Part shown: positions 1-64,000 of the stretch, piece by piece
Layout: each line of letters opens with the position of its first letter
Numbering within the stretch: the stretch's first letter is position 1
Made by a program: the position numbers and the translations under genes
Notes under the pieces: model-generated
What the model was told of the DNA's origin: nothing
The model's database searches: none
Seen by the model: only the letters and a program-made list of their open reading frames with translations
Assembly: GCF_001956985.1 (NCBI RefSeq)
Contig: NZ_CP019082.1
Location: 1,736,001 to 1,800,000, forward strand
Source: Paludisphaera borealis
Lineage (GTDB): Bacteria; Planctomycetota; Planctomycetia; Isosphaerales; Isosphaeraceae
Length of the DNA: 64,000 nucleotides
Direction of reading: 5' to 3'

Positions 1-469
1 GCTTGGCGGCGCCGTAGAGGGTCCGGTTGTTGTAGGGATGGTGCCGCTCGTCGGTGGGGAACACCTCCGCCGCGCCGTAGACTGAAGCCGAGGATGCGTA
101 GACGACCTTCTTCACGCTCGAGGCGACGGCGGCCTCGAAGACGTTGAAGGCGCCCATGACCAGAACGTCCATGCACTCGCGGGGCTGCTCGGCGCAGAGC
201 GTGATCCTTATCGCCGCCTGGTGAAAGACGAAGTCGCAGCCGTCGACCGCCCGCGCGACCGTCTCACGGTCGCGGACGTCGCCTTCGATCATGGCGATCG
301 GCCGGCGCGCCCGTGCCGCCGCCAGGTTGTCGCGGGAGCCGCGAACCAGGTTGTCGAGCACTCGGATTTCCCCCACGCCCTCGTCGATCAAGCGGTCGAC
401 GATGTGGGAGCCGATCAGGCCGGCTCCCCCCGTGACAAGCACCGTGGCCCCTTCCAGCGACTGACTCAT
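1..469 (-). CDS. NAD-dependent nucleotide-sugar epimerase/dehydratase (3' end outside window)
   Basis: The first 156 residues of an extended short-chain dehydrogenase are visible. The N-terminus carries VLVTGGAGLIGSHIVDRL, the TGGxGxIG dinucleotide-binding signature of UDP-sugar epimerases and dehydratases. Further on are a DVRD motif and VVYASSASVYG, the serine-containing active-site strand. The catalytic YxxxK probably begins at the last visible residues (NNRTLYGAAK). It probably modifies a nucleotide-sugar precursor for the adjacent polysaccharide locus. Its ATG overlaps the stop of the upstream aminotransferase in an ATGA arrangement, so the two are translationally coupled. The exact substrate cannot be read from the sequence. 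The gene continues beyond the window edge. Confidence 0.85.
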   Translation of the reverse strand, partial: MSQSLEGATVLVTGGAGLIGSHIVDRLIDEGVGEIRVLDNLVRGSRDNLAAARARRPIAMIEGDVRDRETVARAVDGCDFVFHQAAIRITLCAEQPRECMDVLVMGAFNVFEAAVASSVKKVVYASSASVYGAAEVFPTDERHHPYNNRTLYGAAK

Positions 470-1635
470 GCGTATTCCACCTCGAGGAGGATCTCGGTCA
501 GGGTCTCGATCACCCGATCCTGTTGTCGATTCGTCATCTCGGGGAAGATCGGCAGCGAGAAGCATTCGCGGGCGATGCGCTCCGAGACGGGGAAGTCGCC
601 GGTCTGGTGGCCCAGGTGCTCGTAGGCCCCCTGAAGGTGGACGGGGATCGGGTAATGTAGGCCGGTCTGCACGCCCCGCTCCTCCAGAGCCTGACGGATT
701 CTGTCGCGCTGGGGATGAAGAGCGACGAAGAGGTGCCAGACGTGGCGTCGGTCCGTGGCCTCGGTCGGGAGCAACAGGGGGAGGTCGGCGAGCCCTGCTT
801 GATAACGCTCGGCGAGCCGACGGCGAGCCTCGGTCCACCCCTCCAGGTATTTCAGCTTGATCCCCAGGACGGCCCCCTGGAACGCTTCCATTCGATAATT
901 GAACCCGAGCTCTCCGTGGTGGTACCGTCGGCCCTGGGCATGATCTCTCAGGGTCCGCAGCCGCGCCGCCACGTCGGCGTCGTTGGTGACCACCGCCCCC
1001 GCCTCGCCGCAGGCGCCGAGATTCTTGCCGGGGTAGAAGCTGAAGCAGCCGCAAAGCCCCATCGTCCCGGCCGCCCGCTCTTGACAGCGGGCGCCGTGCG
1101 CCTGCGCGGCGTCCTCGACGACCGGGATGCCATGTCGGCGGCCGATCTCCAGGAGTGGTCCCATGTCGGCCGACTGCCCGTAGAGATGAACTGGCAAGAT
1201 CGCCCGGGTCCGGTTGGTGATCCGCCGCTCGACCTGCCGGACGTCCATCGTGAGAGTGGCCAGGTCGACGTCGACGAACACGGGGGTGGCCCCGACGTAA
1301 CTTACGGCCCAGGAGGTGGCGACGAAGGTCATCGGGACGGTGATGACCTCATCCCCCGGTCCGACCCCCGCGCAGATCAGGGCCAGGTGGAGCGCCGAGG
1401 TCCCGCTGTTGACGCCGACGCAATGCCTGGCTCCGACGAAGGCGGCGAAAGCTTCCTCGAATCCCGCCACCCGAGGACCCAGCACGTAGGTCGCGCCGTC
1501 GGCGACCTCCTCCAAGGCCTGCAAAATCTCGGCCCGAATCCCGGCGTACTGGGTCTTCAGGTCGAGGAAAGGCACCGGGCCCTCGTCGGGGCGAGCCTCC
1601 AGCGTCGCACTTGCGCTATCACGGCTGATCATCAT
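466..1635 (-). CDS. DegT/DnrJ/EryC1/StrS-family PLP sugar aminotransferase (WbpE-like)
   Basis: At 389 residues this is the normal size for sugar aminotransferases that move an amino group from glutamate to a keto-sugar nucleotide. Visible family features are GDEVITVPMTFVATSWA, the VEDAAQAHGA segment that packs against PLP, and SFYPGKNLGACGEAGAV, where K204 is the expected Schiff-base lysine. It sits between an acetyltransferase and an epimerase with ATGA-type overlaps at both ends. With the upstream dehydrogenase and acetyltransferase it forms a set like WbpB/WbpD/WbpE, which makes UDP-2,3-diacetamido sugars. That specific pathway is inferred from gene combination, not from substrate-specific residues. 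Confidence 0.9.
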   Translation of the reverse strand: MMISRDSASATLEARPDEGPVPFLDLKTQYAGIRAEILQALEEVADGATYVLGPRVAGFEEAFAAFVGARHCVGVNSGTSALHLALICAGVGPGDEVITVPMTFVATSWAVSYVGATPVFVDVDLATLTMDVRQVERRITNRTRAILPVHLYGQSADMGPLLEIGRRHGIPVVEDAAQAHGARCQERAAGTMGLCGCFSFYPGKNLGACGEAGAVVTNDADVAARLRTLRDHAQGRRYHHGELGFNYRMEAFQGAVLGIKLKYLEGWTEARRRLAERYQAGLADLPLLLPTEATDRRHVWHLFVALHPQRDRIRQALEERGVQTGLHYPIPVHLQGAYEHLGHQTGDFPVSERIARECFSLPIFPEMTNRQQDRVIETLTEILLEVEYA

Positions 1636-2165
1636 CGGTCTCCTGGCTCTTCGCGCATCCGGAGAAATCGAGCGGGGACGCCCGCCATCACCGCCCCCGG
1701 GGCCACGTCCCGGGTCACGACGGCCCCTGCTCCGATCAGGGCTCCGCGACCGATCGTCACTCCGCCCAACACCACCGCCCCACTGCCGATTGAAGCCCCC
1801 CGGCAGACGCGGATCGGCACCACCTGCCAGTCGTCGTCCGTCGAGGGGCGGCCGTCGACCGTCGCCCGAGGGTCGAGGTCATTGATGAAGATGACGCCGT
1901 GCCCGATGAAGACCTCGTCGTCGATCGTGACCCCCTCGCAGATGAACGTGTGGCTGGAGATCTTGCAACGAGCCCCGATCGAGGCGTTCTTTTGGATCTC
2001 AACGAAGCTGCCGATCCGGGTTTCATCGCCGACCTGGCAACCGTACAGATTAACGAAGCAGTGCATGGACACGTTTTTCCCCAGTCGGACGTCCGAGCTG
2101 ATCCTGATTCCGTTCGCCGGATCCGTTCGCTCGTGAGCCTGCGGCGCCATGATTAAAGGCTCCAT
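1632..2165 (-). CDS. Left-handed beta-helix N-acetyltransferase (WbpD-like)
   Basis: This 177-residue protein is built of hexapeptide repeats (for example IGSFVEIQKNASIGARCKI and VTIGRGALIGAGAVVT) and ends with the VAPGAVMAGVPARFLRM segment typical of WbpD/WlbB-type sugar acetyltransferases. These enzymes acetylate the 3-amino group of a UDP-amino-sugar in the cytoplasm. The FINDLDPRAT stretch matches the loop that follows the first repeats in that family. The start is uncertain: ATG at 2165 or ATG at 2150. Either start makes the gene overlap the end of the upstream dehydrogenase by about 100 bases. Its stop overlaps the aminotransferase start. Confidence 0.85.
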   Translation of the reverse strand: MEPLIMAPQAHERTDPANGIRISSDVRLGKNVSMHCFVNLYGCQVGDETRIGSFVEIQKNASIGARCKISSHTFICEGVTIDDEVFIGHGVIFINDLDPRATVDGRPSTDDDWQVVPIRVCRGASIGSGAVVLGGVTIGRGALIGAGAVVTRDVAPGAVMAGVPARFLRMREEPGDR

Positions 2166-3180
2166 TAGAGAGGACGATCCTGCCCCCTTGGGCTCGAATG
2201 CTCCGGGTCGCCGCCTCGAGTTGGGAGACCACGCGCAACCCTAGCCGCCCATCGCTGAGCGGGGTTTTCCCATCGCGGATGCACTCGGCGAAATGGGAGA
2301 CCACCGCCTGGAGGGGCTCTCCCACCTCGATGTGAGGACTCCGGACCTCGCCGGTGCGGTAGCCGACCATGAGCCTCCGCCGATCCTCGATCCCTTCCCC
2401 GAGCTCGATGCCCCGGTCGTAGACCTTGATCGGCTCGGCGGTGTTGAGTTCATTGAAAATCAGGCTCTTGCGGGAACCGGCGAAAATCATCTGGCGGATC
2501 TTCACGGGCGATAGCCAGTTCACATGAAAGTTCGCCAACATCTGCTCGTTGTAGTCGACGTTGACGTAAGCGACGTCCTCGATGTCGCGGTCGGCGTGGG
2601 CGCATCCCCACGCCGAGATGCTCCGGGCGTCGCAGCCGAGTATGTAGTCGACGATCGATAGGTCGTGCGGGGCGAGATCCCAGACGACGTTGACGTCCCT
2701 CTGAAAAAGGCCCAGATTGATCCGTATGCTATCGATGTAGTAAAGATCGCCGAGTTCCCCGTACTCTACGAGCTCTTTGATCCGGCTGACCGCATTGTTG
2801 AACAGATAGGTGTGGTCCACCATCAGGACCCGCTGACGCTGCTCGGCCAGCTCGACCAGCGATCGGGCATCGTAGGTGGTGGCCGCCAGCGGCTTCTCGA
2901 CAAGCACATGCAGGCCGGCCTCCAGACAGCGCGAGGCGAGCTGGTAATGAGTGGAAACCGGAGTGGCGACGGCCACCGCCTGGATCGGCAGCTCCAGGAG
3001 CTGGTCAATGGAGTTGACGAGGGCGAGGTGGCTGAACGTTCGGCCGATCGTTTCAAGTCGCTCGGGGCTTGAGTCGCAGACGGCGACGACCTCGGTCAGC
3101 GGGCAGGCGGAAAAATTCCGGATCAAGTTAGGGCCCCAGTAACCCGCGCCGACGATCCCAACTTTGAGCTGGCTCATCAT
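2050..3180 (-). CDS. Gfo/Idh/MocA-family UDP-sugar dehydrogenase (WbpB-like)
   Basis: The protein is 376 residues. Residues 8-16 carry the Rossmann motif GIVGAGYWG and residues 95-99 carry EKPLA, the cofactor-binding signature of Gfo/Idh/MocA oxidoreductases. WbpB-type members oxidise C3 of a UDP-N-acetylhexosaminuronate before transamination, which fits the two genes downstream. The recognisable fold ends near RSIRAQGGRIVLSNG. The last 35 or so residues are low-complexity and polar and run into the next gene in another frame, so the native C-terminus may be extended here or a frameshift may be present. Start ATG is at 3180, or three bases later at a second ATG. Confidence 0.85.
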   Translation of the reverse strand: MMSQLKVGIVGAGYWGPNLIRNFSACPLTEVVAVCDSSPERLETIGRTFSHLALVNSIDQLLELPIQAVAVATPVSTHYQLASRCLEAGLHVLVEKPLAATTYDARSLVELAEQRQRVLMVDHTYLFNNAVSRIKELVEYGELGDLYYIDSIRINLGLFQRDVNVVWDLAPHDLSIVDYILGCDARSISAWGCAHADRDIEDVAYVNVDYNEQMLANFHVNWLSPVKIRQMIFAGSRKSLIFNELNTAEPIKVYDRGIELGEGIEDRRRLMVGYRTGEVRSPHIEVGEPLQAVVSHFAECIRDGKTPLSDGRLGLRVVSQLEAATRSIRAQGGRIVLSNGAFNHGAAGSRANGSGERNQDQLGRPTGEKRVHALLR

Positions 3181-3235
3181 GACTCCTGGATTCTCATCTT
3201 GACGACGGTTAATTCGGACGCGGGCCCGAGGGGGT

Positions 3236-4120
3236 TCAGATGACGTCTGCGAATCCCCGTTCGACGCGACGGAAGTAAAGCGTACCCGAGACGAACAGCA
3301 CCACGGCGACGGCGAGGGACAGGCTCAGCGAGTACGCGTCGATAGGCCTTCCCAGGACCGCGGATCGGAAATTCGCGATCAATCCGTAAGCGGGATTCAG
3401 CGGTAAGAGAATTCTCCAGGGGCCCTCGTTGAGCTTATCGGTTTGCATATAGACCGATGGGGTGCCGAACATCCAGAGTTGCACCAGGAACGGGGCCACG
3501 TAACGAAAGTCGCGGTACGCAACCGTCATGGCCGCCAGAAACGTTCCAACGCCGACCGCCGCGAGCACGATCCCCAGAACGAGTAGAGGCGCCAACAGAA
3601 TCCCGATCTGGAGGCCGATTCGATAGTAAACCATCAGTATTCCCAGCATGCCGCTGGCGACGGCGAAGTCGAGGAGGCCGGCCGCGACCGCCGAGAGCGG
3701 GATCATGATCCTGGGAAAGTACACCTTGGTGATGAGGCGCTCGCTCCCCACGACGCTCTGCCCGGCGCCGCTGACGGCGTTGGAGAAGAATGTCCACGGG
3801 AGCAACCCGGCGAACACGAAAATTGGATAAGGCAGATCGCCCGACGAAACGCCGGCGGCCCTGCCGAAGAACAGGCTGAAGACGATCATGGTCATCAAAG
3901 GCTGGAGAACCGCCCAGGCGGCGCCGAGGACCGTCTGTTTATACCGAACCTTGACATCGCGCCACGTCAAGAAGTACAGCAGTTCGCGATGCATCCATAA
4001 TTCATTCAAGTCGATGGATCGCCAGCCGGAACGCGGCTGGAGGATGGTCCGTCGAGGTCGTACGGTCGACGGCGCTCCCCGCGACCGGTGAGTATCAATC
4101 GAGGAGGTTATGAAAGTCAT
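3236..4120 (-). CDS. ABC-2 type polysaccharide exporter permease (Wzm-like)
   Basis: This 294-residue inner-membrane protein has about six hydrophobic segments. A cytoplasmic N-terminal helix carries LLYFLTWRDVKVRYKQTVLG, the hallmark just before the first membrane span of ABC-2 permeases that export lipid-linked polysaccharide or O-antigen. PYPIFVFAGLLPWTFFSNAV and LPLNPAYGLIANFR are further family features. Its ATPase partner (Wzt-like) is not visible and may lie past the left window edge. The gene lies between the Wzz/BY-kinase gene and the sugar-modifying genes, all on the same strand. Confidence 0.9.
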   Translation of the reverse strand: MTFITSSIDTHRSRGAPSTVRPRRTILQPRSGWRSIDLNELWMHRELLYFLTWRDVKVRYKQTVLGAAWAVLQPLMTMIVFSLFFGRAAGVSSGDLPYPIFVFAGLLPWTFFSNAVSGAGQSVVGSERLITKVYFPRIMIPLSAVAAGLLDFAVASGMLGILMVYYRIGLQIGILLAPLLVLGIVLAAVGVGTFLAAMTVAYRDFRYVAPFLVQLWMFGTPSVYMQTDKLNEGPWRILLPLNPAYGLIANFRSAVLGRPIDAYSLSLSLAVAVVLFVSGTLYFRRVERGFADVI

Positions 4121-4199
4121 GCGTCTCTCTTAAGGTAGCTAGTGTTTCGCAAGGAGTCGGCCATCGTCCGGCCCGATCGACACTGACGAGACTCGGCGC

Positions 4200-6491
4200 T
4201 CAGGAAGGCTCTTCTTCGACTGGATTCCACTGCGGTGATGTATATGAGCCGTAATAACGATTCGGCTTGAGAGGGACTCCCGAAACGACCGCGCCCAAGA
4301 TTCGCACCCCCATGGACGCCAGCCGTTCGGACGCGGCGTAGATCTGGGGGAGTTGGCTCACCGCGCGAAGGACGCTGAGGAGCACGGCGTCGACATGCTG
4401 GCTGACGATCAGGGCGTCGGTCACGAGCAGCAGGGGGGAAGAATCGACGATGATGAAATCGAACTGATCGCGAAGCTCTTGCAAGAGGTTTGGGAAATCC
4501 TCGCGTGGAAGCAGGTCGATCGTTGCGGGATCGCAACGACCCGCGAAGATCAAGGACAGACCGGGGACGGGTGTCTGGCGCACCGCGTCCGTCCAACCAA
4601 TCTCCCCGCGCAGGATGTCGCCGAGGCCGGGCCCTGATGGGAAGTCGAAGACGTCATGGAGGGAAGGCTTGCGCAGATCGCAATCCATCAAGAGTGTCTT
4701 GCGGCCCCCCCGAGCCAGGCTCGTGGCCAGGTGGCACGAGAGCGAGGTCTTGCCCTCTCCCTTCAAGGCGCTCGTGACCAAGACGACCCGGAACGGCTGA
4801 TGTCGCCCGGCGTTCAGGAGCATGGTTCGCACCGCGTCGATCGATTGGACGAGGCGATCGCGTTCGATCTGCTTTTGATCGCCCCGGCGGGGGCCGTTCA
4901 ATTTCGGGAGATCGCCGATGATCCTCAGCCCGAGTCGAAAGGCCACCTCGTCCGGCACGTCGATTTTCCTGCTCTGGAATTCCCAGAGCGACACGCAACC
5001 AACGAATGCGAGGAAGACTCCGGCCCCCACGATCGTGCTGAGTTTGCACCGCCGGAGCGGGTCGTTCATCGTGGGGACGCTGGCTTTCTCAATGAGGCGG
5101 ATGCGGGGCGGGGCCTGCATCTCCACCGTCATGGACTGGACCTCGGCGCCGACCATCTTGGCCGTGTCGGAAGCCACCGCGATTTCGTCTTCGAGCCAGT
5201 GGAAATCCATCGATTTGACATTCAACGAGGACATCTGGGACTCGAGGGACGCGATCTCGTCGATCAGGCTCTTTTCCTGTTCGTGAAGGATTTCGAGGTA
5301 TTCCTTGACCTCCTCCAGACGGGCGTCCGGGATGGCGGCGGGCTCGGCGCGATTGAATTCCGCGGCGGCCGCGCGGAGCTCCTGGCGCCGTCCCTCCAGT
5401 TCCCCCGTGACTAATTTGATTTCTCGCTGGATGGCCAGAATCGAGGGGTCGACGTTCCCTTGGCGGCTGATCCGCTTGACCGAAGCATGCTTTCTCCGAA
5501 GCTCGGCGAGTCGACTTCGAAGCTCCATCACCTGGGGGTCCACCTCGGCCGTACTCAGGGTGTCCAAGGTGGAGACGGTCTGGTTCGACGTCGGCTCGAG
5601 TTCCGGCTTGGATGCCAGGACGTTCAGCCGCGCCTGGGACTTCCGGACGTCTGAATTGAGCTTCAGCAACTCCTGACGAGCCAGTCCGAGATGCTCGACC
5701 ATCATCTGCTGTCTGACGGCCGCGGCCTGCTTGTCGCTCGTTCCTATCGAACCCGCCATTTCCTTGAATTTCAGCCGCTTTTCAGTCAAATCCTTTTGAT
5801 AATCGGCGAACAACTCCTTCAACCGCTCGAGCCGCTCGACCCGCGCGAGTCGTTCTTTGTCCACAATCTCCGTGAGGTAAGAATCCGCGATCGCGTTCAC
5901 CAGTGTCGACAGGTCCAGAGGCGGGCAGCTCGCGGTCATTGAGATGGAGAGGATCTCGGAACCACGCGGGAAATCCACCATGAGCACTCCGGAGAGCCAG
6001 TCGATCGGGTCGAGTAGCTTGCGAACGGTCGGAAGGCTCGCGATCGCCGGAGGATTGAGGGCCGCTTCCAACACCTTACGACTCTTGACCAGGATCACTT
6101 GCGTCTCCTGGTAAGTCCGAAAGCCGACCTCGCTTTCACGGGTCTCGAAGAGCTCTCGCGGGCGCTTCTCGGCCACATGGACGAGAGCGCGGGCGGTGTA
6201 TTTCGGCGGCGGCAGGTAGAGGTAGACGGCGGCGGCCGAGAGTGACGAGCAGAGCAGACCTCCGAGGAGAGCGAACAGCCAGCGGCGGCGCAACGCCCTG
6301 AGCAGCCCGTCAAGATCGGGCATCTCCGACAGTCCCGGTGGGGGCTCCACGGCTTTCAGCGAGGCGCCGTACCCGGGGACGATCCGATCGACAGGGAGCA
6401 GTTCGACCGGAGTGGGCGCGCTCGCGCCTTGCTCCTGCGAGAGCACTGTTGGGATGCCGTTGATAAATGAGCTGGATCGGAAAGGTTCCAT
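4200..6491 (-). CDS. Wzz/BY-kinase fusion: polysaccharide chain-length regulator with tyrosine autokinase
   Basis: The 763-residue protein joins a Wzz-type co-polymerase to a bacterial tyrosine kinase, as in Wzc and ExoP. A first membrane span lies at about residues 71-93, followed by a long periplasmic helical region (about 130-440), a second span near residue 495, and a cytoplasmic ATPase. The kinase shows Walker A SALKGEGKTS (K581), Walker A' TLLMDCDLRKPS and Walker B FDFIIVDSSP (D683). The C-terminus holds only a short tyrosine-bearing tail (NRYYGSYTS) rather than a long cluster. The protein would control polymerisation and export of the polysaccharide. Pairing with an ABC-2 exporter instead of an obvious Wzx/Wzy set is unusual. 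Confidence 0.92.
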   Translation of the reverse strand: MEPFRSSSFINGIPTVLSQEQGASAPTPVELLPVDRIVPGYGASLKAVEPPPGLSEMPDLDGLLRALRRRWLFALLGGLLCSSLSAAAVYLYLPPPKYTARALVHVAEKRPRELFETRESEVGFRTYQETQVILVKSRKVLEAALNPPAIASLPTVRKLLDPIDWLSGVLMVDFPRGSEILSISMTASCPPLDLSTLVNAIADSYLTEIVDKERLARVERLERLKELFADYQKDLTEKRLKFKEMAGSIGTSDKQAAAVRQQMMVEHLGLARQELLKLNSDVRKSQARLNVLASKPELEPTSNQTVSTLDTLSTAEVDPQVMELRSRLAELRRKHASVKRISRQGNVDPSILAIQREIKLVTGELEGRRQELRAAAAEFNRAEPAAIPDARLEEVKEYLEILHEQEKSLIDEIASLESQMSSLNVKSMDFHWLEDEIAVASDTAKMVGAEVQSMTVEMQAPPRIRLIEKASVPTMNDPLRRCKLSTIVGAGVFLAFVGCVSLWEFQSRKIDVPDEVAFRLGLRIIGDLPKLNGPRRGDQKQIERDRLVQSIDAVRTMLLNAGRHQPFRVVLVTSALKGEGKTSLSCHLATSLARGGRKTLLMDCDLRKPSLHDVFDFPSGPGLGDILRGEIGWTDAVRQTPVPGLSLIFAGRCDPATIDLLPREDFPNLLQELRDQFDFIIVDSSPLLLVTDALIVSQHVDAVLLSVLRAVSQLPQIYAASERLASMGVRILGAVVSGVPLKPNRYYGSYTSPQWNPVEEEPS

Positions 6492-6579
6492 TGCGGTATC
6501 GCTCCATCAACTGCGTCCGAGCGGCGGACGGTTAGTCTCAGTCGCTTGGAGTGTAGTAATCGCTCGGGACCAAACACGG

Positions 6580-6750
6580 TCATCGGCGCGCATTCCGCGC
6601 CCATGGGTTCCATTGCGCTGGGACCCAATCGAGGACGCAGACGTCATCGGCCGGCGGTGGGTATCCGAAGGCATGGCGAGCTCGGACGGAACCAGCGACG
6701 TCGTTCCCCTCCAGCTCGATCAGATTACACCCTGGCGCGTAATTCATCAT
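6580..6750 (-). CDS. Possible 56-residue protein of unknown function inside the polysaccharide locus
   Basis: I do not recognise this protein. An ATG at 6750 is preceded by AGGAG with a 6-base spacer (6757-6761), one of the better ribosome binding sites in the window. The frame encodes a soluble peptide starting MMNYAPGCNLIELEGNDVAG with one cysteine and several prolines and tryptophans. It lies 88 bases upstream of the Wzz/BY-kinase gene on the same strand, so it could be a leader peptide or small accessory protein. Codon use cannot settle whether it is translated. The longer frame that begins further upstream lacks a good ribosome binding site. Confidence 0.4.
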   Translation of the reverse strand: MMNYAPGCNLIELEGNDVAGSVRARHAFGYPPPADDVCVLDWVPAQWNPWARNARR

Positions 6751-6789
6751 GGTGCACTCCTGGTGAATCCTAACTCTTGCACGGATTCT

Positions 6790-6808
6790 GAATGTCATTG
6801 GAATGTCA
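6790..6808. promoter_or_regulatory. Direct repeat GAATGTCA x2, possible operator
   Basis: The octamer GAATGTCA occurs at 6790-6797 and again at 6801-6808, one helical turn apart. It lies in the AT-richer 117-base spacer between the sugar transferase gene and the small ORF. A TTGACA hexamer on the minus strand (6804-6809) overlaps the second copy, but I find no good -10 box at the right distance. It could be a regulator binding site for the Wzz/BY-kinase gene or a chance repeat. Confidence 0.3.
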
Positions 6809-6867
6809 AACTGCTTCTTGACAATCCAGTGCGTCGGAAACTCGACGGGCGGAGCCCGAGCCGGACC

Positions 6868-7599
6868 TCAACTTGCGCAAGAGGCTTCGACCGAGACTCC
6901 TTCCGTTTCCGATTGGGGGGCGGTCAGTCCCAGGGGCCGCCCAAGCCCGTTGAACGAGAAGTGAAAGAGTTGCGCGATCCTTTGGCTGGGATACCGGACG
7001 ATGTGGAGCGGCGTGGCGAGAAAGATCCGGAAATCCAGCGACGGGCCGATCTGCTCGATGTAGTAAAGATCGAGTTCGAGCTTGCGCCGGACGCTGTCGA
7101 GATCCGTGTCCGAGGCCTGAAGGACCTGGGCCAGCCCCGTGAGGCCGGGACGAATTTCGAGTCGCCGTCGGTATTGGGGAAAGAGCTTCTCGAGCTGGGT
7201 GATGATTTCGGGGCGCTCAGGACGCGGCCCGACTAGGCTCATGTCGCCGCACAAGACATTGAAGAGTTGAGGCAACTCATCGAGGTGGCTCCACCGCAGG
7301 AACTGACCGACCCACGTGATCCTGGGATCTCCTGGGAAAGACCAGACTGCACCGGTTTTGCGCTCGCAATCTTGGTACATCGTCCGAATCTTGTAGATCG
7401 TGATTGGACGACCTCGAAATCCCAGCCGCCTCTGGGAGTAGATCGGTGAACCGGGAGAGGACAGTCGGACGGCGATGATGCTGAGGACGATGACCGGCCA
7501 TGCGAAAAACAGGAGGACGGCCGCAAGGCTGAAATCGAGCGTAATCTTGACCCGCTTGTAATCGGGCCACCAGGCTGTGGCAACAGTTCTGGTTTCCAT
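6868..7599 (-). CDS. Bacterial sugar transferase initiating polysaccharide synthesis (WcaJ/WbaP C-terminal type)
   Basis: The 243-residue monotopic phosphoglycosyl transferase has an N-terminal membrane hairpin (LDFSLAAVLLFFAWPVIVLS). It then shows the signatures YKIRTM, DELPQLFNVLCGDMSLVG followed by PRPE, and RPGLTGLAQV. Members move a sugar-1-phosphate from a nucleotide sugar to undecaprenyl phosphate at the inner membrane, the first committed step of repeat-unit assembly. It lacks the long N-terminal membrane and CoA-binding-like domains of WbaJ-type enzymes, so it is the minimal catalytic form. It is the most upstream recognised biosynthetic gene of the minus-strand polysaccharide cluster. 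Confidence 0.92.
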   Translation of the reverse strand: METRTVATAWWPDYKRVKITLDFSLAAVLLFFAWPVIVLSIIAVRLSSPGSPIYSQRRLGFRGRPITIYKIRTMYQDCERKTGAVWSFPGDPRITWVGQFLRWSHLDELPQLFNVLCGDMSLVGPRPERPEIITQLEKLFPQYRRRLEIRPGLTGLAQVLQASDTDLDSVRRKLELDLYYIEQIGPSLDFRIFLATPLHIVRYPSQRIAQLFHFSFNGLGRPLGLTAPQSETEGVSVEASCAS

Positions 7600-9073
7600 T
7601 CTTGCCTCGAGGGGTTGTTGACCAACGGTGTATCTCTCGGAAGTCCTTTTCCCTCACGACGCTATTTCATCAATCGCAGACCCGACGGATACGCGACTGG
7701 CGCTGTCAAAATTTCCGAATGAGTGTCACGAAGCCGTGCAGGGACTGTTCAGCCGAGGAGGCGGGCTGTCGGACATGACGATTCCCTCTGGTGCGAGGAG
7801 GTCGACAGTCCGATCGGACAATCCCACGAGGTCGGCGTCGGCCATCACCGACCCGATGCGTTCGCGGAGAGCGACCCTTCGGTCAGGGGGGCGAACGTCT
7901 CTCGCCCATGCACCGACGACGGGAGAGGCGGGGCGACCTTCTCAAACCTGGGGATGTGTGGGACGGGAATCGATCCCGTTCGGACGGCCGATGTCGCCAT
8001 AGTCGGCGAGATGCGCCTCGGACTCCGGTCTTTGAGGTGGAGGAGCTTCCTCTTGGGCGACTTGGAACACCCGATGGGTGACATGAGCAAATTGACAGCT
8101 CGGAATGCCGCTTGGCATTCGCGAGGGTGGAGAGGTTGTTCAAAGAGGAGGCCGTGGTAGGTTTCGGCCGTGCTTGGGCGCTTCTCTTCTCGCTGCGGCA
8201 GACCAAAAGGCAAGCCTATGGACAGGGGGCGAATTGGTGGTCTTGGAAATGGTATTAGGAGATCAAGTCAAGACTTCGTCCCCATGGGTTGCATGGAGCA
8301 GACCCCGAATGGAACTCAGCAATAGTGCCTGGAGAGAAAAATGGATGTAAGTAGGATTGATTGATCCCCTCTCCCACGGCAAGAACGCATTCTGACAATT
8401 CCTTCATCAATGTGTCAAGGAATTTCCATCTAGATTTCCGGGGAACTGCGTTGAATATGCATCCAAGATGCTCCAATGCGCGTGGTAGGTGTACTACAAG
8501 GACCGGATTTAACACAACTTGAGTCGAAGAGGTCGGAGGTGGATTGGACATCTCACTTTGCCGACTGGACTTGCGCAAACTATGGCTTTCGTACTGGGTG
8601 CGATGGTCCAACCGCGGCTTCCCTCTGGCCGCCGCCGTTCATGTTCGGAGAGGTTGGCGGCGGCTCGCTCTGTGGCGGCCGGCGTCAGGAGGAGGGAAGT
8701 CGGGCCGCCGGGAATGGGGGCCGCTGTCGTCGACCGCTCTCGCATAAGCCGGGTCTTGATCACCAGCTTGCCTCGCCGCCGCCGGACTTGCTTCCTGGCC
8801 ACTCCGTTCCAGGGGGCGGTTTCTCAACGCGGCGAAGAGGAAACCGAACGTCCAGCCGAGGAATACGGCGGACTCGCAACGGCGTCGCCGAAGGCGGCCC
8901 GCCAGAGGCTCCTCCCTTGAAGCCCCGAGGTGATCGGCGTCCGCCCGCTCGTCGGCACTTGAAATGGTCAGCCCCGAGTGATCGAATAAAGAGCGGCCTA
9001 TCCAGCCGTTGAAGCCCTCGTAGCTGTTGCGGACGGGGCACTGACTTCGCGGCATCGGGATCGACGAAACATT
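7600..9073. other. 1.5 kb spacer without a convincing gene
   Basis: No frame on either strand gives a recognisable protein. The stretch about 8255-8560 is less GC-rich than its surroundings and could contain the promoter and long leader of the polysaccharide operon. On the minus strand about 8640-8990 reads through a hydrophobic segment (SAVFLGWTFGFLFAALRNRP) that resembles the C-terminal membrane span of a chain-length regulator. It has no matching upstream domain, so at most it is a gene fragment. Confidence 0.5.
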
Positions 9074-10588
9074 ATGGATGCGTCTGGGCTCGATCTGTTC
9101 CGGAATGCCTGCGGTCTCGACGGCCCTCTGATTCTGGAATGCCGGAATCATGGCCGGGGCGAGACTCGTCTCGAACTCCACGAATTCGCGCGGCCTTTCG
9201 TCCTGGTGGGTCGAGATCCGCGATCCGACCTGCTTCTGGAAGGCGAAGAAGTGAGCCGTCTGCATGCCTATTTCCAGGCGGTGGGCAGCCGCCTGTTTTG
9301 CCTCGATTTGAGCAGCCGGACCGGAATAGCCCTGGCCGATCGATCGGGGAGTCTGGACCGCGGCTGGCTGGACCCTGATCGGGTTGTCAACATCGGCGGC
9401 TATGGAATCCGCAGGATCGTGGAAAAGGCCGGGAGTCGGGGCGTCGGATCGACGGTCGAGCCGCCCGGCACGACGCTGATCGAGCCGGTTGATCCTCCGC
9501 GGCTCGCTGAGGCGGCGTTGGAACTGCCGATCAGGACGGGGGAGGACCACGCGCAGTGGCGGATACCGAGCGTGGTGGCTCTGATCGGTCGGGCCCAGGG
9601 GTGTGATATGACCCTTACGGACGACAGCGTGTCGAGATTTCACGCGAGCTTCGTTCGAACGCCGGGGGGCCTTTGGGTGGTGGATCTTCGGTCTCGCGAG
9701 GGCGTGTTCGTCGGCGGGGTTCGTGTCCGCTGGGCGTGGCTCGACGACGGCGACTCCGTTCGGATCGGCCGCTTCACTTTCATCGTGCGCTGCGTGGTCC
9801 AGGCGCCCAAGTTCAGTCGTCAGAACCTCTCGATCTCCGCGGGGGCAATGCCTGTCGCCGCAACCGAATCGTCGCTGGCGACGTCGAGTCAGCGATCACG
9901 CGATCCCGGTCGGGCCTTGGCCGTGCGGCCGGGCCCGACCTCAGGCTCGTTGGCGACTACTCCACCGACTCTCGATCACCCCGTCTTGGCCACGTCCGTA
10001 CTTGGCGCCGAATCGACTCGCGCTTGGCAGTCCGCATCTCAGGACGGTCCGATGCCGCCGGCGATCTGGCAACAGCAGATGCAGCTGATGGAATCGTTCC
10101 ACAACGACATGATCCTTATGGTCCAAATGTTCGTCGCGATGCACCAGGAGCATCAGGCCACGATGCGCGTGGAGCTGGATCGGGTCGAGCAACTGACCCG
10201 CGAACTCAGCGGGCTCCAGGAGAAGCTCGCCCGAGCGTTGCCCCAGGAAGAGGACGCGACCTCCAAGTCGACCTCCAGGCCGCCGCGGCGCGAGCGACCC
10301 GCAGCCGGCGGAGGCTCGTCGGATGCCGTCCCGAAATCGAAAGGCCTGCGGCCGGCGACGCCTGAATCACGCGGTTCGAGTACGTCGGCAGGCCCTGAGT
10401 CGCGGACCATCGGGGCGACAGACGCGCCGGATACGCCTCAAGGAACTCTCCAGGGCCGCCGTGGGCCGGAGAGGTCCTCCGATCCGGAGGAGGCCCACGG
10501 CGTGCTGACCGAGCGGATTGCGACGCTCCAGCGCGAGCGCCAGGGTTACTGGCGGCAAATTATCAACCAAATCAGCAAGCGAGGTTGA
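9074..10588 (+). CDS. Protein with two FHA domains and a C-terminal coiled coil
   Basis: The 504-residue protein carries two forkhead-associated domains, which bind phosphothreonine peptides. The first (about residues 38-110) shows VGRDPRSDLLLEGEEVSRLH, and the second (about 165-235) shows IGRAQGCDMTLTDDSVSRFH with the conserved GR, S and RH positions. A linker rich in serine, proline and alanine follows. A predicted coiled coil runs at about 345-395 (MFVAMHQEHQATMRVELDR and LTRELSGLQEKLARAL), and the short tail LQRERQGYWRQIINQISKRG resembles the C-terminus of other planctomycete FHA proteins. It is convergent with the antiterminator gene. A scaffold role in Ser/Thr kinase signalling is inferred. 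Confidence 0.85.
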   Translation: MDASGLDLFRNACGLDGPLILECRNHGRGETRLELHEFARPFVLVGRDPRSDLLLEGEEVSRLHAYFQAVGSRLFCLDLSSRTGIALADRSGSLDRGWLDPDRVVNIGGYGIRRIVEKAGSRGVGSTVEPPGTTLIEPVDPPRLAEAALELPIRTGEDHAQWRIPSVVALIGRAQGCDMTLTDDSVSRFHASFVRTPGGLWVVDLRSREGVFVGGVRVRWAWLDDGDSVRIGRFTFIVRCVVQAPKFSRQNLSISAGAMPVAATESSLATSSQRSRDPGRALAVRPGPTSGSLATTPPTLDHPVLATSVLGAESTRAWQSASQDGPMPPAIWQQQMQLMESFHNDMILMVQMFVAMHQEHQATMRVELDRVEQLTRELSGLQEKLARALPQEEDATSKSTSRPPRRERPAAGGGSSDAVPKSKGLRPATPESRGSSTSAGPESRTIGATDAPDTPQGTLQGRRGPERSSDPEEAHGVLTERIATLQRERQGYWRQIINQISKRG

Positions 10589-10631
10589 TGTTGAAGTGAA
10601 AGACCGGGCGGCGCGTGTCGCTCGACGCCGT

Positions 10632-11204
10632 TTACTGCTTGACCATCGGCTCGATCTGCCAGTCCTGAAGCTCCACGCTCGCTCCACAAGAGAGGAATTG
10701 AACCGTTGCGACGAGATGGTCGCCGTTGCCTCGTCGAACAACCGTCCCCGCGGCGCCGGCGAGCGGGCCGGACCTGATCTGCACCTTCGTCCCTGGCAAG
10801 ATCCGGGGCTCCGCGGATATGGGCAATCCGGAACTTAAAAACTTATGGATGCCACGTAAGTCGTGTTCCAGAGTGCTCTGGTCAAAGACCTGAAGGACGT
10901 TGACGATCCGACTGCCATGAATCGCTATCATCCTGTCGTTGTCGTCGCCCTTTAAAAAAAGGTAGCCGGTGAACAGCGGCAGGACGGATTTGAGCTTCCG
11001 CCCCTGGGGGGTACGATGCTCGTTGTTGATCTGAGGGAGGTAGAAAGCTACCCTCGCACCCAGAAGGTCGCGTGCAACGGCCTTCTCTTGTCGAGGCTTG
11101 GTGTGCAGACACCACCACTTCGAGGCGGAGTCGCACGCGACCGCGGGGGGGTCATCCCACAGGTTCTCAGGATAGAAATCGGTCTCGGTGGTAAGAATCG
11201 GCAT
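10632..11204 (-). CDS. NusG/RfaH-like transcription antiterminator
   Basis: The 190-residue protein has an N-terminal NGN domain starting at WWCLHTKPRQEKAVARDL (about residues 29-46) and continuing through LPLFTGYLFLKGD. A C-terminal KOW motif (LPGTKVQIRSGPLAGAAGTV, about residues 138-157) follows. Housekeeping NusG would lie beside ribosomal protein genes. A specialised copy next to a polysaccharide locus is the arrangement of RfaH, UpxY and LoaP, which let RNA polymerase read through long surface-polysaccharide operons. The likely target is the minus-strand cluster starting at 7599. The start ATG follows an AGGTGAT-like ribosome binding site. Confidence 0.87.
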   Translation of the reverse strand: MPILTTETDFYPENLWDDPPAVACDSASKWWCLHTKPRQEKAVARDLLGARVAFYLPQINNEHRTPQGRKLKSVLPLFTGYLFLKGDDNDRMIAIHGSRIVNVLQVFDQSTLEHDLRGIHKFLSSGLPISAEPRILPGTKVQIRSGPLAGAAGTVVRRGNGDHLVATVQFLSCGASVELQDWQIEPMVKQ

Positions 11205-11632
11205 GGAAGCATCACCTTTCCTTGACGGAGATCCTCCTACCTCGATGGTCCCGAAGACGTGGGTTAATGGATTCTTGATAGGAGTCTCGCTGTAACGATG
11301 TTGTTGCCCACAGTTAGAGGAATACCCATGTTTGACGTCTAATTCAAATCGAGATGGCGTGAAATTGAGGTTATGGCTGGATGACTCTTAATAAAAAGCA
11401 TTTGCCGTCGCCCTTCTTGGGCAGATGAAGTATTGTTAAGAATTAATCGACTAGTAAGACGATCCGGGCTCGGGGTGAATGTTGAAAATTGTATACATGG
11501 GTTTCATTCGGAGGGTCGAAGACGGGCTCTCGTGGGTGAGGAGGACCAACCAGCAAGCCTGGCAGACTTCAGACACGAGTTCGGCGCGGGTCGTGGATGT
11601 CACTCTGAGCGGAAGTCCCAGGGCTCTCCCCA
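11205..11632. other. AT-rich upstream region of the antiterminator gene
   Basis: This 430-base spacer is clearly AT-richer than the flanking genes, with runs such as CTTAATAAAAAGC and TTGTTAAGAATTAATCG. It most likely holds the promoter of the antiterminator gene on the minus strand. I find no coding frame worth reporting and no clear -35/-10 pair. Confidence 0.4.
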
Positions 11633-11935
11633 TTACGGTGGGGCGGCCGCGTGGAGAATCAGGGAGTTGAAGGCGAGGTAGGGCAGCGTGGCGAAGGTCT
11701 TCTGGAGATCGGTTCGCAGTGGTGGGTCAGGTGGTTCCGGCGAACGGCCGCTCCTCGATTCCGCGTCTCGGCAGCAGCGAGAAGCCCTGTTTTCGACTCG
11801 CGGCGCCTGACGGCCTTGGGAAGGATGCCGTGGTCAATCGCCTTCAAGCTGTTGGCGGAAGAGCCATCAGAGGGCGTTGAGGACCTCGCGGAGGCCGTGC
11901 TCACGCTGACGGGCGCGCTCCAGAGTGTGGTTCAG
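11633..11935 (-). mobile_element. Degraded IS5-type transposase fragments
   Basis: Three pieces in different minus-strand frames resemble an IS5-family transposase, in the expected N to C order. The piece near 11915-11875 reads REHGLREVLNAL, like the N-terminal helix-turn-helix region. The piece near 11800-11740 reads KQGFSLLPRRGIEERPFAG, matching the C-terminal LPRRWVVERTFAW block but with the key tryptophans changed. The piece 11716-11633 reads LQKTFATLPYLAFNSLILH up to a TAA. Stops and frameshifts separate them, and the central catalytic region is missing. I see no terminal inverted repeats. It is a relic at most. Confidence 0.4.
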
Positions 11936-12132
11936 CCAGAGGCGAGGAACACCCATTCTGCGTCGCCGCCCTCGGTGTCGTCGCGTCTGGTCGTCATACC
12001 CCAGGCACGACCATTCGCGACGCTTCCGCTGCCGGACCTGTCTCGTGTCGCAGAACGAGCGCGCAAATCGATTCGGGAGTAGGGTATTAGAATATCCTGA
12101 CGCATGGAGCGGCCGAGGCTACACATGCGAGG

Positions 12133-12567
12133 TTACTGGTCCGTCGGCGAAGGTCGGAACCGCGCCAGGAGACGGGAGAACCAGCCCTGATACGCCATCC
12201 CCGGCTCCTTCGCGAGGAGGGGACCTCCGATGTGCGCACAGGCGAGTTCACTCATATTGCCCCGCCATTCCTCGACGGCTGGAGACCCGGCAGGGAATGA
12301 GAGCAGTTCCTGATATTCTGAGGGGGAGAGGTCGTAGTTCCAACTCAGCAGAAAGACGGCGAGGGCCAGTTCCGCCAAGGCCCGCTCCGCATCGGAATCC
12401 GCCTCGCGCACCGAATCGAGGAGGGGCCGATACTCCGCATCCGCTTGGAAACCCGTCGGATCGCCCGGGACGCGCGGCGTCGGGAAGACCCACAATTGTC
12501 CATTGGCCAACCGGAGTTTCCGGCCGGGTTGGAAATTGTGACGACGTCTCGACAACTCGTCGACCAT
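12133..12567 (-). CDS. Hypothetical 144-residue protein
   Basis: I do not recognise a family. The ATG at 12567 was chosen because the reading frame upstream of it is arginine- and proline-rich and looks non-coding, while the sequence after it looks like a folded protein. That part includes KLRLANGQLWVFPTPRV, a helical stretch with AERALAELALAVFLLSWNYD, and LSPSEYQELLSF. No signal peptide, long membrane span or metal motif is present. The compact acidic-helical composition suggests a soluble cytoplasmic protein. It stands alone between the transposase relic and a gene-free stretch. Confidence 0.6.
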   Translation of the reverse strand: MVDELSRRRHNFQPGRKLRLANGQLWVFPTPRVPGDPTGFQADAEYRPLLDSVREADSDAERALAELALAVFLLSWNYDLSPSEYQELLSFPAGSPAVEEWRGNMSELACAHIGGPLLAKEPGMAYQGWFSRLLARFRPSPTDQ

Positions 12568-13274
12568 GGGGATCGAGGACCTCGGGTGTCGTGGTGAATG
12601 GCCCCAAACGTCGGGGCTTTCGAGCGATCCGCCAAACCTCGCATGTGTATTATGTGTGCGTCGAAAGCGCCCTGCAAGGTCGAGCTGATCGCGAGCCTGG
12701 ATCCGTGGCGGGAACTCACCATGGCGCCACACCGCCCGGTTCCAGCGGCGACGCGACGCTGGAAGCCCGAGGCGACTCTTACCTTGAGGAAAAGGCTTGG
12801 GATCGATTGATCTCACCTCAACCTCGACTCGAGGTGCTCTTCATTCATGTCGGCGCGATTCCGTGGCTTCCGGCCGGACGATCGGGTTGAATCACGATCG
12901 TCGACGATCCGCGCGGTTCGGCGGCGATTCTCCCGCCATTGGGCTTCCATGCATTCATTCGCTCGTTGTGGTGCTAGGTTGCACCATGCCGACCCTCTTC
13001 GATCGAGACGCGCGTCATAACCGACCGGGGGCTATCTTGCGGATCGGCGGCGGTTGGTGCAGTCCGAACCAGTTCGAGACCTTCGATGCCAGGAGGGGCA
13101 TGCCGGTCTGAATCCGCAGCGCCAGGGGCGAGATCGGCACGAAGCTTCCAGGGGGGACGTTCAGTCACTCGCGGCCAGTTGGGGCTCATCCCCTGCCTCT
13201 CCTCGAGTCCTCCCAGACGATGATCGGCTGGGATCCAATTCCAGGATTTCACGTCTGAAGGTCGTCGACGCGGG
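12568..13274. other. 0.7 kb spacer without a supported gene
   Basis: One minus-strand frame (about 13160-13015) reads LNVPPGSFVPISPLALRIQ and then MPLLASKVSNWFGLHQPPP before a stop. That looks protein-like but is under 50 codons, starts just after a stop and has no ribosome binding site. It may be the tail of a decayed gene. Nothing else stands out. Confidence 0.4.
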
Positions 13275-14519
13275 TCAGTAGGGGACCAACGCGAGCCAGG
13301 CGACGCCGACGAGGGTCGTCAGGATGGTCAGCGGCACGCCGACCTTGAGGTATTCCAGGAAGCCCAGATCCGTCCCCGCCCGGCGGGCGTGCTCGACCAC
13401 GATCAGGTTCGCGACCGATCCCAGCACGGTCAGGTTCCCCGCCAGCGTGCTCGACATCGCCAGCGCCAGCCACGCCTGCTCCTTCTGGGGCATGACCTCC
13501 ATGAGCGGCTTGAACAGCAGCACCGCCGGGACGTTCGACACCAGGTTCGAAAGCGCCACGGACAGCCCGCTCGTGAGCACCACCGGCGAATCGAGCAGTG
13601 GCTTCCAGCGCTCGATCCCCCACGTCCGCACGACGTTCACCTCGAACGCGCTCACCACGACGAACAAGCCGGCGAACATCACCAGGAGCGGCCAGTCGAC
13701 CGCATTGAAAACCTTCTCGGGGCGGACCCGATCGAGCATCAAAACGCCCGCTGCGATCAAGGCCGAGAGCGCGATCGGCTGCCCCGCGAAGAAGCAGCCG
13801 ACCGTGACCAGGGTCACCGCGATGCTCTTGATCAGCAGGCCGCGATGGACCCTGGGCCTCGACTCCGGTTCCACGGCCGGGAGATCACGCCGCACCGCGC
13901 CGAGCTGCTTTCGGTACACGATCGCCACGACGACGAAGTTCAGCACCAAGCCGATCAGGGCCACGGGGGCCAACCGACTGGCGAATCGCAGGTAGGAGAT
14001 GTGCGAGAGTGAGCCGATGATGATGTTCTGCGGATTGCCCGTGATCGTGGCGACAGAGCCGACGTTCGAGGCCGTCGCCAGGCCGATCAGGTAGGGGATC
14101 GGAGTTCGCTTCAGACGCTGGCAGAGGTGGAGGACGAGGGGAGTCAGGGCGACGCAGACGACGTCGTTGACCAGGAACGCCGAGAGCACGCCCGACAGGC
14201 CGATCGTCACCGCCAGCAACGTGAATGGGCCGGAGAACCGGCCGGCGATCCATTCCGTCGCCAGGGCGAAAAACCCGGCCAGGCGGAGGTGCGACACGAC
14301 CACCATCATGCCGAACAGCAGGACGATCGTCTCGTAATCGACGGCCCGGGCCGCGTCGCTCATCGACACCACGCCGAAGCCGAGCATCGCGGCCGCCCCG
14401 ACGAGCGCGATCCCCGTCCTGTCGATCCGCAAACCGGGGATTTTGCCCAGGGCCAACCCAAGATAGGTCAGGCCGAAGAGGGTGGAAACCAGAGGGATCG
14501 AAGCGGGTTGCGTTGTCAC
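13275..14519 (-). CDS. ArsB/NhaD-superfamily anion or ion permease
   Basis: The 414-residue integral membrane protein has about ten to twelve hydrophobic helices. It shows the ion-transporter-superfamily signature ASNVGSVATITGNPQNIII, where the GNPQN hairpin forms the substrate site, and a second related hairpin near the C-terminus (AGNLTVLGSVANLIVVEHA). This internal duplication is typical of ArsB, YbiR and NhaD-type carriers. The transported ion cannot be read from the sequence, and no arsenic genes are nearby. It begins 19 bases after the MFS gene ends, so the two are probably co-transcribed. Confidence 0.85.
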   Translation of the reverse strand: MTTQPASIPLVSTLFGLTYLGLALGKIPGLRIDRTGIALVGAAAMLGFGVVSMSDAARAVDYETIVLLFGMMVVVSHLRLAGFFALATEWIAGRFSGPFTLLAVTIGLSGVLSAFLVNDVVCVALTPLVLHLCQRLKRTPIPYLIGLATASNVGSVATITGNPQNIIIGSLSHISYLRFASRLAPVALIGLVLNFVVVAIVYRKQLGAVRRDLPAVEPESRPRVHRGLLIKSIAVTLVTVGCFFAGQPIALSALIAAGVLMLDRVRPEKVFNAVDWPLLVMFAGLFVVVSAFEVNVVRTWGIERWKPLLDSPVVLTSGLSVALSNLVSNVPAVLLFKPLMEVMPQKEQAWLALAMSSTLAGNLTVLGSVANLIVVEHARRAGTDLGFLEYLKVGVPLTILTTLVGVAWLALVPY

Positions 14520-14538
14520 GGGTCTGGATCTCTCCGAA

Positions 14539-15798
14539 TCAAGGGGTCGTCGAAAGGTCGGAGGTGGTGGCCATCGGGACGACGGTTCGGCCGTCGGCGA
14601 GTTCCTTGTGCCGTGTCAGAGTCTCGGGGACGAAGGCTGCGACGATCGCCGTCGCCACCACGCCGACGGCCGCCAGGGCCGCGAACAGCCCCCGATATCC
14701 GAGTGGCCCGACCAGGAATCCCGACGCCGCGGGCCCCAACGCCGAGCCCAGCACAAGGCACGATCCGACGATCACCTGCGCCTCGCCCGATCGCCGCGGA
14801 TCGGCCAGTCGGTCGGTCACCCAGGCGGCAGCGATCACGGCGAAGAGGCCGTTGCCAAGACCATCGAGCGCCTGATTCGCGACGGCGATCCATGGGGCGT
14901 GGATCAGGGCCAAGAGTCCGAGCCGAATCGACATGATCGCCCAGCCGGCGATCAGCAACGGCTTTCGCCCCCACCGATCCGCGAGCCACCCAGCCGGCCA
15001 GACGACGAGCATCCAGGCTGCCATGCTCACGACGAACGCATACGCCAGCATCCGGTCGGGGGCTTCCAGGTCTCGCTTCAGGAACAACCCCAGGTACACG
15101 CCGCCGGGAGCGTTCGCGGCGTGATAGAGTACCATCGCCGTCACGAAGATCCAGAGGCCCGCGTCCCTTGGAAACCATTCCTTCGCTCGCGGGCCGACCG
15201 CATCCCGCGGCTCCGGAGCTTCCGGCGCGACCTGGTCGCGCCTCGGCGTCTCGTGGATCAAGAGCGCTGCGACGACGGCCAGGCTCTGGACCACGGCGAG
15301 CGGGACGAGGATCGCGCCGACGCCATGCCGCTCGGACATCCAGCTCCCCAGCAGGGCCGCGAGCACGATTCCGATCGGCTTCCAAAAGCGGAGAGCGCCC
15401 AGCGCCGCGCCGACGCCTCCCCTGGGTGCCAGTGCCGCGGCCTCGGCTCCGGAAAGGCTTTCGACGACGGCGCGGCCGACGCCGTTCTCGGCGAACAGGA
15501 TCACGAGGAACCCGAGCCAGACGACCCCCTCCGCGCCGCGCAAGAGCACCGTCGACACGGCGATCAGGGCCAATGCGGCGACCAGGAACGGCTTGCGCCA
15601 ACCGATCCGGTCCGACCAGAGACCGATCGGAAATTGAGCCAGGCCCGATAACGCCGCCAGGGTCGATACGATCCCGATCGCTCGGTCCGAGAGCCCCTTC
15701 TCCGCAAGGAAAAGCGGCAGATACGGCAACGTGAATCCGATCGCCGCCATCCCGAGGAAGTACGATCCGTAAAGTCCGATCCGGTTGCGCCAGTCCAT
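14539..15798 (-). CDS. Major facilitator superfamily transporter
   Basis: The 419-residue protein has twelve predicted membrane helices. The cytoplasmic loop after helix 2 reads GLWSDRIGWRKPFLV, the MFS motif A (GxxxDRxGRR) with W replacing one arginine. The second half repeats it as WLADRWGRKPLLI. The N-terminus (MDWRNRIGLYGSYFLGMAA) resembles the LacY-like MFS_1-like branch. The substrate is unknown, and drug or metabolite efflux are both possible. It is first in a two-gene unit with the ArsB-like permease. Confidence 0.85.
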   Translation of the reverse strand: MDWRNRIGLYGSYFLGMAAIGFTLPYLPLFLAEKGLSDRAIGIVSTLAALSGLAQFPIGLWSDRIGWRKPFLVAALALIAVSTVLLRGAEGVVWLGFLVILFAENGVGRAVVESLSGAEAAALAPRGGVGAALGALRFWKPIGIVLAALLGSWMSERHGVGAILVPLAVVQSLAVVAALLIHETPRRDQVAPEAPEPRDAVGPRAKEWFPRDAGLWIFVTAMVLYHAANAPGGVYLGLFLKRDLEAPDRMLAYAFVVSMAAWMLVVWPAGWLADRWGRKPLLIAGWAIMSIRLGLLALIHAPWIAVANQALDGLGNGLFAVIAAAWVTDRLADPRRSGEAQVIVGSCLVLGSALGPAASGFLVGPLGYRGLFAALAAVGVVATAIVAAFVPETLTRHKELADGRTVVPMATTSDLSTTP

Positions 15799-15889
15799 GC
15801 TGATCTTTCAAGACAAGGGATCTGTGAGGAAGAAGGGCCGGGGCCGTCGGTCGGACCCCGGCTCGACAGTGTACCGAAGCAGGTCCGCT

Positions 15890-16708
15890 TTATTCGGGCG
15901 GCAACGGCGGCGGCAGGTCCGAGTCGCGGAGCTCGGCTCGCTTCGCCTTCTCCTTCGGCTCGGGGCGGTCGGGCGGCGGCGGGGGCTCGCGACGGACGCC
16001 GGATCGGAGTCCGTCGCGATTGCGACCTTCGGGGGGGCCGGCGGCGGCGTGGCCGAGGTGCTCGGCGACGTGGGTCATCGCCTCAGCCGCGCGGGCGAGT
16101 TCGCCGCCGCGCTCTTCGCGTCCGGCCTCGACGTCGCGCCTTGCGGCGGTGTACAGGTCGCGCGCCGCTTTCAGATAGACCTCGGCGCCCGGCGCGGGAT
16201 CGCGGTCGGGGGACTCGGTGATCCGGTCGTAGGCCCGGTTCAGGTCGCGTCGGACCCGCTCGCCCGAATCGCCCGGACCGACACCTTCTGGCGGCGGCGG
16301 CAGGTCGGGGTCGCGGCGGTCGAACATCGCGGCCTTCTGGGCGTGATCGGCGGCCCGCGCCAGATCGTGGGCGACGGCCCCGTATTCGTGGGCGAGGAAC
16401 TCGTCCTTGGCGTCGAGCGCCTTCAGGCCGTCGCGATAATACGTCACCGCGTGCTCGGTCCAAGTGCGGATGCGCTCCTCGGGACGGCCGTTGGACGTCG
16501 CATCGGCCCGGAGCCGACGGAGCAGGTCGTACGCCTTGGTCAGGTCGCCGGCCGGCCCACGATCGTCTTTCTTCTTCGCCGCTTCCTTGCCTTTGGCCTT
16601 CGGACGCGGCTCGTCCGGGCCCCCCGGCGGCGGTGGCGGCGGCGGAGCGATAGCGGCCAGACCGAGGCTGACCAGAACGGACGACGCCACGGCTGCGATC
16701 TTGAACAT
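15890..16708 (-). CDS. Secreted proline-rich helical protein of unknown function
   Basis: The ATG at 16708 is chosen because AAGGAG (16715-16720) lies 6 bases upstream. The ATG at 16714 would abut that site with no spacer. The 272-residue product starts MFKIAAVASSVLVSLGLAA, a signal peptide, followed by an eight-residue proline/alanine run and a Lys/Glu-rich linker. The core is helical, with repeated Ala, Asp and His residues (AVAHDLARAADHAQKAAMF and AEAMTHVAEHLGHAA). The C-terminus is again proline-rich. It is divergent from the histidine kinase gene. The function is unknown, and a periplasmic scaffold or stress protein is a guess. Confidence 0.7.
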   Translation of the reverse strand: MFKIAAVASSVLVSLGLAAIAPPPPPPPGGPDEPRPKAKGKEAAKKKDDRGPAGDLTKAYDLLRRLRADATSNGRPEERIRTWTEHAVTYYRDGLKALDAKDEFLAHEYGAVAHDLARAADHAQKAAMFDRRDPDLPPPPEGVGPGDSGERVRRDLNRAYDRITESPDRDPAPGAEVYLKAARDLYTAARRDVEAGREERGGELARAAEAMTHVAEHLGHAAAGPPEGRNRDGLRSGVRREPPPPPDRPEPKEKAKRAELRDSDLPPPLPPE

Positions 16709-17006
16709 GATCATCTCCTTGTGATTAAAGTCTGCGGTTGCAATCTCGTTGGTTTGCCGGCGACTTCTTGCCGGCCGCACCGAGACCCATTGCACGGCCG
16801 ATGCCAACGCGGAAACTGAGTGATTTCTTGGGTTTTGGGGACGTTCGACCCGTTCGCCGGGCGAATTCCGCCCGTCGCGCCGGGAGGAATCCGCCCAGTT
16901 CGAGCCGAGGCGGCGAGGGGCCTCTCGCTCTGATCGAGCTGGGCGAGCGAGCCGGCGGAATTCACGGAATCCCGGCGCACGGTTTGCGAAAAGAGGGGAT
17001 GATCGA

Positions 17007-18509
17007 GTGTCGAGGATGGAAGGTTCGGTTTCCGACGAGAGGCTGTACGTGTCGCTTTCGCGGTTCAATCTCCGGGTGCCGCTCGGCGTCCAGGTCGGCG
17101 GGGTCGCAGCCCTGTTCGTCGCGGCCCTTCTGGCCCTCTGGGCGACGGGCGCGTCGGTCGTCGCCCGGGAGCGTCGCCGATCCGACGCCAGGACTCTGCT
17201 CGTCCGCGCGGGGGACGAACTCGCCGCCCGGGGGTACGAGATCGTCGCCTGCGCCGGGGAGTTCCCGGACTACCCCGAGGAGCCGTCGCGAGACGAGCTT
17301 GACCGCGAGCTGTCTGTCCGGTCCGCGTCGGTCCTGGCGAAGCATCAGGGCGTCGAGGGGGGATACCTCGTCCTCAGGTTCAAGAGCTTCCTCGGCACCA
17401 CGTCCAATCAGAGAAGGCCCGTGAGCAAGGGAGACGAAGCTCCGAAGGAGCAACCGGCGCAAGAGCGGGGCGAGTCGAGTTTGCCGCCACTTGAGGCCGG
17501 CCTGATCGATATCCAGGTCGACGCCGCGATTCGCAAGCAGCGGGTGCTGTTCTCCGTCGAGGAGCTTGAGGGCGATCCCCCGGTGACCGTGGCCATCCGC
17601 ACGACGCCGATGATCGTCGGCAAACGCATCGTCGGGGCGAGCTGGGTGATGACCCGGCTGGTCGATCCGCTGTTCGTCGACCGCTCGCTCCAAGGTTATC
17701 GGCTGGCCACGGGGCTCGCGCTCGCGGGCATCATCCTGGCGTTCGCCCTCACCGCGAGCCTGGCCCTGACCGTCCGCCGCCAGGCGGCCGAGCGCGACCG
17801 GCTTCAGACCGAGCTGCGGCGGAGCGAGCGGCTGGCGGCGTTGGGGAAGCTGCTCGCGGGCGTGGCGCACGAGGTCCGCAACCCATTGGCCGGCATCCGG
17901 GCGATCACCCAGCTCTGGAGGCGCGGGCTCGGAATGGGCGACGAGGGGTTTGACCACCTCACCGACGAGGTCGACCGGCTGGAGGACATCGTCTCGCGGC
18001 TCTTGCAGTTCACGAGGGCCGACGCCCAAGACCTCGCCCCCGGCGATCTCAACTCGGTGGCGGCCGAGGCCGCTCGACTGGCCGAGGACCGCGCCCGGGA
18101 TCATGAAGTCCGCGTCGAGCTTGAGCAGACGCCTGACCTGCCGTCGGTGAACATGGCGGCGCCGGCGCTGGTGCAGGTCCTCCGCAACCTGACGACCAAC
18201 GCGCTCCAGGTGATGCCACGAGGCGGCGTGCTCCGGGTGTCGACCCATCTGGATCCGGCGCGCGGAACGGTCTCGGCGAGCGTGGCCGACGACGGGCCGG
18301 GGCTTTCGGCCGACGTGCTGTCGCACCTGTTCGAGCCGTTTTTCACCACGAAGGCGGAGGGGACCGGGCTGGGCCTGGCGATCGCCCGCGAGATCGCCCT
18401 CGCGCATCGCGGCGACCTTCAAGCCGAGAACCGCCCGAACGGCGGCGCCGTCTTCACCCTGGTTCTCCCTGTCGCCGAAGTCCCAGCCGTTGGAGGCGCC
18501 TTGTCATGA
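17007..18509 (+). CDS. Membrane sensor histidine kinase (NtrB/ZraS-like)
   Basis: The 500-residue kinase has a first membrane span at about residues 27-48, a periplasmic sensor domain with no recognised family, a second span at 231-256 and a cytoplasmic catalytic core. H288 in LLAGVAHEVRNPLAGIR is the phosphorylation site. The ATPase shows the N box NLTTNALQVMP, G1 DDGPGLS, F box FEPFFTTK and G2 GTGLGLAIA. No HAMP domain is evident, only a short charged helix. The start is a GTG preceded by AGAGGGG at 8 bases, with an in-frame ATG nine bases later as the alternative. The stop overlaps the regulator start (ATGA), so the pair is coupled. Confidence 0.92.
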   Translation: MSRMEGSVSDERLYVSLSRFNLRVPLGVQVGGVAALFVAALLALWATGASVVARERRRSDARTLLVRAGDELAARGYEIVACAGEFPDYPEEPSRDELDRELSVRSASVLAKHQGVEGGYLVLRFKSFLGTTSNQRRPVSKGDEAPKEQPAQERGESSLPPLEAGLIDIQVDAAIRKQRVLFSVEELEGDPPVTVAIRTTPMIVGKRIVGASWVMTRLVDPLFVDRSLQGYRLATGLALAGIILAFALTASLALTVRRQAAERDRLQTELRRSERLAALGKLLAGVAHEVRNPLAGIRAITQLWRRGLGMGDEGFDHLTDEVDRLEDIVSRLLQFTRADAQDLAPGDLNSVAAEAARLAEDRARDHEVRVELEQTPDLPSVNMAAPALVQVLRNLTTNALQVMPRGGVLRVSTHLDPARGTVSASVADDGPGLSADVLSHLFEPFFTTKAEGTGLGLAIAREIALAHRGDLQAENRPNGGAVFTLVLPVAEVPAVGGALS

Positions 18510-19912
18510 CGACCAGACCGACCGAAGCCGAGACGATCCTTGTCGCCGAGGACGACCGCGCGATCCGGTTCAGCCTCGCCTGTTCGCTGAAGGCCGAGGG
18601 CTACCGGGTGATCGAAGCCGGCGACGGTGACGAGGCCCTGGCCGGGATCGACCGCGAGCGACCCGACGCCGTCCTCCTGGATCTGAAGATGCCCGGCCGC
18701 GACGGCCTCGCCGTGCTCGCCGAGCTGGGCCCCGCGCTGGCTGACCTTCCGGTCGTCGTCATCACGGCGTACGGCGGCTCGGCCGCCGCGATCGAGGCGA
18801 TGCGGCGAGGGGCCTACGACTACCTGAGCAAGCCGTTCGATCTTGACGAGGTTCAACTGACCCTCAAGCGGGCGCTTCGTCAGCGCGCTCTGGCCTGTGA
18901 AGTCCGCGCTCTGCGGGCGAAGAGTGAAGAATCGAATGAAGAGGCCGACGATTCGGCCGACGCCGAGCCGGAGCTGATCGGACGCAGCGCCGTCATGCGC
19001 GAGGTTTTCAAGGCGATCGGTCTCGCTGCCGCGACGGACGCCGCCGTCTTGATCGTCGGCGAGAGCGGGACCGGCAAGGAGTTGGTCGCCGCCGCCCTGC
19101 ACCACCATTCCGACCGTTCGTCCGGCCCGTTCATCCGGGTCAACTGCGGAGCGCTTCCCGAGGGGCTGGTCGAGAGCGAGCTGTTCGGTCACGAGCGCGG
19201 CGCATTTTCCGGCGCCGACCGGCAGAAGCCCGGCCGGTTCGAGCGAGCCGCCGGCGGGACCATCCTTCTCGACGAAGTCGGCGAGCTTCCGCTCGCGGCT
19301 CAGGCGAAAATCCTTCGCGTCCTCCAGCAGCGGGAGTTCGAGCGGGTCGGTGGAACCGAGATCCTGCGGACCGACGCCCGGATCGTTTCGGCGACGCACC
19401 GCGACCTTTCGAAGGAGGTCGCCGCCGGACGGTTCCGCGAAGACCTCTACTATCGCCTGAACGTCGCCCGGATCGTCATCCCGCCCCTCCGCGACCGCCC
19501 CGACGACATCCCGCTCCTGGCCGAAGCCATCCTCCGCCGCGCGGAGCGAAGACACGGCTGGACCGAGCTTTCGCTCTCGCCCGAGGCGCTCATCGCCATC
19601 CGCGAGCGACCGTGGCCGGGGAACGTGCGGCAGCTTGAGAACGCCCTGTCGCGCGCGGCGATCGCCGCGCGAGGCCGGCCGATCCTCCCCGAACACCTCG
19701 ACGCCGACGAGCCGCTCGACCCGGCGGTTCCCGCAGCAGTCGACCCCGCCGGGCTGCTACCGCTCCGCGCGCTTCTGGCCGAAGTGGAGCGTCAGGCGAT
19801 CCGCCGCGCCCTGGTCGCATGCGGCGGCAACCGCACCAAGACCGCCGAACGCCTCGGCATCAGCCGCCGTCAACTCTTCGACAAGATCCGCGAGTACGAC
19901 CTGCACCCGTAG
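18506..19912 (+). CDS. NtrC-family sigma-54-dependent response regulator
   Basis: The 468-residue protein has an N-terminal receiver domain with phosphoacceptor D59 in VLLDLKMPGRDG. A sigma-54 activator AAA+ domain follows, with Walker A GESGTGKE at about 185-192, the GAFSGA loop that contacts sigma-54, and ILLDEVGELP as Walker B. A C-terminal Fis-type helix-turn-helix (KTAERLGISRRQLFDKIREY) completes it. It receives phosphate from the coupled kinase and activates sigma-54 promoters. The GAFxGA loop reads GAFSGA instead of the classical GAFTGA, a common natural variant. Its targets are not evident in the window. Confidence 0.93.
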   Translation: MTTRPTEAETILVAEDDRAIRFSLACSLKAEGYRVIEAGDGDEALAGIDRERPDAVLLDLKMPGRDGLAVLAELGPALADLPVVVITAYGGSAAAIEAMRRGAYDYLSKPFDLDEVQLTLKRALRQRALACEVRALRAKSEESNEEADDSADAEPELIGRSAVMREVFKAIGLAAATDAAVLIVGESGTGKELVAAALHHHSDRSSGPFIRVNCGALPEGLVESELFGHERGAFSGADRQKPGRFERAAGGTILLDEVGELPLAAQAKILRVLQQREFERVGGTEILRTDARIVSATHRDLSKEVAAGRFREDLYYRLNVARIVIPPLRDRPDDIPLLAEAILRRAERRHGWTELSLSPEALIAIRERPWPGNVRQLENALSRAAIAARGRPILPEHLDADEPLDPAVPAAVDPAGLLPLRALLAEVERQAIRRALVACGGNRTKTAERLGISRRQLFDKIREYDLHP

Positions 19913-20032
19913 GCCGCGCGGCCCGAGCCGTTCGACCAGGATTCGAAGGCCGTCGTCGGAGCCGGAGTCCTCGTAAACGCGCTCCAAGTCGAGCGTCGAC
20001 GTCTTGGCTCCCGACTCCTTCCCGCTGAGTGC

Positions 20033-20272
20033 TTACAGCATGCTCGGAGTCGGGTTATGGTCGACGGTCTCGGGGTCGTCGTCGGTGAGGGGATCGCCGG
20101 AATAGCCGAATTGGTTGTAGCTGGCCAGCGCGCTTCCTTTTTCAAACTTCCGGAGGCCGTCGAGTTCGGACAGGGTCGCCCAGCGCACGTACGAAAGCAG
20201 TTGCGGCTCGCTGTCGAAAATGGCCGCAAGCCGCTGGGGGGCTCCGGGGCGAGAACCATACAGATAGTACAT
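20033..20272 (-). CDS. Small 79-residue protein downstream of the molybdopterin fusion gene
   Basis: I do not recognise a family. ATG at 20272 is chosen over upstream starts because AGGA lies 8 bases before it and the upstream extension is arginine-rich and looks non-coding. The peptide reads MYYLYGSRPGAPQRLAAIFD, continues LLSYVRWATLSEL and ends acidic. No membrane span, signal peptide or cysteine motif is present. It lies 41 bases downstream of the cytochrome b561-molybdopterin gene on the same strand and may be the last gene of the nitric-oxide directon. Confidence 0.6.
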   Translation of the reverse strand: MYYLYGSRPGAPQRLAAIFDSEPQLLSYVRWATLSELDGLRKFEKGSALASYNQFGYSGDPLTDDDPETVDHNPTPSML

Positions 20273-20313
20273 ATGTTGCGTCCTATGAGCGATGCGCCGG
20301 GGAGGGGCGTCGA

Positions 20314-21918
20314 TCAGATGTTCGCCTGCTCGCCGAAGTATTCGTGATCCTCGTTGTAGCCCCCCTCCCCTTCTCCGAAATCCTTGTGGCTTTCGACGAA
20401 CTCGATGGCGCGAATCCACTTGACCATCTTGAAGCCGAGCTGGTTTTCGACTCGCAGCCTCAGGGGCGCGCCGTGCAAGGCGCTCAGCGGTTCGTCGTTC
20501 ATCTCGTAGGCCAGAATCGATTGCGGGTGGCGAAGGTTCTCGATCGCATGGCTGTCGTAGTACAGGCCCCCTTCGAGGCCCTCGCCGAACGAGTGGAAGA
20601 CGGCCATCCGCGCGTCAGACGTCGGGCGGACCAGATCGATCAGCTTCGACATCGGCGTCCCTCGCCAAGCCGCGACGCCCGACCAGCCCTGGATACAGTG
20701 GTGCAGCGTGACCTGCGACTTCACCCCCATCGCCCGGATCTCGTCCAGCGACAGCTCGACCGGGTTCTCGATCAGGCCGGAGATCTTGAGCCGGTAGTCC
20801 TTGAAATCGTCGGCGTTCAGGGTCGTCCATTCGTCGCTCGTCGGCAATTTCCCGTTCGGCCAGAAGAACGGCGAGATCTGATCGCGCGGGAATTCGGCCT
20901 CGGGCGCGGCGTCGTTGAGCAGCCGTTTCATGATCGGCGTGACGATCGCCCTGGCAATGTGCTGGATTGTTCGAGGTCGCCGCCACGCCGCCCAGTTCGC
21001 CAGTCCGTTGAAAGCCGCCACGACGACGATGCCCAGCAGGCCCAGGTAGATGCCGAGGCGTCGGCCGTCGTCCGTGCCGATGACGATGTGGTTCATGTTC
21101 CGGACGAGGCCGGTGAAGCTCACCATCGCGACGTGGACGACCAGAAAACCGAGAAAGGCGACCATCACGAGGAAATGGAGCGACCGGCCGATCTGCCGGT
21201 TGCCGGGTAGCCTGGGATACCAGGAGAACCGGTTCGTGAACGCCGGCGACATCGACGGCCCGGTCGCGATCGCCAGGGGCGCGAGCACGAAAATCGTGGA
21301 GAAATACGCGAGCTGCTGAAGCGCGTTGTAGCGGTAGAACCCGTTGGGCTCCGGAGGCATGTGGAGCGTGGCGTAATGGACGAAGATCGACCACGCCTCG
21401 GGGACGATCCGCCATGAGGTGGGGACGAGCCGTCGCCATTGCCCGGTTCCGAACAGCAGAATCACGAAGATCAGTCCGTTGCCGACCCAGAACAGTACGC
21501 TCAGGAAGTGCCAGTGCCGGGCCATGCCGACGGTATGTCGATATCCTGGAAGGCCGATCCAGGGAGACAGGTGGCGCGAGTCGTTCTTGGACGTCCAGAC
21601 GCGGTCCGTGGGAACCTCGATCGGCGTCGCGCGGAGCCATTCCGTGCCGGGGGTGCAGTGGACGTTCCAGTAGAGCCGAGGGTGGTCCGCGAGGATTTGC
21701 AGGCCGCTGCGAATCAGGATGATGAGGAAAAACAGGTTCACATAATGGTGGATGCGGAGCCAGGCCGGAAAACCGGTGGGCATGTCGACATCGGGGGGCG
21801 CCGACGTTTCGGCCGCCACCGACGGCAAACCGAACGCGGCCCACTGGGCGTAGGCCGCGACGGTTGGAGCCACCACCAGGGCGATGAACACGAGAAGAGT
21901 GTCGCGTCGGATTCGCAT
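20314..21918 (-). CDS. Cytochrome b561-type membrane domain fused to a sulfite-oxidase-like molybdopterin domain
   Basis: The ATG at 21918 gives 534 residues. Upstream in-frame sequence is arginine/proline-rich and overlaps the next gene antiparallel in composition, so it is rejected. Residues 1-330 carry a signal or anchor helix, then about five membrane spans with histidines expected to bind haem b (LRIHHYVNLFF, MARHWHFLSV, HFLVMVAFLGFLVVHVAM). Residues 370-534 resemble the YedY/sulfite oxidase molybdopterin fold. VTLHHCIQGWSGVAAWRG holds the cysteine expected to ligate molybdenum. In SorA- or YedY/YedZ-type systems these functions are on separate proteins. The substrate is unknown. Confidence 0.8.
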   Translation of the reverse strand: MRIRRDTLLVFIALVVAPTVAAYAQWAAFGLPSVAAETSAPPDVDMPTGFPAWLRIHHYVNLFFLIILIRSGLQILADHPRLYWNVHCTPGTEWLRATPIEVPTDRVWTSKNDSRHLSPWIGLPGYRHTVGMARHWHFLSVLFWVGNGLIFVILLFGTGQWRRLVPTSWRIVPEAWSIFVHYATLHMPPEPNGFYRYNALQQLAYFSTIFVLAPLAIATGPSMSPAFTNRFSWYPRLPGNRQIGRSLHFLVMVAFLGFLVVHVAMVSFTGLVRNMNHIVIGTDDGRRLGIYLGLLGIVVVAAFNGLANWAAWRRPRTIQHIARAIVTPIMKRLLNDAAPEAEFPRDQISPFFWPNGKLPTSDEWTTLNADDFKDYRLKISGLIENPVELSLDEIRAMGVKSQVTLHHCIQGWSGVAAWRGTPMSKLIDLVRPTSDARMAVFHSFGEGLEGGLYYDSHAIENLRHPQSILAYEMNDEPLSALHGAPLRLRVENQLGFKMVKWIRAIEFVESHKDFGEGEGGYNEDHEYFGEQANI

Positions 21919-21935
21919 GTGCGACGTCGTTTCCA

Positions 21936-22208
21936 CTATTGCGCGGCCGGCGCGGGGTGAACGGCCCTCTTGGCGTCGAGGAAGGCTCGGGCGTCGTCGA
22001 TCGCGAGTTGGACGGCCTCGCGATGCGACGGGTCGGGGACGCAGTCGAGGTCGGCCGCCATCCGCTCGGCGAGGTGCTCGACCGCCTGTTCGGCGGACGG
22101 GCCCTCGTGCTGCATCTCGGGGAAATTCTGGTGATGAACGCGGAACATGTGGGAGCTGCAAGCGTCGCAGATTTCTATGATGATGATCCGTCGTGGGTCG
22201 TTACTCAT
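21936..22208 (-). CDS. Small 90-residue protein with a CDACSSH motif
   Basis: I do not recognise a family. The N-terminus reads MSNDPRRIIIIEICDACSSH, giving a CxxC pair followed by histidines (HHQNF) that could hold a metal or form a redox disulfide. The rest is helical and acidic. It sits 17 bases upstream of the cytochrome-molybdopterin fusion gene on the same strand, which implies co-transcription and possibly a maturation or electron-transfer role. No signal peptide is present, so it is probably cytoplasmic. Confidence 0.6.
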   Translation of the reverse strand: MSNDPRRIIIIEICDACSSHMFRVHHQNFPEMQHEGPSAEQAVEHLAERMAADLDCVPDPSHREAVQLAIDDARAFLDAKRAVHPAPAAQ

Positions 22209-22360
22209 CGATCGGTCCTCCTCACGGCGTGCAACGAAGGGATTCCAGGGTGACGAGCCGTCCCCCCGACGCCGCCGTCAGTCGGAAAGGAAGGCCCGGA
22301 TTCGGGGCGGAGCCCACCACCGAAATGGCGCGGACTCCGCGTGGTTTGCCTCCGAGGTCA

Positions 22361-22942
22361 TCAGTCCTTTTTCCTCCCCTTGCCCTTGCTCGGTTCACCG
22401 GGCGCGTCGGTTTCGGGTTGCTCGGCGGCGTCGCAGTAGATGAAGCCGGGAGCGTCGCTCGCCGGGAACGACTCCTGGGACGCCTGATCGACGAGATCGG
22501 TCGCCGCGTCCGAGTCGAAATCGACCCGCCCACCGCGACCTTGCGCCAGCTCGGACGCGCCGTCGACTGGGCTCGCCTGGTCGCAATGGGGCGGTCGCTC
22601 GGCGAGTGGCGAGTACCGCGGGAAGGTGATGGTCAGGAGGAGCGAGGCGTCTTCGATCCCCGTGACCGAGTGGGATTGCTCGCCTTGAAGGTAGAGTAAT
22701 TCACCGGCGCCCAGTTCGCGCCGGACGCCTTCGGACGTGAAAGCGACCCGGCCCTCCAGGCACTGGACCGAGATCTCCCCGTGGGTTGCGTGGGTGGGGA
22801 TCTCCTTGCCCTGGGGGATCACCAACCTGATGATTTCCAAAGCCTCGGTCTTGACCAGGACCGTGGTTCTCGCGCCGGCCAGATCCTTCGCGAGCGGTCG
22901 GACGTCGATTACCTCGCCCGGCTTCGCATGCGGGATCGCCAT
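22361..22942 (-). CDS. Cupin-domain protein with an ESFPASD tail motif
   Basis: Residues about 25-110 form a single cupin barrel: IPQGKEIPTHATHGEISVQ gives the first motif with its histidines, and LLYLQGEQSHSVTGIEDA gives the second. A linker and the motif VDQASQESFPASDAPGF follow. VxxASxESFPASDxP is a short conserved module found at the ends of many small stress-related proteins. The tail is Lys/Gly-rich. The cupin may bind a metal, but the activity is unknown. It lies downstream of the nitric oxide reductase on the same strand, 166 bases away, in the same directon. Confidence 0.8.
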   Translation of the reverse strand: MAIPHAKPGEVIDVRPLAKDLAGARTTVLVKTEALEIIRLVIPQGKEIPTHATHGEISVQCLEGRVAFTSEGVRRELGAGELLYLQGEQSHSVTGIEDASLLLTITFPRYSPLAERPPHCDQASPVDGASELAQGRGGRVDFDSDAATDLVDQASQESFPASDAPGFIYCDAAEQPETDAPGEPSKGKGRKKD

Positions 22943-23108
22943 GACACTCCCTCCTCCTTACGCTCCCCCACCGCCGGCAGTGGGCGATGGGGGAGCGAGA
23001 CGGTCGAACAGCAGTGACAATCGCCAACTCTTACGATACTCGATCCTCGGTGCGGCTGTCATCGGCCGGCCCTCTCGTTGGGACGCGCCACGACTCGGCC
23101 GTCGGCCG

Positions 23109-25484
23109 TTAGCGGGCCGACCCGAACTCCGGCTTCGCCGCGGTCGGCAGCAAGGGCTCAAGCGTGGGGTCTTCCTCGGACCGGATCGACCAGCCGGTCT
23201 TCAGACCCAGGACGAACCAACCCAACGCGAACATTCCGATGGCGAAGATCGTATCGCCGATGGCCCGCATCCAGCGGAGCGTGTGCATCGTCGGCGTCTG
23301 CATGAATTCAGCCGACCGGGCGTACCAAGTGCCGGTCTCGACGCTGGCCCAGGTCTGCAACAGCCCCACCGGCAGCAGGCTGAGCACCACCATCAAGGCG
23401 AGGCCGAGGTTGATCGTCCAGAACGCGAACGAAAGCACTCCGGTCCTCCAGACGTGGTGCGTCGCCAGCCCCTTCAGGCAGAAGAGCATCAGGCCGATGC
23501 CGAGCATGCCGTAGACGCCGAAGAGCGCCGTGTGGCCGTGAACGGCCGTCGTGTTCAGCCCTTGCATGTAGTAGAGCGCGATCGGCGGATTGATCAGGAA
23601 TCCGAACAGCCCGGCGCCGACGAGGTTCCAGAACGCAACTCCGACGAAGAAGTAGATCGGCCACTTGTAGCCGCCGATCCAGGGGCGAGCCCGACTCATC
23701 GTCAGGTTTTCATACGCTTCGAAGCCGATCAAGACCAACGGCACCACCTCCAGCGAGCTGAACGTCGCACCCAACGCCAGGATGCCCGTCGGGGTGCCGG
23801 CGAAGTAGATGTGGTGGAACGTGCCGAGGATGCCGCCGAGCAAGAAGACGCTCGTCGAGAACAGGACCGCGGCGGTGGCCGTGGCCGTGCGGAGCAGCCC
23901 CATTCGGGTGAACAGGAACGCGATCACGACGGTCGCGAAGACCTCGAAGAAGCCTTCGACCCACAGGTGGACCACCCACCATCGCCAGTATTCGGCGACC
24001 GCCAGGTTCGACTGTCGGTGCCAGAACAACCCGGGGACGTAAAACAACGGGATGGCCGCCGAGGCCAGCAAGAACAGCGCCAGCAGGTGGCGGTTCTCTC
24101 CGGACCGGAACGCGGGCCACATCGCGCGGACCATCAGCATCAGCCACAAGAACAGGCCGACGGTCAGGAACGCCTGCCAGAACCGCCCGAGGTCGACGTA
24201 CTCGTATCCCTGGTGTCCGAACCAGAAGTTCACCGTGTTGCCGAGCCGTTGCTGGACGGCGAACCATTGCCCCGCCATCGAGCCCACGACGATGATCAGC
24301 AGGCAGACGAACAGAAAGTTGACCCCCAGCCGCTGGAACTTCGGCTCGTATCCCGAGACCGCCGGCGCCATGAACAGGCCGGTGGCCAGCCAGGCGGTGG
24401 CGATCCAGAAGATGGCCAACTGCGTATGCCAGGTGCGGGTCACCGCGTACGGCAGCCATTTCGCCAGGGGGATGCCGTAGAAACCCGAGCCCTCGACGCC
24501 GTAGTGGGCCGTCAGGACGCCGAATCCGATCTGCGCGATGATCAGCGCCATCACGACCCAGAAGTATTTCAAGGTCGCCCTCATAGAGGGAGTCGGCCGC
24601 AGGGCCAGGAGCGGGTCGACTTCCGGCAGCTCGTGGCTATCGTCCCGCTTGCCCTGCTGGATGGCGAAGTACAGGGCCAGCAAGCCGATCCCCGCCAGCA
24701 AGACTATGAAACTGATCAACGACCAGACGAGCAGCGTGGCGGCCGGCCGGTTGTCGATGAGCGTCTCGGACGGCCAGTTGTTGGTGTAGGTGATCGCCTG
24801 GCCCGGACGTTCGGTCGAGCAGACCCACGACGACCAGAAGAAGAAGTCGTTCATCTGCGCCATCCGCGCCGGGTCGCGGATCGCGTTCGCGGGGATCGCG
24901 TAGGCGTCGCGCAGCTCGTCGACCGCGGGATCGTCGCCGAAGATCGAGGCGTAGTGCTCGCTGAGCACGCCGATCGCCTGGGCCCGCAGCGGCGAGATCA
25001 CCAAGTCGCCCGTCTCGGCGTTATAAGTGTTGGTGCGAAGCTCGGCCTTCAGACGCGCCTTCAGCCCCGCCTGCTGCTCGGGCGGAAGCGCGGCGTAGAG
25101 TTGGGCGTGGTCTTGATGGGCCCAGTGGTCGAGCAGCCAGATCGCCTCGCGGTGAAGCCAGTCGGCCGACCAGTCGGGGGCGACGTACGCCCCGTGGCCC
25201 CATACCGAGCCGACCTGCTGACCGCCCATCGACTGCCAGACGTTTTGGCCGTCCTTGACGTCCTGGCCCGTGAACAGCACCTTGCCTTCCGTCGTGACCA
25301 CGCGCCGCGGGATCGGCGGGGCCATCCGGTAGACTTCGCCGCCGTAGTAGCCGAGTACCGCAAACGACGGCACCATCACCGCCGCCAGGAGGAGCCATAG
25401 CCCTGTATACTTGACGGGCGGGTGAACCTCCAGGTGGGGGGGATCGTCCGCGCTTGTTGGAAATACGTCGTTCACACCGTTCAT
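23109..25484 (-). CDS. norZ: Quinol-dependent nitric oxide reductase (qNOR)
   Basis: The 791-residue protein is a single-subunit quinol NO reductase that reduces two NO to N2O at the membrane. An N-terminal span and periplasmic cytochrome-c-like fold without CxxCH are followed by the 12-helix haem-copper-oxidase core. Expected ligands are visible: TRTWHTQLAIFW (haem b His), HLWVEGFFEVFAT (FeB His and conserved Glu), TFHHIYFAG (two FeB His) and AVHGHTALFGVYG (haem b and b3 His). Start ATG 25484 follows GAGGA. The frame extends 26 codons upstream with basic, unlikely sequence. Next to it are a truncated haemoglobin and a cupin gene, consistent with NO defence or denitrification. Confidence 0.95.
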   Translation of the reverse strand: MNGVNDVFPTSADDPPHLEVHPPVKYTGLWLLLAAVMVPSFAVLGYYGGEVYRMAPPIPRRVVTTEGKVLFTGQDVKDGQNVWQSMGGQQVGSVWGHGAYVAPDWSADWLHREAIWLLDHWAHQDHAQLYAALPPEQQAGLKARLKAELRTNTYNAETGDLVISPLRAQAIGVLSEHYASIFGDDPAVDELRDAYAIPANAIRDPARMAQMNDFFFWSSWVCSTERPGQAITYTNNWPSETLIDNRPAATLLVWSLISFIVLLAGIGLLALYFAIQQGKRDDSHELPEVDPLLALRPTPSMRATLKYFWVVMALIIAQIGFGVLTAHYGVEGSGFYGIPLAKWLPYAVTRTWHTQLAIFWIATAWLATGLFMAPAVSGYEPKFQRLGVNFLFVCLLIIVVGSMAGQWFAVQQRLGNTVNFWFGHQGYEYVDLGRFWQAFLTVGLFLWLMLMVRAMWPAFRSGENRHLLALFLLASAAIPLFYVPGLFWHRQSNLAVAEYWRWWVVHLWVEGFFEVFATVVIAFLFTRMGLLRTATATAAVLFSTSVFLLGGILGTFHHIYFAGTPTGILALGATFSSLEVVPLVLIGFEAYENLTMSRARPWIGGYKWPIYFFVGVAFWNLVGAGLFGFLINPPIALYYMQGLNTTAVHGHTALFGVYGMLGIGLMLFCLKGLATHHVWRTGVLSFAFWTINLGLALMVVLSLLPVGLLQTWASVETGTWYARSAEFMQTPTMHTLRWMRAIGDTIFAIGMFALGWFVLGLKTGWSIRSEEDPTLEPLLPTAAKPEFGSAR

Positions 25485-25563
25485 CTTTCCTCGTCTCTCA
25501 GGTGATGCGCGTACCGGTAGCGGGCCCGACTTGCGGGTGTACCTGATTCGCTGTGGATTCAAC

Positions 25564-26022
25564 TTAGTCGTCGAGCCTCAAGACTTTCGTCATGCCTTCC
25601 CGCATCCGCAGGGCGCGGAGGACGAACGCATCGGCCTGCCGGGGCGTGCACAGGTCGCGCACCGTGGCCTCGAACAGGTCAACCCAGCGGCGGAAATGAT
25701 CGCCGCTGAGCTCCTCGATCGGGCGGTGCCGCTCGACCGGTCGCCCCGAATAACGCCCCGACCTCAGAAGCGCCGCCGCCCAGAAGTCGGTCATCCGGCC
25801 CAGGTGGACGTCCCAGTCGTGGACGTAGCGATCGAACACCGGTCCCAGCTTCTCATCCAGCCGCGCCCGCTGGTAGAACTCCACCACCACGTCGCGGATC
25901 AGTTCCACGGTGATCTCGTGAGCGTCGGCGTGCGGGACGCCGACCCCTTCGGTCATCGGCAGACCGTAGGAACGCGTCGGGGGCGAGCCGACCGCATCAC
26001 GAGAACTCGATGAGGATTCCAT
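25564..26022 (-). CDS. Group III truncated haemoglobin
   Basis: ATG 26022 follows AAGGA at a 7-base spacing and gives 152 residues. The globin core begins at ITVELIRDVVVEFYQRARLD, continues FDRYVHDWDVHLGRMTDFW and ends DHFRRWVDLFEATVRDL. The histidine in DHFRRW fits the proximal F8 position, and the WD..L...FW pattern is typical of group III (trHb3) proteins. These haem proteins bind O2 and NO and often sit beside NO reductases. It lies 79 bases upstream of the qNOR start, in the same direction, and 31 bases downstream of the CLLCH protein gene. Role in NO handling is inferred from context. Confidence 0.88.
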   Translation of the reverse strand: MESSSSSRDAVGSPPTRSYGLPMTEGVGVPHADAHEITVELIRDVVVEFYQRARLDEKLGPVFDRYVHDWDVHLGRMTDFWAAALLRSGRYSGRPVERHRPIEELSGDHFRRWVDLFEATVRDLCTPRQADAFVLRALRMREGMTKVLRLDD

Positions 26023-26053
26023 GCGTTGATCCTTATTCCAAACGTTGCGATGT

Positions 26054-27400
26054 TCAGCGCGACGCTTTCCAGTAGTCCGGCAGGTCCGGCTTGGTCTCGC
26101 GGAGGATCTCGAGAATCGCCTCGCGGTCGGCCGAGGCGAGTTGAGGGTCGTCTTTGCCGTTCCCACGACCGTTGAGGATGTCCCACAAACGCCGGTAGAC
26201 GTAGTCCTTCACTTCACCGGGGAGCGAATTGAAGGCCCGGGTGTAGATCAGGTAGCTGCACGGGTGGCGGAACAGCCGGGTCTGGAGGTCGAGGTCGCGG
26301 AGTGATCGGCCCTTCGAGTCCTTGGGCCCTCGCGCGGCGAAGTCGGCCGCGAACGTCGACGTGCCTTCGATGCGATCGGTCAACTGGATCTCGTCGCGGA
26401 GCAGCATGTACTGCACGACGTCCTCGCCGACGCCTCGAATCCGCGACCGCGCGCTGTCGGACGGTTCATCGGCCGGGCGGTCGAGCGCCTTGTTCATCTC
26501 GCGCTCGTAGTGCAGCGCCATCCGCGTTTCCAGCCCGGCGCGGGCCAGCCGGTTGAGCATCCCCGTCTGGTGCTCCAGCACCATCAGGGCGACGATGTCG
26601 CTGTGCGGCGTCGGGTAGAACGAGATCGTCAGCCGATCCTTGAGGTCGACCACGTTCACGCCTTTGGTGTTGTCGATTTCCTCGGGCCGCTTCGCCCCCC
26701 GAGTGATCATGTTGCCCATATGCTTCTGCTTGCCGCTCGTGCCGGTCACGTACCACCCCCCCCAGCGCTCGGCGAGCGGGCTGCTGTGATCGGTGCGGAA
26801 CGAACCGCTGGACAGCAAGGGATCGCCGCGGCCGTCGACGAACAGGGAACGGACGAGGTGGCCCGGCATCCCCCGATTGGCCGACGAACTGTGACAGAGC
26901 AGGCACGCTTCCGTCTGCCGCTGCGGCGCGGGCTTCTCCTCGTCGGTCTGGTCGATCGTGTAGAACGCCGTGCCGATGACGTCGTCGACCGCCGAGATCT
27001 CGATCACCCGGCCCCGAAGGCAGAAGCCGACCATCACGTCGTCGTTGAAGTAGACCGCGCGCGGCGTCTTGGGAGAGATACGCTCGCGCTGGAGACTCGT
27101 CTTCGAGAACACCAGGACCTGCGACGACTCGGAGATGTCCAGGGCGCGGAGCAGCGATCGCAGGTAGCCGTGCTCCGGCTCGTATTCAAGCCGCGCCGTT
27201 CCCGCGGCGAGCCTCTCTTTAAGGTCCGTCACCGCGTTCTTCGGAGTCGCCTCGCTATAATGGATCGGAGCGCGCTCGATCTCCTGCCCCGTCGCCGTCC
27301 CGGCGGCGAACGCGGTGAATCCGATCAGGACGACGCCAAGCCCCAGCCCCCGTCGGGAAGCCGCGACTCCGTGAACCGAAAGGGAGTGACCGCCTGTCAT
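26054..27400 (-). CDS. Exported cytochrome-c-like protein with one CLLCH motif
   Basis: The 448-residue protein has an N-terminal signal sequence (LGLGVVLIGFTAFAAGTATG). One haem c attachment motif, CLLCHSSSANRG, lies at about residues 167-178. A possible distal ligand lies in the methionine/histidine-rich SGKQKHMGNMITRG stretch. The C-terminal half is helical and may contain a degenerate second domain (FRHPCSYLIYTRAFNSLPG). It is the first gene after the promoter and NsrR-like box at 27491-27536, and precedes the truncated haemoglobin and qNOR. It may pass electrons in the periplasm, but no characterised homologue comes to mind. Confidence 0.75.
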   Translation of the reverse strand: MTGGHSLSVHGVAASRRGLGLGVVLIGFTAFAAGTATGQEIERAPIHYSEATPKNAVTDLKERLAAGTARLEYEPEHGYLRSLLRALDISESSQVLVFSKTSLQRERISPKTPRAVYFNDDVMVGFCLRGRVIEISAVDDVIGTAFYTIDQTDEEKPAPQRQTEACLLCHSSSANRGMPGHLVRSLFVDGRGDPLLSSGSFRTDHSSPLAERWGGWYVTGTSGKQKHMGNMITRGAKRPEEIDNTKGVNVVDLKDRLTISFYPTPHSDIVALMVLEHQTGMLNRLARAGLETRMALHYEREMNKALDRPADEPSDSARSRIRGVGEDVVQYMLLRDEIQLTDRIEGTSTFAADFAARGPKDSKGRSLRDLDLQTRLFRHPCSYLIYTRAFNSLPGEVKDYVYRRLWDILNGRGNGKDDPQLASADREAILEILRETKPDLPDYWKASR

Positions 27401-27490
27401 CGATCTGCCTCGCTTATGCGTTCAAGGTCTCGCGACCCGACCGTGGGTGGTCGGGGCCGCGCTCGAATGCCCGCCGCCAGGGGCGATTTT

Positions 27491-27536
27491 AATGTGCATT
27501 CTATATGCATGTTATCGCGGCCCGGCCGTTTGTCAA
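27491..27536 (-). promoter_or_regulatory. Promoter with an overlapping NsrR-like NO-responsive operator
   Basis: On the minus strand TTGACA (27531-27536) and TAACAT (27509-27514) are 16 bases apart, a good sigma-70-type promoter. The 23-base segment 27491-27513 overlaps this -10 box and has the form AA-N2-TGCAT-N5-ATGCA-N2-TT. That is the spacing and core of the NsrR operator, whose consensus has ATGCAT and ATRCAT half-sites. NsrR is an Rrf2-family iron-sulfur repressor inactivated by NO. The site lies about 90 bases upstream of the first gene of a group that includes qNOR and truncated haemoglobin. No Rrf2 gene is in the window. Confidence 0.6.
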
Positions 27537-27598
27537 CGGGCCGGCGGACTTTATGCGTGAGATCAACAAAGCGCAGGAGGACGAGGGATCGGGAACCC

Positions 27599-28822
27599 TC
27601 AGCGCCCCGTTGATCGCGCGGTGCGGACCCACTGCGTCGGCTTGCCTCCGAGCCGGACCGAGATCTTCCAGAGGGCGTAGACGGGGACGTAGGCCAGGGT
27701 CAGGAGATAGCTTGCGGGAAGGCCGAAGACCAAGAACGGGCTGAGCGCGTAGCCGCCGACCGCGACGATCATCAGCAGGCTTGAACCAAGCAGAGCCAGT
27801 GGGACCGGGCTGGAAAACGGCTCGGGATGCAGGAAAACGACCGCGAGGTTCAGTATGGCGAGGATCACGAACAGCCCAAGGAGCTTCATCATCGGGGGGG
27901 TCTTCAGCTCCACGGCCGACGCGAACCGCTCGAACAGGTTCATCCGATTGCAACGAAGGACCGGCCCGAACAGCCGCTTCTTGACTTCCTTTCGGCCGAA
28001 CTCCCAGCGCCTGCGTTGGTTGGCCGCCGCCTCGCCTCCCCCTTCGAGCATCGTGGCCTTGACGGTCGCATCGGGAAGAAACGCGATCCGCTCGCCGGCC
28101 GTTCGGACGACCCACGAGAATTCGTAGTCCTCGACCAGCCCGTAGCTCTTCCAGGGGACTCGCCGCAGGCCCCGGGTCGTGAAGCACATGCCGTTGCCGT
28201 TGAGCGGCGAGCTGAGCCCCAGGCGATACAACCCGAGCGGGCCCACGCCGTTGACCAGGCTGAAGGCGAAAGTCATCAGCCGGGTCCGCCACGAGGCGTC
28301 GGGGTTGGCGACGGTGTAGTAGCACTGAATCCAGTCGTGGCCCTCGCGGACCAGGGCGTCGAACTTCCGCAGCAGGTCGGGCGAGGTGATCGTGTCGGCG
28401 TCGACGATCACGATCGCGTCGAGCCGATCGAACCGGCCCGACTCCTGCAATCGTTCGATCAGGTATTCCAGGGCGTAGCCCTTCGTCTTCTTGACCGGAT
28501 CGTGGCGGACGACGACTTCGGCTCCCTCGCGAGCGGCGATGCCGGCGGTGTCGTCGGTGCAGTTGTCGGCGATCACCAGCACCTGGAACTGGTCGGCGGG
28601 GTACTCCTGAGCCCGGCAGCTCTGGACTGTCTGGGCGATCCCGACGGCCTCGTCATGCGCCGGGATCACGATCAGGAACTTCGACGTCGGGACCTCCGGA
28701 GTCACGGTCCGCCGGGGCGAAAAAACCGCCGCAAGCGCTGTAAGTAGGAGCATCGCCAGGAACGGCAGGGCGATCAGGTTCAGGCCGACCACAAGAATTG
28801 CTACCAAGCCGGCGGCTGTCAT
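27599..28822 (-). CDS. Membrane family-2 glycosyltransferase (cellulose-synthase-like)
   Basis: The 407-residue protein has an N-terminal membrane span, a GT-A domain and at least two C-terminal spans. Processive GT2 features are visible: FLIVIPAHDEAVGIAQTVQS, LVIADNCTDDTA, the DxD motif in IVDADTITSPDLLRKF, the catalytic-base region LVEDYEFSWVVRTAGERIAF and the QRRRWEFGR acceptor/product motif (QxxRW type). It probably polymerises or transfers a sugar at the inner membrane. No PilZ domain or accessory gene is adjacent. It ends just upstream of the NO-responsive promoter. Confidence 0.88.
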   Translation of the reverse strand: MTAAGLVAILVVGLNLIALPFLAMLLLTALAAVFSPRRTVTPEVPTSKFLIVIPAHDEAVGIAQTVQSCRAQEYPADQFQVLVIADNCTDDTAGIAAREGAEVVVRHDPVKKTKGYALEYLIERLQESGRFDRLDAIVIVDADTITSPDLLRKFDALVREGHDWIQCYYTVANPDASWRTRLMTFAFSLVNGVGPLGLYRLGLSSPLNGNGMCFTTRGLRRVPWKSYGLVEDYEFSWVVRTAGERIAFLPDATVKATMLEGGGEAAANQRRRWEFGRKEVKKRLFGPVLRCNRMNLFERFASAVELKTPPMMKLLGLFVILAILNLAVVFLHPEPFSSPVPLALLGSSLLMIVAVGGYALSPFLVFGLPASYLLTLAYVPVYALWKISVRLGGKPTQWVRTARSTGR

Positions 28823-29656
28823 AATCAGTACATTCCTATCAATCGGATGCCAAATACCGCGAGGACGCCGCGCGCCGACTCAACCCGAGGTCGGCCAATT
28901 TTAACGGGACGCCGGGCCCCCGCGATAGGTCGGCAAGACCCGCGACCCACCGGGACTCCCGTCCGTTGGCCCGAGCTTCCCCTACACGAGCGGTGAACTG
29001 GTGCTCGCTGAGTTTGGGTTCGTTCGCGCCGATTCGGCGTGCTTATTCCGGCTACAGACTCCCCCGTATCCACTTCGATCCGTCCGATTTCCAGGGCTGC
29101 CTGGCCGACCGTCGGAAGGCGACGGCGCGGCCGGGAATTGGGTTCGTTCGCGCCGGCGGATTCTGGTTTCTGGTGTTTCTAACTTCTGTTGTGGATGGGT
29201 TTTACATGCGGAATCCAATATTGGCTTCGATCGTCCAGGAAACGGGTGGGCCACGCTCAAGGTGGTCGTCTCATCGGGGCGTTCCCACTGGACGGGGGCG
29301 TCTTCGTTCAACCTGCTCTCGCGCCCTCCGAGGAGGGGATGCGTACGACGACCATTGGCTTTGTTCGCGCGTTTTTCGATGCTCACGGAACGTGTCTCTC
29401 CCCTGGCGGGATCGAAGCGGCTCCGTTTCGTCCGAGTCCGAATTGCCAAGTCGCGCGCGCACCGAGGGCGCTGCTATCTTTGAGGATACGACGTGGACCC
29501 TGGTTCGAACGTGGTCTCGTGGCGAATAATGGACGCCGCACGCCGGCCGGACCATCGCATCCGGAAGGGCTCGTGAACTCGAAGTACGACGTCGCTAATG
29601 GGTCGGTTCTTCGACGCACCACACAAGGCGTCGTCCGCTAGCAGGGAGGCAGGGGT
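28823..29656. other. Repeat-containing 0.8 kb spacer
   Basis: No gene is supported. The spacer contains an 18-base direct repeat with two further diverged copies (reported separately). The short open frames that cross it are different on each strand and read as arginine- and serine-rich sequence without recognisable motifs. Confidence 0.5.
29014..29371 (+). repeat. Interspersed direct repeats TTGGGTTCGTTCGCGCCG
   Basis: TTGGGTTCGTTCGCGCCG occurs exactly at 29014-29031 and 29138-29155. Diverged copies follow at about 29221 (TTGGCTTCGATCGTCC) and 29355-29371 (TTGGCTTTGTTCGCGCG). Copies are 80-135 bases apart, with an unrelated sequence between each. This pattern resembles dispersed intergenic repeats of planctomycete genomes rather than a CRISPR array, since spacing is uneven and copies decay. 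Function is unknown. Confidence 0.6.
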
Positions 29657-30135
29657 ATGGGCGCTTGGAACGTCGAGGGTGAATGGAGTGGTCGGTAATT
29701 TTACGACCTGGTGAACGACCTCTATCCGCCGGAAGGCGTTCCGTTTGAGATGTCGTTGACCAAGGGCTGGTTCGGTCGATTTCGCGGCAAGGTCCAGGAT
29801 GATGCATCCCGAGGGGGGATTTCGGAGAAGGGCCGGATTCGCGGGCGAATCCGAGGCGATCGGATTTCGTTTCTCAAACGGATGCCGATCTATCATGTCG
29901 CCGGCGGGGCGACGATGGCGGAACACATCCTTGAGCATTACCGTGTGGACGTCCGGCGCGACCTGCGGCACCCACCCATCCGTTACGTTGGGCAGTACGA
30001 TTTCATGGAGGATCGCGCGACTGGACGGTGGTCGATCTCCCCTTACAAGTCGTTGATCTGGGCCCATGGCCGCTTGCTCTGCATCCGCTCTGAAACGGCG
30101 ACCGGAACATGGGAGATCCGACGCAGCACGCGGGG
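29657..30135 (+). pseudogene. Hypothetical gene interrupted by an in-frame TAA at codon 14
   Basis: An ATG at 29657 has a strong ribosome binding site (GGGAGG, 7-base spacer). The frame reads MGAWNVEGEWSGR, then TAA at 29696-29698, and continues in the same frame as well-formed protein: FYDLVNDLYPPEGVPFEMSL, WFGRFRGKVQDD, ISFLKRMPIYHVAGG and IRYVGQYDF. The pattern of a short beta-rich domain with GxWxIxP-like repeats suggests one family, which I cannot name. After about ETATGTWEIRR near 30124 the frame no longer looks coding and runs antisense into the next gene without a stop. It appears disrupted at both ends, or the TAA is a sequencing error. Confidence 0.5.
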
Positions 30136-30241
30136 ACCGCTTCCAGTGGAGTTTCTTGGTCGTGCCGGGCTGTCGCGAACACGCCTCGTCGCGGCCGGCG
30201 CGAGCCGTCTGAACCTTTCACTTTCCATAACGAACTCGGTT

Positions 30242-31609
30242 TCAGGGAAGGACGGATTTGCGGGACATCCTGGCGAGCTGGGCCAGCTCGATCCTGGCTT
30301 TGTCGGCCCAGGGGCTGTTGGGCCATCGCTGGGGGATCTTGCCGAAGTGGAATTCGGCGCTGGCGACTTTGTTGACCTTCTTGTAGTACGCGCCGATCTT
30401 GTAGGTCCGCTCGGCTTCCTGGTTGTTGATGAGGTCGAGCGTCACGAAGGGTTCGCGCACAGCCTGAGCCGTCGTTTTCGCCGAAGTGGCGGCGGCGGGC
30501 GCGTCGTCCTCGGCGGCGCGAGCCGGGCCGCGAAGCGTGGCGACACCGATCGTCAGACCGACGAGGGCGAGCGACGCGAAAGGTCGCGAGGCGCCAGGCG
30601 AACGTCGTCCGAAGCTTCCCGTTTCGCTTTGATCACGCAGCATTGCGATCCTCCTGAGCAAAGTCCCACGATCCGCGAGGAACTCCCTCGCCGGCCATCG
30701 TGGGGACCGTCCATTCTGCTGCAACGCCAGCCGCGCCAGGATCACCAGGTAACTCGCGGGCCCTCCGACGAATCGCGCCGCCAGAGCGTCGGCCGCCTGT
30801 TCCTGCTGGAGCTGGAGCCGTCCGGCCATCCAGCGCACCAACGGGTGATACGTGTTCAGCACGAGTGCGATCCGAGCGACCAGGCCCGTCGCATAGTCGC
30901 CGCGAACGACGTGGGCCAGCTCATGCGCGAGCACCGCGCGGCGCTCGTCGGGTTTCCACGACCGCCAGTCGTCCGGCAACAACAAGACCGGCTGTCGCCA
31001 ACCCGCCGTCGCCGGCGTCGTCAGGTCGTCCACCTGGCGAAGCTCGACGGTCCGCACGCAACCCATCTCGTCGCGCAACTGGCCGAGCAATCCCGTCATC
31101 TCCGCGTCGTCGACCACACTCCCGCGCCGGCGGTAGGCTCGGATCGCCCAGAGGCCGGTGAGCAGTCGGACCAGGCTGAAGCCCATCCCGCCCAGGGTGA
31201 AAACCGCGACGAGGCTTCCCCAGGGACGGACCCGCGCCGCTAGCTCGGCCGCGCCGCCCTCGAGCCTAGCCCAGGCCAGGCGTAGCCCTCTGAACTGCCA
31301 GCCCAGGCCGACCGCCAGGGCCGGGCGATCGGGATTTGCCGCGATGAGCGGAGGAACAGACCAGGCCGCGTCCAACCGTACCAACTCGTTGGGCGCGGCT
31401 TGCTTCATGGGACTTTTGGCTTCGCGTCCGGGACCGACGGCGAGTCCCACGACGCTCAGGACGACTATCAGTCCGAGGCTCAAGGTCGAGATCCATGCGC
31501 CCGACGCCGGGCTACGCCGCGAGGCCAGGGCGAGCAAGCCCAAGGCCGGCGCGAGTACGAGCGTGACCTGCACGGCGAGCCACACGAAGGTGATTCCCAG
31601 CTCGTTCAT
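30242..31609 (-). CDS. M56-family membrane metallopeptidase, BlaR1-like sensor (copy 1)
   Basis: The 455-residue protein starts MNELGITFVWLAVQVTLVLA and has several N-terminal membrane spans flanking a zinc-protease loop with AVLAHELAHVVRGDY (HExxH). A further span lies near FASLALVGLTIGVATLRG. The C-terminal region ends in a short helical repeat (SAEFHFGKIPQRWPNSPWAD) of TPR type, unlike the penicillin-binding sensor of BlaR1. M56 proteins cleave or relay a signal to a partner BlaI repressor. It lacks its own intact BlaI, and only a relic precedes it. It shares strong identity in the N-terminal 300 residues with the next gene, so the two are duplicates. Confidence 0.85.
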   Translation of the reverse strand: MNELGITFVWLAVQVTLVLAPALGLLALASRRSPASGAWISTLSLGLIVVLSVVGLAVGPGREAKSPMKQAAPNELVRLDAAWSVPPLIAANPDRPALAVGLGWQFRGLRLAWARLEGGAAELAARVRPWGSLVAVFTLGGMGFSLVRLLTGLWAIRAYRRRGSVVDDAEMTGLLGQLRDEMGCVRTVELRQVDDLTTPATAGWRQPVLLLPDDWRSWKPDERRAVLAHELAHVVRGDYATGLVARIALVLNTYHPLVRWMAGRLQLQQEQAADALAARFVGGPASYLVILARLALQQNGRSPRWPAREFLADRGTLLRRIAMLRDQSETGSFGRRSPGASRPFASLALVGLTIGVATLRGPARAAEDDAPAAATSAKTTAQAVREPFVTLDLINNQEAERTYKIGAYYKKVNKVASAEFHFGKIPQRWPNSPWADKARIELAQLARMSRKSVLP

Positions 31610-31692
31610 TGGACCTTGCCCTCCGAAACCGGTTCGAGGACGGGCGAGAGCAAGCGACCCTCGCCCGTCTTCGACTCAACGGCAAGCCCGTC
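31606..31692 (-). pseudogene. Relic of a BlaI C-terminus between the two M56 genes
   Basis: After the TAA of the longer M56 gene the same frame stays open for 28 codons and ends LSPVLEPVSEGKVQ with a TGA overlapping the ATG of the shorter M56 gene. The intact BlaI ends RAVLERILEGQDQ with an identical TGA/ATG overlap to its own M56 partner. Six of the last twelve residues match. This suggests that an ancestral blaI-M56 pair was duplicated and that the second blaI was then lost except for its tail. Confidence 0.45.
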
Positions 31693-33873
31693 TTACCTCG
31701 TCGTGCTTTTGGACTTGGCCGCAGCGGCTTGTTCATGAGACCGCCCTTCCGCGACTTCGGCTTCGATGATCGCGATGTAGTCGGCGATCGTCCCGAAGCC
31801 CTCGGCCTGGAGGTCGACCGAACGGTCCGTGTGCTGGACGCGGAGGTTCGACAGGAGTCTCTTGAGCATGCGGTGCGTGAGTTTTTCAACCTGCCCGGAC
31901 GTCACCGTGGGGTCGGCCTGGTCGACCGCGTCTCGGGCCAGTTTCAAGAGCGGATCGAGCGCGAGGGCGATCGCCTCGCTCGCATCTTGGGACTTACAGG
32001 CGGCAGCGAGGTGCATCGCGATGGAATCGGCGTCTTCGACTCCGAGCGTCCAGTACTCGACACCCTTGAACAGCGACAATACGATCGCGTCGTCGGGCCG
32101 TCCCAAGTCGTACTGCTTGGTGAACGTCGCGTTCTGGTTATCCATGGCGACGGCGAGCAGGCCGCGGCTGGCTCGATTCCATTCGGGGGTGCGCACATAG
32201 GCTGGTTGCAATGGAGTCTTACGGCTGATGAGTGAGCGAATCCCCGCTTCTTCGTCCAACACGATGGTCCGGTCATCGAGAAGGTAAGCGCAGGGATGGG
32301 GGCCAATCATCGGCTGTATCGGCCCCTTGATCTGGTAATAGATACGCCCGCCTTCGTGAACCTCGGCCAATTCGATACCCCACTGGCGGAGGAACCCCGG
32401 CCAGTCGAACGGGGCGAACGTGTGGACGGTAAGGCCGACGAAAGCGATGGAGTGAAGGTTGTCGCGCTCGGCGTTTCTTGCACGACCGAAACGGATTCCG
32501 CAGGTCGCCCACTCGACGTCCTCGAAGCCGAGCTTGAGGAAGCCCGGTCTGGACATGTCGACCTTGAACTTCTTGCTGAGTTGCGAGAGGTCGCCCCCGA
32601 TGACCTCGGAGAGAATGAACCTAAAACCTTCGCCCATGCCCGAGCGGCGACACACGGCGGCGGGCCGGAAAGCGACAAGGCCGGCGACGCCGTCGGGGAC
32701 GTAGGGCGGCACGATAGGGGCGTTCGCCGACTGCGCCGCTGGTTTAGCAGTTTCGACGGTGGATGCCTTCTCATCGGCGGCGTTGGCCGGGCCGTGAAGC
32801 ATCGCGACGCCCACAGTCATGCCGAGGAGAGTGACCGACGCCAGCAAGCGCCATGTCTTCGAAGACGGTCGATCGAAGTTTCCGGTTTCGCTCTGATCAC
32901 GCAGCATTGCGATCCTCCTGATCAGGGTCCCGCGATCGGCGAGGAACTCCCTCGCCGGCCATCGCGGGGACCGTCCATCCTGCTTCAACGCCATGCGGGC
33001 CAGAGCCGTCAGATAGGCGGCCCGCCCGCCGGCGAACCGCGCTCCCAGGGCGTCGGCCGCCTGCTCTTGCTGGAGCTGGAGCCGACCGGCGAGCCAGTAG
33101 ACCAGCGGGTGATAGGAATTCAGGACCAAGGCGACCCGGGCGACGAGGCCCGCCGCGTAGTCGCCGCGAACGACGTGGGCCAGCTCGTGCGCGAGGACCG
33201 CGCGGCGCTCGTCGGACGTCCACGACCGCCAGTCGTCCGGCAGCAGCAGCACCGGCCGGCGCCAGCCCGCCGTGGCGGCGGTCGTCAGTTCGGCCGTCTC
33301 GCGCAGTTCGACGGTCCGCACGCAACCCATTTCGATCCGTAACGCGTCGAGCAGTTCGTTCATCGCCGGGTCGTTGATGATCCTCCCGCGCCGTCGGTAG
33401 ACGCCGACCGCCCACAGGCCGGTCAGCAGCCGGACCAGGCCGAAGGCCATCCCGCCGAGCGCGACGAGCGCCACGACGCCTCCCCAGGGCCGTACCCGCG
33501 CCGCCGGTTCGGCCGCGCCGCGCTCGATCCGATCCCAGGCGAGCCGCAAGCCCGAGAACTCCCAGCCCAGACCGGCCGTCGGGCTCGGGCGATCAAGACC
33601 GGCCGCCCCAAGCGGAGGCTCGGGCGAGGTCGCAGCCGTACGGCTTGGGATGGTGGACGCCGTCGTTTTCGTGGGGGCCTCGATCTGACGCCCGGGCCGC
33701 GCCGTCAGCTCGACGACGCAGAGGGCGGCGATCAGTCCGAGGCTCAAGGCCGCGACCCATGCTCCCGCAGCCGGCCCGCGCCGCGAGGCGAAGGCGTGCA
33801 GGGCCAGGGCCGGAACAAGGACAAGCGTGACCTGTACGGCGAGCCACGCGAGGGCGATTCCCAGGTCGTTCAT
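31693..33873 (-). CDS. M56-family membrane metallopeptidase, BlaR1-like sensor (copy 2, with large C-terminal domain)
   Basis: The 726-residue protein begins MNDLGIALAWLAVQVTLVLV and has the same membrane/protease part as copy 1, including AVLAHELAHVVRGDYAAGL. After a span near LASVTLLGMTVGVAMLHG a large domain of about 350 residues follows. It begins VPPYVPDGVAGLVAFRP and includes two-fold repeated beta-rich stretches. It is presumably extracytoplasmic and may be a sensor or a second enzymatic domain, and I do not recognise it. The start codon overlaps the BlaI stop (33870-33873), a classical blaI-blaR1 arrangement. The ligand sensed is unknown. Confidence 0.85.
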   Translation of the reverse strand: MNDLGIALAWLAVQVTLVLVPALALHAFASRRGPAAGAWVAALSLGLIAALCVVELTARPGRQIEAPTKTTASTIPSRTAATSPEPPLGAAGLDRPSPTAGLGWEFSGLRLAWDRIERGAAEPAARVRPWGGVVALVALGGMAFGLVRLLTGLWAVGVYRRRGRIINDPAMNELLDALRIEMGCVRTVELRETAELTTAATAGWRRPVLLLPDDWRSWTSDERRAVLAHELAHVVRGDYAAGLVARVALVLNSYHPLVYWLAGRLQLQQEQAADALGARFAGGRAAYLTALARMALKQDGRSPRWPAREFLADRGTLIRRIAMLRDQSETGNFDRPSSKTWRLLASVTLLGMTVGVAMLHGPANAADEKASTVETAKPAAQSANAPIVPPYVPDGVAGLVAFRPAAVCRRSGMGEGFRFILSEVIGGDLSQLSKKFKVDMSRPGFLKLGFEDVEWATCGIRFGRARNAERDNLHSIAFVGLTVHTFAPFDWPGFLRQWGIELAEVHEGGRIYYQIKGPIQPMIGPHPCAYLLDDRTIVLDEEAGIRSLISRKTPLQPAYVRTPEWNRASRGLLAVAMDNQNATFTKQYDLGRPDDAIVLSLFKGVEYWTLGVEDADSIAMHLAAACKSQDASEAIALALDPLLKLARDAVDQADPTVTSGQVEKLTHRMLKRLLSNLRVQHTDRSVDLQAEGFGTIADYIAIIEAEVAEGRSHEQAAAAKSKSTTR

Positions 33874-34253
33874 TGGTCCTGCCCCTCCAGAATCCGTTCG
33901 AGCACGGCCCTCTCCTCGGCCGACAACTTACGCTCATCGACCAGGCGGCAAAGCAATTGCGCCCGAGACCCACGAAACACCCGGTGAACCAGGTCGCCCA
34001 GCAGCCGCCCCGATACGTCCTCGTACGACCGCGCCGCGCGGTACACGAACGGCCGCTCGTCGTTGACCTGCTGCAAGAACCCTTTCTCCTGAAGCCCTCG
34101 CACGAGGTTGGCGATCGTCGTATACGTCCGATCCAGGCCCGACGCCTCCAGCCGGTCGCGCGTCTCGGCGGCCGTCGCCTCGCCCCGCGACCAGAACACG
34201 TGCATCACCTCCAGCTCCCGCTCCGTCAGATCCTTCGCCGGCGGTCGTCCCAT
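33870..34253 (-). CDS. BlaI/MecI-family transcriptional repressor
   Basis: ATG 34253 is chosen because GGGAGGG lies 6 bases upstream and the frame before it is unlike a protein. The 127-residue product begins MGRPPAKDLTERELEVMHVF and carries the winged-helix features of BlaI: TYTTIANLVRGLQEKGFLQQ and RPFVYRAARSYEDVSGRLLG. It should bind DNA as a dimer and repress its own operon until the M56 partner signals its cleavage. The motif around the cleavage helix is present (LVDERKLSAEERAVLERIL). Confidence 0.93.
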   Translation of the reverse strand: MGRPPAKDLTERELEVMHVFWSRGEATAAETRDRLEASGLDRTYTTIANLVRGLQEKGFLQQVNDERPFVYRAARSYEDVSGRLLGDLVHRVFRGSRAQLLCRLVDERKLSAEERAVLERILEGQDQ

Positions 34254-34279
34254 GACTTGCCCTCCCCTGGCCTGTTGGA

Positions 34280-34301
34280 TTTGGTTTCCCAAATTTGGTT
34301 T
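34280..34301. promoter_or_regulatory. Candidate BlaI operator upstream of the repressor gene
   Basis: The octamer TTTGGTTT occurs at 34280-34287 and 34294-34301, and the perfect palindrome CCAAATTTGG lies at 34289-34298. Together they form an AT-rich island directly upstream of the BlaI start, 27 bases from the ATG. The sequence lacks the TACA/TGTA core of staphylococcal BlaI sites, so if functional it represents a different recognition sequence. Autoregulation is inferred. Confidence 0.4.
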
Positions 34302-34401
34302 GCCGAATCTAACGGATCGGCCGGGGCGATCAAGACCGAAAATGAAAACAGGGAGCCGGAGCCCCCTGTCTTTCATTCGACTTGAGTTTCTGGGCGAGCG
34401 C

Positions 34402-35556
34402 TCAGAGCACGCCGGCGGTGATCTCGGTGAGGGCTTCGAGGAATCGGGTGATCTCTTCCTCGGTGGTGAACGGGCCGGTGGAGAGCCGGAGGGTGCCGTC
34501 GGGGAACGAGCCGATGGTGCGGTGGATGTAGGGGGCGCAGTGGAGGCCCGGGCGGACGGCGATGTCGAACGTGACGTCGAGGATCGAGGCCAGGTCTTGC
34601 GGGGTCAGCGATTCGGGGACGAAGAGGGAAAGCGCGCCGACGTGGGTCGACGGCTCCCAGCGGCCGGCGATCCGCCAGGCGTCGGACGTCTCGGCCCAGT
34701 CGACGACGCGCTGAAGCAGGTCGACTTCGTGCTTCCGGAGGGCGTCGGGGCCGCGCTCGGCCACCCATCTGACGCCGGCGAGCAACCCCGCGAGTCCCAG
34801 CACGTTGGGCGTGCCCCCTTCGAGGAAGTAGGGGAGGATCGACGGCTGGGTCTCGCTCGACGAGTCGCCGCCGGTGCCCCCTTCGCGCCAGGCCCGGATG
34901 CGGCCGTCGGTCCGGGGACCGACGTACAGCGAGCCGGTGCCGGTCGGGCCGTAAAGCGCCTTGTGGCCGGGGAACGCGAGCATGTCGATCGCCGTCGCCT
35001 TCAGGTCGATCGGCACGACGCCGGCCGACTGCGCGACGTCGACCAGGAACAGCGCACCCGACTCGCGGACGATCGGTGCAATGGCCTCGATCGGTTGGAC
35101 CGTCCCCAGGACGTTCGACGCGTGGGTCATCGCGACGAGCGTCGTCTTGGGGGTGAGCGCGGCCTTGACGTCGGCGGCGGTGACGTAGCCTTCGTGCGAC
35201 TTGATCCGCGTCAGGGTGATCGTCCCGGCCTTTTCGAGGGCGCGGAGCGGTCGGCTGATGGAGTTGTGTTCGAGGTCGGTCGTGACGACGTGGTCGCCGT
35301 CGTTGATCACGCCCTTGATCGCCATGTTAAGGGCGTCGGAGCAGTTGAGCGTGAAGACCCAGCGCTCGGGCGCCGCGCCCTTGAAGAACTGGTTGAGCGC
35401 GTGCCGGACGTCGTCGAGCGTCTTCTCGGCGGCCATCGCCATGCGGTGCCCGGCCCGCCCGGGGTTCGCGAGCGTCGTGCGGGCGAACGTGTCGAGGGCC
35501 TGGTAGACGGGTTCCGGCTTGGGGAAGCTCGTGGCGGCGTTGTCGAGGTAGATCAT
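34402..35556 (-). CDS. Cysteine-desulfurase-like class V aminotransferase
   Basis: The 384-residue PLP enzyme opens MIYLDNAATSFPKP, the N-terminal signature of the desulfurase family. The Schiff-base lysine is K199 in MLAFPGHKALYGPTG, and the expected persulfide cysteine is C340 in VRPGLHCAPYIHRTIG. Members release sulfur from cysteine as an enzyme persulfide. As the last gene of an operon with threonine synthase, a ubiquitin-like sulfur carrier and its activating enzyme, it is the probable sulfur donor for the carrier thiocarboxylate. The length is slightly short for SufS (about 405) but normal for the TIGR01977-type family. Confidence 0.87.
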   Translation of the reverse strand: MIYLDNAATSFPKPEPVYQALDTFARTTLANPGRAGHRMAMAAEKTLDDVRHALNQFFKGAAPERWVFTLNCSDALNMAIKGVINDGDHVVTTDLEHNSISRPLRALEKAGTITLTRIKSHEGYVTAADVKAALTPKTTLVAMTHASNVLGTVQPIEAIAPIVRESGALFLVDVAQSAGVVPIDLKATAIDMLAFPGHKALYGPTGTGSLYVGPRTDGRIRAWREGGTGGDSSSETQPSILPYFLEGGTPNVLGLAGLLAGVRWVAERGPDALRKHEVDLLQRVVDWAETSDAWRIAGRWEPSTHVGALSLFVPESLTPQDLASILDVTFDIAVRPGLHCAPYIHRTIGSFPDGTLRLSTGPFTTEEEITRFLEALTEITAGVL

Positions 35557-35651
35557 GAACCACTCCAGAAGCAGAGGCGTCGGCCCGCGACGTGCGAAGG
35601 CGCGGGGCCGAGCGGGGCGAGGGCCGGATGGGAGGCGGAAGAACGGGCGGA

Positions 35652-36698
35652 TCAGCTTCCGACGAACTGGGCGTAGAGCGTCTTCGCCTTGGAGATGTCG
35701 TTGGTCCCCTTGATGATGGCGCGGCCGTCGGGGAAGACGGTGAACTCGTAGCCTTCGGTGCCGAACCGGAGCATGAACGCGTTGTGCCGGACGTCGCCGA
35801 CCGCCTTGAGCCGATCGGCCATCTCGACGAAGTTCAGCGGTTCGGGCCGCCGGCTGGCGATCTGCACGGCGTTCCGGCCGCAGAGGGTCGTCGTGTGCGA
35901 GCCCATCGTCCCTTCAAGCCACTCGAACTTGCGGTGCTTGCAGCACGGACAGTCGACCTTGCCGAGCAGGTTGGCGATCTTGAGCTGGCGGAACGTCCAG
36001 TCCCAGAGGTCGACCATGATGATGTCGCGGTTGAGCGAGTCGAAGGCGCCCGTCAGGACCTTGATCGCCTCGACGGCCTCGAACGAGGCGATCACGGCGA
36101 CCGCCGGGCCGAGCACGCCGGCCGTCTCGCAGGTGGGAGTCATGCCCGGCGGCGGCGCGGTCTCGATCACGCATCGCAGGCAAGGGGTCTTGCCGGGGAT
36201 GATCGTCATCGTCTGGCCTTCCGAGCCGATCACGCCGCCGTAGATCCACGGCTTGTTGAGCTTCACCGCGGCGTCGTTGATCAGGTAGCGGGTCTCGAAG
36301 TTGTCGGTGCCGTCGAGGATCAGGTCGGCGTCGCCGACAAGGTCGTTGACGTTCGTGTGGTCGAGGTCGGTGACGACCGGCTCGATCGTGATCGCGCTGT
36401 TGATCAGCCGCAGCTTCCGCGCGGCGGCCTCGGCCTTGGGGAGATTGTCGGCGACGTCCTGCTCGTCGAAGAGGATCTGCCGCTGGAGGTTGTGGGTCTC
36501 GATGAAGTCGCGGTCGATGATCCGCAGGTGGCCGACCCCGGCGCGGGCCAGGTGGTTCGCCAGCACCGTCCCCAGCGCGCCGCAGCCGCAGAGCGTGACC
36601 CGGCTCTTCATCAAGGCGCGTTGTCCGGCTTCGCCAAGGGCGGGAAAGCGGACCTGGCGCGAGTAGCGATCGAGCGGGTCGGGCGACGAGGCGGTCAT
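35652..36698 (-). CDS. ThiF/MoeB-family adenylyltransferase (E1-like)
   Basis: The 348-residue enzyme has the nucleotide-binding motif GCGALGTVLANHLARAGVG, followed by IIDRDFIETHNLQRQILF with the arginine finger. The active-site cysteine region is TPTCETAGVLGP. A structural zinc site is suggested by the CLRC and CPCC pairs, which straddle it. Instead of a rhodanese domain, the C-terminal part is a small alpha/beta domain (residues about 250-348), as in stand-alone E1-like enzymes. It adenylates the C-terminal GlyGly of the adjacent sulfur carrier. Gaps to neighbours are 54 and 95 bases. Confidence 0.9.
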   Translation of the reverse strand: MTASSPDPLDRYSRQVRFPALGEAGQRALMKSRVTLCGCGALGTVLANHLARAGVGHLRIIDRDFIETHNLQRQILFDEQDVADNLPKAEAAARKLRLINSAITIEPVVTDLDHTNVNDLVGDADLILDGTDNFETRYLINDAAVKLNKPWIYGGVIGSEGQTMTIIPGKTPCLRCVIETAPPPGMTPTCETAGVLGPAVAVIASFEAVEAIKVLTGAFDSLNRDIIMVDLWDWTFRQLKIANLLGKVDCPCCKHRKFEWLEGTMGSHTTTLCGRNAVQIASRRPEPLNFVEMADRLKAVGDVRHNAFMLRFGTEGYEFTVFPDGRAIIKGTNDISKAKTLYAQFVGS

Positions 36699-36752
36699 TC
36701 GGGGGCTCCGGGTTCGGTCTGCTGGGACGGTGCGATGCGAACGGGGATGAAA

Positions 36753-37022
36753 TCAGCCGCCGGCGACGGCGGGGATGATGCTGACCTGGTCGGTCGCGGC
36801 GACCGCGGTGTCCAGGTCTTCGAGGTAGCGGATGTCTTCGTTGTTGACGTAGATGTTGACGAACCGGCGGAGTTCCTCGCCGTCGAACAGCCGCTCGCGG
36901 ATCGCCGGGTGTTGACGGCCGAGGTCGGCCAAGACCTCGCCGACGGTCGCGCCGGCGGCTTCGACCTCGTCGTTGCCGCCGGTCTGGGCTCGTAGCGGAG
37001 TCGGAATTTGAACGCGTGGCAT
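36753..37022 (-). CDS. MoaD/ThiS-family sulfur carrier protein
   Basis: The 89-residue protein has the beta-grasp fold signature of MoaD/ThiS. VNIYVNNEDIRYLEDLDTAV precedes the last strand and the chain ends VSIIPAVAGG with the functional GlyGly. The partner E1 adenylates the terminal glycine, and sulfur transfer then gives a thiocarboxylate. A MoaD of molybdopterin synthase would need MoaE, which is absent here. Because the next gene is threonine synthase rather than moaE or thiG, a role in sulfur donation to an amino-acid pathway, like CysO, is more likely. Confidence 0.88.
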   Translation of the reverse strand: MPRVQIPTPLRAQTGGNDEVEAAGATVGEVLADLGRQHPAIRERLFDGEELRRFVNIYVNNEDIRYLEDLDTAVAATDQVSIIPAVAGG

Positions 37023-37066
37023 GGAGGGTTCCTGTCTTGCGAATCAGTTCATTCTAGGGGGAGGGA

Positions 37067-38362
37067 TCAAGCCCCAGCAGCGATTGCGCCAACTTCGGCG
37101 AACGCGCCGTACGACTCGACGAGGGCGTCGAACGCTTCCATCGTCGGCTTGATGACGACGGGCCGGGCGAGGCGGTCGGCCAGGGCTTCCTGGGTTTTGA
37201 GGCCGTTGCCGGTGATGCAGAGGACGGTCGAGCCGTCGCGGTCGATCTTGCCTTGCTCGATCAGCTTGCGGGCGACGGCCACGGTGACGCCGCCGGCGGT
37301 CTCGGCCCAGACGCCCTCGGTCTCGGCGAGGAGCTGCATGGCTTCGACAATGGCCTCGTCATCGACGTCCTCGCTCCAGCCGCCGGTGTCGCGGATCAGC
37401 TTCGAGGCGAAGAAGCCGTCGGCCGGGTCGCCGATGGCGAGGCTCTTGGCGATGGTGTCGGGGTTGCGGACCGGCTTGACCTTGTTCGCGCCGGTCTTGA
37501 CCGTGTTCGAGATCGGATTGCAGCCGGCGGCCTGGGCGCCGAACATCTTGGTGCGGACCGGGCCGTTCATCAGGCCGAGCCGGTCAAGCTCGTGGAACGC
37601 CTTGTGGAGCTTGCCGATCAGACTGCCGCCGGCCATCGGCGCGACGACGTGCTCGGGGGCGCGCCAGCCGAGGTCCTCGGCGATCTCGAAGCCCATCGTC
37701 TTCGAGCCTTCGGCGTAGAACGGCCGGAGGTTGACGTTGACGAAGCCCCAGCCGTAGCGGAACGCGATCTGCGAGCAGAGCCGGTTGACGTGGTCGTAGT
37801 TGCCCTCGATGGCGATCACCTTGGCGCCGTAGATCGTCGCGCCCAGGATCTTGCCCTGTTCGAGGCCGTCGGGGATCAGCACGTAGGCGTCGAGCCCGGC
37901 CGCCGCGGCGTTGGCGGCGACGCTCCCCGCGAGGTTCCCGGTCGAGGCGCAGCCGACGGTCTGGAAGCCAAGCTCGACGGCCTTCGACAGCGCGACGGCG
38001 ACCACGCGGTCCTTGAACGAGAGCGACGGATGATTGACCGCGTCGTTCTTGATGTAGAGCTCGGCGACGCCGAGCGCCTTGGCGAGCCGATCAGCCCGGA
38101 TCAAGGGGGTGCAGCCGACGTGTTTGCCCACGGTTGGCTCGCCGTCGATCGGCAGCAGCTCGTGATACCGCCACATGTTCTTCGGCCGCGACGCGATCGA
38201 TTCACGCGTGAACGTGCGGCCGACGGCCTCGTAATCGTAGGCGACTTCGAGCGGACCGAAATCGTCGGTGCAGAAGTTGAGCGCTTCCTTGGGGTAGAGC
38301 TTGCCGCAAAGACGACACTTCAGACCCGTCACCAGTTCACCAGCCACCGGCATGACCCCCAT
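37067..38362 (-). CDS. thrC: Threonine synthase-like PLP enzyme
   Basis: The protein is 431 residues with the start at 38362. A second ATG three codons later (38353) is possible, while earlier in-frame codons give arginine-rich sequence. The N-terminal zinc-ribbon-like segment (CRLCGKLYP and NFCTDDFGPLEVAYD) is typical of long ThrC. The PLP lysine is K117 in HPSLSFKDRVV, and the phosphate-binding loop is GCASTGNLAGSVAANAA. ThrC makes threonine from O-phosphohomoserine. Here it heads an operon with a sulfur carrier, an E1 and a desulfurase, so it may instead act as a thiol transferase on a phosphorylated substrate. Confidence 0.88.
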   Translation of the reverse strand: MGVMPVAGELVTGLKCRLCGKLYPKEALNFCTDDFGPLEVAYDYEAVGRTFTRESIASRPKNMWRYHELLPIDGEPTVGKHVGCTPLIRADRLAKALGVAELYIKNDAVNHPSLSFKDRVVAVALSKAVELGFQTVGCASTGNLAGSVAANAAAAGLDAYVLIPDGLEQGKILGATIYGAKVIAIEGNYDHVNRLCSQIAFRYGWGFVNVNLRPFYAEGSKTMGFEIAEDLGWRAPEHVVAPMAGGSLIGKLHKAFHELDRLGLMNGPVRTKMFGAQAAGCNPISNTVKTGANKVKPVRNPDTIAKSLAIGDPADGFFASKLIRDTGGWSEDVDDEAIVEAMQLLAETEGVWAETAGGVTVAVARKLIEQGKIDRDGSTVLCITGNGLKTQEALADRLARPVVIKPTMEAFDALVESYGAFAEVGAIAAGA

Positions 38363-38990
38363 CACTCGCAGGACGCCCGGGACGACGACACGCGCGGGGC
38401 GGCGTCGGTCGAGGTGAGACGTCGTTGCAGGTTGGATTCGTTTGCGATTCGTATTCCATGACACACCGAGCCGCGAGGTCCAAAACGATCGGATGGACGC
38501 AGCTCAGAGCCAGGCGAAGCGAAACGAGGGGGGATGATGATGAGAGGGCTCGGTGTCGAGGCCTAATTGCGCCTGACGCCGAAGACCATCTTATCTGTCC
38601 CATCTGCGTCGTTGCCCGGCGAACCTGGGGTTTGTTCAAAACCCGAAAGGTCGACGAACACGCGCGGGGCAGGAGTTAGCACCAGCATCCACCTTGATGG
38701 TGAACCGGTTGCTGTGGCGTCGCAGGGCCCTTCCCTCAGCCACTCTGGATAAGATGCGCACCGAATTATGAGTCTCCAATCTAATCGCGATTTGAGACGG
38801 GCGTCAAGTGAGGTGCGCCGTTGACCGCGGCTTTCGGTCCAACGTCCCGCGCCTCGGCCCTCCTTTTCTCGGAACAGGAGCGTCGATCTTTCTCAAGAAC
38901 GCCGACCTGTTTAAGATGAGGGTGTCGGGAGCGGGCCGCTCTGGTTCGGGGCGGCCTGGAACGGATCGAGCCGAGTCGAGGGATCGCGCG
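38363..38990. other. 0.6 kb spacer between divergent genes
   Basis: The interval between the thrC operon (minus) and the DUF2934/Cys4 gene (plus) holds both promoters. I see no convincing -35/-10 pair, riboswitch fold or gene. The part about 38740-38820 is AT-richer and is the best place for a promoter of either gene. Confidence 0.4.
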
Positions 38991-39845
38991 ATGTTTCCTT
39001 CACGGGATGAAATCCAGCACGCGGCGTACGAGCGCTGGGAACGGCGAGGCTGGTCGCATGGCGCGGACCACGACGATTGGTCGGCCGCCGAGATGGACCT
39101 GGTTTTTCAGAAGAACTACCGGCCGGCCGCCGAGTATCCGCTGGCCGCGTCCGAGCGCCTGGTGGTCGGCTCGGCCCTGCAACCGCGCTGCCGGTTCTGC
39201 GAGCGGAGCGCGCCCCGGACCAAGTTTCAGGGGCCCCGGCTGATCGTCCCGCGGGTCGTCGGCGACACGTCGCTCTACTCCGCCGAGATCTGCGATGAGT
39301 GCCACGACCAGTTCGCGACGACCATCGACGCCGATTTCGACGCCTTCTGGCGATCGCTCGATCCCCCCTCCGGCGACGAATCCGCCTCCCCAACGAGCGT
39401 CCCCATCGGCGCGTACAAATCGATGGCGCGGATGGCGATCCTGATCGCCCCGGTTCGCGAACTGGGCCATTTCACCGACACCCTGGAATGGATCGGCAAC
39501 CCCGACCACGATTTCGACAGCTCGCTGTTCGAGGGGACGGGCTGCCTGGTCTACCGCCTGCACGTCCCGCACGCGGTGCCGTGGGTCTCGCTCTCGCGGC
39601 GGACCAACGCCGACGCCCCCCTGCCCTACGCCGTCTTCCTGCTGGTCTCGGGGCGGCACGTCGTCGAGATCGCCCTGCCCCTCTGCTCGCGCGATCAGGA
39701 CCACGAGGGGGCCGAGGGCATGAAACTCCCCCGCCGGTCGTTCACGACCGGCCACGGCCACGACATGCGATCCGCCGCCTGCCGCCTCCTACCGCTCGAA
39801 CGTGGCGACCGCCCGCGCAAGCGCGGGATGCGGCTGTTCGCGTGA
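38991..39845 (+). CDS. DUF2934-like N-terminus fused to a Cys4 zinc-finger-like domain
   Basis: ATG 38991 with GAGGG 8 bases upstream gives 284 residues. Residues 1-40 (RDEIQHAAYERWERRGWSHG and then DDWSAAEMDL) match the DUF2934 pattern of short planctomycete and proteobacterial proteins. A region of four cysteines follows: CRFCERSAPRTKF and EICDECHDQF, spaced like the zinc knuckles of HNH-type proteins. A catalytic HNH histidine is not obvious. The C-terminal half is a mixed alpha/beta domain of unknown kind. It is alone on its strand. An HNH-like DNA-binding or nuclease role is possible but not shown. Confidence 0.6.
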   Translation: MFPSRDEIQHAAYERWERRGWSHGADHDDWSAAEMDLVFQKNYRPAAEYPLAASERLVVGSALQPRCRFCERSAPRTKFQGPRLIVPRVVGDTSLYSAEICDECHDQFATTIDADFDAFWRSLDPPSGDESASPTSVPIGAYKSMARMAILIAPVRELGHFTDTLEWIGNPDHDFDSSLFEGTGCLVYRLHVPHAVPWVSLSRRTNADAPLPYAVFLLVSGRHVVEIALPLCSRDQDHEGAEGMKLPRRSFTTGHGHDMRSAACRLLPLERGDRPRKRGMRLFA

Positions 39846-40009
39846 TCGTATGAGGTCCTAGAGAGGCGGGATTAAGGCGTCGTTCTCATTCCTGAACGCT
39901 CCCGCCGCCTCCCGACCGTTTCTGGAGTTGCGACTGCCTGGAAGTGACACTCCCTATATACTCAAAGGAGTGGGCAATCCCGTCGACATCATCTTTGAAA
40001 GGGAATCCC

Positions 40010-40645
40010 ATGTCGCTTCACGACTTCTGGACTAACGTTCGGATGGGTGCCAGGCTGATCGCTCCGCAAGGGTTCGTCGACGCCCCCCGACTCGATGCGG
40101 ATGACTTTACGAGGAGACTTCGGAGTGCGACGCTCTGGCTGACGCCGCGGGCGGTGGACGGATTTGAAGAAGAAGATTTCCCTTTCTTGCCCGAGGCCGA
40201 GCGCGCTCGCCTTACGAAGCTCGTGAATGATTTTCGCAAGGTGGCCAGGACTGTGAACCCGACCGTTCCCGTCCCGACAGCCGTGGTGGAGAACGCTCTG
40301 CCTTTGTTCCGGGACATCGTGCTGATGCTCGAATTCGACCGCTTCGAGGATGATGAAGCTTATCGATTGGGAAAGATGATCGAGCAGGAGATCGAGCCCT
40401 ATCGGCCTCGTGAACTTGCGGACCTCCGTTTCCGCACGGGTGAAGATCATACAGGCGACCCGGGCCTCTGGATCTGGGCGTTTCTATCAGACGACGCCTC
40501 CAAGACCGATGAGGAGTTCCTGAAAACTGCTCAAAAGTTGCGAGAACTGCTCGATCCCGTCGCCAGACGCATTGCGCCGGATCGATGGCCTTACCTTTCC
40601 TTCCGCTCCCTCGCGGAACAGTCCGAACCCGTGGAGGCGTCGTGA
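40010..40645 (+). CDS. Hypothetical protein, partner of the HEPN-like gene
   Basis: The ATG at 40010 follows AAGGGA and gives 211 residues. I do not recognise the fold. The protein is acidic and helical, and its conserved-looking end is AFLSDDASKTDEEFLKTAQK followed by RWPYLSFRSLAEQSEP. The stop overlaps the GTG start of the next gene in a GTGA arrangement, so the two proteins are made together. The geometry resembles two-gene toxin-antitoxin cassettes in which the second gene is a HEPN protein. Whether this is the antidote or an adapter cannot be decided from the sequence. Confidence 0.6.
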   Translation: MSLHDFWTNVRMGARLIAPQGFVDAPRLDADDFTRRLRSATLWLTPRAVDGFEEEDFPFLPEAERARLTKLVNDFRKVARTVNPTVPVPTAVVENALPLFRDIVLMLEFDRFEDDEAYRLGKMIEQEIEPYRPRELADLRFRTGEDHTGDPGLWIWAFLSDDASKTDEEFLKTAQKLRELLDPVARRIAPDRWPYLSFRSLAEQSEPVEAS

Positions 40646-41145
40646 GCCTCCACGCCGATCTCCTGGATCAGGCGGATCAACTCGCCCAACTCGACGCGAG
40701 ACGACCCAAGCAGGCGAACCTCCGCCGTGCCGTTTCATCGGCGTACTACGCCCTGTTCCACTTGCTCACGTCGGAAGCATCGGCCCTCTACGCCGACGAG
40801 CGCGGCCTGGGAGCGCGGATCAATCGGACGTATAGCCACGCGGAAATGAAAAAGGCCTCCTCCGAGATCGCGAACGATAAGCTCCCCAAGTCGGTGATAG
40901 GTTCGGGCTACTCAACCCCGCCCGATCTGAAGGTCGTGGCGAACGCCTTCGTAACCCTCCAGCAGGCTCGCCACGATGCAGACTACGACCTCTCCCTGAC
41001 GTTTCGCAGGCAGCAGGTTTTGGCCTACATCGCCTTGTCGCGGCAGGCCTTCGAAGCCTGGGAGCGAATCAGGAAGACCGACGACGCACGGCTCTATCTG
41101 GCTTGCTTTCTGCTGTGGGAGCGTTGGGACAAGAAACCGCGCTGA
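40642..41145 (+). CDS. HEPN-domain-like protein
   Basis: GTG 40642, which overlaps the previous stop, gives 167 residues. The helical sequence LRRAVSSAYYALFHLLTSEA fits the HEPN helix pair in which R-x(4-6)-H residues form an RNase site, and further helices (YIALSRQAFEAWERIR) follow. HEPN proteins are RNases or RNA-binding partners in toxin-antitoxin, abortive infection and CRISPR-associated systems. No nucleotidyltransferase partner is seen, so it is not a standard MNT-HEPN pair. It could also be a housekeeping HEPN protein. A plus-strand thioredoxin/TPR gene follows after 134 bases. Confidence 0.65.
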   Translation: MSLHADLLDQADQLAQLDARRPKQANLRRAVSSAYYALFHLLTSEASALYADERGLGARINRTYSHAEMKKASSEIANDKLPKSVIGSGYSTPPDLKVVANAFVTLQQARHDADYDLSLTFRRQQVLAYIALSRQAFEAWERIRKTDDARLYLACFLLWERWDKKPR

Positions 41146-41279
41146 TCGTACGACCGCGAATCGCGCGGGATTCTCTGGCGAAGGCGGTACGACGTTTGTA
41201 GAATGTCGTCGACCTCTGACGATCGTCAGTGAGAGGCGTCGTTCGGTTTGGGCTCTTCATTTCCATGCGAGGTGGAAGA

Positions 41280-42728
41280 ATGCCGAAGTCTCGCCTTTGC
41301 CGTGCCGCTCTCATTGGATTCCTTCTGTTTTGCGCCGGTGGATTGGAAGCCGGCGAGCAGTGGCTGACGAGTCTGGACGAGGCCCGGCGTCTCGCGGCGA
41401 CGGAACGTAAGGAACTCTTCATCGTCTTCACGGGGACTTCCTGGTGCGGCCCTTGCGTCGACTTCGAGAAGGACGTTCTCAGTCGACCCGAGTTTCTCGA
41501 TCGGACGGGACGGTTCGTACTGGTGAAGTTGGAATACCCGAAGACCCAAGAGGAACTGCCCGAAGCTCAGCGCGAGCCATACATCGCCTGGCAGGAACAG
41601 TATGGGGTGTACGCCTTTCCCACCGTGTTTCTGGCTGATGCGACCGGACGTCCTTATGCGATGACGGGGTCCATCGGGCTGGGGCCGTTGGAATTCGCTC
41701 AGCATGTGGAACAGTATCGGCTGGCGGGGGAGGCGCGGGACGCGGCCTTGTCGAAAGCTATGGGAGCCCAAGGGATCGAGAAGGCGCGGCGTCTCGACGC
41801 GGCGCTCTCGGCGCTGGCTGCCGAGACGGGCCAGGCCGAGAGACGCGTGGACATGTTGGTCCGGTTCTACCGTCCGGAGATCGACCAGATTCTCGATCTC
41901 GACAAAACGAACGCCGTTGGGCTCCGAGACAAGTATCTCGGAATGCTTGGCGATCAGGAGGAACAAACCCGACTCGCAGCGATGGAAGTCCGATTCAAAG
42001 TCGCCATGAAAGAGGGAGGAGCCGCGGCCGCGCTGAAGCTCATCGATGAGGAACTCGGCCAAGCGAAGACGGTCGAGGTGCGGAAGCGGTTGCAGAATGC
42101 TCGACGCACCCATCTCGAATGGGGCGAACGCTATGAAGAGGCCCTCGCTTACTCGAATCAGCTCTTGAAGGACGATCTTTTCTCGGCCGAAGAGAAGCGG
42201 GGTATTCGAGGCCGGATCGCGTACGACCTCAAGCAGCTCGATCGGATCGACGAGTCGGCGGCGGTCTATGACGGACTCATTGCGGAGGTGGCGGCGGATC
42301 GCGACGCGGAGTGGCGGTTCCTCAGGGACAAAGCTGTCATGCTGACCGGCGCCAAGCGCAACGCCGACGCGCTCGAAACCTGGGATCGATCACGACGCTA
42401 TGTTGAGGAAGGGTCGGACCATTGGCTCGACTCCGAAGTCTTCCGATGCCGACTTCTGGGCAAACTCGGCCGGATCGACGAGGCCAGTAGCGCGTTCGAC
42501 GCCGCGTTGAAGTCGAAGGCGCTGAAGACCCTGGATCGGGCGAACCTCCTCTCCGAGAAGGCCATGGTCCTGGGCAAGGCGGGCCGTCGCGACGAGGCCG
42601 TCTCATGTGCCGCGCAGGCCGAGGAAGTTCTGGGGCGGACCAAGACGGACGGCGAAAGCGAGGATGTGTCGAAGTTCATCAAACAAAAGCTGTCGATCGC
42701 TCGCGGTGACCAGAAGAAAGGTCAATGA
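41280..42728 (+). CDS. Exported thioredoxin-like protein with TPR repeats
   Basis: ATG 41280 has GAGG 8 bases upstream. The 482-residue product has a signal peptide (AALIGFLLFCAGGLEAG), then a thioredoxin fold at about 30-140 with the redox motif SWCGPCVDFEKDVL and cis-proline region AFPTVFLAD. TPR-like helical repeats follow from about residue 200 to the end (KYLGMLGDQEEQTRLAAMEV and EALAYSNQLLKDDLF). It is likely a periplasmic thiol-disulfide oxidoreductase with protein-protein interaction repeats. It is convergent with the GH13 gene. Confidence 0.85.
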   Translation: MPKSRLCRAALIGFLLFCAGGLEAGEQWLTSLDEARRLAATERKELFIVFTGTSWCGPCVDFEKDVLSRPEFLDRTGRFVLVKLEYPKTQEELPEAQREPYIAWQEQYGVYAFPTVFLADATGRPYAMTGSIGLGPLEFAQHVEQYRLAGEARDAALSKAMGAQGIEKARRLDAALSALAAETGQAERRVDMLVRFYRPEIDQILDLDKTNAVGLRDKYLGMLGDQEEQTRLAAMEVRFKVAMKEGGAAAALKLIDEELGQAKTVEVRKRLQNARRTHLEWGERYEEALAYSNQLLKDDLFSAEEKRGIRGRIAYDLKQLDRIDESAAVYDGLIAEVAADRDAEWRFLRDKAVMLTGAKRNADALETWDRSRRYVEEGSDHWLDSEVFRCRLLGKLGRIDEASSAFDAALKSKALKTLDRANLLSEKAMVLGKAGRRDEAVSCAAQAEEVLGRTKTDGESEDVSKFIKQKLSIARGDQKKGQ

Positions 42729-42761
42729 GGACCATTGATCGGCAGCGTCGAATTCCGCGAT

Positions 42762-44132
42762 TTATCGAACCTTGACGATCCGCGAGCCGAAGGCGTTGAC
42801 CCGAACCGCCTCGTCGCTGCCCGAGGCCTTGACGGTCCGGCCGTCCAGGAGATCGACGAGCAGGCCGTCTCGCCACGCGCGATCGCCGATCGGCGCCGCA
42901 AAGTCGCGCGGTTGGTCGGAGCCGTTGAGGATGACGAGGATGCGGTCGTCTCCGAACGTCCGCAGGAACGCGTAGACCGAATCGCGCGCGACGACTTCGG
43001 TGAAATCGCCCCGGCGGAGGGCGGGCTCGTGGTTGCGGAGGGCGATCAGGGCTTTGACCTTCCGGAGGAAGGGCGAGGTGTTTCGATCGGCGGGGAACGC
43101 GCCGCCGACTTCGCTGAAGGCGACGCCCAGCTCGTTCCCGGCGTAGAGGAGCGGGACGCGGTCGAGCGTGAGGATGTAGGTGAGGGCGAGCAGGGTTCGC
43201 GCGGCCTTCGGCTCCTTGGCGATCGTCGCGAACGCCTTCTCGTAGTTGTCGATCGGCGCGAGCATCGTGCGCGGCGCGGGATAGAATTGCTTCGCCTCGC
43301 GGGCGATGAACGAGAGCGCGCCGACGTCCTCGCCCTTGCCGAACACGTCGCGGGCCCGCAAAACGCTGAAGTCGTACGCCCCGTCGAAACCCGCCTCGGT
43401 GATGAACTTGCCGATCTGACGCGGATTGACCGTCAGCTCGGGGAGGATCACGAACGGCTTGGTCGGCGGGGCGGCCTTGAGTTCGGCCACGAACCGCTTC
43501 CAGAAGGAAACCGGCTGGAGGTGGGCGGAGTCGAGCCGGAATCCGTCGCAGTTCGACCGTTCCTTCCAGCGCTCGCAAACGCCGATCAAGTAGTCGGCGA
43601 CCTCGGGATTCTCGGCTCTCCAACGAGGCACGCCGTACTCGCTCTTGGGGCCGAACCAGGCTTTCTTCGCCGGGTCGGCGAGGAACGGGTGATGGAATCC
43701 GGGGAGCGTGATCGGCATGTCGAGCATCACCCGCAGATTGCGGGCGTGGGCCGCGTCGACGAGCGCGCGCAAGGTCGCCGTGTCGCCGAAGTTCTTGTCG
43801 ACGTGTTCGTAGTCCATCGGTCGGTAGCCGGTCGGCAGGTACTTCGCGATCGGCGCGTCGTCGTTCTGCATGACGGGATAAAGCAGGATCGACGTGACGC
43901 CCAGGCCCGCCAGGTCGTCGAGTTTGTCGATCACGCCCTTGAGGTCGCCTCCCCAGAAGCCCCCCTCGTACTTCGACCGATCCTTGATGAATCGATCCTT
44001 CATGTGATTGTTCGAAGTGTCCCCGTCGAAGAATTTCTCAATGATCACGCCGTAGACGACCTCGTCGACCCAAGGGCGCGGCTGGTCGGGGAAGGCGACG
44101 AAAAGGCCGGCGATCCAGGCGAGCTGCATCAT
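42762..44132 (-). CDS. GH13-family alpha-amylase-like glycoside hydrolase
   Basis: The 456-residue protein is a GH13 (alpha-amylase) TIM barrel. The nucleophile aspartate is in NCDGFRLDSAHL, the acid/base glutamate in FVILPELTVNP, and the third acid in MLAPIDNYEK, where the usual FVDNHD is changed. The beta-2 DxVxNH motif is degenerate (VMLDMPITLPGFHH). An anti-parallel C-terminal beta domain ends the protein. The frame continues upstream to a TTG at 44180. The ATG at 44132 was preferred, though the start is uncertain. Changed catalytic regions mean activity or specificity may differ from amylase. It is 14 to 62 bases after the phosphatase gene and probably co-transcribed. Confidence 0.8.
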   Translation of the reverse strand: MMQLAWIAGLFVAFPDQPRPWVDEVVYGVIIEKFFDGDTSNNHMKDRFIKDRSKYEGGFWGGDLKGVIDKLDDLAGLGVTSILLYPVMQNDDAPIAKYLPTGYRPMDYEHVDKNFGDTATLRALVDAAHARNLRVMLDMPITLPGFHHPFLADPAKKAWFGPKSEYGVPRWRAENPEVADYLIGVCERWKERSNCDGFRLDSAHLQPVSFWKRFVAELKAAPPTKPFVILPELTVNPRQIGKFITEAGFDGAYDFSVLRARDVFGKGEDVGALSFIAREAKQFYPAPRTMLAPIDNYEKAFATIAKEPKAARTLLALTYILTLDRVPLLYAGNELGVAFSEVGGAFPADRNTSPFLRKVKALIALRNHEPALRRGDFTEVVARDSVYAFLRTFGDDRILVILNGSDQPRDFAAPIGDRAWRDGLLVDLLDGRTVKASGSDEAVRVNAFGSRIVKVR

Positions 44133-44194
44133 TTGATCCCATCGCGGGAGAATGAAATTCGAGTCGTCTTTGATAAGCAATTTCCGTGCGCCGT

Positions 44195-45859
44195 TCAGAC
44201 GCGGCCGAAGACGACCAGGGTGATGTCGTCGAACTGCGCGCGGCCGGCGACGTGTTCGCGGACCTTCTCGACGACCATTTCGCCGGCTTCGTGAGGAGCG
44301 CCCGGGGTCTGCGTCAGCAGGTCGCGCAGCCGGTCCTCGGTATAGCGGACGTTGTCCGGGCTCAAGGCGTCGGTGACGCCGTCGGTATAGAGCGCGACGT
44401 ACTCGCCAGGCGCGAGCGTGGTCTTGTAGGCGGTGTAGACCGAGCCGCCGTCGATGGCGAGCGGCAGGCCGGAGTGTTCGCGGTCGACCTCATGCAGAGT
44501 TCCATCGGCGCGGCGGATCAAGGGGAGCGGGTGGCCGGCGTTGACGATCTGGAGCGTGTGGGTCTCGACGTCGAGCATGACGAGCAAGAACGTGATGTAC
44601 ATGTCGAGCACGCCGTTCTCGTCGAGTCGGCGGTTGAGCTTGGTGACCACGGCGGCGGGGTCGGTTTCGGCTTGAAGGAAGAGGCTGATCTCGGCCGAAA
44701 GTCGGGCCGTGAGGAGCGCGGCGGGGAGCCCTTTGCCGACGACGTCGCCGACGGCGATCGCCCATCGTTTGGGCGGCGCCGCGCGATCGTCGGTAGGGCC
44801 GAACATGGGGATGAAGCCGTAGTAATCCCCCCCGACGTGTCGCGCCGGCTCGTAGCAGTCCCAGAATTCGTAGCCCGCAACCGACTTCGGGCGCTCGGGC
44901 AGGAGCGCCTGCATGACCTGGCGGGCGAATTGAAGCTCGCGCTCGATCTCGCGCTGCTTGAACAGATCGCGGTGAAGCTGGGCGTTCTGGACGGCCACGC
45001 TGATCTGGCTGGCGACGGCCGCCAGGAGGTCGAGGTCTTCCTCGTCGAACTTGCCGCGACCGTCGTCGGCGTCGATCTGGACGACGCCGATCGGCTTTTG
45101 CTTTTGATCGACGATCGGCACGCACATGAGCGAGCGGACCCGGCTTTCCGAGACGCTTTTGCTCTCGGCGAACTCGGCCGGCACGTTCTTGCTGAGGATT
45201 GCCAGACCGTCGTCGAGGACCCGTTCGAGGATCGTCTTGCTGATCGTCACCTCGCTCGTCGGCCCGTTGCGGACTTTCACGACCTCGGGGGTCAACGCTC
45301 CGGTCACAGCGTCGACCAGCAGGACGAATCCGCCCGATGCGTGCGGGAAGATGTCGAACAGCGAGCCAAGCACGCGGTCGAGCAACTCGTTGAGCACCAA
45401 CGTGCCGCCGAAGACCTGGCTGATCTGCTGGAGGGCGCGGAGCTTTTCCTCGGGCTTGACGATCGGGATGGCGCGGTCGTTCCGCGCGGTCAAGTCGATC
45501 GCCGCGAAGACGGTCGACTGATCGTCCTCGCCGGTCTGGATCTGGACCGCCTGGCTGTGGTACCGCAGCGTCACTTCGCCGATCACCACGCTGGCGCCGT
45601 TGTGCAGCGCGATCGGATGGGACAGCCGCTCGCCGTTGACGATCGTTCCGCGCGTGCTGGCGAGGTCTCGAATGAGGAAATCGCCGTTGCGGCGGACGAC
45701 CTCGGCGTGCCGGCGCGAGACCGACTTCGGTTCGAGGACGACGTCGCAGTCCTGGTTGCGACCGATCAGGGTCAGCTCGCGATCAAGCCGGAACACGCGT
45801 CCGGAGTTCGGGCCGACGACGACCTGGAGGATCGGAACCTTCTCCTGCTCACGAACCAT
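44195..45859 (-). CDS. FHA-GAF-PP2C (RsbU/SpoIIE-like) serine phosphatase
   Basis: The 554-residue protein has three domains. An FHA domain (about 18-100) shows IGRNQDCDVVLEPKSVSRRH and STRGTIVNGE. A GAF domain (about 160-300) contains FGGTLVLNELLDRVLGSLFD and VGVVQIDADD-like segments. A SpoIIE/PP2C domain (about 340-554) contains GGDYYGFIPM, AIAVGDVVGKGLPAALLTAR and GEYVALYTDGVTDAL. Such proteins dephosphorylate anti-sigma-factor antagonists in partner-switching stress control. The FHA domain implies a link to Ser/Thr kinases. It begins 182 bases before the methyltransferase end and is followed by the GH13 gene. Confidence 0.9.
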   Translation of the reverse strand: MVREQEKVPILQVVVGPNSGRVFRLDRELTLIGRNQDCDVVLEPKSVSRRHAEVVRRNGDFLIRDLASTRGTIVNGERLSHPIALHNGASVVIGEVTLRYHSQAVQIQTGEDDQSTVFAAIDLTARNDRAIPIVKPEEKLRALQQISQVFGGTLVLNELLDRVLGSLFDIFPHASGGFVLLVDAVTGALTPEVVKVRNGPTSEVTISKTILERVLDDGLAILSKNVPAEFAESKSVSESRVRSLMCVPIVDQKQKPIGVVQIDADDGRGKFDEEDLDLLAAVASQISVAVQNAQLHRDLFKQREIERELQFARQVMQALLPERPKSVAGYEFWDCYEPARHVGGDYYGFIPMFGPTDDRAAPPKRWAIAVGDVVGKGLPAALLTARLSAEISLFLQAETDPAAVVTKLNRRLDENGVLDMYITFLLVMLDVETHTLQIVNAGHPLPLIRRADGTLHEVDREHSGLPLAIDGGSVYTAYKTTLAPGEYVALYTDGVTDALSPDNVRYTEDRLRDLLTQTPGAPHEAGEMVVEKVREHVAGRAQFDDITLVVFGRV

Positions 45860-46041
45860 GACACGCGGTCCTCAAGATTCACCTCCGGCCGATTCGCGAG
45901 AAAGCGGCCCTTCCCCTCCTATTAGAACGCACGTGACGGGCACGAGTTTACCCCTTATCGAGTTTTTGTTTCGAAAGCGTCACGAGCATCGATTCGTTCG
46001 ATCGAGGACGAACTCCCTCGGCTCAGGCCAGGAAAAGCGTT

Positions 46042-46845
46042 TCAGGAAGCGGCGGGTTTCGTGAAGTGGTAGAGCAGGATCGCGGCGGCGGTCGAGACGT
46101 TCAACGAGCTGGCGCCCCCCGGCATGGGGATGGTGATCGATCGCGCGCACCGCGCGACCCATTCGGGCTCGACCCCCTGGTCTTCGTCGCCGAGCACCAA
46201 AGCCACGCGTCGCGGCCGATCGACGGCCTCGAACGGCGTCGAGCCGCGCTCGGCCTCAGCCGCGAGGAACGTCACGCCGAGGGTGGTCTGGATCTCGGCC
46301 ACGAGTTCGGGCAGGCGATCGGAGACCAGGATGGGCACCCGAAGGGCCGAGCCCATCGAGACGCGAAGCACGCGCCGGGAGAGCGGATCGGGGCATGAAG
46401 GCCCCGCGAGAACGCCGTCGATTCCGAAGGCGTCGCCGAGCCGGGCGATCGAGCCGAGGTTTTCCGGGTTGCTGACCTTGGGGCAGACCACGAGAGTCAA
46501 AGACTCCGCGGCTCCGGTCCAGAGCGATCGCCAGTCGGGCCAAGGAAGGCGACGGCCGCAGGCCAAAACACCCTGATGGAAGGGAAACCCGACGAGAGTG
46601 TGGACCAGCTCGAACGGGATCAGGAAGATGGGGACGTCGTCGGGAACCATGGCGGCCAGCCGAGGCCAGCGGCGATCGGTGACGAGCACCGAGGCCGTTG
46701 GGAATCGGCTGGCCAGAAGTCGTTCAACCAGTTTCTCCCCCTCGACCACGAACTGATCGAAGTCGCGCGTCTGGTTCGTCGCCTTGAGCGAGCGGTAGAC
46801 GGCGATTCGGGGATCGTCCAGGTCGGTGATCAGCTCGGGAGTCAT
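46042..46845 (-). CDS. SpoU/TrmH-family RNA 2'-O-methyltransferase
   Basis: ATG 46845 gives 267 residues. The longer frame upstream has no clear ribosome binding site. The N-terminal substrate-binding region contains ATNQTRDFDQFVVEGEKLVE, and the C-terminal SPOUT fold shows NPENLGSIARLGDAFGIDG (motif 1), ALVLGDEDQGVEP (motif 2) and IPMPGGASSLNVSTAAAILL (motif 3), the knot and S-adenosylmethionine site. Such enzymes methylate ribose in tRNA or rRNA. The motif GDEDQG replaces the usual GNEGxG, so the target may differ. Confidence 0.9.
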   Translation of the reverse strand: MTPELITDLDDPRIAVYRSLKATNQTRDFDQFVVEGEKLVERLLASRFPTASVLVTDRRWPRLAAMVPDDVPIFLIPFELVHTLVGFPFHQGVLACGRRLPWPDWRSLWTGAAESLTLVVCPKVSNPENLGSIARLGDAFGIDGVLAGPSCPDPLSRRVLRVSMGSALRVPILVSDRLPELVAEIQTTLGVTFLAAEAERGSTPFEAVDRPRRVALVLGDEDQGVEPEWVARCARSITIPMPGGASSLNVSTAAAILLYHFTKPAAS

Positions 46846-47373
46846 CGTCCACTTACCGCGGCTTACAGTTAAGTTGCATGCGGGACCGCAGATGTTGGGA
46901 GGCTGTGGAGGAGCGATGCGACGCCACGGGAGAGGCACCTCGGCCCTCGCAGCTGTGGCATTCTGCTACAGCCACCCATCGCTGGGGGCCACTCAAAAGA
47001 AAACCGCTATACGGTCGTGAACGCCTCGTCCGAAAAGCGACCAGCCCGGCCGCGGCGTTGCGCGATCCTGACTTTGGGGAGCATAGAGGAATTACAAAAC
47101 TTGTAAAGATCGATCGCGTGGGATCACGAGGTGGTGAGATCGACGACCCAACGAGGCCGGAGAGTCTGGGGCCATCGCCGCGCCGACGGCCTCCGCGATC
47201 GGCCGCAAATTGCTGTCGGCGACGAATATTCTCGGATCTGGTACTTGGTTGTGGGAACCCTGTTCGCTCGGCTATCGTGTAGGCCGGTCAACTTACTTTT
47301 GGTCGCTCGCCAGGGATGTTCAGTCGCGCCGAACCGGGATTGGCGATTTCGACGTATGAGGAGAGCTCGCGGT
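46846..47373. other. 0.5 kb spacer between divergent genes
   Basis: The interval contains the likely promoters of the methyltransferase (minus) and the membrane fusion protein (plus). I see two small inverted repeats (CTGTGGC-ATTCT-GCTACAG near 46950-46970 and TTACAA-N3-TTGTAA at 47092-47106) but no gene. Confidence 0.4.
47092..47106. promoter_or_regulatory. Inverted repeat TTACAA-AAC-TTGTAA, candidate operator
   Basis: A perfect six-base inverted repeat with a three-base spacer lies about 270 bases upstream of the membrane/spermidine-synthase-like gene. It could bind a dimeric regulator and overlaps an AT-rich patch. It could equally be a chance palindrome. Supporting evidence from other copies in the window was not found. 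Confidence 0.25.
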
Positions 47374-50289
47374 ATGGTCGGCTTGGCTGCCCGTTTGTCG
47401 CCTTACGCCCTGGCGTTCTTCAGTAGTCTCTGCATCATGATCCTGGAGCTGGTGTCGAGCCGGCTGGTGGCGCAACACGTTGGATCGTCGTTGACGGTCT
47501 GGACCAGCGTCATCGGGATCATCCTGGGAGGCATCTGCCTCGGCAACGTCCTGGGAGGCCGACTGGCCGACCGCGTCGAGCCGCGTCAAGCCGTTGGTCC
47601 GCTGTTCGCGACTGGCGCCTTTTTGACGTTGAGCGCCCTCTGGGTGAACTCGCAGATCGCCCATATCATCCCGTCGCCCGACGTTCTGAACTGGGAGCTG
47701 CGCACGGTCATCGTCGTGACGCTCGACTTCCTGCTGCCGGCCACGGTGCTGGGGATGATCGGGCCGGTCGTGGCCAAGATGGCAGTCGAGCAGTCGCAAC
47801 GGGCCGGAAGCGCCATCGGCGACGTCTATTTCTGCGGCGCGGTCGGGTCGATCGCCGGCACGTTCCTGGCGGGATTCGTCCTGATCTCCCTGGCTCCGAC
47901 CTCGGTCATCGTCCTGGTCGTAGCCGCCGCCCTCGCGCTCATGGCCGCGACGCTCAGCACGGGCGTCCCCGGCAAGGCGCTGGGGGGGCTCACCGGGTTG
48001 CTTCTGGGGCTGGGGGCGATCGCCCCCTTGATCCGGATGCTGGGCGTCGGCGGGATCGACCTCGGCGGGTATCACCTGAATTACGTTGCGGTCCTCGGCA
48101 ACCTGACGGCGGTCGGCCTGGCGATCGTCGCCGTCGGCTCGCTCTGGTCGTCGTCGCGCGCCGCGGAAGCCGTGACCGCCATGGGCGTCGACCACCATGA
48201 TCAGGCCGCCGTTCGGCCGAGCCTCAAGGATCTGGCGGCGCTGGCGTTCCTGGCGAGCCTGGGATTCATGGCGATGGAGATGGTCGCCGGGCGACTGGTC
48301 ACGCGCCACCTGGGATCGAGCGTGTACGGCTGGACGAGCGTCATCGGCGTCTTGCTGGCGGGCCTGAGCGTGGGGAACTACCTGGGAGGCCGCGTCGCCA
48401 ACCACATCCGGAGCGAGAAGCAGGCGAGCTGGCTGTTCATGATCGCATCGATCTTCACGCTTGCGATCCTCTTCCTGGACAACATGCCCCGCTGGTTTCG
48501 CGACTGGCTGGACCTTGGTATTCGTCCCAGCCTGCTCAGCCGCGCGATCAGCCTGACCGAGATCGACCTCGGCGGAACCTCGATCCCGTTGACCTGGCAG
48601 TACCGGGTCTTGTTCGTGGTGGTCGCCGTGTTCTTCCTGCCCTCCGTCTCGATGGGGACGGTCAGTCCGGTCGTGGCGAAGCTGGCCGTCGACCGGCTCA
48701 AGCGATTCAAGCGGACCGGCACCGCGATCGGCGAGGTCTACGCCTGGGGCATGGTCGGAAGCATCCTGGGCACCTTCCTGACGGGGTTCTACCTCATCGA
48801 CGTGCTGGGGACGAAGGGGGTGCTGCTGGTGCTGGCCGCCGTCCTGGCGCTGGCCGCGACGATCCTGGGCACGGTCTGGCACGCGGTCTGGGCGGGGATT
48901 CCGCTCGGGCTCTGCGTCATCGCGTTCCTGCCCGCCGCATGGACCGAGAAGATCGGCCAGGAGTGGAGCATCCGTGAGGAGCGGGGCGACCCGACCACGA
49001 AGGAAGACGCCTTGGCCTGGATCGACGAGAGCAACTATTACTATATCAAGGTGGACAACGAACCCCAGGAGAACGGCAAGCTCCAGCTTCGCACGTTGGT
49101 CCTCGACAACCTGATCCACGGCTACTTCATTCTTGGCCACCCCGAGCGCCTCGATTACGACTACGAGCACATCTACGCGCTGGTGGCCTACCGGGCCGCC
49201 CAGGCCAGCGGCAAGATCACCGTCGCGCCGTCGACGACCCCGACCCCGGCCTCCGGCGTGGTCCGCTCGACGCTGCCGGACAACGTCTTCGCGACCGACG
49301 CGCAGGCTGACGACAAAGCCAATCCCAATCCCAAGACCGAGGCCAAGCCGGCGCCCGTGACCGACGCCAAGTCCGACCTCGACGACGAGATCTCCGCCGA
49401 GGAGTCGCGGTCGTGGTATCCGAAGGTCGAGAAGTCGACCCTCCAGACTCTCTTCCTGGGGGGAGGCGCGTACACCTTCCAGCGCCACATGCAACACATC
49501 TACCCCGGCACCGAGGTCGACGTGGCGGAGATCGATCCGGCCGTCACGCGCGCCAATCACATGGCCACCGGCCTGGACCCCAATACGACGATCAAGACCA
49601 TCTGGGGCGACGCCCGCCAGTTCGTCGAGCGCAACCAGGACAAGAAGCAGTACGACATCATCTTCGGCGACGCATTCAACGACTTCTCGGTCCCCTGGCA
49701 CCTCACGACCCGCGAGTTCAACGACAAGATCGCCAAGATGATGAGCCCTACGGGCGTCTACATGATCAACATCATCGACGCGTACGAAACCGACGAAGAG
49801 GCCATCAGGAAGGCGGACAAGAAAATCGCCAAGATCGAGGCCGGCGACAGGGTGATCGACGAAGACAGCAAGGAAGTCAAGGTCGTGGCGGGCAGGGTCG
49901 TCGAGCCCGCCGAGAAGGAACAGATCCGCGACGAATACCTCGCCAAGGCGCACCGCTACGGCAGTTTCCTGGGCTCCTGGACCGCCACGGCCAAGCTGAC
50001 GTTTCCGCACGTCTACATCTTCGGGACCAACCGAGAAATCGGCTCGGGAGCGCGCGAGACTTTCGTGGTGGTCGCATCGAAGCAGCCGCTTGACCTGACC
50101 GAACTCGGCCGTCGCGTCGGCGATCCCCGGTTCTACCACAAGCACCGTAGGACCGAGCCGATTCCCTACGGTCCGGAAGACGAACAGACCGTGCTCAAGA
50201 GCCGGTCGCGAGGCATCATTCTCACCGACGACTACGCACCCGTCGAAAACCTGCTGGCTCCTGTCGCCGAGACGCGCGGTAACGACTGA
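47374..50289 (+). CDS. Fusion of two MFS-like membrane halves and a spermidine-synthase-like domain
   Basis: The 971-residue protein starts at ATG 47374 (GAGGAG 10 bases upstream), and ATG 47356 is the alternative. Two membrane halves share a repeated opening: LAFFSSLCIMILELVSSRLV with GIILGGICLGNVLGGRLADR, and LAFLASLGFMAMEMVAGRLV with GVLLAGLSVGNYLGGRVANH. A linker of acidic and proline-rich residues follows. The C-terminal domain has the spermidine-synthase-like methyltransferase fold (QTLFLGGGAYTFQRHM and VDVAEIDPAVTRANHM). The catalytic DSSDP segment is replaced by GDAFNDFSVPW, so a true aminopropyltransferase activity is doubtful. The substrate and export role are unknown. A TlpA-like gene follows. 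Confidence 0.8.
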   Translation: MVGLAARLSPYALAFFSSLCIMILELVSSRLVAQHVGSSLTVWTSVIGIILGGICLGNVLGGRLADRVEPRQAVGPLFATGAFLTLSALWVNSQIAHIIPSPDVLNWELRTVIVVTLDFLLPATVLGMIGPVVAKMAVEQSQRAGSAIGDVYFCGAVGSIAGTFLAGFVLISLAPTSVIVLVVAAALALMAATLSTGVPGKALGGLTGLLLGLGAIAPLIRMLGVGGIDLGGYHLNYVAVLGNLTAVGLAIVAVGSLWSSSRAAEAVTAMGVDHHDQAAVRPSLKDLAALAFLASLGFMAMEMVAGRLVTRHLGSSVYGWTSVIGVLLAGLSVGNYLGGRVANHIRSEKQASWLFMIASIFTLAILFLDNMPRWFRDWLDLGIRPSLLSRAISLTEIDLGGTSIPLTWQYRVLFVVVAVFFLPSVSMGTVSPVVAKLAVDRLKRFKRTGTAIGEVYAWGMVGSILGTFLTGFYLIDVLGTKGVLLVLAAVLALAATILGTVWHAVWAGIPLGLCVIAFLPAAWTEKIGQEWSIREERGDPTTKEDALAWIDESNYYYIKVDNEPQENGKLQLRTLVLDNLIHGYFILGHPERLDYDYEHIYALVAYRAAQASGKITVAPSTTPTPASGVVRSTLPDNVFATDAQADDKANPNPKTEAKPAPVTDAKSDLDDEISAEESRSWYPKVEKSTLQTLFLGGGAYTFQRHMQHIYPGTEVDVAEIDPAVTRANHMATGLDPNTTIKTIWGDARQFVERNQDKKQYDIIFGDAFNDFSVPWHLTTREFNDKIAKMMSPTGVYMINIIDAYETDEEAIRKADKKIAKIEAGDRVIDEDSKEVKVVAGRVVEPAEKEQIRDEYLAKAHRYGSFLGSWTATAKLTFPHVYIFGTNREIGSGARETFVVVASKQPLDLTELGRRVGDPRFYHKHRRTEPIPYGPEDEQTVLKSRSRGIILTDDYAPVENLLAPVAETRGND

Positions 50290-50309
50290 AAATGAAAGGA
50301 GAGCGGCTT

Positions 50310-50915
50310 GTGACTGATTCTGAGACCTCGCCCTTGACCGAGCCGCTTCCGAAGCGCGACCACACCTGGCCGATCGTCGGCGGACTCTTTCTGGCGTTCT
50401 GGGTCGTGTACTTGCTGGTCGCGAGTCCCAGGGCGCCCGAGGAGATCGACCTGGCCGCTCCCGGGAAGCCCGCCGATTACAACTGGACGCTGCACGACCT
50501 CGACGGCCAGCCGGTCAAGTTCACGAACTACGCCGGCAAGGCCGTCTTTCTGAACATCTGGGCGACGTGGTGCCCCCCCTGCATCGGCGAGATGCCGTCG
50601 ATCGCCCGGCTCGCGGGGGATGCGCGGTTTCAGGGCAAGAACATCGCGTTCGTGTGCGTGGCGACGGACGACTCGATCGAGACCGTCCGCAAGTTCGTGC
50701 GCGACAAGCAATGGCCCATGACGATCCTCCACGCCGACGGCCTGCCGGGCGTTTTCCTGACCGACGGCATCCCGGCCACGTTCATCATCGCGCCCGACGG
50801 ACGCGTGGTCGCCACGACCGTCGGCAGCCACGACTGGGACCGGCCCGAAGTCGTCAAGAGTCTTGAAGCCGTCGCCGCCGTCCCTCCCAAGTCGCCGGCG
50901 CCGGCTGGCTCCTGA
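50310..50915 (+). CDS. TlpA/ResA-like membrane-anchored thioredoxin
   Basis: GTG 50310 is chosen because AAAGGAG lies 8 bases upstream of it, while the ATG at 50292 lies inside that site's upstream region and has no ribosome binding site of its own. The 201-residue protein has an N-terminal membrane anchor (IVGGLFLAFWVVYLLVA) and a periplasmic thioredoxin domain with ATWCPPCIGEMPSIARLAG. The second cis-proline area is DGIPATFIIAPDGRVV. TlpA proteins reduce disulfides, often of cytochrome c. It begins 20 bases after the membrane fusion gene ends, on the same strand. Confidence 0.9.
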   Translation: MTDSETSPLTEPLPKRDHTWPIVGGLFLAFWVVYLLVASPRAPEEIDLAAPGKPADYNWTLHDLDGQPVKFTNYAGKAVFLNIWATWCPPCIGEMPSIARLAGDARFQGKNIAFVCVATDDSIETVRKFVRDKQWPMTILHADGLPGVFLTDGIPATFIIAPDGRVVATTVGSHDWDRPEVVKSLEAVAAVPPKSPAPAGS

Positions 50916-51014
50916 CGACCGAGCGCGCTGTGCTGGCAGATATCAAGAAATACCGTCGCAAACATCCCTCTCCCGGTGGGGGAGGGTAATCACTTACTGA
51001 TGCGGGAATTCGAG

Positions 51015-51812
51015 TTAGTTCCCCAGCGGGGGCGGCTCGTGGAGGAAGCGGCGGTGATGGTCATCGACCGTCGCCTGGTCGGCGGTCCGGCCCTGAAGCC
51101 AGACGCCGCGCAGGCGTCCGCGTAGGACGACGCCTTTCTCCAGGTCGTAGCCGAAGAGTGCGTAGCGCACCGAAGCAATCGCTGACCCTTCGCTCCCCTG
51201 ATCGACGGTCTCGACGAGTCTCCGCGAGGCGTCGTAGGGATGGACCATTTCGAGGTAGGAAGTCGAGTCGGCCGGGATGACGAGGGGGGCGAAGGCCGTC
51301 GTCTCCGATGCGGGGACCGGCGTGGTCGACAGCCTCTGGAGCAGGTCGGCCGGCTCGCGGCCGTCGTAGCTGAGGAGGGCCGAGCCGCGGTCGCGCGGTT
51401 CGACCGTCGTCGCGCTCGGCCGAGCCGAGGCCCACGTCGAGCTGACGAGGATTTCGAGTTTCCGCAACTCGCCGACCGTGCTCGCCGAGGCCTGAATCTC
51501 CAGGTCGAGGCCGTCGCCGTCAAGGCTCGGGCCCCATGCGGCCCGGACGGTCAGCCCGTTCCAGCCGTGGGGCGAATAAGTCGCCAGCACGCGCGAATGG
51601 AACAGCTCGATTCCGACCAGGGCGTCGGACGGGAACACGTCGTCCGCGCGCCGGCCCGTCGCGGCAAGGCCCGATAGCTCCAGAAACCGGCCCGTCGAGC
51701 CGTCGCTCGCGCGGAGGCCGAGGCGGCCGCCGGTCGAATCGAGCGTCCAGGCGCGCCCTCCCCACTCGATCGCATAGTCGTCGCTCGAACGCCGCCAGGT
51801 CGTCGCTTTCAC
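51015..51812 (-). CDS. Hypothetical 265-residue protein
   Basis: I do not recognise a family. The protein has no signal peptide. It contains repeated beta-rich segments such as WGGRAWTLDSTGGRLGLRAS, HGWNGLTVRAAWGPSLDGDG and PSATTVEPRDRGSALLSYDG, which suggest a carbohydrate-related or beta-sandwich fold. It starts 31 bases downstream of a strong terminator hairpin, so it probably has its own promoter or is read through from that hairpin. It lies near the heparinase-like gene, which may be its functional partner, but this is only proximity. Confidence 0.6.
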   Translation of the reverse strand: MKATTWRRSSDDYAIEWGGRAWTLDSTGGRLGLRASDGSTGRFLELSGLAATGRRADDVFPSDALVGIELFHSRVLATYSPHGWNGLTVRAAWGPSLDGDGLDLEIQASASTVGELRKLEILVSSTWASARPSATTVEPRDRGSALLSYDGREPADLLQRLSTTPVPASETTAFAPLVIPADSTSYLEMVHPYDASRRLVETVDQGSEGSAIASVRYALFGYDLEKGVVLRGRLRGVWLQGRTADQATVDDHHRRFLHEPPPLGN

Positions 51813-51842
51813 CAGCAGTTCTCGACTTTCGCTGAGACAGTA

Positions 51843-51883
51843 AAAAAACCCCGTCGGTCCGCATTTCTACGGACCGACGGGGC
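51843..51883 (-). terminator. Strong rho-independent terminator on the minus strand
   Basis: A perfect 13-base inverted repeat (CCCCGTCGGTCCG at 51850-51862 and CGGACCGACGGGG at 51871-51883) encloses an 8-base loop. On the minus strand the stem is followed by seven T residues (51843-51849). This is a textbook intrinsic terminator, rare in this GC-rich window. It lies 170 bases downstream of the heparinase-like gene and 31 bases upstream of the next gene. Confidence 0.85.
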
Positions 51884-51966
51884 CGGAACAGAGAAGAGGC
51901 CAAATAATCGAGACCGATGCCTCGGTCGACTGGAGAGGCATGGATAGAACAGCGTCACAGCCGACG
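51843..51966 (-). ncRNA. Candidate small RNA of about 124 nucleotides
   Basis: A promoter (TTGACA at 51995-52000, 16 bases, TAATTT at 51973-51978) would start a minus-strand transcript near 51966. It would end at the intrinsic terminator at 51843. The middle contains a second hairpin, ATGCCTC/GAGGCAT (51917-51923 and 51935-51941, loop of 11). No open frame of note is inside. The arrangement of promoter, hairpin and terminator in an AT-rich spacer is that of a small regulatory RNA. It could instead be a leader or attenuator of the gene starting at 51812. Confidence 0.45.
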
Positions 51967-51972
51967 AATTCG

Positions 51973-52000
51973 AAATTACTCGATGCGTTTGCATTGTCAA
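51973..52000 (-). promoter_or_regulatory. Promoter-like TTGACA-N16-TAATTT
   Basis: On the minus strand the -35 box TTGACA is at 51995-52000 and the -10-like TAATTT is at 51973-51978. The -10 box is the weaker half, matching TATAAT at three positions. It lies in an AT-rich island between the heparinase-like gene and the terminator, and is the likely start of the candidate small RNA. Confidence 0.4.
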
Positions 52001-52054
52001 GAGTCAAGGTCGATATCCGTTGTATTTTTTGCTTTCGACATGATTCCAGCCTTT

Positions 52055-54916
52055 TTAGCGAGCGATCTGAGAGACCCGAAACCGGTGCGGCCCCGGCGCA
52101 GCGGTTCGGGGAAACTGGTAGTAATGAGCCTCGCCGGTCTTGGGGTCGATCTGGAAGCCGGGCTCTTCGCGAACGTGTAACCTCGTCCCCTCGGGGCTTG
52201 ATTCGATGGAGTCGAGCGTCCATGAACGGTATCGACCGTCGCCGTGCTCGACGATCAGCGTCCGCCCCGTCACGGTGGGATCGCCAGGCAGCTTCTCGGG
52301 GCTTACGAACCAGCCACGTCCGTGCTCGCTTCGCTGCCGCACTACTCCGGTGATCGCGCCGGTGAGGCGAACCTGGGAGACGAGCTTTCCTTCCGCCTCG
52401 GCGTACGTGCCCCCGGCGAGCACGACGCCCTTCTCGCGCACCCGCACGGCGACGCCGTCGGTCGTGACGAACCGCCCATTCGCAAGTTGGACCTGCACCT
52501 TGTCGCCGGGGTTGCGGTTGATGACCAAGTGTTCGGGACCGTCGGGCGTCTCGACCAGGACGACGACGGTGTCCTCGACCGACTCGACGCGCCCGACCTT
52601 CGTCAGCGGAGCCGCGCCTTCCTCGATCGGCTCGAAGAGGGTCACGAAGACCGTGTTCAACGTCGCCCCATTCTCGGAACGACGACGGACGATCAGGCTG
52701 GCGCGCTCCCCTTCGTCGCTGGCGGCGGTTGCAGGGGAGTCGGGGCCCGGAGAATCCGCGCTCGTCGCCGTGATCAGGGTCGCCGGCATGTCGCCCAGCA
52801 GATGAAGGCGCAGCGTCGGAGTCGTGGAGACGTCGCCACGCAGGCTCACGAGCCTCGTTTGCGAGGCGATCGGGCCGCCCCCCAGGACGACCTGGCAGGG
52901 CTCGGCCACCCGGCTCCGCATCCGGGGGTGAAACTCGCCGTACGCCTGGACGAACCACCGCCCGTCCTCGGGCTTGGCCGAGGCGACATGGACGATGGAA
53001 GGAGGCAGCAGGCTGCTAGGCGCCGGTTCCGCGGGCGTCGCGAGCCGCCAGCGCTCTTTGCGCCCGGGCGCGGCGTGGAAGATCTGGTCGTGCTGAAGGC
53101 CGCCGCGAACCTCGAAGACCGACAGAGCGTACCGGCTTCGAGCCGACCGCGAGACCACGAAGGTCTCTCGATAACGCGATGCGGAGACGGGGTAGGCGAA
53201 GCGGTCGTCGAGAGTCGCGACCTGAAAATCGGGGTCGGCGGCGAAGAACAGGAAGTCGCTGCCGGGGGCGGCGCTCCGGGCCGCCTCGGGCGACTCGCGC
53301 TGATTGAGACCGTCGATCACCACCGTGTTGTGGCTAGCGGTCGCAAGCTCCCAGCCGGTCGACGTCGCGGGGCGCTCGTCGAGATCGTCGAGGACCGGCT
53401 TGCCGCCGATGCTGATCCGGAACGCCAGCCGCTGGAAATGCCGGGCCGCCAGGCTGTCCTGGCCCCGCAGCTCGACGTCGAACGTCGCGTCGTGATCGCC
53501 GACGGCCAGTCGGGCCAGCCCCGCGCCACCGAGCAAGACTGGACGTCGGGCCGGTTCGAGACTCGTCGCGATCGGCCATGAGGCCTGTTGAACCTGGGGA
53601 GCGGGGGGCCGAGAAGCGACGGCCGCGCTTGCCGACCGCGCCAGATCGACCATCGCCAGGAGCGACCGTCGGCCGCCGGCGTCGGGCGTTGACATCGGCG
53701 TCGCGGCACCGAGCGTCTTGCCGGTTCGAAGGGAAACCGCCACGGCCGGCTCGGCGTTGAGGATTCCCTCGATCCAGCCGTCGAGCAAGTCGAGCACGCG
53801 GCGATGGCTGCGGACGTCGGCGTTCCGCCAGAACCCGTCGTAGTAGAATCCACGTCGTGTGAACTCCTCGACGCGGATCATGGCCTCGTGCGTCAAGTTC
53901 TCATCTTCGATCAACCTGCCGACGGCCAGCATGCCTCGGTAAACGTGCAGCGAGTCTTCGGTGAATTCCTCGGGCTGACGGCGCGCCAGCTCGGCCGACG
54001 CCAGGAGGAAGTCGCGTTCGACGGTTCGCGCCGGGGTGGCGCAGCCGAGCAGTTTGCCGGCCTCCTTCCACGCCGGGTCGTCGCGGATGAGACTGTAGGC
54101 CAGGACGAGATTCATTGGGACTTCGAGGCTGCCGTTCCATTCCCATTTGCCGGTCTGGTAGCCGCGCCGGTACGGAGGCGACATCCGAGCCGGTTGCAGG
54201 TGTTTGGATCCGCCGGGCTGGTCGTAATGCGTGGCGTACGCGGGATAGACCTGGGCGAACCGGAGGATGAGCGTGCAGGCGATCGGCGCCATTCGGGCGT
54301 CCCGCCGCGCGGCGTCCGGCTCGCGCGAAGCGACCGCCGCGTAAAGCGCCGCCTTGGCGAGATACGCACGCGCCTCGTAGTCGCGTTTGGCATTGAGGTA
54401 GAGTCGCTCGTCGGGATACGCGAGCTTTTCGGCGACGACGGCGTGGTAAGGATAGCTGTGCCAGACGCCGGGCAAAACCTCGACCTTCTCCTCAGGGATC
54501 GCGTTGTTGACCTTCGCTGGGAAGGCGTCGTTGGGGACCGTCACGCCGCACCGCCGGCAGGTCACCACCTGAGGCTTTTCGATGTTCCAGGCGAGCGGGT
54601 CTTCACGCTCTCCCACGCCGCAGGCCGGGCAGCGGCAGAACCGGACTCCGGATTGGACGGGCACCAGGTCGGCGACTTGCTTGGGTGTCAGCTTCAAGAG
54701 CGCCTGAGCCGAGGGACTTCGCCAGAACTTGTCTTGCCATGCCTTGGGGAGTTCGACCGCTCCGAGCGTCGACGGACGCGCGGCGAGATTCGCGGGGGCG
54801 GTGAGCGACTGACCGTAAGCCGAACGCGGCGGCGAGGCGACGGCCGCGAGGAGGCACGCCCCGATTACGGCGGCGAGGCGAGGTGGACGGCGGGATCGCA
54901 AAGCGGGCTGGATCAT
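52055..54916 (-). CDS. Heparinase II/III-like polysaccharide lyase family protein
   Basis: ATG 54916 gives 953 residues. A signal peptide (RLAAVIGACLLAAVASPPRS) directs export. Two CxxC pairs (CRCPACG and CRRCG) near residues 95-120 may form a zinc ribbon. The middle region (residues about 160-420) has the helical (alpha/alpha) toroid pattern of polysaccharide lyases. The heparinase II/III beta domain follows with LATASHNTVVIDGLNQ, the active-region motif HNTVxxDG. The long C-terminus is beta-rich. Members cleave acidic polysaccharides. The specific substrate is unknown. The DUF4338-like gene upstream and the terminator downstream set its borders. Confidence 0.8.
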   Translation of the reverse strand: MIQPALRSRRPPRLAAVIGACLLAAVASPPRSAYGQSLTAPANLAARPSTLGAVELPKAWQDKFWRSPSAQALLKLTPKQVADLVPVQSGVRFCRCPACGVGEREDPLAWNIEKPQVVTCRRCGVTVPNDAFPAKVNNAIPEEKVEVLPGVWHSYPYHAVVAEKLAYPDERLYLNAKRDYEARAYLAKAALYAAVASREPDAARRDARMAPIACTLILRFAQVYPAYATHYDQPGGSKHLQPARMSPPYRRGYQTGKWEWNGSLEVPMNLVLAYSLIRDDPAWKEAGKLLGCATPARTVERDFLLASAELARRQPEEFTEDSLHVYRGMLAVGRLIEDENLTHEAMIRVEEFTRRGFYYDGFWRNADVRSHRRVLDLLDGWIEGILNAEPAVAVSLRTGKTLGAATPMSTPDAGGRRSLLAMVDLARSASAAVASRPPAPQVQQASWPIATSLEPARRPVLLGGAGLARLAVGDHDATFDVELRGQDSLAARHFQRLAFRISIGGKPVLDDLDERPATSTGWELATASHNTVVIDGLNQRESPEAARSAAPGSDFLFFAADPDFQVATLDDRFAYPVSASRYRETFVVSRSARSRYALSVFEVRGGLQHDQIFHAAPGRKERWRLATPAEPAPSSLLPPSIVHVASAKPEDGRWFVQAYGEFHPRMRSRVAEPCQVVLGGGPIASQTRLVSLRGDVSTTPTLRLHLLGDMPATLITATSADSPGPDSPATAASDEGERASLIVRRRSENGATLNTVFVTLFEPIEEGAAPLTKVGRVESVEDTVVVLVETPDGPEHLVINRNPGDKVQVQLANGRFVTTDGVAVRVREKGVVLAGGTYAEAEGKLVSQVRLTGAITGVVRQRSEHGRGWFVSPEKLPGDPTVTGRTLIVEHGDGRYRSWTLDSIESSPEGTRLHVREEPGFQIDPKTGEAHYYQFPRTAAPGPHRFRVSQIAR

Positions 54917-54960
54917 CCTTGACGGTCTCCCGAAACATCCGTGTCGAGGCGCTGCGACGG

Positions 54961-55266
54961 TCAAGGGGCTTCGAGGGCCGAGGGGCCGTCGACGACGCAT
55001 TCCAGGTCGATGTCGCGGCGGTCGGGGTCGAAACGGTACAGGCGGACGTCGCCCACGGTTTCCCAGTCCTGAAGTTTCAGCTCATCGCGGTGGCGCTTCG
55101 CGCGGGCCGACTGCGGTTCGCGATGGGCCGAGCACGCCAGGCCGTAGTTCTTCAGCTCCCGGCTGGTCCCGTCGCTCCAGACCGCGGCGATCTTGTAGAC
55201 GGCGGGCTGGTCGCATCCAGCCTCCGAGCACATGGGACGATAGCGAAACCGTCTGGGCGGCTCCAT
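54961..55266 (-). CDS. Small hypothetical protein with Cys and His residues
   Basis: ATG 55266 gives 101 residues. The longer frame is proline-rich and unlikely. The protein starts MEPPRRFRYRPMCSEAGC and continues KNYGLACSAHREPQS, giving cysteines and a histidine in a spacing that could bind zinc (C-x4-C ... C-x2-H). The rest is beta-rich with YRFDPDRRDIDLECVVDG. No signal peptide or membrane span. It lies 44 bases upstream of the heparinase-like gene on the same strand. The function is unknown. Confidence 0.6.
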   Translation of the reverse strand: MEPPRRFRYRPMCSEAGCDQPAVYKIAAVWSDGTSRELKNYGLACSAHREPQSARAKRHRDELKLQDWETVGDVRLYRFDPDRRDIDLECVVDGPSALEAP

Positions 55267-55502
55267 CGGGGGAGGCTCCAAAGGCCGCTTGCATCGCGGG
55301 GGCGACGACGGCGCGTGCGAATTCACTCGATCCATCCAGAACCGACGCGAACGTCGGCGCCCGATGCGCCTGAGAGGATAACCTCGACTCGCAGAAGACG
55401 CAACGGCGACCTGATGCGCAGGGCAGGGAGCGGCCGTCGAGATCGAGAGGCGGGATAGGAGAGGAAGCGTGGCGAGGCGGTCGTTCGAGAGGAGAGCGGT
55501 CG

Positions 55503-57482
55503 TTAGCGTTTGATGGCGTTGGGGTCGCTTTCGGTGCCGTCGAACATGCTCGTGACGACGGTGTTCGAACGAAGCTTCGCGAGCAGCAATCGGCGTTCGC
55601 GGTTGGTCTTCTCGGTATAGATCTCGCGTCGGATCTGGTCTTGGAGTTCGGCGAATCCGGCCGGCCCCGCGGCGCGGCGCTGCTCGACCCGGACGATGTG
55701 GAAACTCGACGGGCCTTCGATGACTCCGCTGATCGTGTTCAGGGGGAGGCTCTCGATCGCCTGGTTCACCGCGGCGACGGCGTAGCTGCCCGGCGAGGTC
55801 TCCATCAGGCCGCCTTCGGCCTTGACCCCCGACGGACCATCGCTCTCGGCCCGCGCCAGCTTGGCGAAGTCTTCGCCGCTCTGAAGTCGGGCGATCAGCG
55901 CGTCGGCCTTGCGCCGCGCATCGGCCGGGCTGGGGTGCTTGGCCGACTCGACCACCACTTCGCGCCAGGTGATCCGCGCGGGGCGGTAATTCGTCTGGTC
56001 GTTCATATGAGCGTTATAGTATTTGAGCATTTCCGGAAGCTCGACGTTCACCTTGTCTTTGAGCTTCTGCTGGATGAAGCACATGGCGATGAAGTCTTGC
56101 CGGTACGACAGTTTGAGCGCGGCGAGCGATCTGTGCGACTCTTCCAGCTTCAGTTTGAGCTGATGCTCGTTCTCGACCAGATTCTGGCGGAGTAACGGAG
56201 GCAGCTCCGTCTCGGTCCACTCCTTGTCGGCGATCTCGAGGAGGTGGCTCATATTCTTGTCTTTAAGCTGATGCTTCGCTTCTTGATAGATCAAGGAGCG
56301 CTCAATCAAGTTCGCCAGGATGTTCTGGGCGAGCATGTTCATCTCTTCGCGGGGGATCTCACGGATGTTCACGCCGTGCTTCCGGATCTGGTCTTTTACG
56401 CTGATCACCAGCTCGCGCATCGTGATGACCTCGTCGCCGACGCGCGCCGCGGTCTCGCCGGCCCGTTTCCACTTGGGGTCGATCACGTCGTCGACGCGGT
56501 CGGCCGCGGCCGGCGCCGTCGTCGCCGAGGTCTGGAGGACGTGGGGATCGACGCGCGGCGCAGGGGACTGCGCCGCGAGGGTCTGGGAATCGGAGGCCGT
56601 CGGGCTCGTCGAGCCGGTCGGGCCCGTCGTCGGCTCGGCCGGCGCGGGACCGGCGCCCCCGCCCGCCGCAGGCGAGGGGCTCAGGTCGGGCAAGGAAGAG
56701 GTTTCGGTCGGGGCGGCCGGCGCCGCCGGGGTCGCGGGCGCGCCCGCCGGATTGTCTGGACCGGGATCGCGGACTTCCGGCGAGACGAGGCCGTCGAGGG
56801 CCGACGGCATCAGTTCGGGGGTGGGGCCGAGCAAGGGGTCGGCCGCCGCCGCGGGGGGCTGGCCGGGAGCGGTTGGGCTGGATCCAGGAATCGGAACGGG
56901 GCTCGGCGCATTCGCCGGGGACGTGGCCGGCTCGGAGTGGGCTTCCGTCGCGGGAGGCGCCGCTAGCTCCGGCGTGTCGAGGGTGTCGGCGACCGGAGGC
57001 AAGGGCGATACGTCGATGACCTCGCCGGGCGCCGAGGCGGCGGGCGGTTGGGGGATCGAGGATGGGCTGACCGCCGGGTCGCCGGACGCGACGCGCGGCA
57101 TGGTCGATGGATCGTGCAAACCGACTTCCGGGGCCAGCGCGGGAAGTTCCGCCGGCGGTTGCGCCTGAGCCGCGACTGCGACCGCGGCCGCGCCGGTGCC
57201 AACAGACTTGCCGGTGGTCGCCACGCTGGGCGCCGCCCCTCGGGCGAGGCTGCCTGGCGGGTACGGACGCGCCGACCAGTTGGGGTTTGCGGGGTCAGGA
57301 AGGGTCGTCCTCGCCACGGCGGGGTTGGCGAAGCCGCGGTTGATCGTGTCGTGCAACGAAGGGACCGGGACCATGCCGACCGGTTGATCGGCGGGCCCAT
57401 CGGGCGACCCGGCCTTGCGGGTATGGGCGCACCCCGCCATGGCCAGGCCGAGCATGGCTGCGACGATTGTCTGTTTCTTCAC
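55503..57482 (-). CDS. PpiC/SurA-type peptidyl-prolyl isomerase lipoprotein
   Basis: GTG 57482 is chosen because GGAG lies 9 bases upstream and the resulting MKKQTIVAAMLGLAMAGCAH is a clean lipoprotein signal with its lipobox cysteine. The ATG at 57497 would put five extra residues before it. A proline/alanine/serine-rich linker of about 330 residues follows. SurA-like helices come next (ILANLIERSLIYQEAKHQLK), and a parvulin domain ends the protein (ARITWREVVVESAKHPSPAD, EGGLMETSPGSYAVAAV, FHIVRVEQRR). It is an outer-membrane or periplasmic folding factor. The unusual linker may span the periplasm. The gene is 659 residues. Confidence 0.85.
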   Translation of the reverse strand: MKKQTIVAAMLGLAMAGCAHTRKAGSPDGPADQPVGMVPVPSLHDTINRGFANPAVARTTLPDPANPNWSARPYPPGSLARGAAPSVATTGKSVGTGAAAVAVAAQAQPPAELPALAPEVGLHDPSTMPRVASGDPAVSPSSIPQPPAASAPGEVIDVSPLPPVADTLDTPELAAPPATEAHSEPATSPANAPSPVPIPGSSPTAPGQPPAAAADPLLGPTPELMPSALDGLVSPEVRDPGPDNPAGAPATPAAPAAPTETSSLPDLSPSPAAGGGAGPAPAEPTTGPTGSTSPTASDSQTLAAQSPAPRVDPHVLQTSATTAPAAADRVDDVIDPKWKRAGETAARVGDEVITMRELVISVKDQIRKHGVNIREIPREEMNMLAQNILANLIERSLIYQEAKHQLKDKNMSHLLEIADKEWTETELPPLLRQNLVENEHQLKLKLEESHRSLAALKLSYRQDFIAMCFIQQKLKDKVNVELPEMLKYYNAHMNDQTNYRPARITWREVVVESAKHPSPADARRKADALIARLQSGEDFAKLARAESDGPSGVKAEGGLMETSPGSYAVAAVNQAIESLPLNTISGVIEGPSSFHIVRVEQRRAAGPAGFAELQDQIRREIYTEKTNRERRLLLAKLRSNTVVTSMFDGTESDPNAIKR

Positions 57483-57826
57483 GTGTCCAATCTCCATCCT
57501 TGGAGAGTGCCGGCGGGCGTTCGGTCTCGCCGGCGCGAAATCCACAATCGACCGGTCTTGGCACGCCGGTCGCCACTCTTGGCTCACTGTCCAGAGGATT
57601 CGACGTCGGCCCCGTCGAGAGAAATGCCGGGGCCGCCTTGAATCGTGATCGGTCCATTCGGGCTCGAGAACGAGATGTTCGTGGAATCCCGCGCAAGACA
57701 GAGTAGCGAAACACCGATTTCTGGCAAGGCCTCCTTCGCGCGGTTAGAATGCCGAGAAGCCTATCATCAACGAGGCCTCCTATAGCGGGACGGCCCTGGA
57801 CGGAATCTCAAAGGAAGGACCGTGAG

Positions 57827-58435
57827 ATGAGTCTTCCGAAGGAAGCCAGCCCGGATCATCCGATCCAGGAGTTGCTCTCGAAGCGTTGGAGTCCCTACGC
57901 CTTCGCCGGCCGGCCCGTCTCTCAGGAAGACCTCCGCTCGCTGTTCGAGGCGGCGCGCTGGGCGGCTTCCTCCTACAACGAGCAGCCGTGGCGCTACCTC
58001 GCGGCTTCCAAGGCGGACCCGGAGGCGTTCGAGCGGCTGCTCTCGTGCCTGGTGGAAGGGAACCAGCCCTGGGCCAAGGCCGCGCCCGTCCTGACGATCG
58101 GCTGCACGAGCCTGAAGTTCGCCCTCAACGGCAAGCCGAACGACGCCGCCCAACACGACCTCGGGCTCGCGAGCGCCAGCCTGACCGTCGAGGCGACCGC
58201 CCGGGGCCTGTACGTCCACCAGATGATCGGCATCTTGCCCGATCGGGTCCGCGAGTTGTACGGAGTACCGGACGACTTCCGGCCGCTGACCGGGCTCGCC
58301 ATCGGATACTTGGGAGACGTGAACGATCTGCCCGAGAGCTACCGGCCGCGCGATCTCTCGCCTCGCCAACGAAGGCCGCTGCCCGAGTTCGTCTTCGGCG
58401 GCCGATGGGGCGAGGCGTCCGACCTCGTGAAGTAG
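57827..58435 (+). CDS. Nitroreductase-family FMN oxidoreductase
   Basis: ATG 57827 follows AAGGAAGGA and gives 202 residues. The family features are the N-terminal basic region LLSKRWSPYAFAGRPVSQED and the FMN-binding helix EAARWAASSYNEQPWRYLAA. A later FMN-contact segment is DLGLASASLTVEATARGLYV. The C-terminus has the GYLGDVNDLPESYRPR signature region. The enzyme probably reduces nitro compounds or quinones with NAD(P)H. The natural substrate is unknown. An SDR gene follows after 59 bases in the same direction. Confidence 0.88.
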   Translation: MSLPKEASPDHPIQELLSKRWSPYAFAGRPVSQEDLRSLFEAARWAASSYNEQPWRYLAASKADPEAFERLLSCLVEGNQPWAKAAPVLTIGCTSLKFALNGKPNDAAQHDLGLASASLTVEATARGLYVHQMIGILPDRVRELYGVPDDFRPLTGLAIGYLGDVNDLPESYRPRDLSPRQRRPLPEFVFGGRWGEASDLVK

Positions 58436-58494
58436 GACGACCCGGCGGGCTCGACGTCGCTCGCGAACAAGCAAGGAATTTTCAGAGAGTATTC

Positions 58495-59256
58495 ATGAGC
58501 CAAGGTGTTCTTGTGACGGCGGGGGCGTCGGGGATCGGTCGTGAGATCGCGCGGGCTTTCGCGGCCGCCGGCGCCAGGGTGTTCGTCGTCGATCTCGACG
58601 CCGACGGCCTCGCGGTCCTTGCCGATGAGATCCCGGGCTTGCGAACCGCCGTCTGCGATCTGTCCCGTCGCGCGGACGTCGAGCGGATGGTTCCCCAGGC
58701 GGTCGAGGCCCTGGGAGGGTTGGACGTCCTGGTGAACAATGCGGGCATCGCGGGGCCGACGGCTCCGGTTGAGGAGTACGATCCGGATGCGTGGGACGAG
58801 GTCGTCCAGGTCAACCTCACCGGAACCTTCAACACGACGCGGCTGGCGATCCCCCACCTCAAAAAGTCGTCCGCCGGAGTGATCATCATCATGTCGTCGA
58901 TGGCCGGCCGATTCGGGTATCCGAATCGCTCTGCGTATTGCGCGACGAAGTGGGGGCTGATCGGCCTCACGAAGACGCTGGCCCAAGAGCTGGGCGCATT
59001 CGGCATCCGGGCGAACGCTATCCTGCCCGGCTGCGTCGCGGGCCCGCGCATCGAGAAGGTCTTCGAGGGGCGAGCGAGCCTGAGCGGTCGATCGGTCGAG
59101 GAAGAGATCTCGGACGCGCTGTCGAACCAATCACTGCAACGCCTCGTCGATCCCCGCGACGTCGCGGCGCTGGCCGTCTACCTGGCCTCGGACGCCGCCA
59201 AGTCGATCTCCGGCCAGATGCTGCCGATCGACAACGACACGCAACAAGCCTCCTGA
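58495..59256 (+). CDS. SDR-family oxidoreductase (FabG-like)
   Basis: The 253-residue protein is a classical short-chain dehydrogenase. The N-terminal cofactor motif is TAGASGIG, with A in place of the first glycine of TGxxxGxG. NNAG (LVNNAGIAG) follows, and the catalytic residues are S in IMSSMAGRFGYPNRSAYCAT and Y with K two and six residues on (SAYCATKWG). The C-terminus ends SISGQMLPIDND. It reduces or oxidises an alcohol/ketone with NAD(P)H. The substrate is unknown. It follows the nitroreductase gene and precedes a hairpin that probably ends transcription. Confidence 0.9.
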   Translation: MSQGVLVTAGASGIGREIARAFAAAGARVFVVDLDADGLAVLADEIPGLRTAVCDLSRRADVERMVPQAVEALGGLDVLVNNAGIAGPTAPVEEYDPDAWDEVVQVNLTGTFNTTRLAIPHLKKSSAGVIIIMSSMAGRFGYPNRSAYCATKWGLIGLTKTLAQELGAFGIRANAILPGCVAGPRIEKVFEGRASLSGRSVEEEISDALSNQSLQRLVDPRDVAALAVYLASDAAKSISGQMLPIDNDTQQAS

Positions 59257-59303
59257 GCTTCGAACGGCGAGGAACAGAACGCCTCGGAGGTAGGCGACGC
59301 AAC

Positions 59304-59343
59304 GGGGACAGGCTCCGAGAGCACCCGCTCGGTGCCTGTCCCC
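59304..59343. terminator. GGGGACAGGC hairpin between convergent genes
   Basis: GGGGACAGGC (59304-59313) and GCCTGTCCCC (59334-59343) form a perfect ten-base inverted repeat, with an inner CCGAG/CTCGG stem in the loop. It lies between the convergent SDR and Gfo/Idh/MocA genes and could act as a bidirectional terminator. No T-run follows, so it may also be a dispersed repeat element rather than a classical terminator. Confidence 0.5.
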
Positions 59344-59417
59344 CTTCCGACGGCCTACCGCTCTTGGCACTTGCGACCAGCCGCCCAGAGCCACATGTAA
59401 TTCAATCGAAGCCCGCT

Positions 59418-60746
59418 CTACACGCGCCAGGGATCGCGCGCCGGGAAGGAGCGCAGGCCGTTGGCTTCGTCGTCGTTGACGAACTCTTCCTTGACGGGGT
59501 CGAATTCGAGCTTACGGTTGAGGGTCCACGAGAGCGCGGCGGCGTGGCAAGCGAGGTGTGAGTGCCGCATGACGTCGGGGTTGGCGGCGGTCTTGGCGCG
59601 CGACTTGATGCAGTCGATCCAGTTGCGCGCGTGGGCCGAGACGTCGAGGCCGATCGGAGGCGTCTTCTCGGTCAGCTCCTTCAACTCGCTCTTGAGCGAT
59701 GCGGGATGGACCTCGATGCCGCCGCTGTCGCCGGTCTCGACCCAGCCCTCGTCGCCGACGAACCGGACCGGGCAGGTGCCCAGCGGCGTGATCCAGCCGG
59801 GACGTTCGCCGAACGGCGTCTTAAGGAAGTCGAGCACCAGCTTCACGCCGTTGGCGTAATGAGCCGTGATGTTCGTAGGCGTCGGCTCGTAGCGGATCGG
59901 CGTCGTGTCGTCGGCTTTGTTCGCCCACTGGCAGAGGTCGACGGTGTGCGCTCCCCAGTCGAGCAGCCGGGCGCCCGAGTCGAAGTCGAAGTAGCCGCGC
60001 CAGCCGCCCGCGACGTACGCCTTGTTGTACGGACGCCAGGGCGCGGGGCCGAGCCACATGTTCCAGTCGACCACGTCCTTGGGAGGCGTCGGCTCGCCGG
60101 GCAGCCAGCTCGTCAGGATGGAAGGCGTGTAGACCGAGGCGAACAGCGTATGAAGCTTGCCGAGCTTGCCGCTGTGGGCGAGTTTCACGGCGAGCTGGAA
60201 GTTGGCGACGCTGCGTCGCTGGGTGCCGGCCTGGAACACGCGGCCGGTCTGCTTGATCGTGTCAGCGAGCGCCTGGCACAGGTGGATATTGAGGCCGCAA
60301 GGCTTCTCGCTGTAGACGTCCTTGCCGGCCTTCGCCGCCAGCATCGACGCGTTCGCGTGCCAACGGTCGCCCGTGGCGATCAGCACCGCGTCGACGTCCT
60401 TGCGGTCGAGCAGCTCGCGGAAATCGCGGTGCGCGGCGCAGTCGCTGTTTCCGTTCGCCTTGTCGACGAGCTTCCTGGCGGCCTCGCGGCGTGTGGCCTG
60501 CACGTCGCATATGGCGACGCAATGGACGTCGGGCAGCTTCAGCATCGAGCCGAGATCATACGTACAGCGCGGGCCGACGCCGATCACCCCCAGGGTGATG
60601 CGCTCGCTCGGGGCGACGAAGCCCCCCTTCCCCAGCGCCCGGCCGGGGATGACCGTCGGGAACGCGAACGCCGCGCCGAGCGCCGAGGCGCCTCCCAGAA
60701 AAGACCTGCGGGTCGACCCGGGGGAACCGTTCGTTTCGGACATCAT
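59418..60746 (-). CDS. Tat-exported Gfo/Idh/MocA-family oxidoreductase
   Basis: The 442-residue protein starts with a twin-arginine signal (STRRSFLGGASALGAAFAFP) and so is exported folded with its cofactor. The Rossmann fold is at ITLGVIGVGPRCTYDLGSML, and EKPCGLNIH follows the DAVLIATGDRWHAN strand. The C-terminal domain contains WLGPAPWRPYNKAYVAGGWR and DFDSGARLLDWGAHTVDLCQ, where the His may help catalysis. Planctomycetes carry many such exported sugar oxidoreductases. The substrate is unknown. Convergent with the SDR gene and divergent from the binding protein gene. Confidence 0.88.
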   Translation of the reverse strand: MMSETNGSPGSTRRSFLGGASALGAAFAFPTVIPGRALGKGGFVAPSERITLGVIGVGPRCTYDLGSMLKLPDVHCVAICDVQATRREAARKLVDKANGNSDCAAHRDFRELLDRKDVDAVLIATGDRWHANASMLAAKAGKDVYSEKPCGLNIHLCQALADTIKQTGRVFQAGTQRRSVANFQLAVKLAHSGKLGKLHTLFASVYTPSILTSWLPGEPTPPKDVVDWNMWLGPAPWRPYNKAYVAGGWRGYFDFDSGARLLDWGAHTVDLCQWANKADDTTPIRYEPTPTNITAHYANGVKLVLDFLKTPFGERPGWITPLGTCPVRFVGDEGWVETGDSGGIEVHPASLKSELKELTEKTPPIGLDVSAHARNWIDCIKSRAKTAANPDVMRHSHLACHAAALSWTLNRKLEFDPVKEEFVNDDEANGLRSFPARDPWRV

Positions 60747-60938
60747 CGGAGGAGCCTCGCAAGGGGAGAGAAATCAAGCCGCCGCCTCGTTTCGCCGAAT
60801 TTAGCCGACCCCTCGCCCCGGGGCAACCAAGCTGCGACGTCAGGCCGATCGCCGACCCGACGGTTGACGTGACGCATCGACGGTCGTTAGCTTCAAGGAC
60901 TTCTGTCGTAGAGGGAATCTCAAGGGGAGGCGGCGACG

Positions 60939-62000
60939 ATGCGATACGACGGTCGAACGAGGCGATTCTGCGTGATTCTGGGCTTGCCCGCGTCTGTCGC
61001 TCTCGCGGTTTTCGGGTACCTTTGGCCCGCGGTCGGCGGGGAAGCGAAGAACGAGGGGACGGTGGTCGTTTACTCGTCGCTCGATCGCGAGTTCTCCGAC
61101 CCCGTGCTCAAGGATCTCGCGAAGGGCGTGGGGATCACGCTGCGGCCCAAGTACGACGTCGAGAGCACGAAGACGGTGGGGCTGGTCAACACGATCATCG
61201 CCGAGTCGGTCCGGCCGCGCTGCGACCTGTTCTGGAACAACGAGATCCTGAACACGATCCGGCTCAAGCGGAAGGGGTTGTTGCAGCCCTTTCATCCCAG
61301 TCACGCCGACGCGGCGCCCGCGACGTTCAAGGACCCGGACGGGATGTGGTACGGCTTCGCCGGCCGGGCGCGGATCTTGATCGTGAACACGAAGCTCGTG
61401 CCGGAGTCCGACCGACCCAAGGGGATCGCCGACCTGGCCGCCCCGAAATGGAAAGGCAAGATCGGCATCGCCAAGCCGCTGTTCGGCACCACGGCGACGC
61501 ACGCCGCCTGCCTGTTCGCGGCCTGGGGCGACGACAAGGCGAAGGCCTATTATCAGAGCCTTAAGGCCAACGGCGTTCAGGTGCTCTCGGGCAACAAGCA
61601 GGTGGCCACGGCCGTCAGCTCGGGACAGCTCGCCTTCGGCCTGACCGACACCGACGACGCGATGGGCGAGCTTGACGCCGGCGCTCCCGTGGCGATCGTC
61701 TACCCCGACCGCGAGGCCGACCAGCTCGGCACCCTGTTCATCCCCAACACACTGGTGATGCTCAAGGGCGCGCCCCACCCCGAAGCCGCCAAGCTGCTGG
61801 CCGACGCCATCCTCAGCCCGGCCGTCGAGGACCGTCTCGCCGACGGCCCGAGCGCCCAGATCCCGCTGCTCAAGGGTGCCCGCAAGCCAGCCCGCGTCGA
61901 GACCCCGGCGACCGTCCACGCCATGCCCGCCGACTTCCAGGCCGCCGCCGACGCCTGGGACCGCACGGCGGCTTTCCTGGCCCGGGAGTTCGCCGATTGA
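60939..62000 (+). CDS. Periplasmic iron(III)-type ABC transporter substrate-binding protein
   Basis: ATG 60939 with GGGAGG 8 bases upstream gives 353 residues. A signal peptide (CVILGLPASVALAVFGYLW) is followed by the two-lobe fold of the AfuA/FbpA group. VVVYSSLDREFSDPVLKDLA is the N-terminal beta strand and helix, and PKWKGKIGIAKPLFGTTATH and TLFIPNTLVMLKGAPHPEAA are further family segments. Such proteins bind Fe(III) or an anion in the periplasm. No permease or ATPase gene is nearby, so the transporter lies elsewhere or the protein acts as a sensor. Confidence 0.87.
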   Translation: MRYDGRTRRFCVILGLPASVALAVFGYLWPAVGGEAKNEGTVVVYSSLDREFSDPVLKDLAKGVGITLRPKYDVESTKTVGLVNTIIAESVRPRCDLFWNNEILNTIRLKRKGLLQPFHPSHADAAPATFKDPDGMWYGFAGRARILIVNTKLVPESDRPKGIADLAAPKWKGKIGIAKPLFGTTATHAACLFAAWGDDKAKAYYQSLKANGVQVLSGNKQVATAVSSGQLAFGLTDTDDAMGELDAGAPVAIVYPDREADQLGTLFIPNTLVMLKGAPHPEAAKLLADAILSPAVEDRLADGPSAQIPLLKGARKPARVETPATVHAMPADFQAAADAWDRTAAFLAREFAD

Positions 62001-62022
62001 AAGCGGACGACACATCCATCAA

Positions 62023-63366
62023 TCACTCTTTTGCTTTCGACTGCTCGACCGCGCGAAGGACGCGGTCGAGCTTCTTATCCAGCAAGTCGAGCTTCTTCCG
62101 AAGGACGTTCTGGCTCGAACTGATCATCAGGAATCCGTCCTGGATGAAGTAATCCAGCTTGAGTATCCGCAACGATTGTTCGAGCACGTAGTTCATGTTG
62201 GATCGATTCCAGTCGCCCGGCAGCTCGGACAACATGGTTAGCTCGGCCTCCGAGAGCCCAAACGGGTCGACGTAGATCGCAATCCCCGAGTAACCCGGTT
62301 TTGCCGAGTCTTGCTTGATGGTCTTGAGCAGACCTTCCAGGGTGAGCGGGTTCGGCAACGCGGTACGAAACGGTTGATCCAGCGCCTCGACAATCATTGC
62401 GTTTCGCTTCTCGATCTCCTCCTTCGTCGGCTTACGAGCAGGTTCCGAAGTCTTGGTGCTCGGCGCCTGCTCGGCCGGTCGCTTAGCCGATTCAGTGGGC
62501 GCTTCCTTTCCTTGTTGAGCGACGACGGCTGTGCCGAGTACGAACACCCCGACGAGGGCTGTCGCGGCTGCCATCGACTTGATCGATGAAATCGACATGG
62601 CGAATATTGCTCCTTTTGCGAGTGAGCTGATCGAGTCTGGGATTGGTAAGGACGAGCCGAGAGAACGCGCCGCCTGGCTGGCCACGGCGTTCAGGAGCTT
62701 CGGTGCGGGACCGCCCGCGAGCCAAGCGGAGCCGAGCGATTCACGACCCAGTTCGCCGCGCTGTTTGAGCCGTGCTTCCAGCTTCTTTCGCCCGCGATGC
62801 AGGCGTCCGCGCAGGCTGGGCTCGTTCAAGCCGAGCGCCCGGGCCGCTTCGTCGTAGGTCCGACCTTCGAGGCAACAGAGGATCAGCGGCTCGCGGAGTC
62901 GCGACGGCAGGCGTTCGATCTCCTCATGGATCGCGGCCGACGCATCGAGGTTTACCTCCTCGCGGTCGGCATGGCGGGCCAGCGCCTCGTGATCGGCTGA
63001 TTGAACGATCGAACGTCGCCGCCGGCCCTGGTCGCGCGCCCGTCTGGAGATCCGGAGGGCGACGCCGTGCAGCCACGAGCCGAGCGAGTCACCCTTGCGA
63101 ATCGAGCCAGCCTTCTGGACGAGCACCAAGAACGTCGCCTGGAACGCGTCGTCGGAATCGCACGAGTCACCGAGGACGCGTCGGCAAACGGTGTGGACCA
63201 TCGCTCCGTGCCGTTCGACCAGCACGCGAAACGCCTCGTCGGACGTCTCGTCGCGCCGGGTTTGGAACAGGTCGAGGAGTTGCACGTCGGTCCTTGCGCC
63301 CAGCGCGCCACAGCTCAGGAGAGCCTGGAGCGATCGCTGGGTCGTCCTGCGCGATTCAACGGTCAT
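62023..63366 (-). CDS. ECF sigma factor with membrane-anchored C-terminal extension
   Basis: The 447-residue protein begins with an ECF sigma factor. Sigma-2 lies at DAFQATFLVLVQKAGSIRKG and sigma-4 at LPSRLREPLILCCLEGRTYD to LRGRLHRGRKKLEARL. After residue about 200 a low-complexity segment, a membrane span (MAAATALVGVFVLGTAVVAQ, about 265-285) and a 150-residue extracytoplasmic domain (SELPGDWNRSNMNYVLEQSL to LRKKLDLLDKKLDRVLRAVE) follow. The extension may sense the envelope and control sigma activity, a replacement for a separate anti-sigma factor. Sequence regulated is unknown. The thioredoxin gene is divergent. Confidence 0.85.
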   Translation of the reverse strand: MTVESRRTTQRSLQALLSCGALGARTDVQLLDLFQTRRDETSDEAFRVLVERHGAMVHTVCRRVLGDSCDSDDAFQATFLVLVQKAGSIRKGDSLGSWLHGVALRISRRARDQGRRRRSIVQSADHEALARHADREEVNLDASAAIHEEIERLPSRLREPLILCCLEGRTYDEAARALGLNEPSLRGRLHRGRKKLEARLKQRGELGRESLGSAWLAGGPAPKLLNAVASQAARSLGSSLPIPDSISSLAKGAIFAMSISSIKSMAAATALVGVFVLGTAVVAQQGKEAPTESAKRPAEQAPSTKTSEPARKPTKEEIEKRNAMIVEALDQPFRTALPNPLTLEGLLKTIKQDSAKPGYSGIAIYVDPFGLSEAELTMLSELPGDWNRSNMNYVLEQSLRILKLDYFIQDGFLMISSSQNVLRKKLDLLDKKLDRVLRAVEQSKAKE

Positions 63367-63539
63367 GTCGGGCGCTCGATCTCCGGTCTTTTGGGGCCGC
63401 TCATATCCTTATAGTGCCCGAGCCCGCGCGATCCTCACATCGGCCGTCCGGCGATTCGCGGAATTTCGTGGTTGAGCCTGAGCGAGCCCGTTACATTCGT
63501 GGGAGTCGAGGTCCCTCATCTTGATGCTGGGAGGCTGCC

Positions 63540-64000
63540 ATGTCATTGTCCACGGTCGGTTCGTCACGACGAAGAATCGTGTGGTTGTCACTCGTTGTCG
63601 GTCTGAGCTTCGCGTTCGGCTCGCCCGCTGGGGCCGACGATGCGCCGGCGAAGCGGAAGTCGATCTACGACGCCAAGGCCGACGCCAAGGTGCAGGTCGA
63701 GAAGGCGACGGCTCGCGCCAAGCATGATGGCAAGCGCGTGCTCCTGATGTTCGGCGGCGATTGGTGCGGCTGGTGCCACAGGCTGCACACGCTGTTCCAG
63801 GAGAACACAGAGATACGGTCGCTGCTGTTCAACGAGTACGAACTGGTGATGATCGACACCAAGGCGCCGAACGCTCAGACGTATCTGGATCAAAGTTCCA
63901 AGGATTACTCGAGCGTCGGTTATCCGTTTCTGGCAGTGCTCGACGCCGACGGCAAGGTCCTCACCGGCCAGCGAACCGGCCCGCTCGAAGAAGGCGACCA
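63540..64000 (+). CDS. Exported thioredoxin-fold protein (3' end outside window)
   Basis: ATG 63540 has GGGAGG 5 bases upstream and the frame is open to the window end, giving 153 visible residues. A signal sequence (MSLSTVGSSRRRIVWLSLVV) with two arginines suggests export. The thioredoxin-like domain contains GKRVLLMFGGDWCGWCHRLH with a CGWC motif, and the cis-proline area is SVGYPFLAVLDADGK. It could be a DsbD/TlpA-like or thiol:disulfide protein. The missing C-terminus prevents finer naming. It is divergent from the ECF sigma factor gene. Confidence 0.85.
   Translation, partial: MSLSTVGSSRRRIVWLSLVVGLSFAFGSPAGADDAPAKRKSIYDAKADAKVQVEKATARAKHDGKRVLLMFGGDWCGWCHRLHTLFQENTEIRSLLFNEYELVMIDTKAPNAQTYLDQSSKDYSSVGYPFLAVLDADGKVLTGQRTGPLEEGD

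What the first reader, a model, noticed from the sequence alone, without database searches (positions are those of the whole stretch)
20033..27536. NO-defence directon headed by a promoter with an NsrR-like operator
Minus-strand genes for a CLLCH cytochrome-like protein, group III truncated haemoglobin, qNOR, cupin, small CDACSSH protein, cytochrome b561-molybdopterin fusion and small tail protein run in one direction. The only strong promoter (TTGACA-N16-TAACAT) is overlapped at 27491-27513 by an inverted repeat AA-N2-TGCAT-N5-ATGCA-N2-TT that aligns with the NsrR operator core. This ties together an NO-responsive set and suggests that the CLLCH protein, cupin and molybdopterin fusion take part in NO or nitrite metabolism.
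Basis: partly seen in the sequence, partly recalled or inferred. Interest (0 to 1): 0.6.

Follow-up and report, generated by a model that had tools for sequence, protein, structure and literature searches.

The report
Nitric-oxide repressor regulon in planctomycetes
A row of nitric-oxide defence genes in a planctomycete bacterium is headed by a DNA switch that matches the known NsrR nitric-oxide repressor site, and the genome carries that repressor with the same switch in front of its own gene, so a familiar stress circuit appears to run here and to include several proteins of unknown role.

Summary
The interpretation survives the tests that could be run. The 7.65 Mb genome has one other site within 2 mismatches; it too is perfect and stands before an NsrR-type Rrf2 gene, divergent from a second copy of the cupin. 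Of 45 family (Isosphaeraceae) genomes 16 have nsrR; all 16 have a box upstream of it, and in 13 the neighbour across the box is the CLLCH protein (10) or haemoglobin-qNOR (3). Three genomes, this one included, keep boxes at targets far from nsrR; seven related qNORs from nsrR-less genomes have none. Promoter and operator are conserved together. So this is most likely an NsrR-repressed NO-detoxification operon: a known circuit, in a phylum for which I found no described NsrR regulon. Five of the 16 nsrR genomes lack a related qNOR, so CLLCH is the commoner partner. That is the real news: a CxxCH protein family widespread in Planctomycetota, without Pfam family or clear solved fold, repeatedly beside Rrf2 regulators. 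NO response and the roles of CLLCH, cupin and molybdopterin proteins are untested.

The parts
27531..27536 (-). -35 element TTGACA
   Evidence: TTGACA with at most one mismatch 16 or 17 nt before TAATAT/TAACAT in 17 of 19 boxes examined, this one included
27509..27514 (-). -10 element TAACAT, overlapped by the operator
   Evidence: only 4 of 6 to TATAAT
27491..27513 (.). NsrR-type operator AATGTGCATTCTATATGCATGTT
   Evidence: same register as the published core ATGyAT-N5-ATrCAT (PMC1274295, passages): 11 of 12 core positions, reached in 0 of 300 shuffles
26054..27400 (-). CLLCH protein, 448 aa, signal-like N terminus (by eye), one CxxCH; no Pfam/NCBIfam match
25564..25956 (-). group III truncated haemoglobin, 130 aa
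   Evidence: PDB 2ig3, E 2.5e-13
23109..25484 (-). quinol-dependent nitric oxide reductase (qNOR), 791 aa
   Evidence: PF22085 and PF00115; PDB chains named nitric oxide reductase subunit B, e.g. 6qq5, E about 1e-257
22361..22942 (-). cupin (Cupin_2-like, 27.0 bits against cut-off 27.2), 47% identical over 95 aa to the cupin divergent from nsrR at G000:C1:479 kb
21936..22208 (-). 90-aa CDACSSH protein, no credible family match
   Evidence: also in the operon of G009
20314..21918 (-). cytochrome b561-type membrane domain fused to an Oxidored_molyb (MsrP/sulfite dehydrogenase-like) domain, 534 aa
   Evidence: PF01292 and PF00174; NCBIfam MsrP, SorA, SorT far under their cut-offs
20033..20272 (-). 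79-aa tail protein, no family match
   Evidence: 72% identical copy beside the nsrR box in G003

Best explanation
This is an NsrR-repressed nitric-oxide detoxification operon. NsrR, made from a gene 1.28 Mb away on the same contig (G000:C1:478465-478926), holds an iron-sulfur cluster and in that form sits as a dimer on the 23-bp operator, which covers the -10 element, so RNA polymerase cannot start. NO damages the cluster, NsrR lets go, and the qNOR (2 NO to N2O), the truncated haemoglobin, the CLLCH haem-type protein and the downstream genes are made. The same box before nsrR makes the circuit self-limiting and also controls a second cupin. Shown here: operator, promoter, regulator type, their conservation and co-occurrence. 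Inferred: cluster, binding, repression, NO response, and the roles of CLLCH, cupin, CDACSSH, molybdopterin fusion and tail protein.
For: Only 2 places within 2 mismatches in the genome, both perfect, the second 73 nt before the nsrR start codon. The Rrf2 protein falls in the group with E. coli NsrR (96/91), apart from the other four strong Rrf2 proteins of the genome and E. coli IscR; three Cys and Asp8 invariant in 16 of 16 family members, Asp8 being the fourth cluster ligand of S. coelicolor NsrR (PMC5411485, abstract start in listing); best PDB match NsrR. Box upstream of 16 of 16 family nsrR genes by an outside motif (10 or 11 of 12 core positions, each reached in 0 to 11 of 300 shuffles). 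Across the box lies CLLCH in 10 genomes and haemoglobin-qNOR in 3. G009 has the operon in one row. Detached targets with a box: window, G038, G022. 0 of 7 related qNORs (58-77% identical) from nsrR-less genomes and 0 of 8 second-clade qNORs reach 10 of 12. Promoter footprint in 17 of 19.
Against: NCBIfam scores the regulator below its NsrR cut-off (130.8 against 182 bits) and nearly as high for RirA (125.8); no RirA sequence was in the tree. 5 of the 16 nsrR genomes (G003, G016, G023, G026, G037) have no related qNOR: G003 and G037 none at all at E 1e-50, the other three only the second-clade type without a box; in G017 the related qNOR is broken. 7 of 29 nsrR-less family genomes have a box-like site with up to 1 mismatch somewhere (one perfect), against 3 of 45 genomes for the reversed control, though these score 9 to 23 against 31 to 40 with a matrix trained on 15 nsrR boxes and the window box. 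nsrR is not next to this operon. No expression data.
Confidence: 0.9

Rival explanations
1. The regulator is an iron or iron-sulfur sensor of RirA/IscR type: the same box controls these genes in response to iron or cluster status, and NO acts only indirectly.
For: The NCBIfam RirA model scores almost as high as NsrR (125.8 v 130.8 bits, both under cut-off). Haem and iron enzymes would fit an iron sensor. Five of 16 nsrR genomes lack a related qNOR.
Against: The box has the published NsrR register and core; targets include qNOR and a truncated haemoglobin; Asp8 and Cys as in NsrR; groups with E. coli NsrR, not IscR. No RirA reference was in the tree.
Confidence: 0.07
2. The box is a chance or unrelated palindrome and the genes are a fortuitous directon.
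For: Box-like sites also occur in 7 of 29 nsrR-less family genomes.
Against: 16 of 16 nsrR upstream regions, 3 of 3 detached targets, 0 of 15 control qNORs; promoter conserved with it; the operon in one row in another genus.
Confidence: 0.01
3. NsrR controls only the first transcript (CLLCH-haemoglobin-qNOR); cupin, CDACSSH, molybdopterin fusion and tail are a separate unit with another promoter and role.
For: Gaps of 166 and 152 nt around the cupin gene; a 9-of-12 promoter-like site at 23062-23033 between qNOR and cupin; near nsrR the fusion is found whole only in G009 and as a remnant in G003, of 16 loci searched, several of them cut by contig ends.
Against: A cupin is next to boxed genes in G000 (twice), G009, G029, G030, G031 and G038; G009 keeps CDACSSH, two cupins and the fusion behind qNOR.
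Confidence: 0.3

Closest known systems
NsrR regulons of beta/gamma-proteobacteria, Bacillus and Streptomyces (PMC1274295, passages)
   Same: Rrf2 regulator, operator core ATGyAT-N5-ATrCAT, norB among the predicted targets in Neisseria and some Burkholderia and others
   Different: That paper names Hmp as the most conserved target, with hcp, dnrN and nnrS common; none of the seven window genes is one of these by Pfam. Here the targets are group III haemoglobin, qNOR, CLLCH protein and cupins; many half-sites read ATGGAT; T stands before ATG, possibly like the Neisseria variant that paper mentions
nsrRST of Thermus thermophilus (PMC5748679, passages)
   Same: NsrR divergent from a NO reductase promoter, and a Cupin_2 protein (NsrT) in the cluster, which the authors suppose helps repair the cluster of NsrR
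   Different: The Thermus site is CTTGACCNNGGTCATGG and NsrR also activates; none of the window genes is an NsrS-type ScdA protein
S. coelicolor NsrR (PMC9338935, passages; PMC5411485, abstract start in listing)
   Same: 23-bp operator, autoregulation, small regulon, Asp8 and three Cys
   Different: Streptomyces targets are hmpA1, hmpA2 and nsrR

Membership tests
NsrR (Rrf2 family NO sensor) | Rrf2 domain with three conserved Cys | tested here: met
   PF02082 122 bits; C91, C99, C105 invariant in 16 of 16
NsrR (Rrf2 family NO sensor) | Asp8 as fourth cluster ligand | tested here: met
   D8 invariant in 16 of 16, also in E. coli NsrR; ligand role from PMC5411485 abstract start
NsrR (Rrf2 family NO sensor) | groups with a characterised NsrR, apart from IscR | tested here: met
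   split 96/91, the 28-row side holding E. coli NsrR; E. coli IscR is on a long branch; no RirA row
NsrR (Rrf2 family NO sensor) | score above NCBI's curated NsrR cut-off | tested here: not met
   130.8 bits against 182 for PRK11014; this lowers naming by that model; the best PDB match is NsrR
NsrR regulon | operator ATGyAT-N5-ATrCAT at a promoter | tested here: met
NsrR regulon | NO-detoxification targets | tested here: met
   in the window operon: qNOR and group III haemoglobin; in 5 of 16 nsrR genomes no related qNOR
NsrR regulon | binding, and release by NO | not testable with these tools
   needs EMSA or RNA-seq
qNOR | NorB cytochrome c-like N domain and haem-copper domain in one chain | tested here: met
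   PF22085 85-264 and PF00115 329-772 of the long ORF; PDB matches
group III truncated haemoglobin | sequence relative of a solved group III truncated haemoglobin | tested here: met
   2ig3 E 2.5e-13; PF01152 only 14.3 bits against 21
cytochrome P460 (for CLLCH) | same fold around a CxxCH haem | tested here: inconclusive
   VIA-align Z 2.5-2.8 over 98-107 residues in 7 of 21 rows, with unrelated chains at Z up to 3.4; no Foldseek match under E 0.85; hhalign probability 6.4, and a control keeping only the CxxCH end reached the score in 10 of 60

The most novel reading that the evidence does not exclude
The CLLCH protein founds a new class of secreted c-type haem proteins dedicated to nitrogen-oxide chemistry (NO or hydroxylamine turnover, or periplasmic electron supply) across Planctomycetota: it lies next to NsrR, to a second Rrf2 subfamily (CPLGL...LCPLH), to protoglobins, Tll0287-like proteins and sometimes qNOR, stays with NsrR even where qNOR is missing, and has no Pfam family and no clear solved fold; a weak structural resemblance to cytochrome P460 is not excluded.
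Probability: 0.35. Interest if true: 0.7.

Novelty: new member of a known kind. Interest (0 to 1): 0.5.

Why it matters
It gives planctomycetes of the Isosphaeraceae a defined, testable NO-response circuit, with named relatives that carry it (Singulisphaera acidiphila DSM 18658, Singulisphaera sp. GP187), and places several unassigned gene families in it. NO reduction to N2O bears on greenhouse-gas budgets, so knowing what switches it on in planctomycetes would be of use (inference).

Tried and rejected
Cytochrome P460 as the family of CLLCH: suggested by weak rows; PF16694 is not among the families matched by any of the 72 members at E up to 1; hhalign against 12 family P460 proteins gave E 0.0058 but probability 6.4. 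Fully column-shuffled P460 alignments reach at most 18.4 against 26.1 (0 of 60), but keeping only the CxxCH end reaches it in 10 of 60, so the signal is mostly the haem motif. Left as a lead. The first structure model from 10 similar sequences was poor (pLDDT 53.5); the second from 72 rows reached 89.6. Folding one domain of it alone was not possible (both predictions used). A listing of PF13442 cytochromes in the genome, meant as a further control, was not used. Extra box-like sites in nsrR genomes (G018:C30, G020:C253, G023:C385) score 16 to 23 and their targets were not looked at; one at G016:C1175:259 (about 29) faces no target that I recognise. An operator for the other Rrf2 type (TTGGAT-N6-ATCCAA) reaches 10 of 12 in 5 of 19 loci, but also in 7 of 51 CLLCH loci without a listed divergent Rrf2, so it is only a hint. 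Alignment A3 uses 71 of the 80 loci; I left out L158, L160, L221, L223, L224, L227, L229, L231 and L232 to shorten the list, without a fixed rule. The tree uses 10 of the 16 family NsrR proteins, 16 of the 24 matches from outside the family and 5 of the second Rrf2 type.

Literature: NsrR with Planctomycetes gave 5 papers, none on a planctomycete NsrR regulon by title and abstract start; NsrR with Planctomycetota gave 1, which reports by BLAST that NsrR homologues occur in magnetotactic Planctomycetota (PMC11014258, passages), so NsrR in the phylum is in print; Planctomycetes, regulon, Rrf2 and nitric oxide together gave 0; Isosphaeraceae with nitric oxide reductase gave 3, none on regulation by title and abstract start; two wider searches listed none on planctomycete NsrR.
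Full report
What is there. The window lies in contig C1 of a 7.65 Mb genome. Its family is Isosphaeraceae: family member G037 has a contig of the same length as NC_019892.1, Singulisphaera acidiphila DSM 18658 (lineage). The haemoglobin, qNOR and b561-molybdopterin assignments hold.

Regulator in the same genome. PF02082 finds five strong Rrf2 genes and one weak. A scan of the whole genome for the box with up to 2 mismatches finds two places, both perfect: the window site and G000:C1:479000-479022. The second lies between an Rrf2 gene of 154 aa (minus, start codon 73 nt away) and a cupin gene (plus). That cupin is 47% identical over 95 residues to the cupin of the window operon. The Rrf2 protein has CFDLETNTCPIAPAC and Asp8; the PDB search ranks S. 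coelicolor NsrR first (E 4.3e-23). A tree of 37 Rrf2 proteins puts it on the side of E. coli NsrR (96/91) and the other four strong Rrf2 proteins of the genome on the other. NCBIfam scores it below its NsrR cut-off and almost equally for RirA.

Conservation. In 45 family genomes the box with up to 1 mismatch is found in 19, its reversed control in 3. NsrR orthologues (E up to 1e-25) are in 16 of 45. Of the 19, 12 have nsrR and 7 do not; in G023 the 1-mismatch site is not the nsrR box. With a motif from outside this clade, the core ATGYAT-N5-ATRCAT after PMC1274295 (passages), the best site within 300 nt upstream of nsrR matches 10 or 11 of 12 positions in 16 of 16; single shuffled regions reach the same in 0 to 11 of 300.

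What faces nsrR across the box: CLLCH in G009, G016, G017, G018, G019, G020, G022, G023, G037, G038 (10); haemoglobin-qNOR-cupin in G029, G030, G031 (3); a cupin in G000; a 26-residue remnant of the fusion and the tail gene in G003; nothing that I recognise in G026. The CLLCH proteins beside nsrR are 61-78% identical to the window's; those elsewhere are at most 54%, short fragments apart. G009 (L077) has box, CLLCH, haemoglobin, qNOR, CDACSSH, two cupins and the fusion in one row, the content of the window operon without the tail gene. So the window operon looks like the ancestral nsrR neighbour, parted from nsrR, that kept its operator (inference).

The regulon test. Three genomes hold a target far from nsrR: the window, G038 (haemoglobin-qNOR-cupin, with an nsrR fragment of 37 residues across the box, L093) and G022 (qNOR, L103). 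All three have a site with 10 or 11 of 12 core positions within 500 nt. Seven related qNORs (58-77% identical) from genomes without nsrR (G001, G024, G025, G032, G039, G040, G042) and eight of a second clade (39-41% identical) have at most 9 of 12. Of the 26 qNOR places, five more lie next to the nsrR box (G009, G018, G029, G030, G031) and three were not scored because their contigs are cut (G017:C398, G019:C43, G020:C510).

Limits of the link to NO. Of the 16 nsrR genomes, eight have a related qNOR in a boxed operon (G000, G009, G018, G022, G029, G030, G031, G038); in G019 the operon is split over two contigs; in G020 it is cut; in G017 it is broken; G003, G016, G023, G026 and G037 have none. 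CLLCH beside nsrR, in 10, is thus as common as qNOR in the regulon.

Promoter. Aligned on the box, TTGACA with at most one mismatch stands 16 nt before TAATAT/TAACAT in 13 of 19 sites and 17 nt before it in 4 more; other shifts from -5 to +5 give 0. The operator covers this -10 element: the layout expected of a repressor.

How it works. From work on other NsrR proteins (PMC9338935 passages; PMC5411485 abstract start): the [4Fe-4S] form binds a 23-bp site and NO breaks the complex. Here that would free a qNOR (NO to N2O), a group III haemoglobin, the CLLCH protein and the rest. The steps shown here are at sequence level only.

The CLLCH protein. Its N terminus looks like a signal (by eye), and it has one CxxCH, invariant in 72 of 72 aligned members, with His227 and His277 also invariant. 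No Pfam or NCBIfam family matches the window protein; members give only scattered weak Pfam matches, best E 0.0033; PDB sequences give nothing under E 0.1. A scan of genome contigs kept 80 best loci, nearly all Planctomycetota by title. An Rrf2 gene lies within 6 kb in 32 of the 80: NsrR-type with box in 8, an NsrR-like protein in L210, and in 23 another subfamily with CPLGL...LCPLH or close to it. A cluster of 8 ORFs just upstream is represented by a protoglobin, and one of 12 nearby ORFs by a weak Tll0287-like protein; only one member of each was scanned. qNOR is near in L159 (broken), L165, L166 and L189. With about five Rrf2 genes in 7.6 Mb such linkage is well above chance (estimate, not computed). 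The AlphaFold model from 72 sequences has pLDDT 89.6, but Foldseek finds no clear relative and VIA-align only weak rows, the top two unrelated and seven of cytochrome P460, which sequence tests did not confirm.

Beyond the family. In 392 genomes drawn from the phylum, 25 have an NsrR relative at E up to 1e-25, two of them of this family. I fetched 20 of the 24 places outside the family. 4 of the 20 have a site scoring above 20 with the Isosphaeraceae matrix: L141, 1 mismatch, between NsrR and a haemoglobin-like protein; L149, AAGATGTATTTGTAATACATGTT, before nsrR; L151, before a haemoglobin-like gene followed by nsrR; and L146, some 580 nt before nsrR. The other 16 do not, so the operator has drifted or is absent there.

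Novelty. NsrR circuits, and norB as a target, are known; NsrR homologues in Planctomycetota are in print as BLAST hits (PMC11014258, passages). I found no description of an NsrR regulon or operator in planctomycetes in the held library. A cupin with NsrR has a precedent in Thermus (PMC5748679, passages). New are the phylum, the operator-promoter footprint and the attached protein families, above all CLLCH.

Noticed in passing
L178, L175, L191, L209, L192 upstream of protoglobin-like ORF and CLLCH: A second Rrf2 subfamily (CPLGL...LCPLH) is divergent from a protoglobin-like ORF and CLLCH and has a TTGGAT-N6-ATCCAA repeat (10 to 12 of 12 positions in 5 of 19 loci; also in 7 of 51 control loci).
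   Followed up: partly
L141:8711-8733 and 8782-9372; L151:9424-9446: NsrR relatives in other planctomycete families sit beside truncated-haemoglobin-like genes (by eye) with a box between or in front.
   Followed up: partly
L093:11824-12040: G038 carries a short nsrR fragment across the box from its detached haemoglobin-qNOR-cupin operon, perhaps a fossil of the split of the regulon.
   Followed up: no
L081:634-1145: G003 has nsrR and box followed only by a 26-residue remnant of the molybdopterin fusion and the tail gene: the operon seems deleted from within.
   Followed up: partly
G000:C1:6459445-6460677 and 240013-241200: Two further CLLCH paralogues (46% and 39% identical) elsewhere in the genome, context not read.
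   Followed up: no
window 18506-19912 (+): A sigma-54 type response regulator (receiver, AAA+, Fis domains) ends 120 nt from the tail gene in convergent orientation.
   Followed up: no
G004:C1:2563436-2563458: A 0-mismatch box in a family genome without a detected nsrR; none of the query genes lies within about 8 kb.
   Followed up: no
G037 (Singulisphaera acidiphila), L080: nsrR, box and CLLCH are kept although no qNOR was found in the genome at E 1e-50.
   Followed up: no
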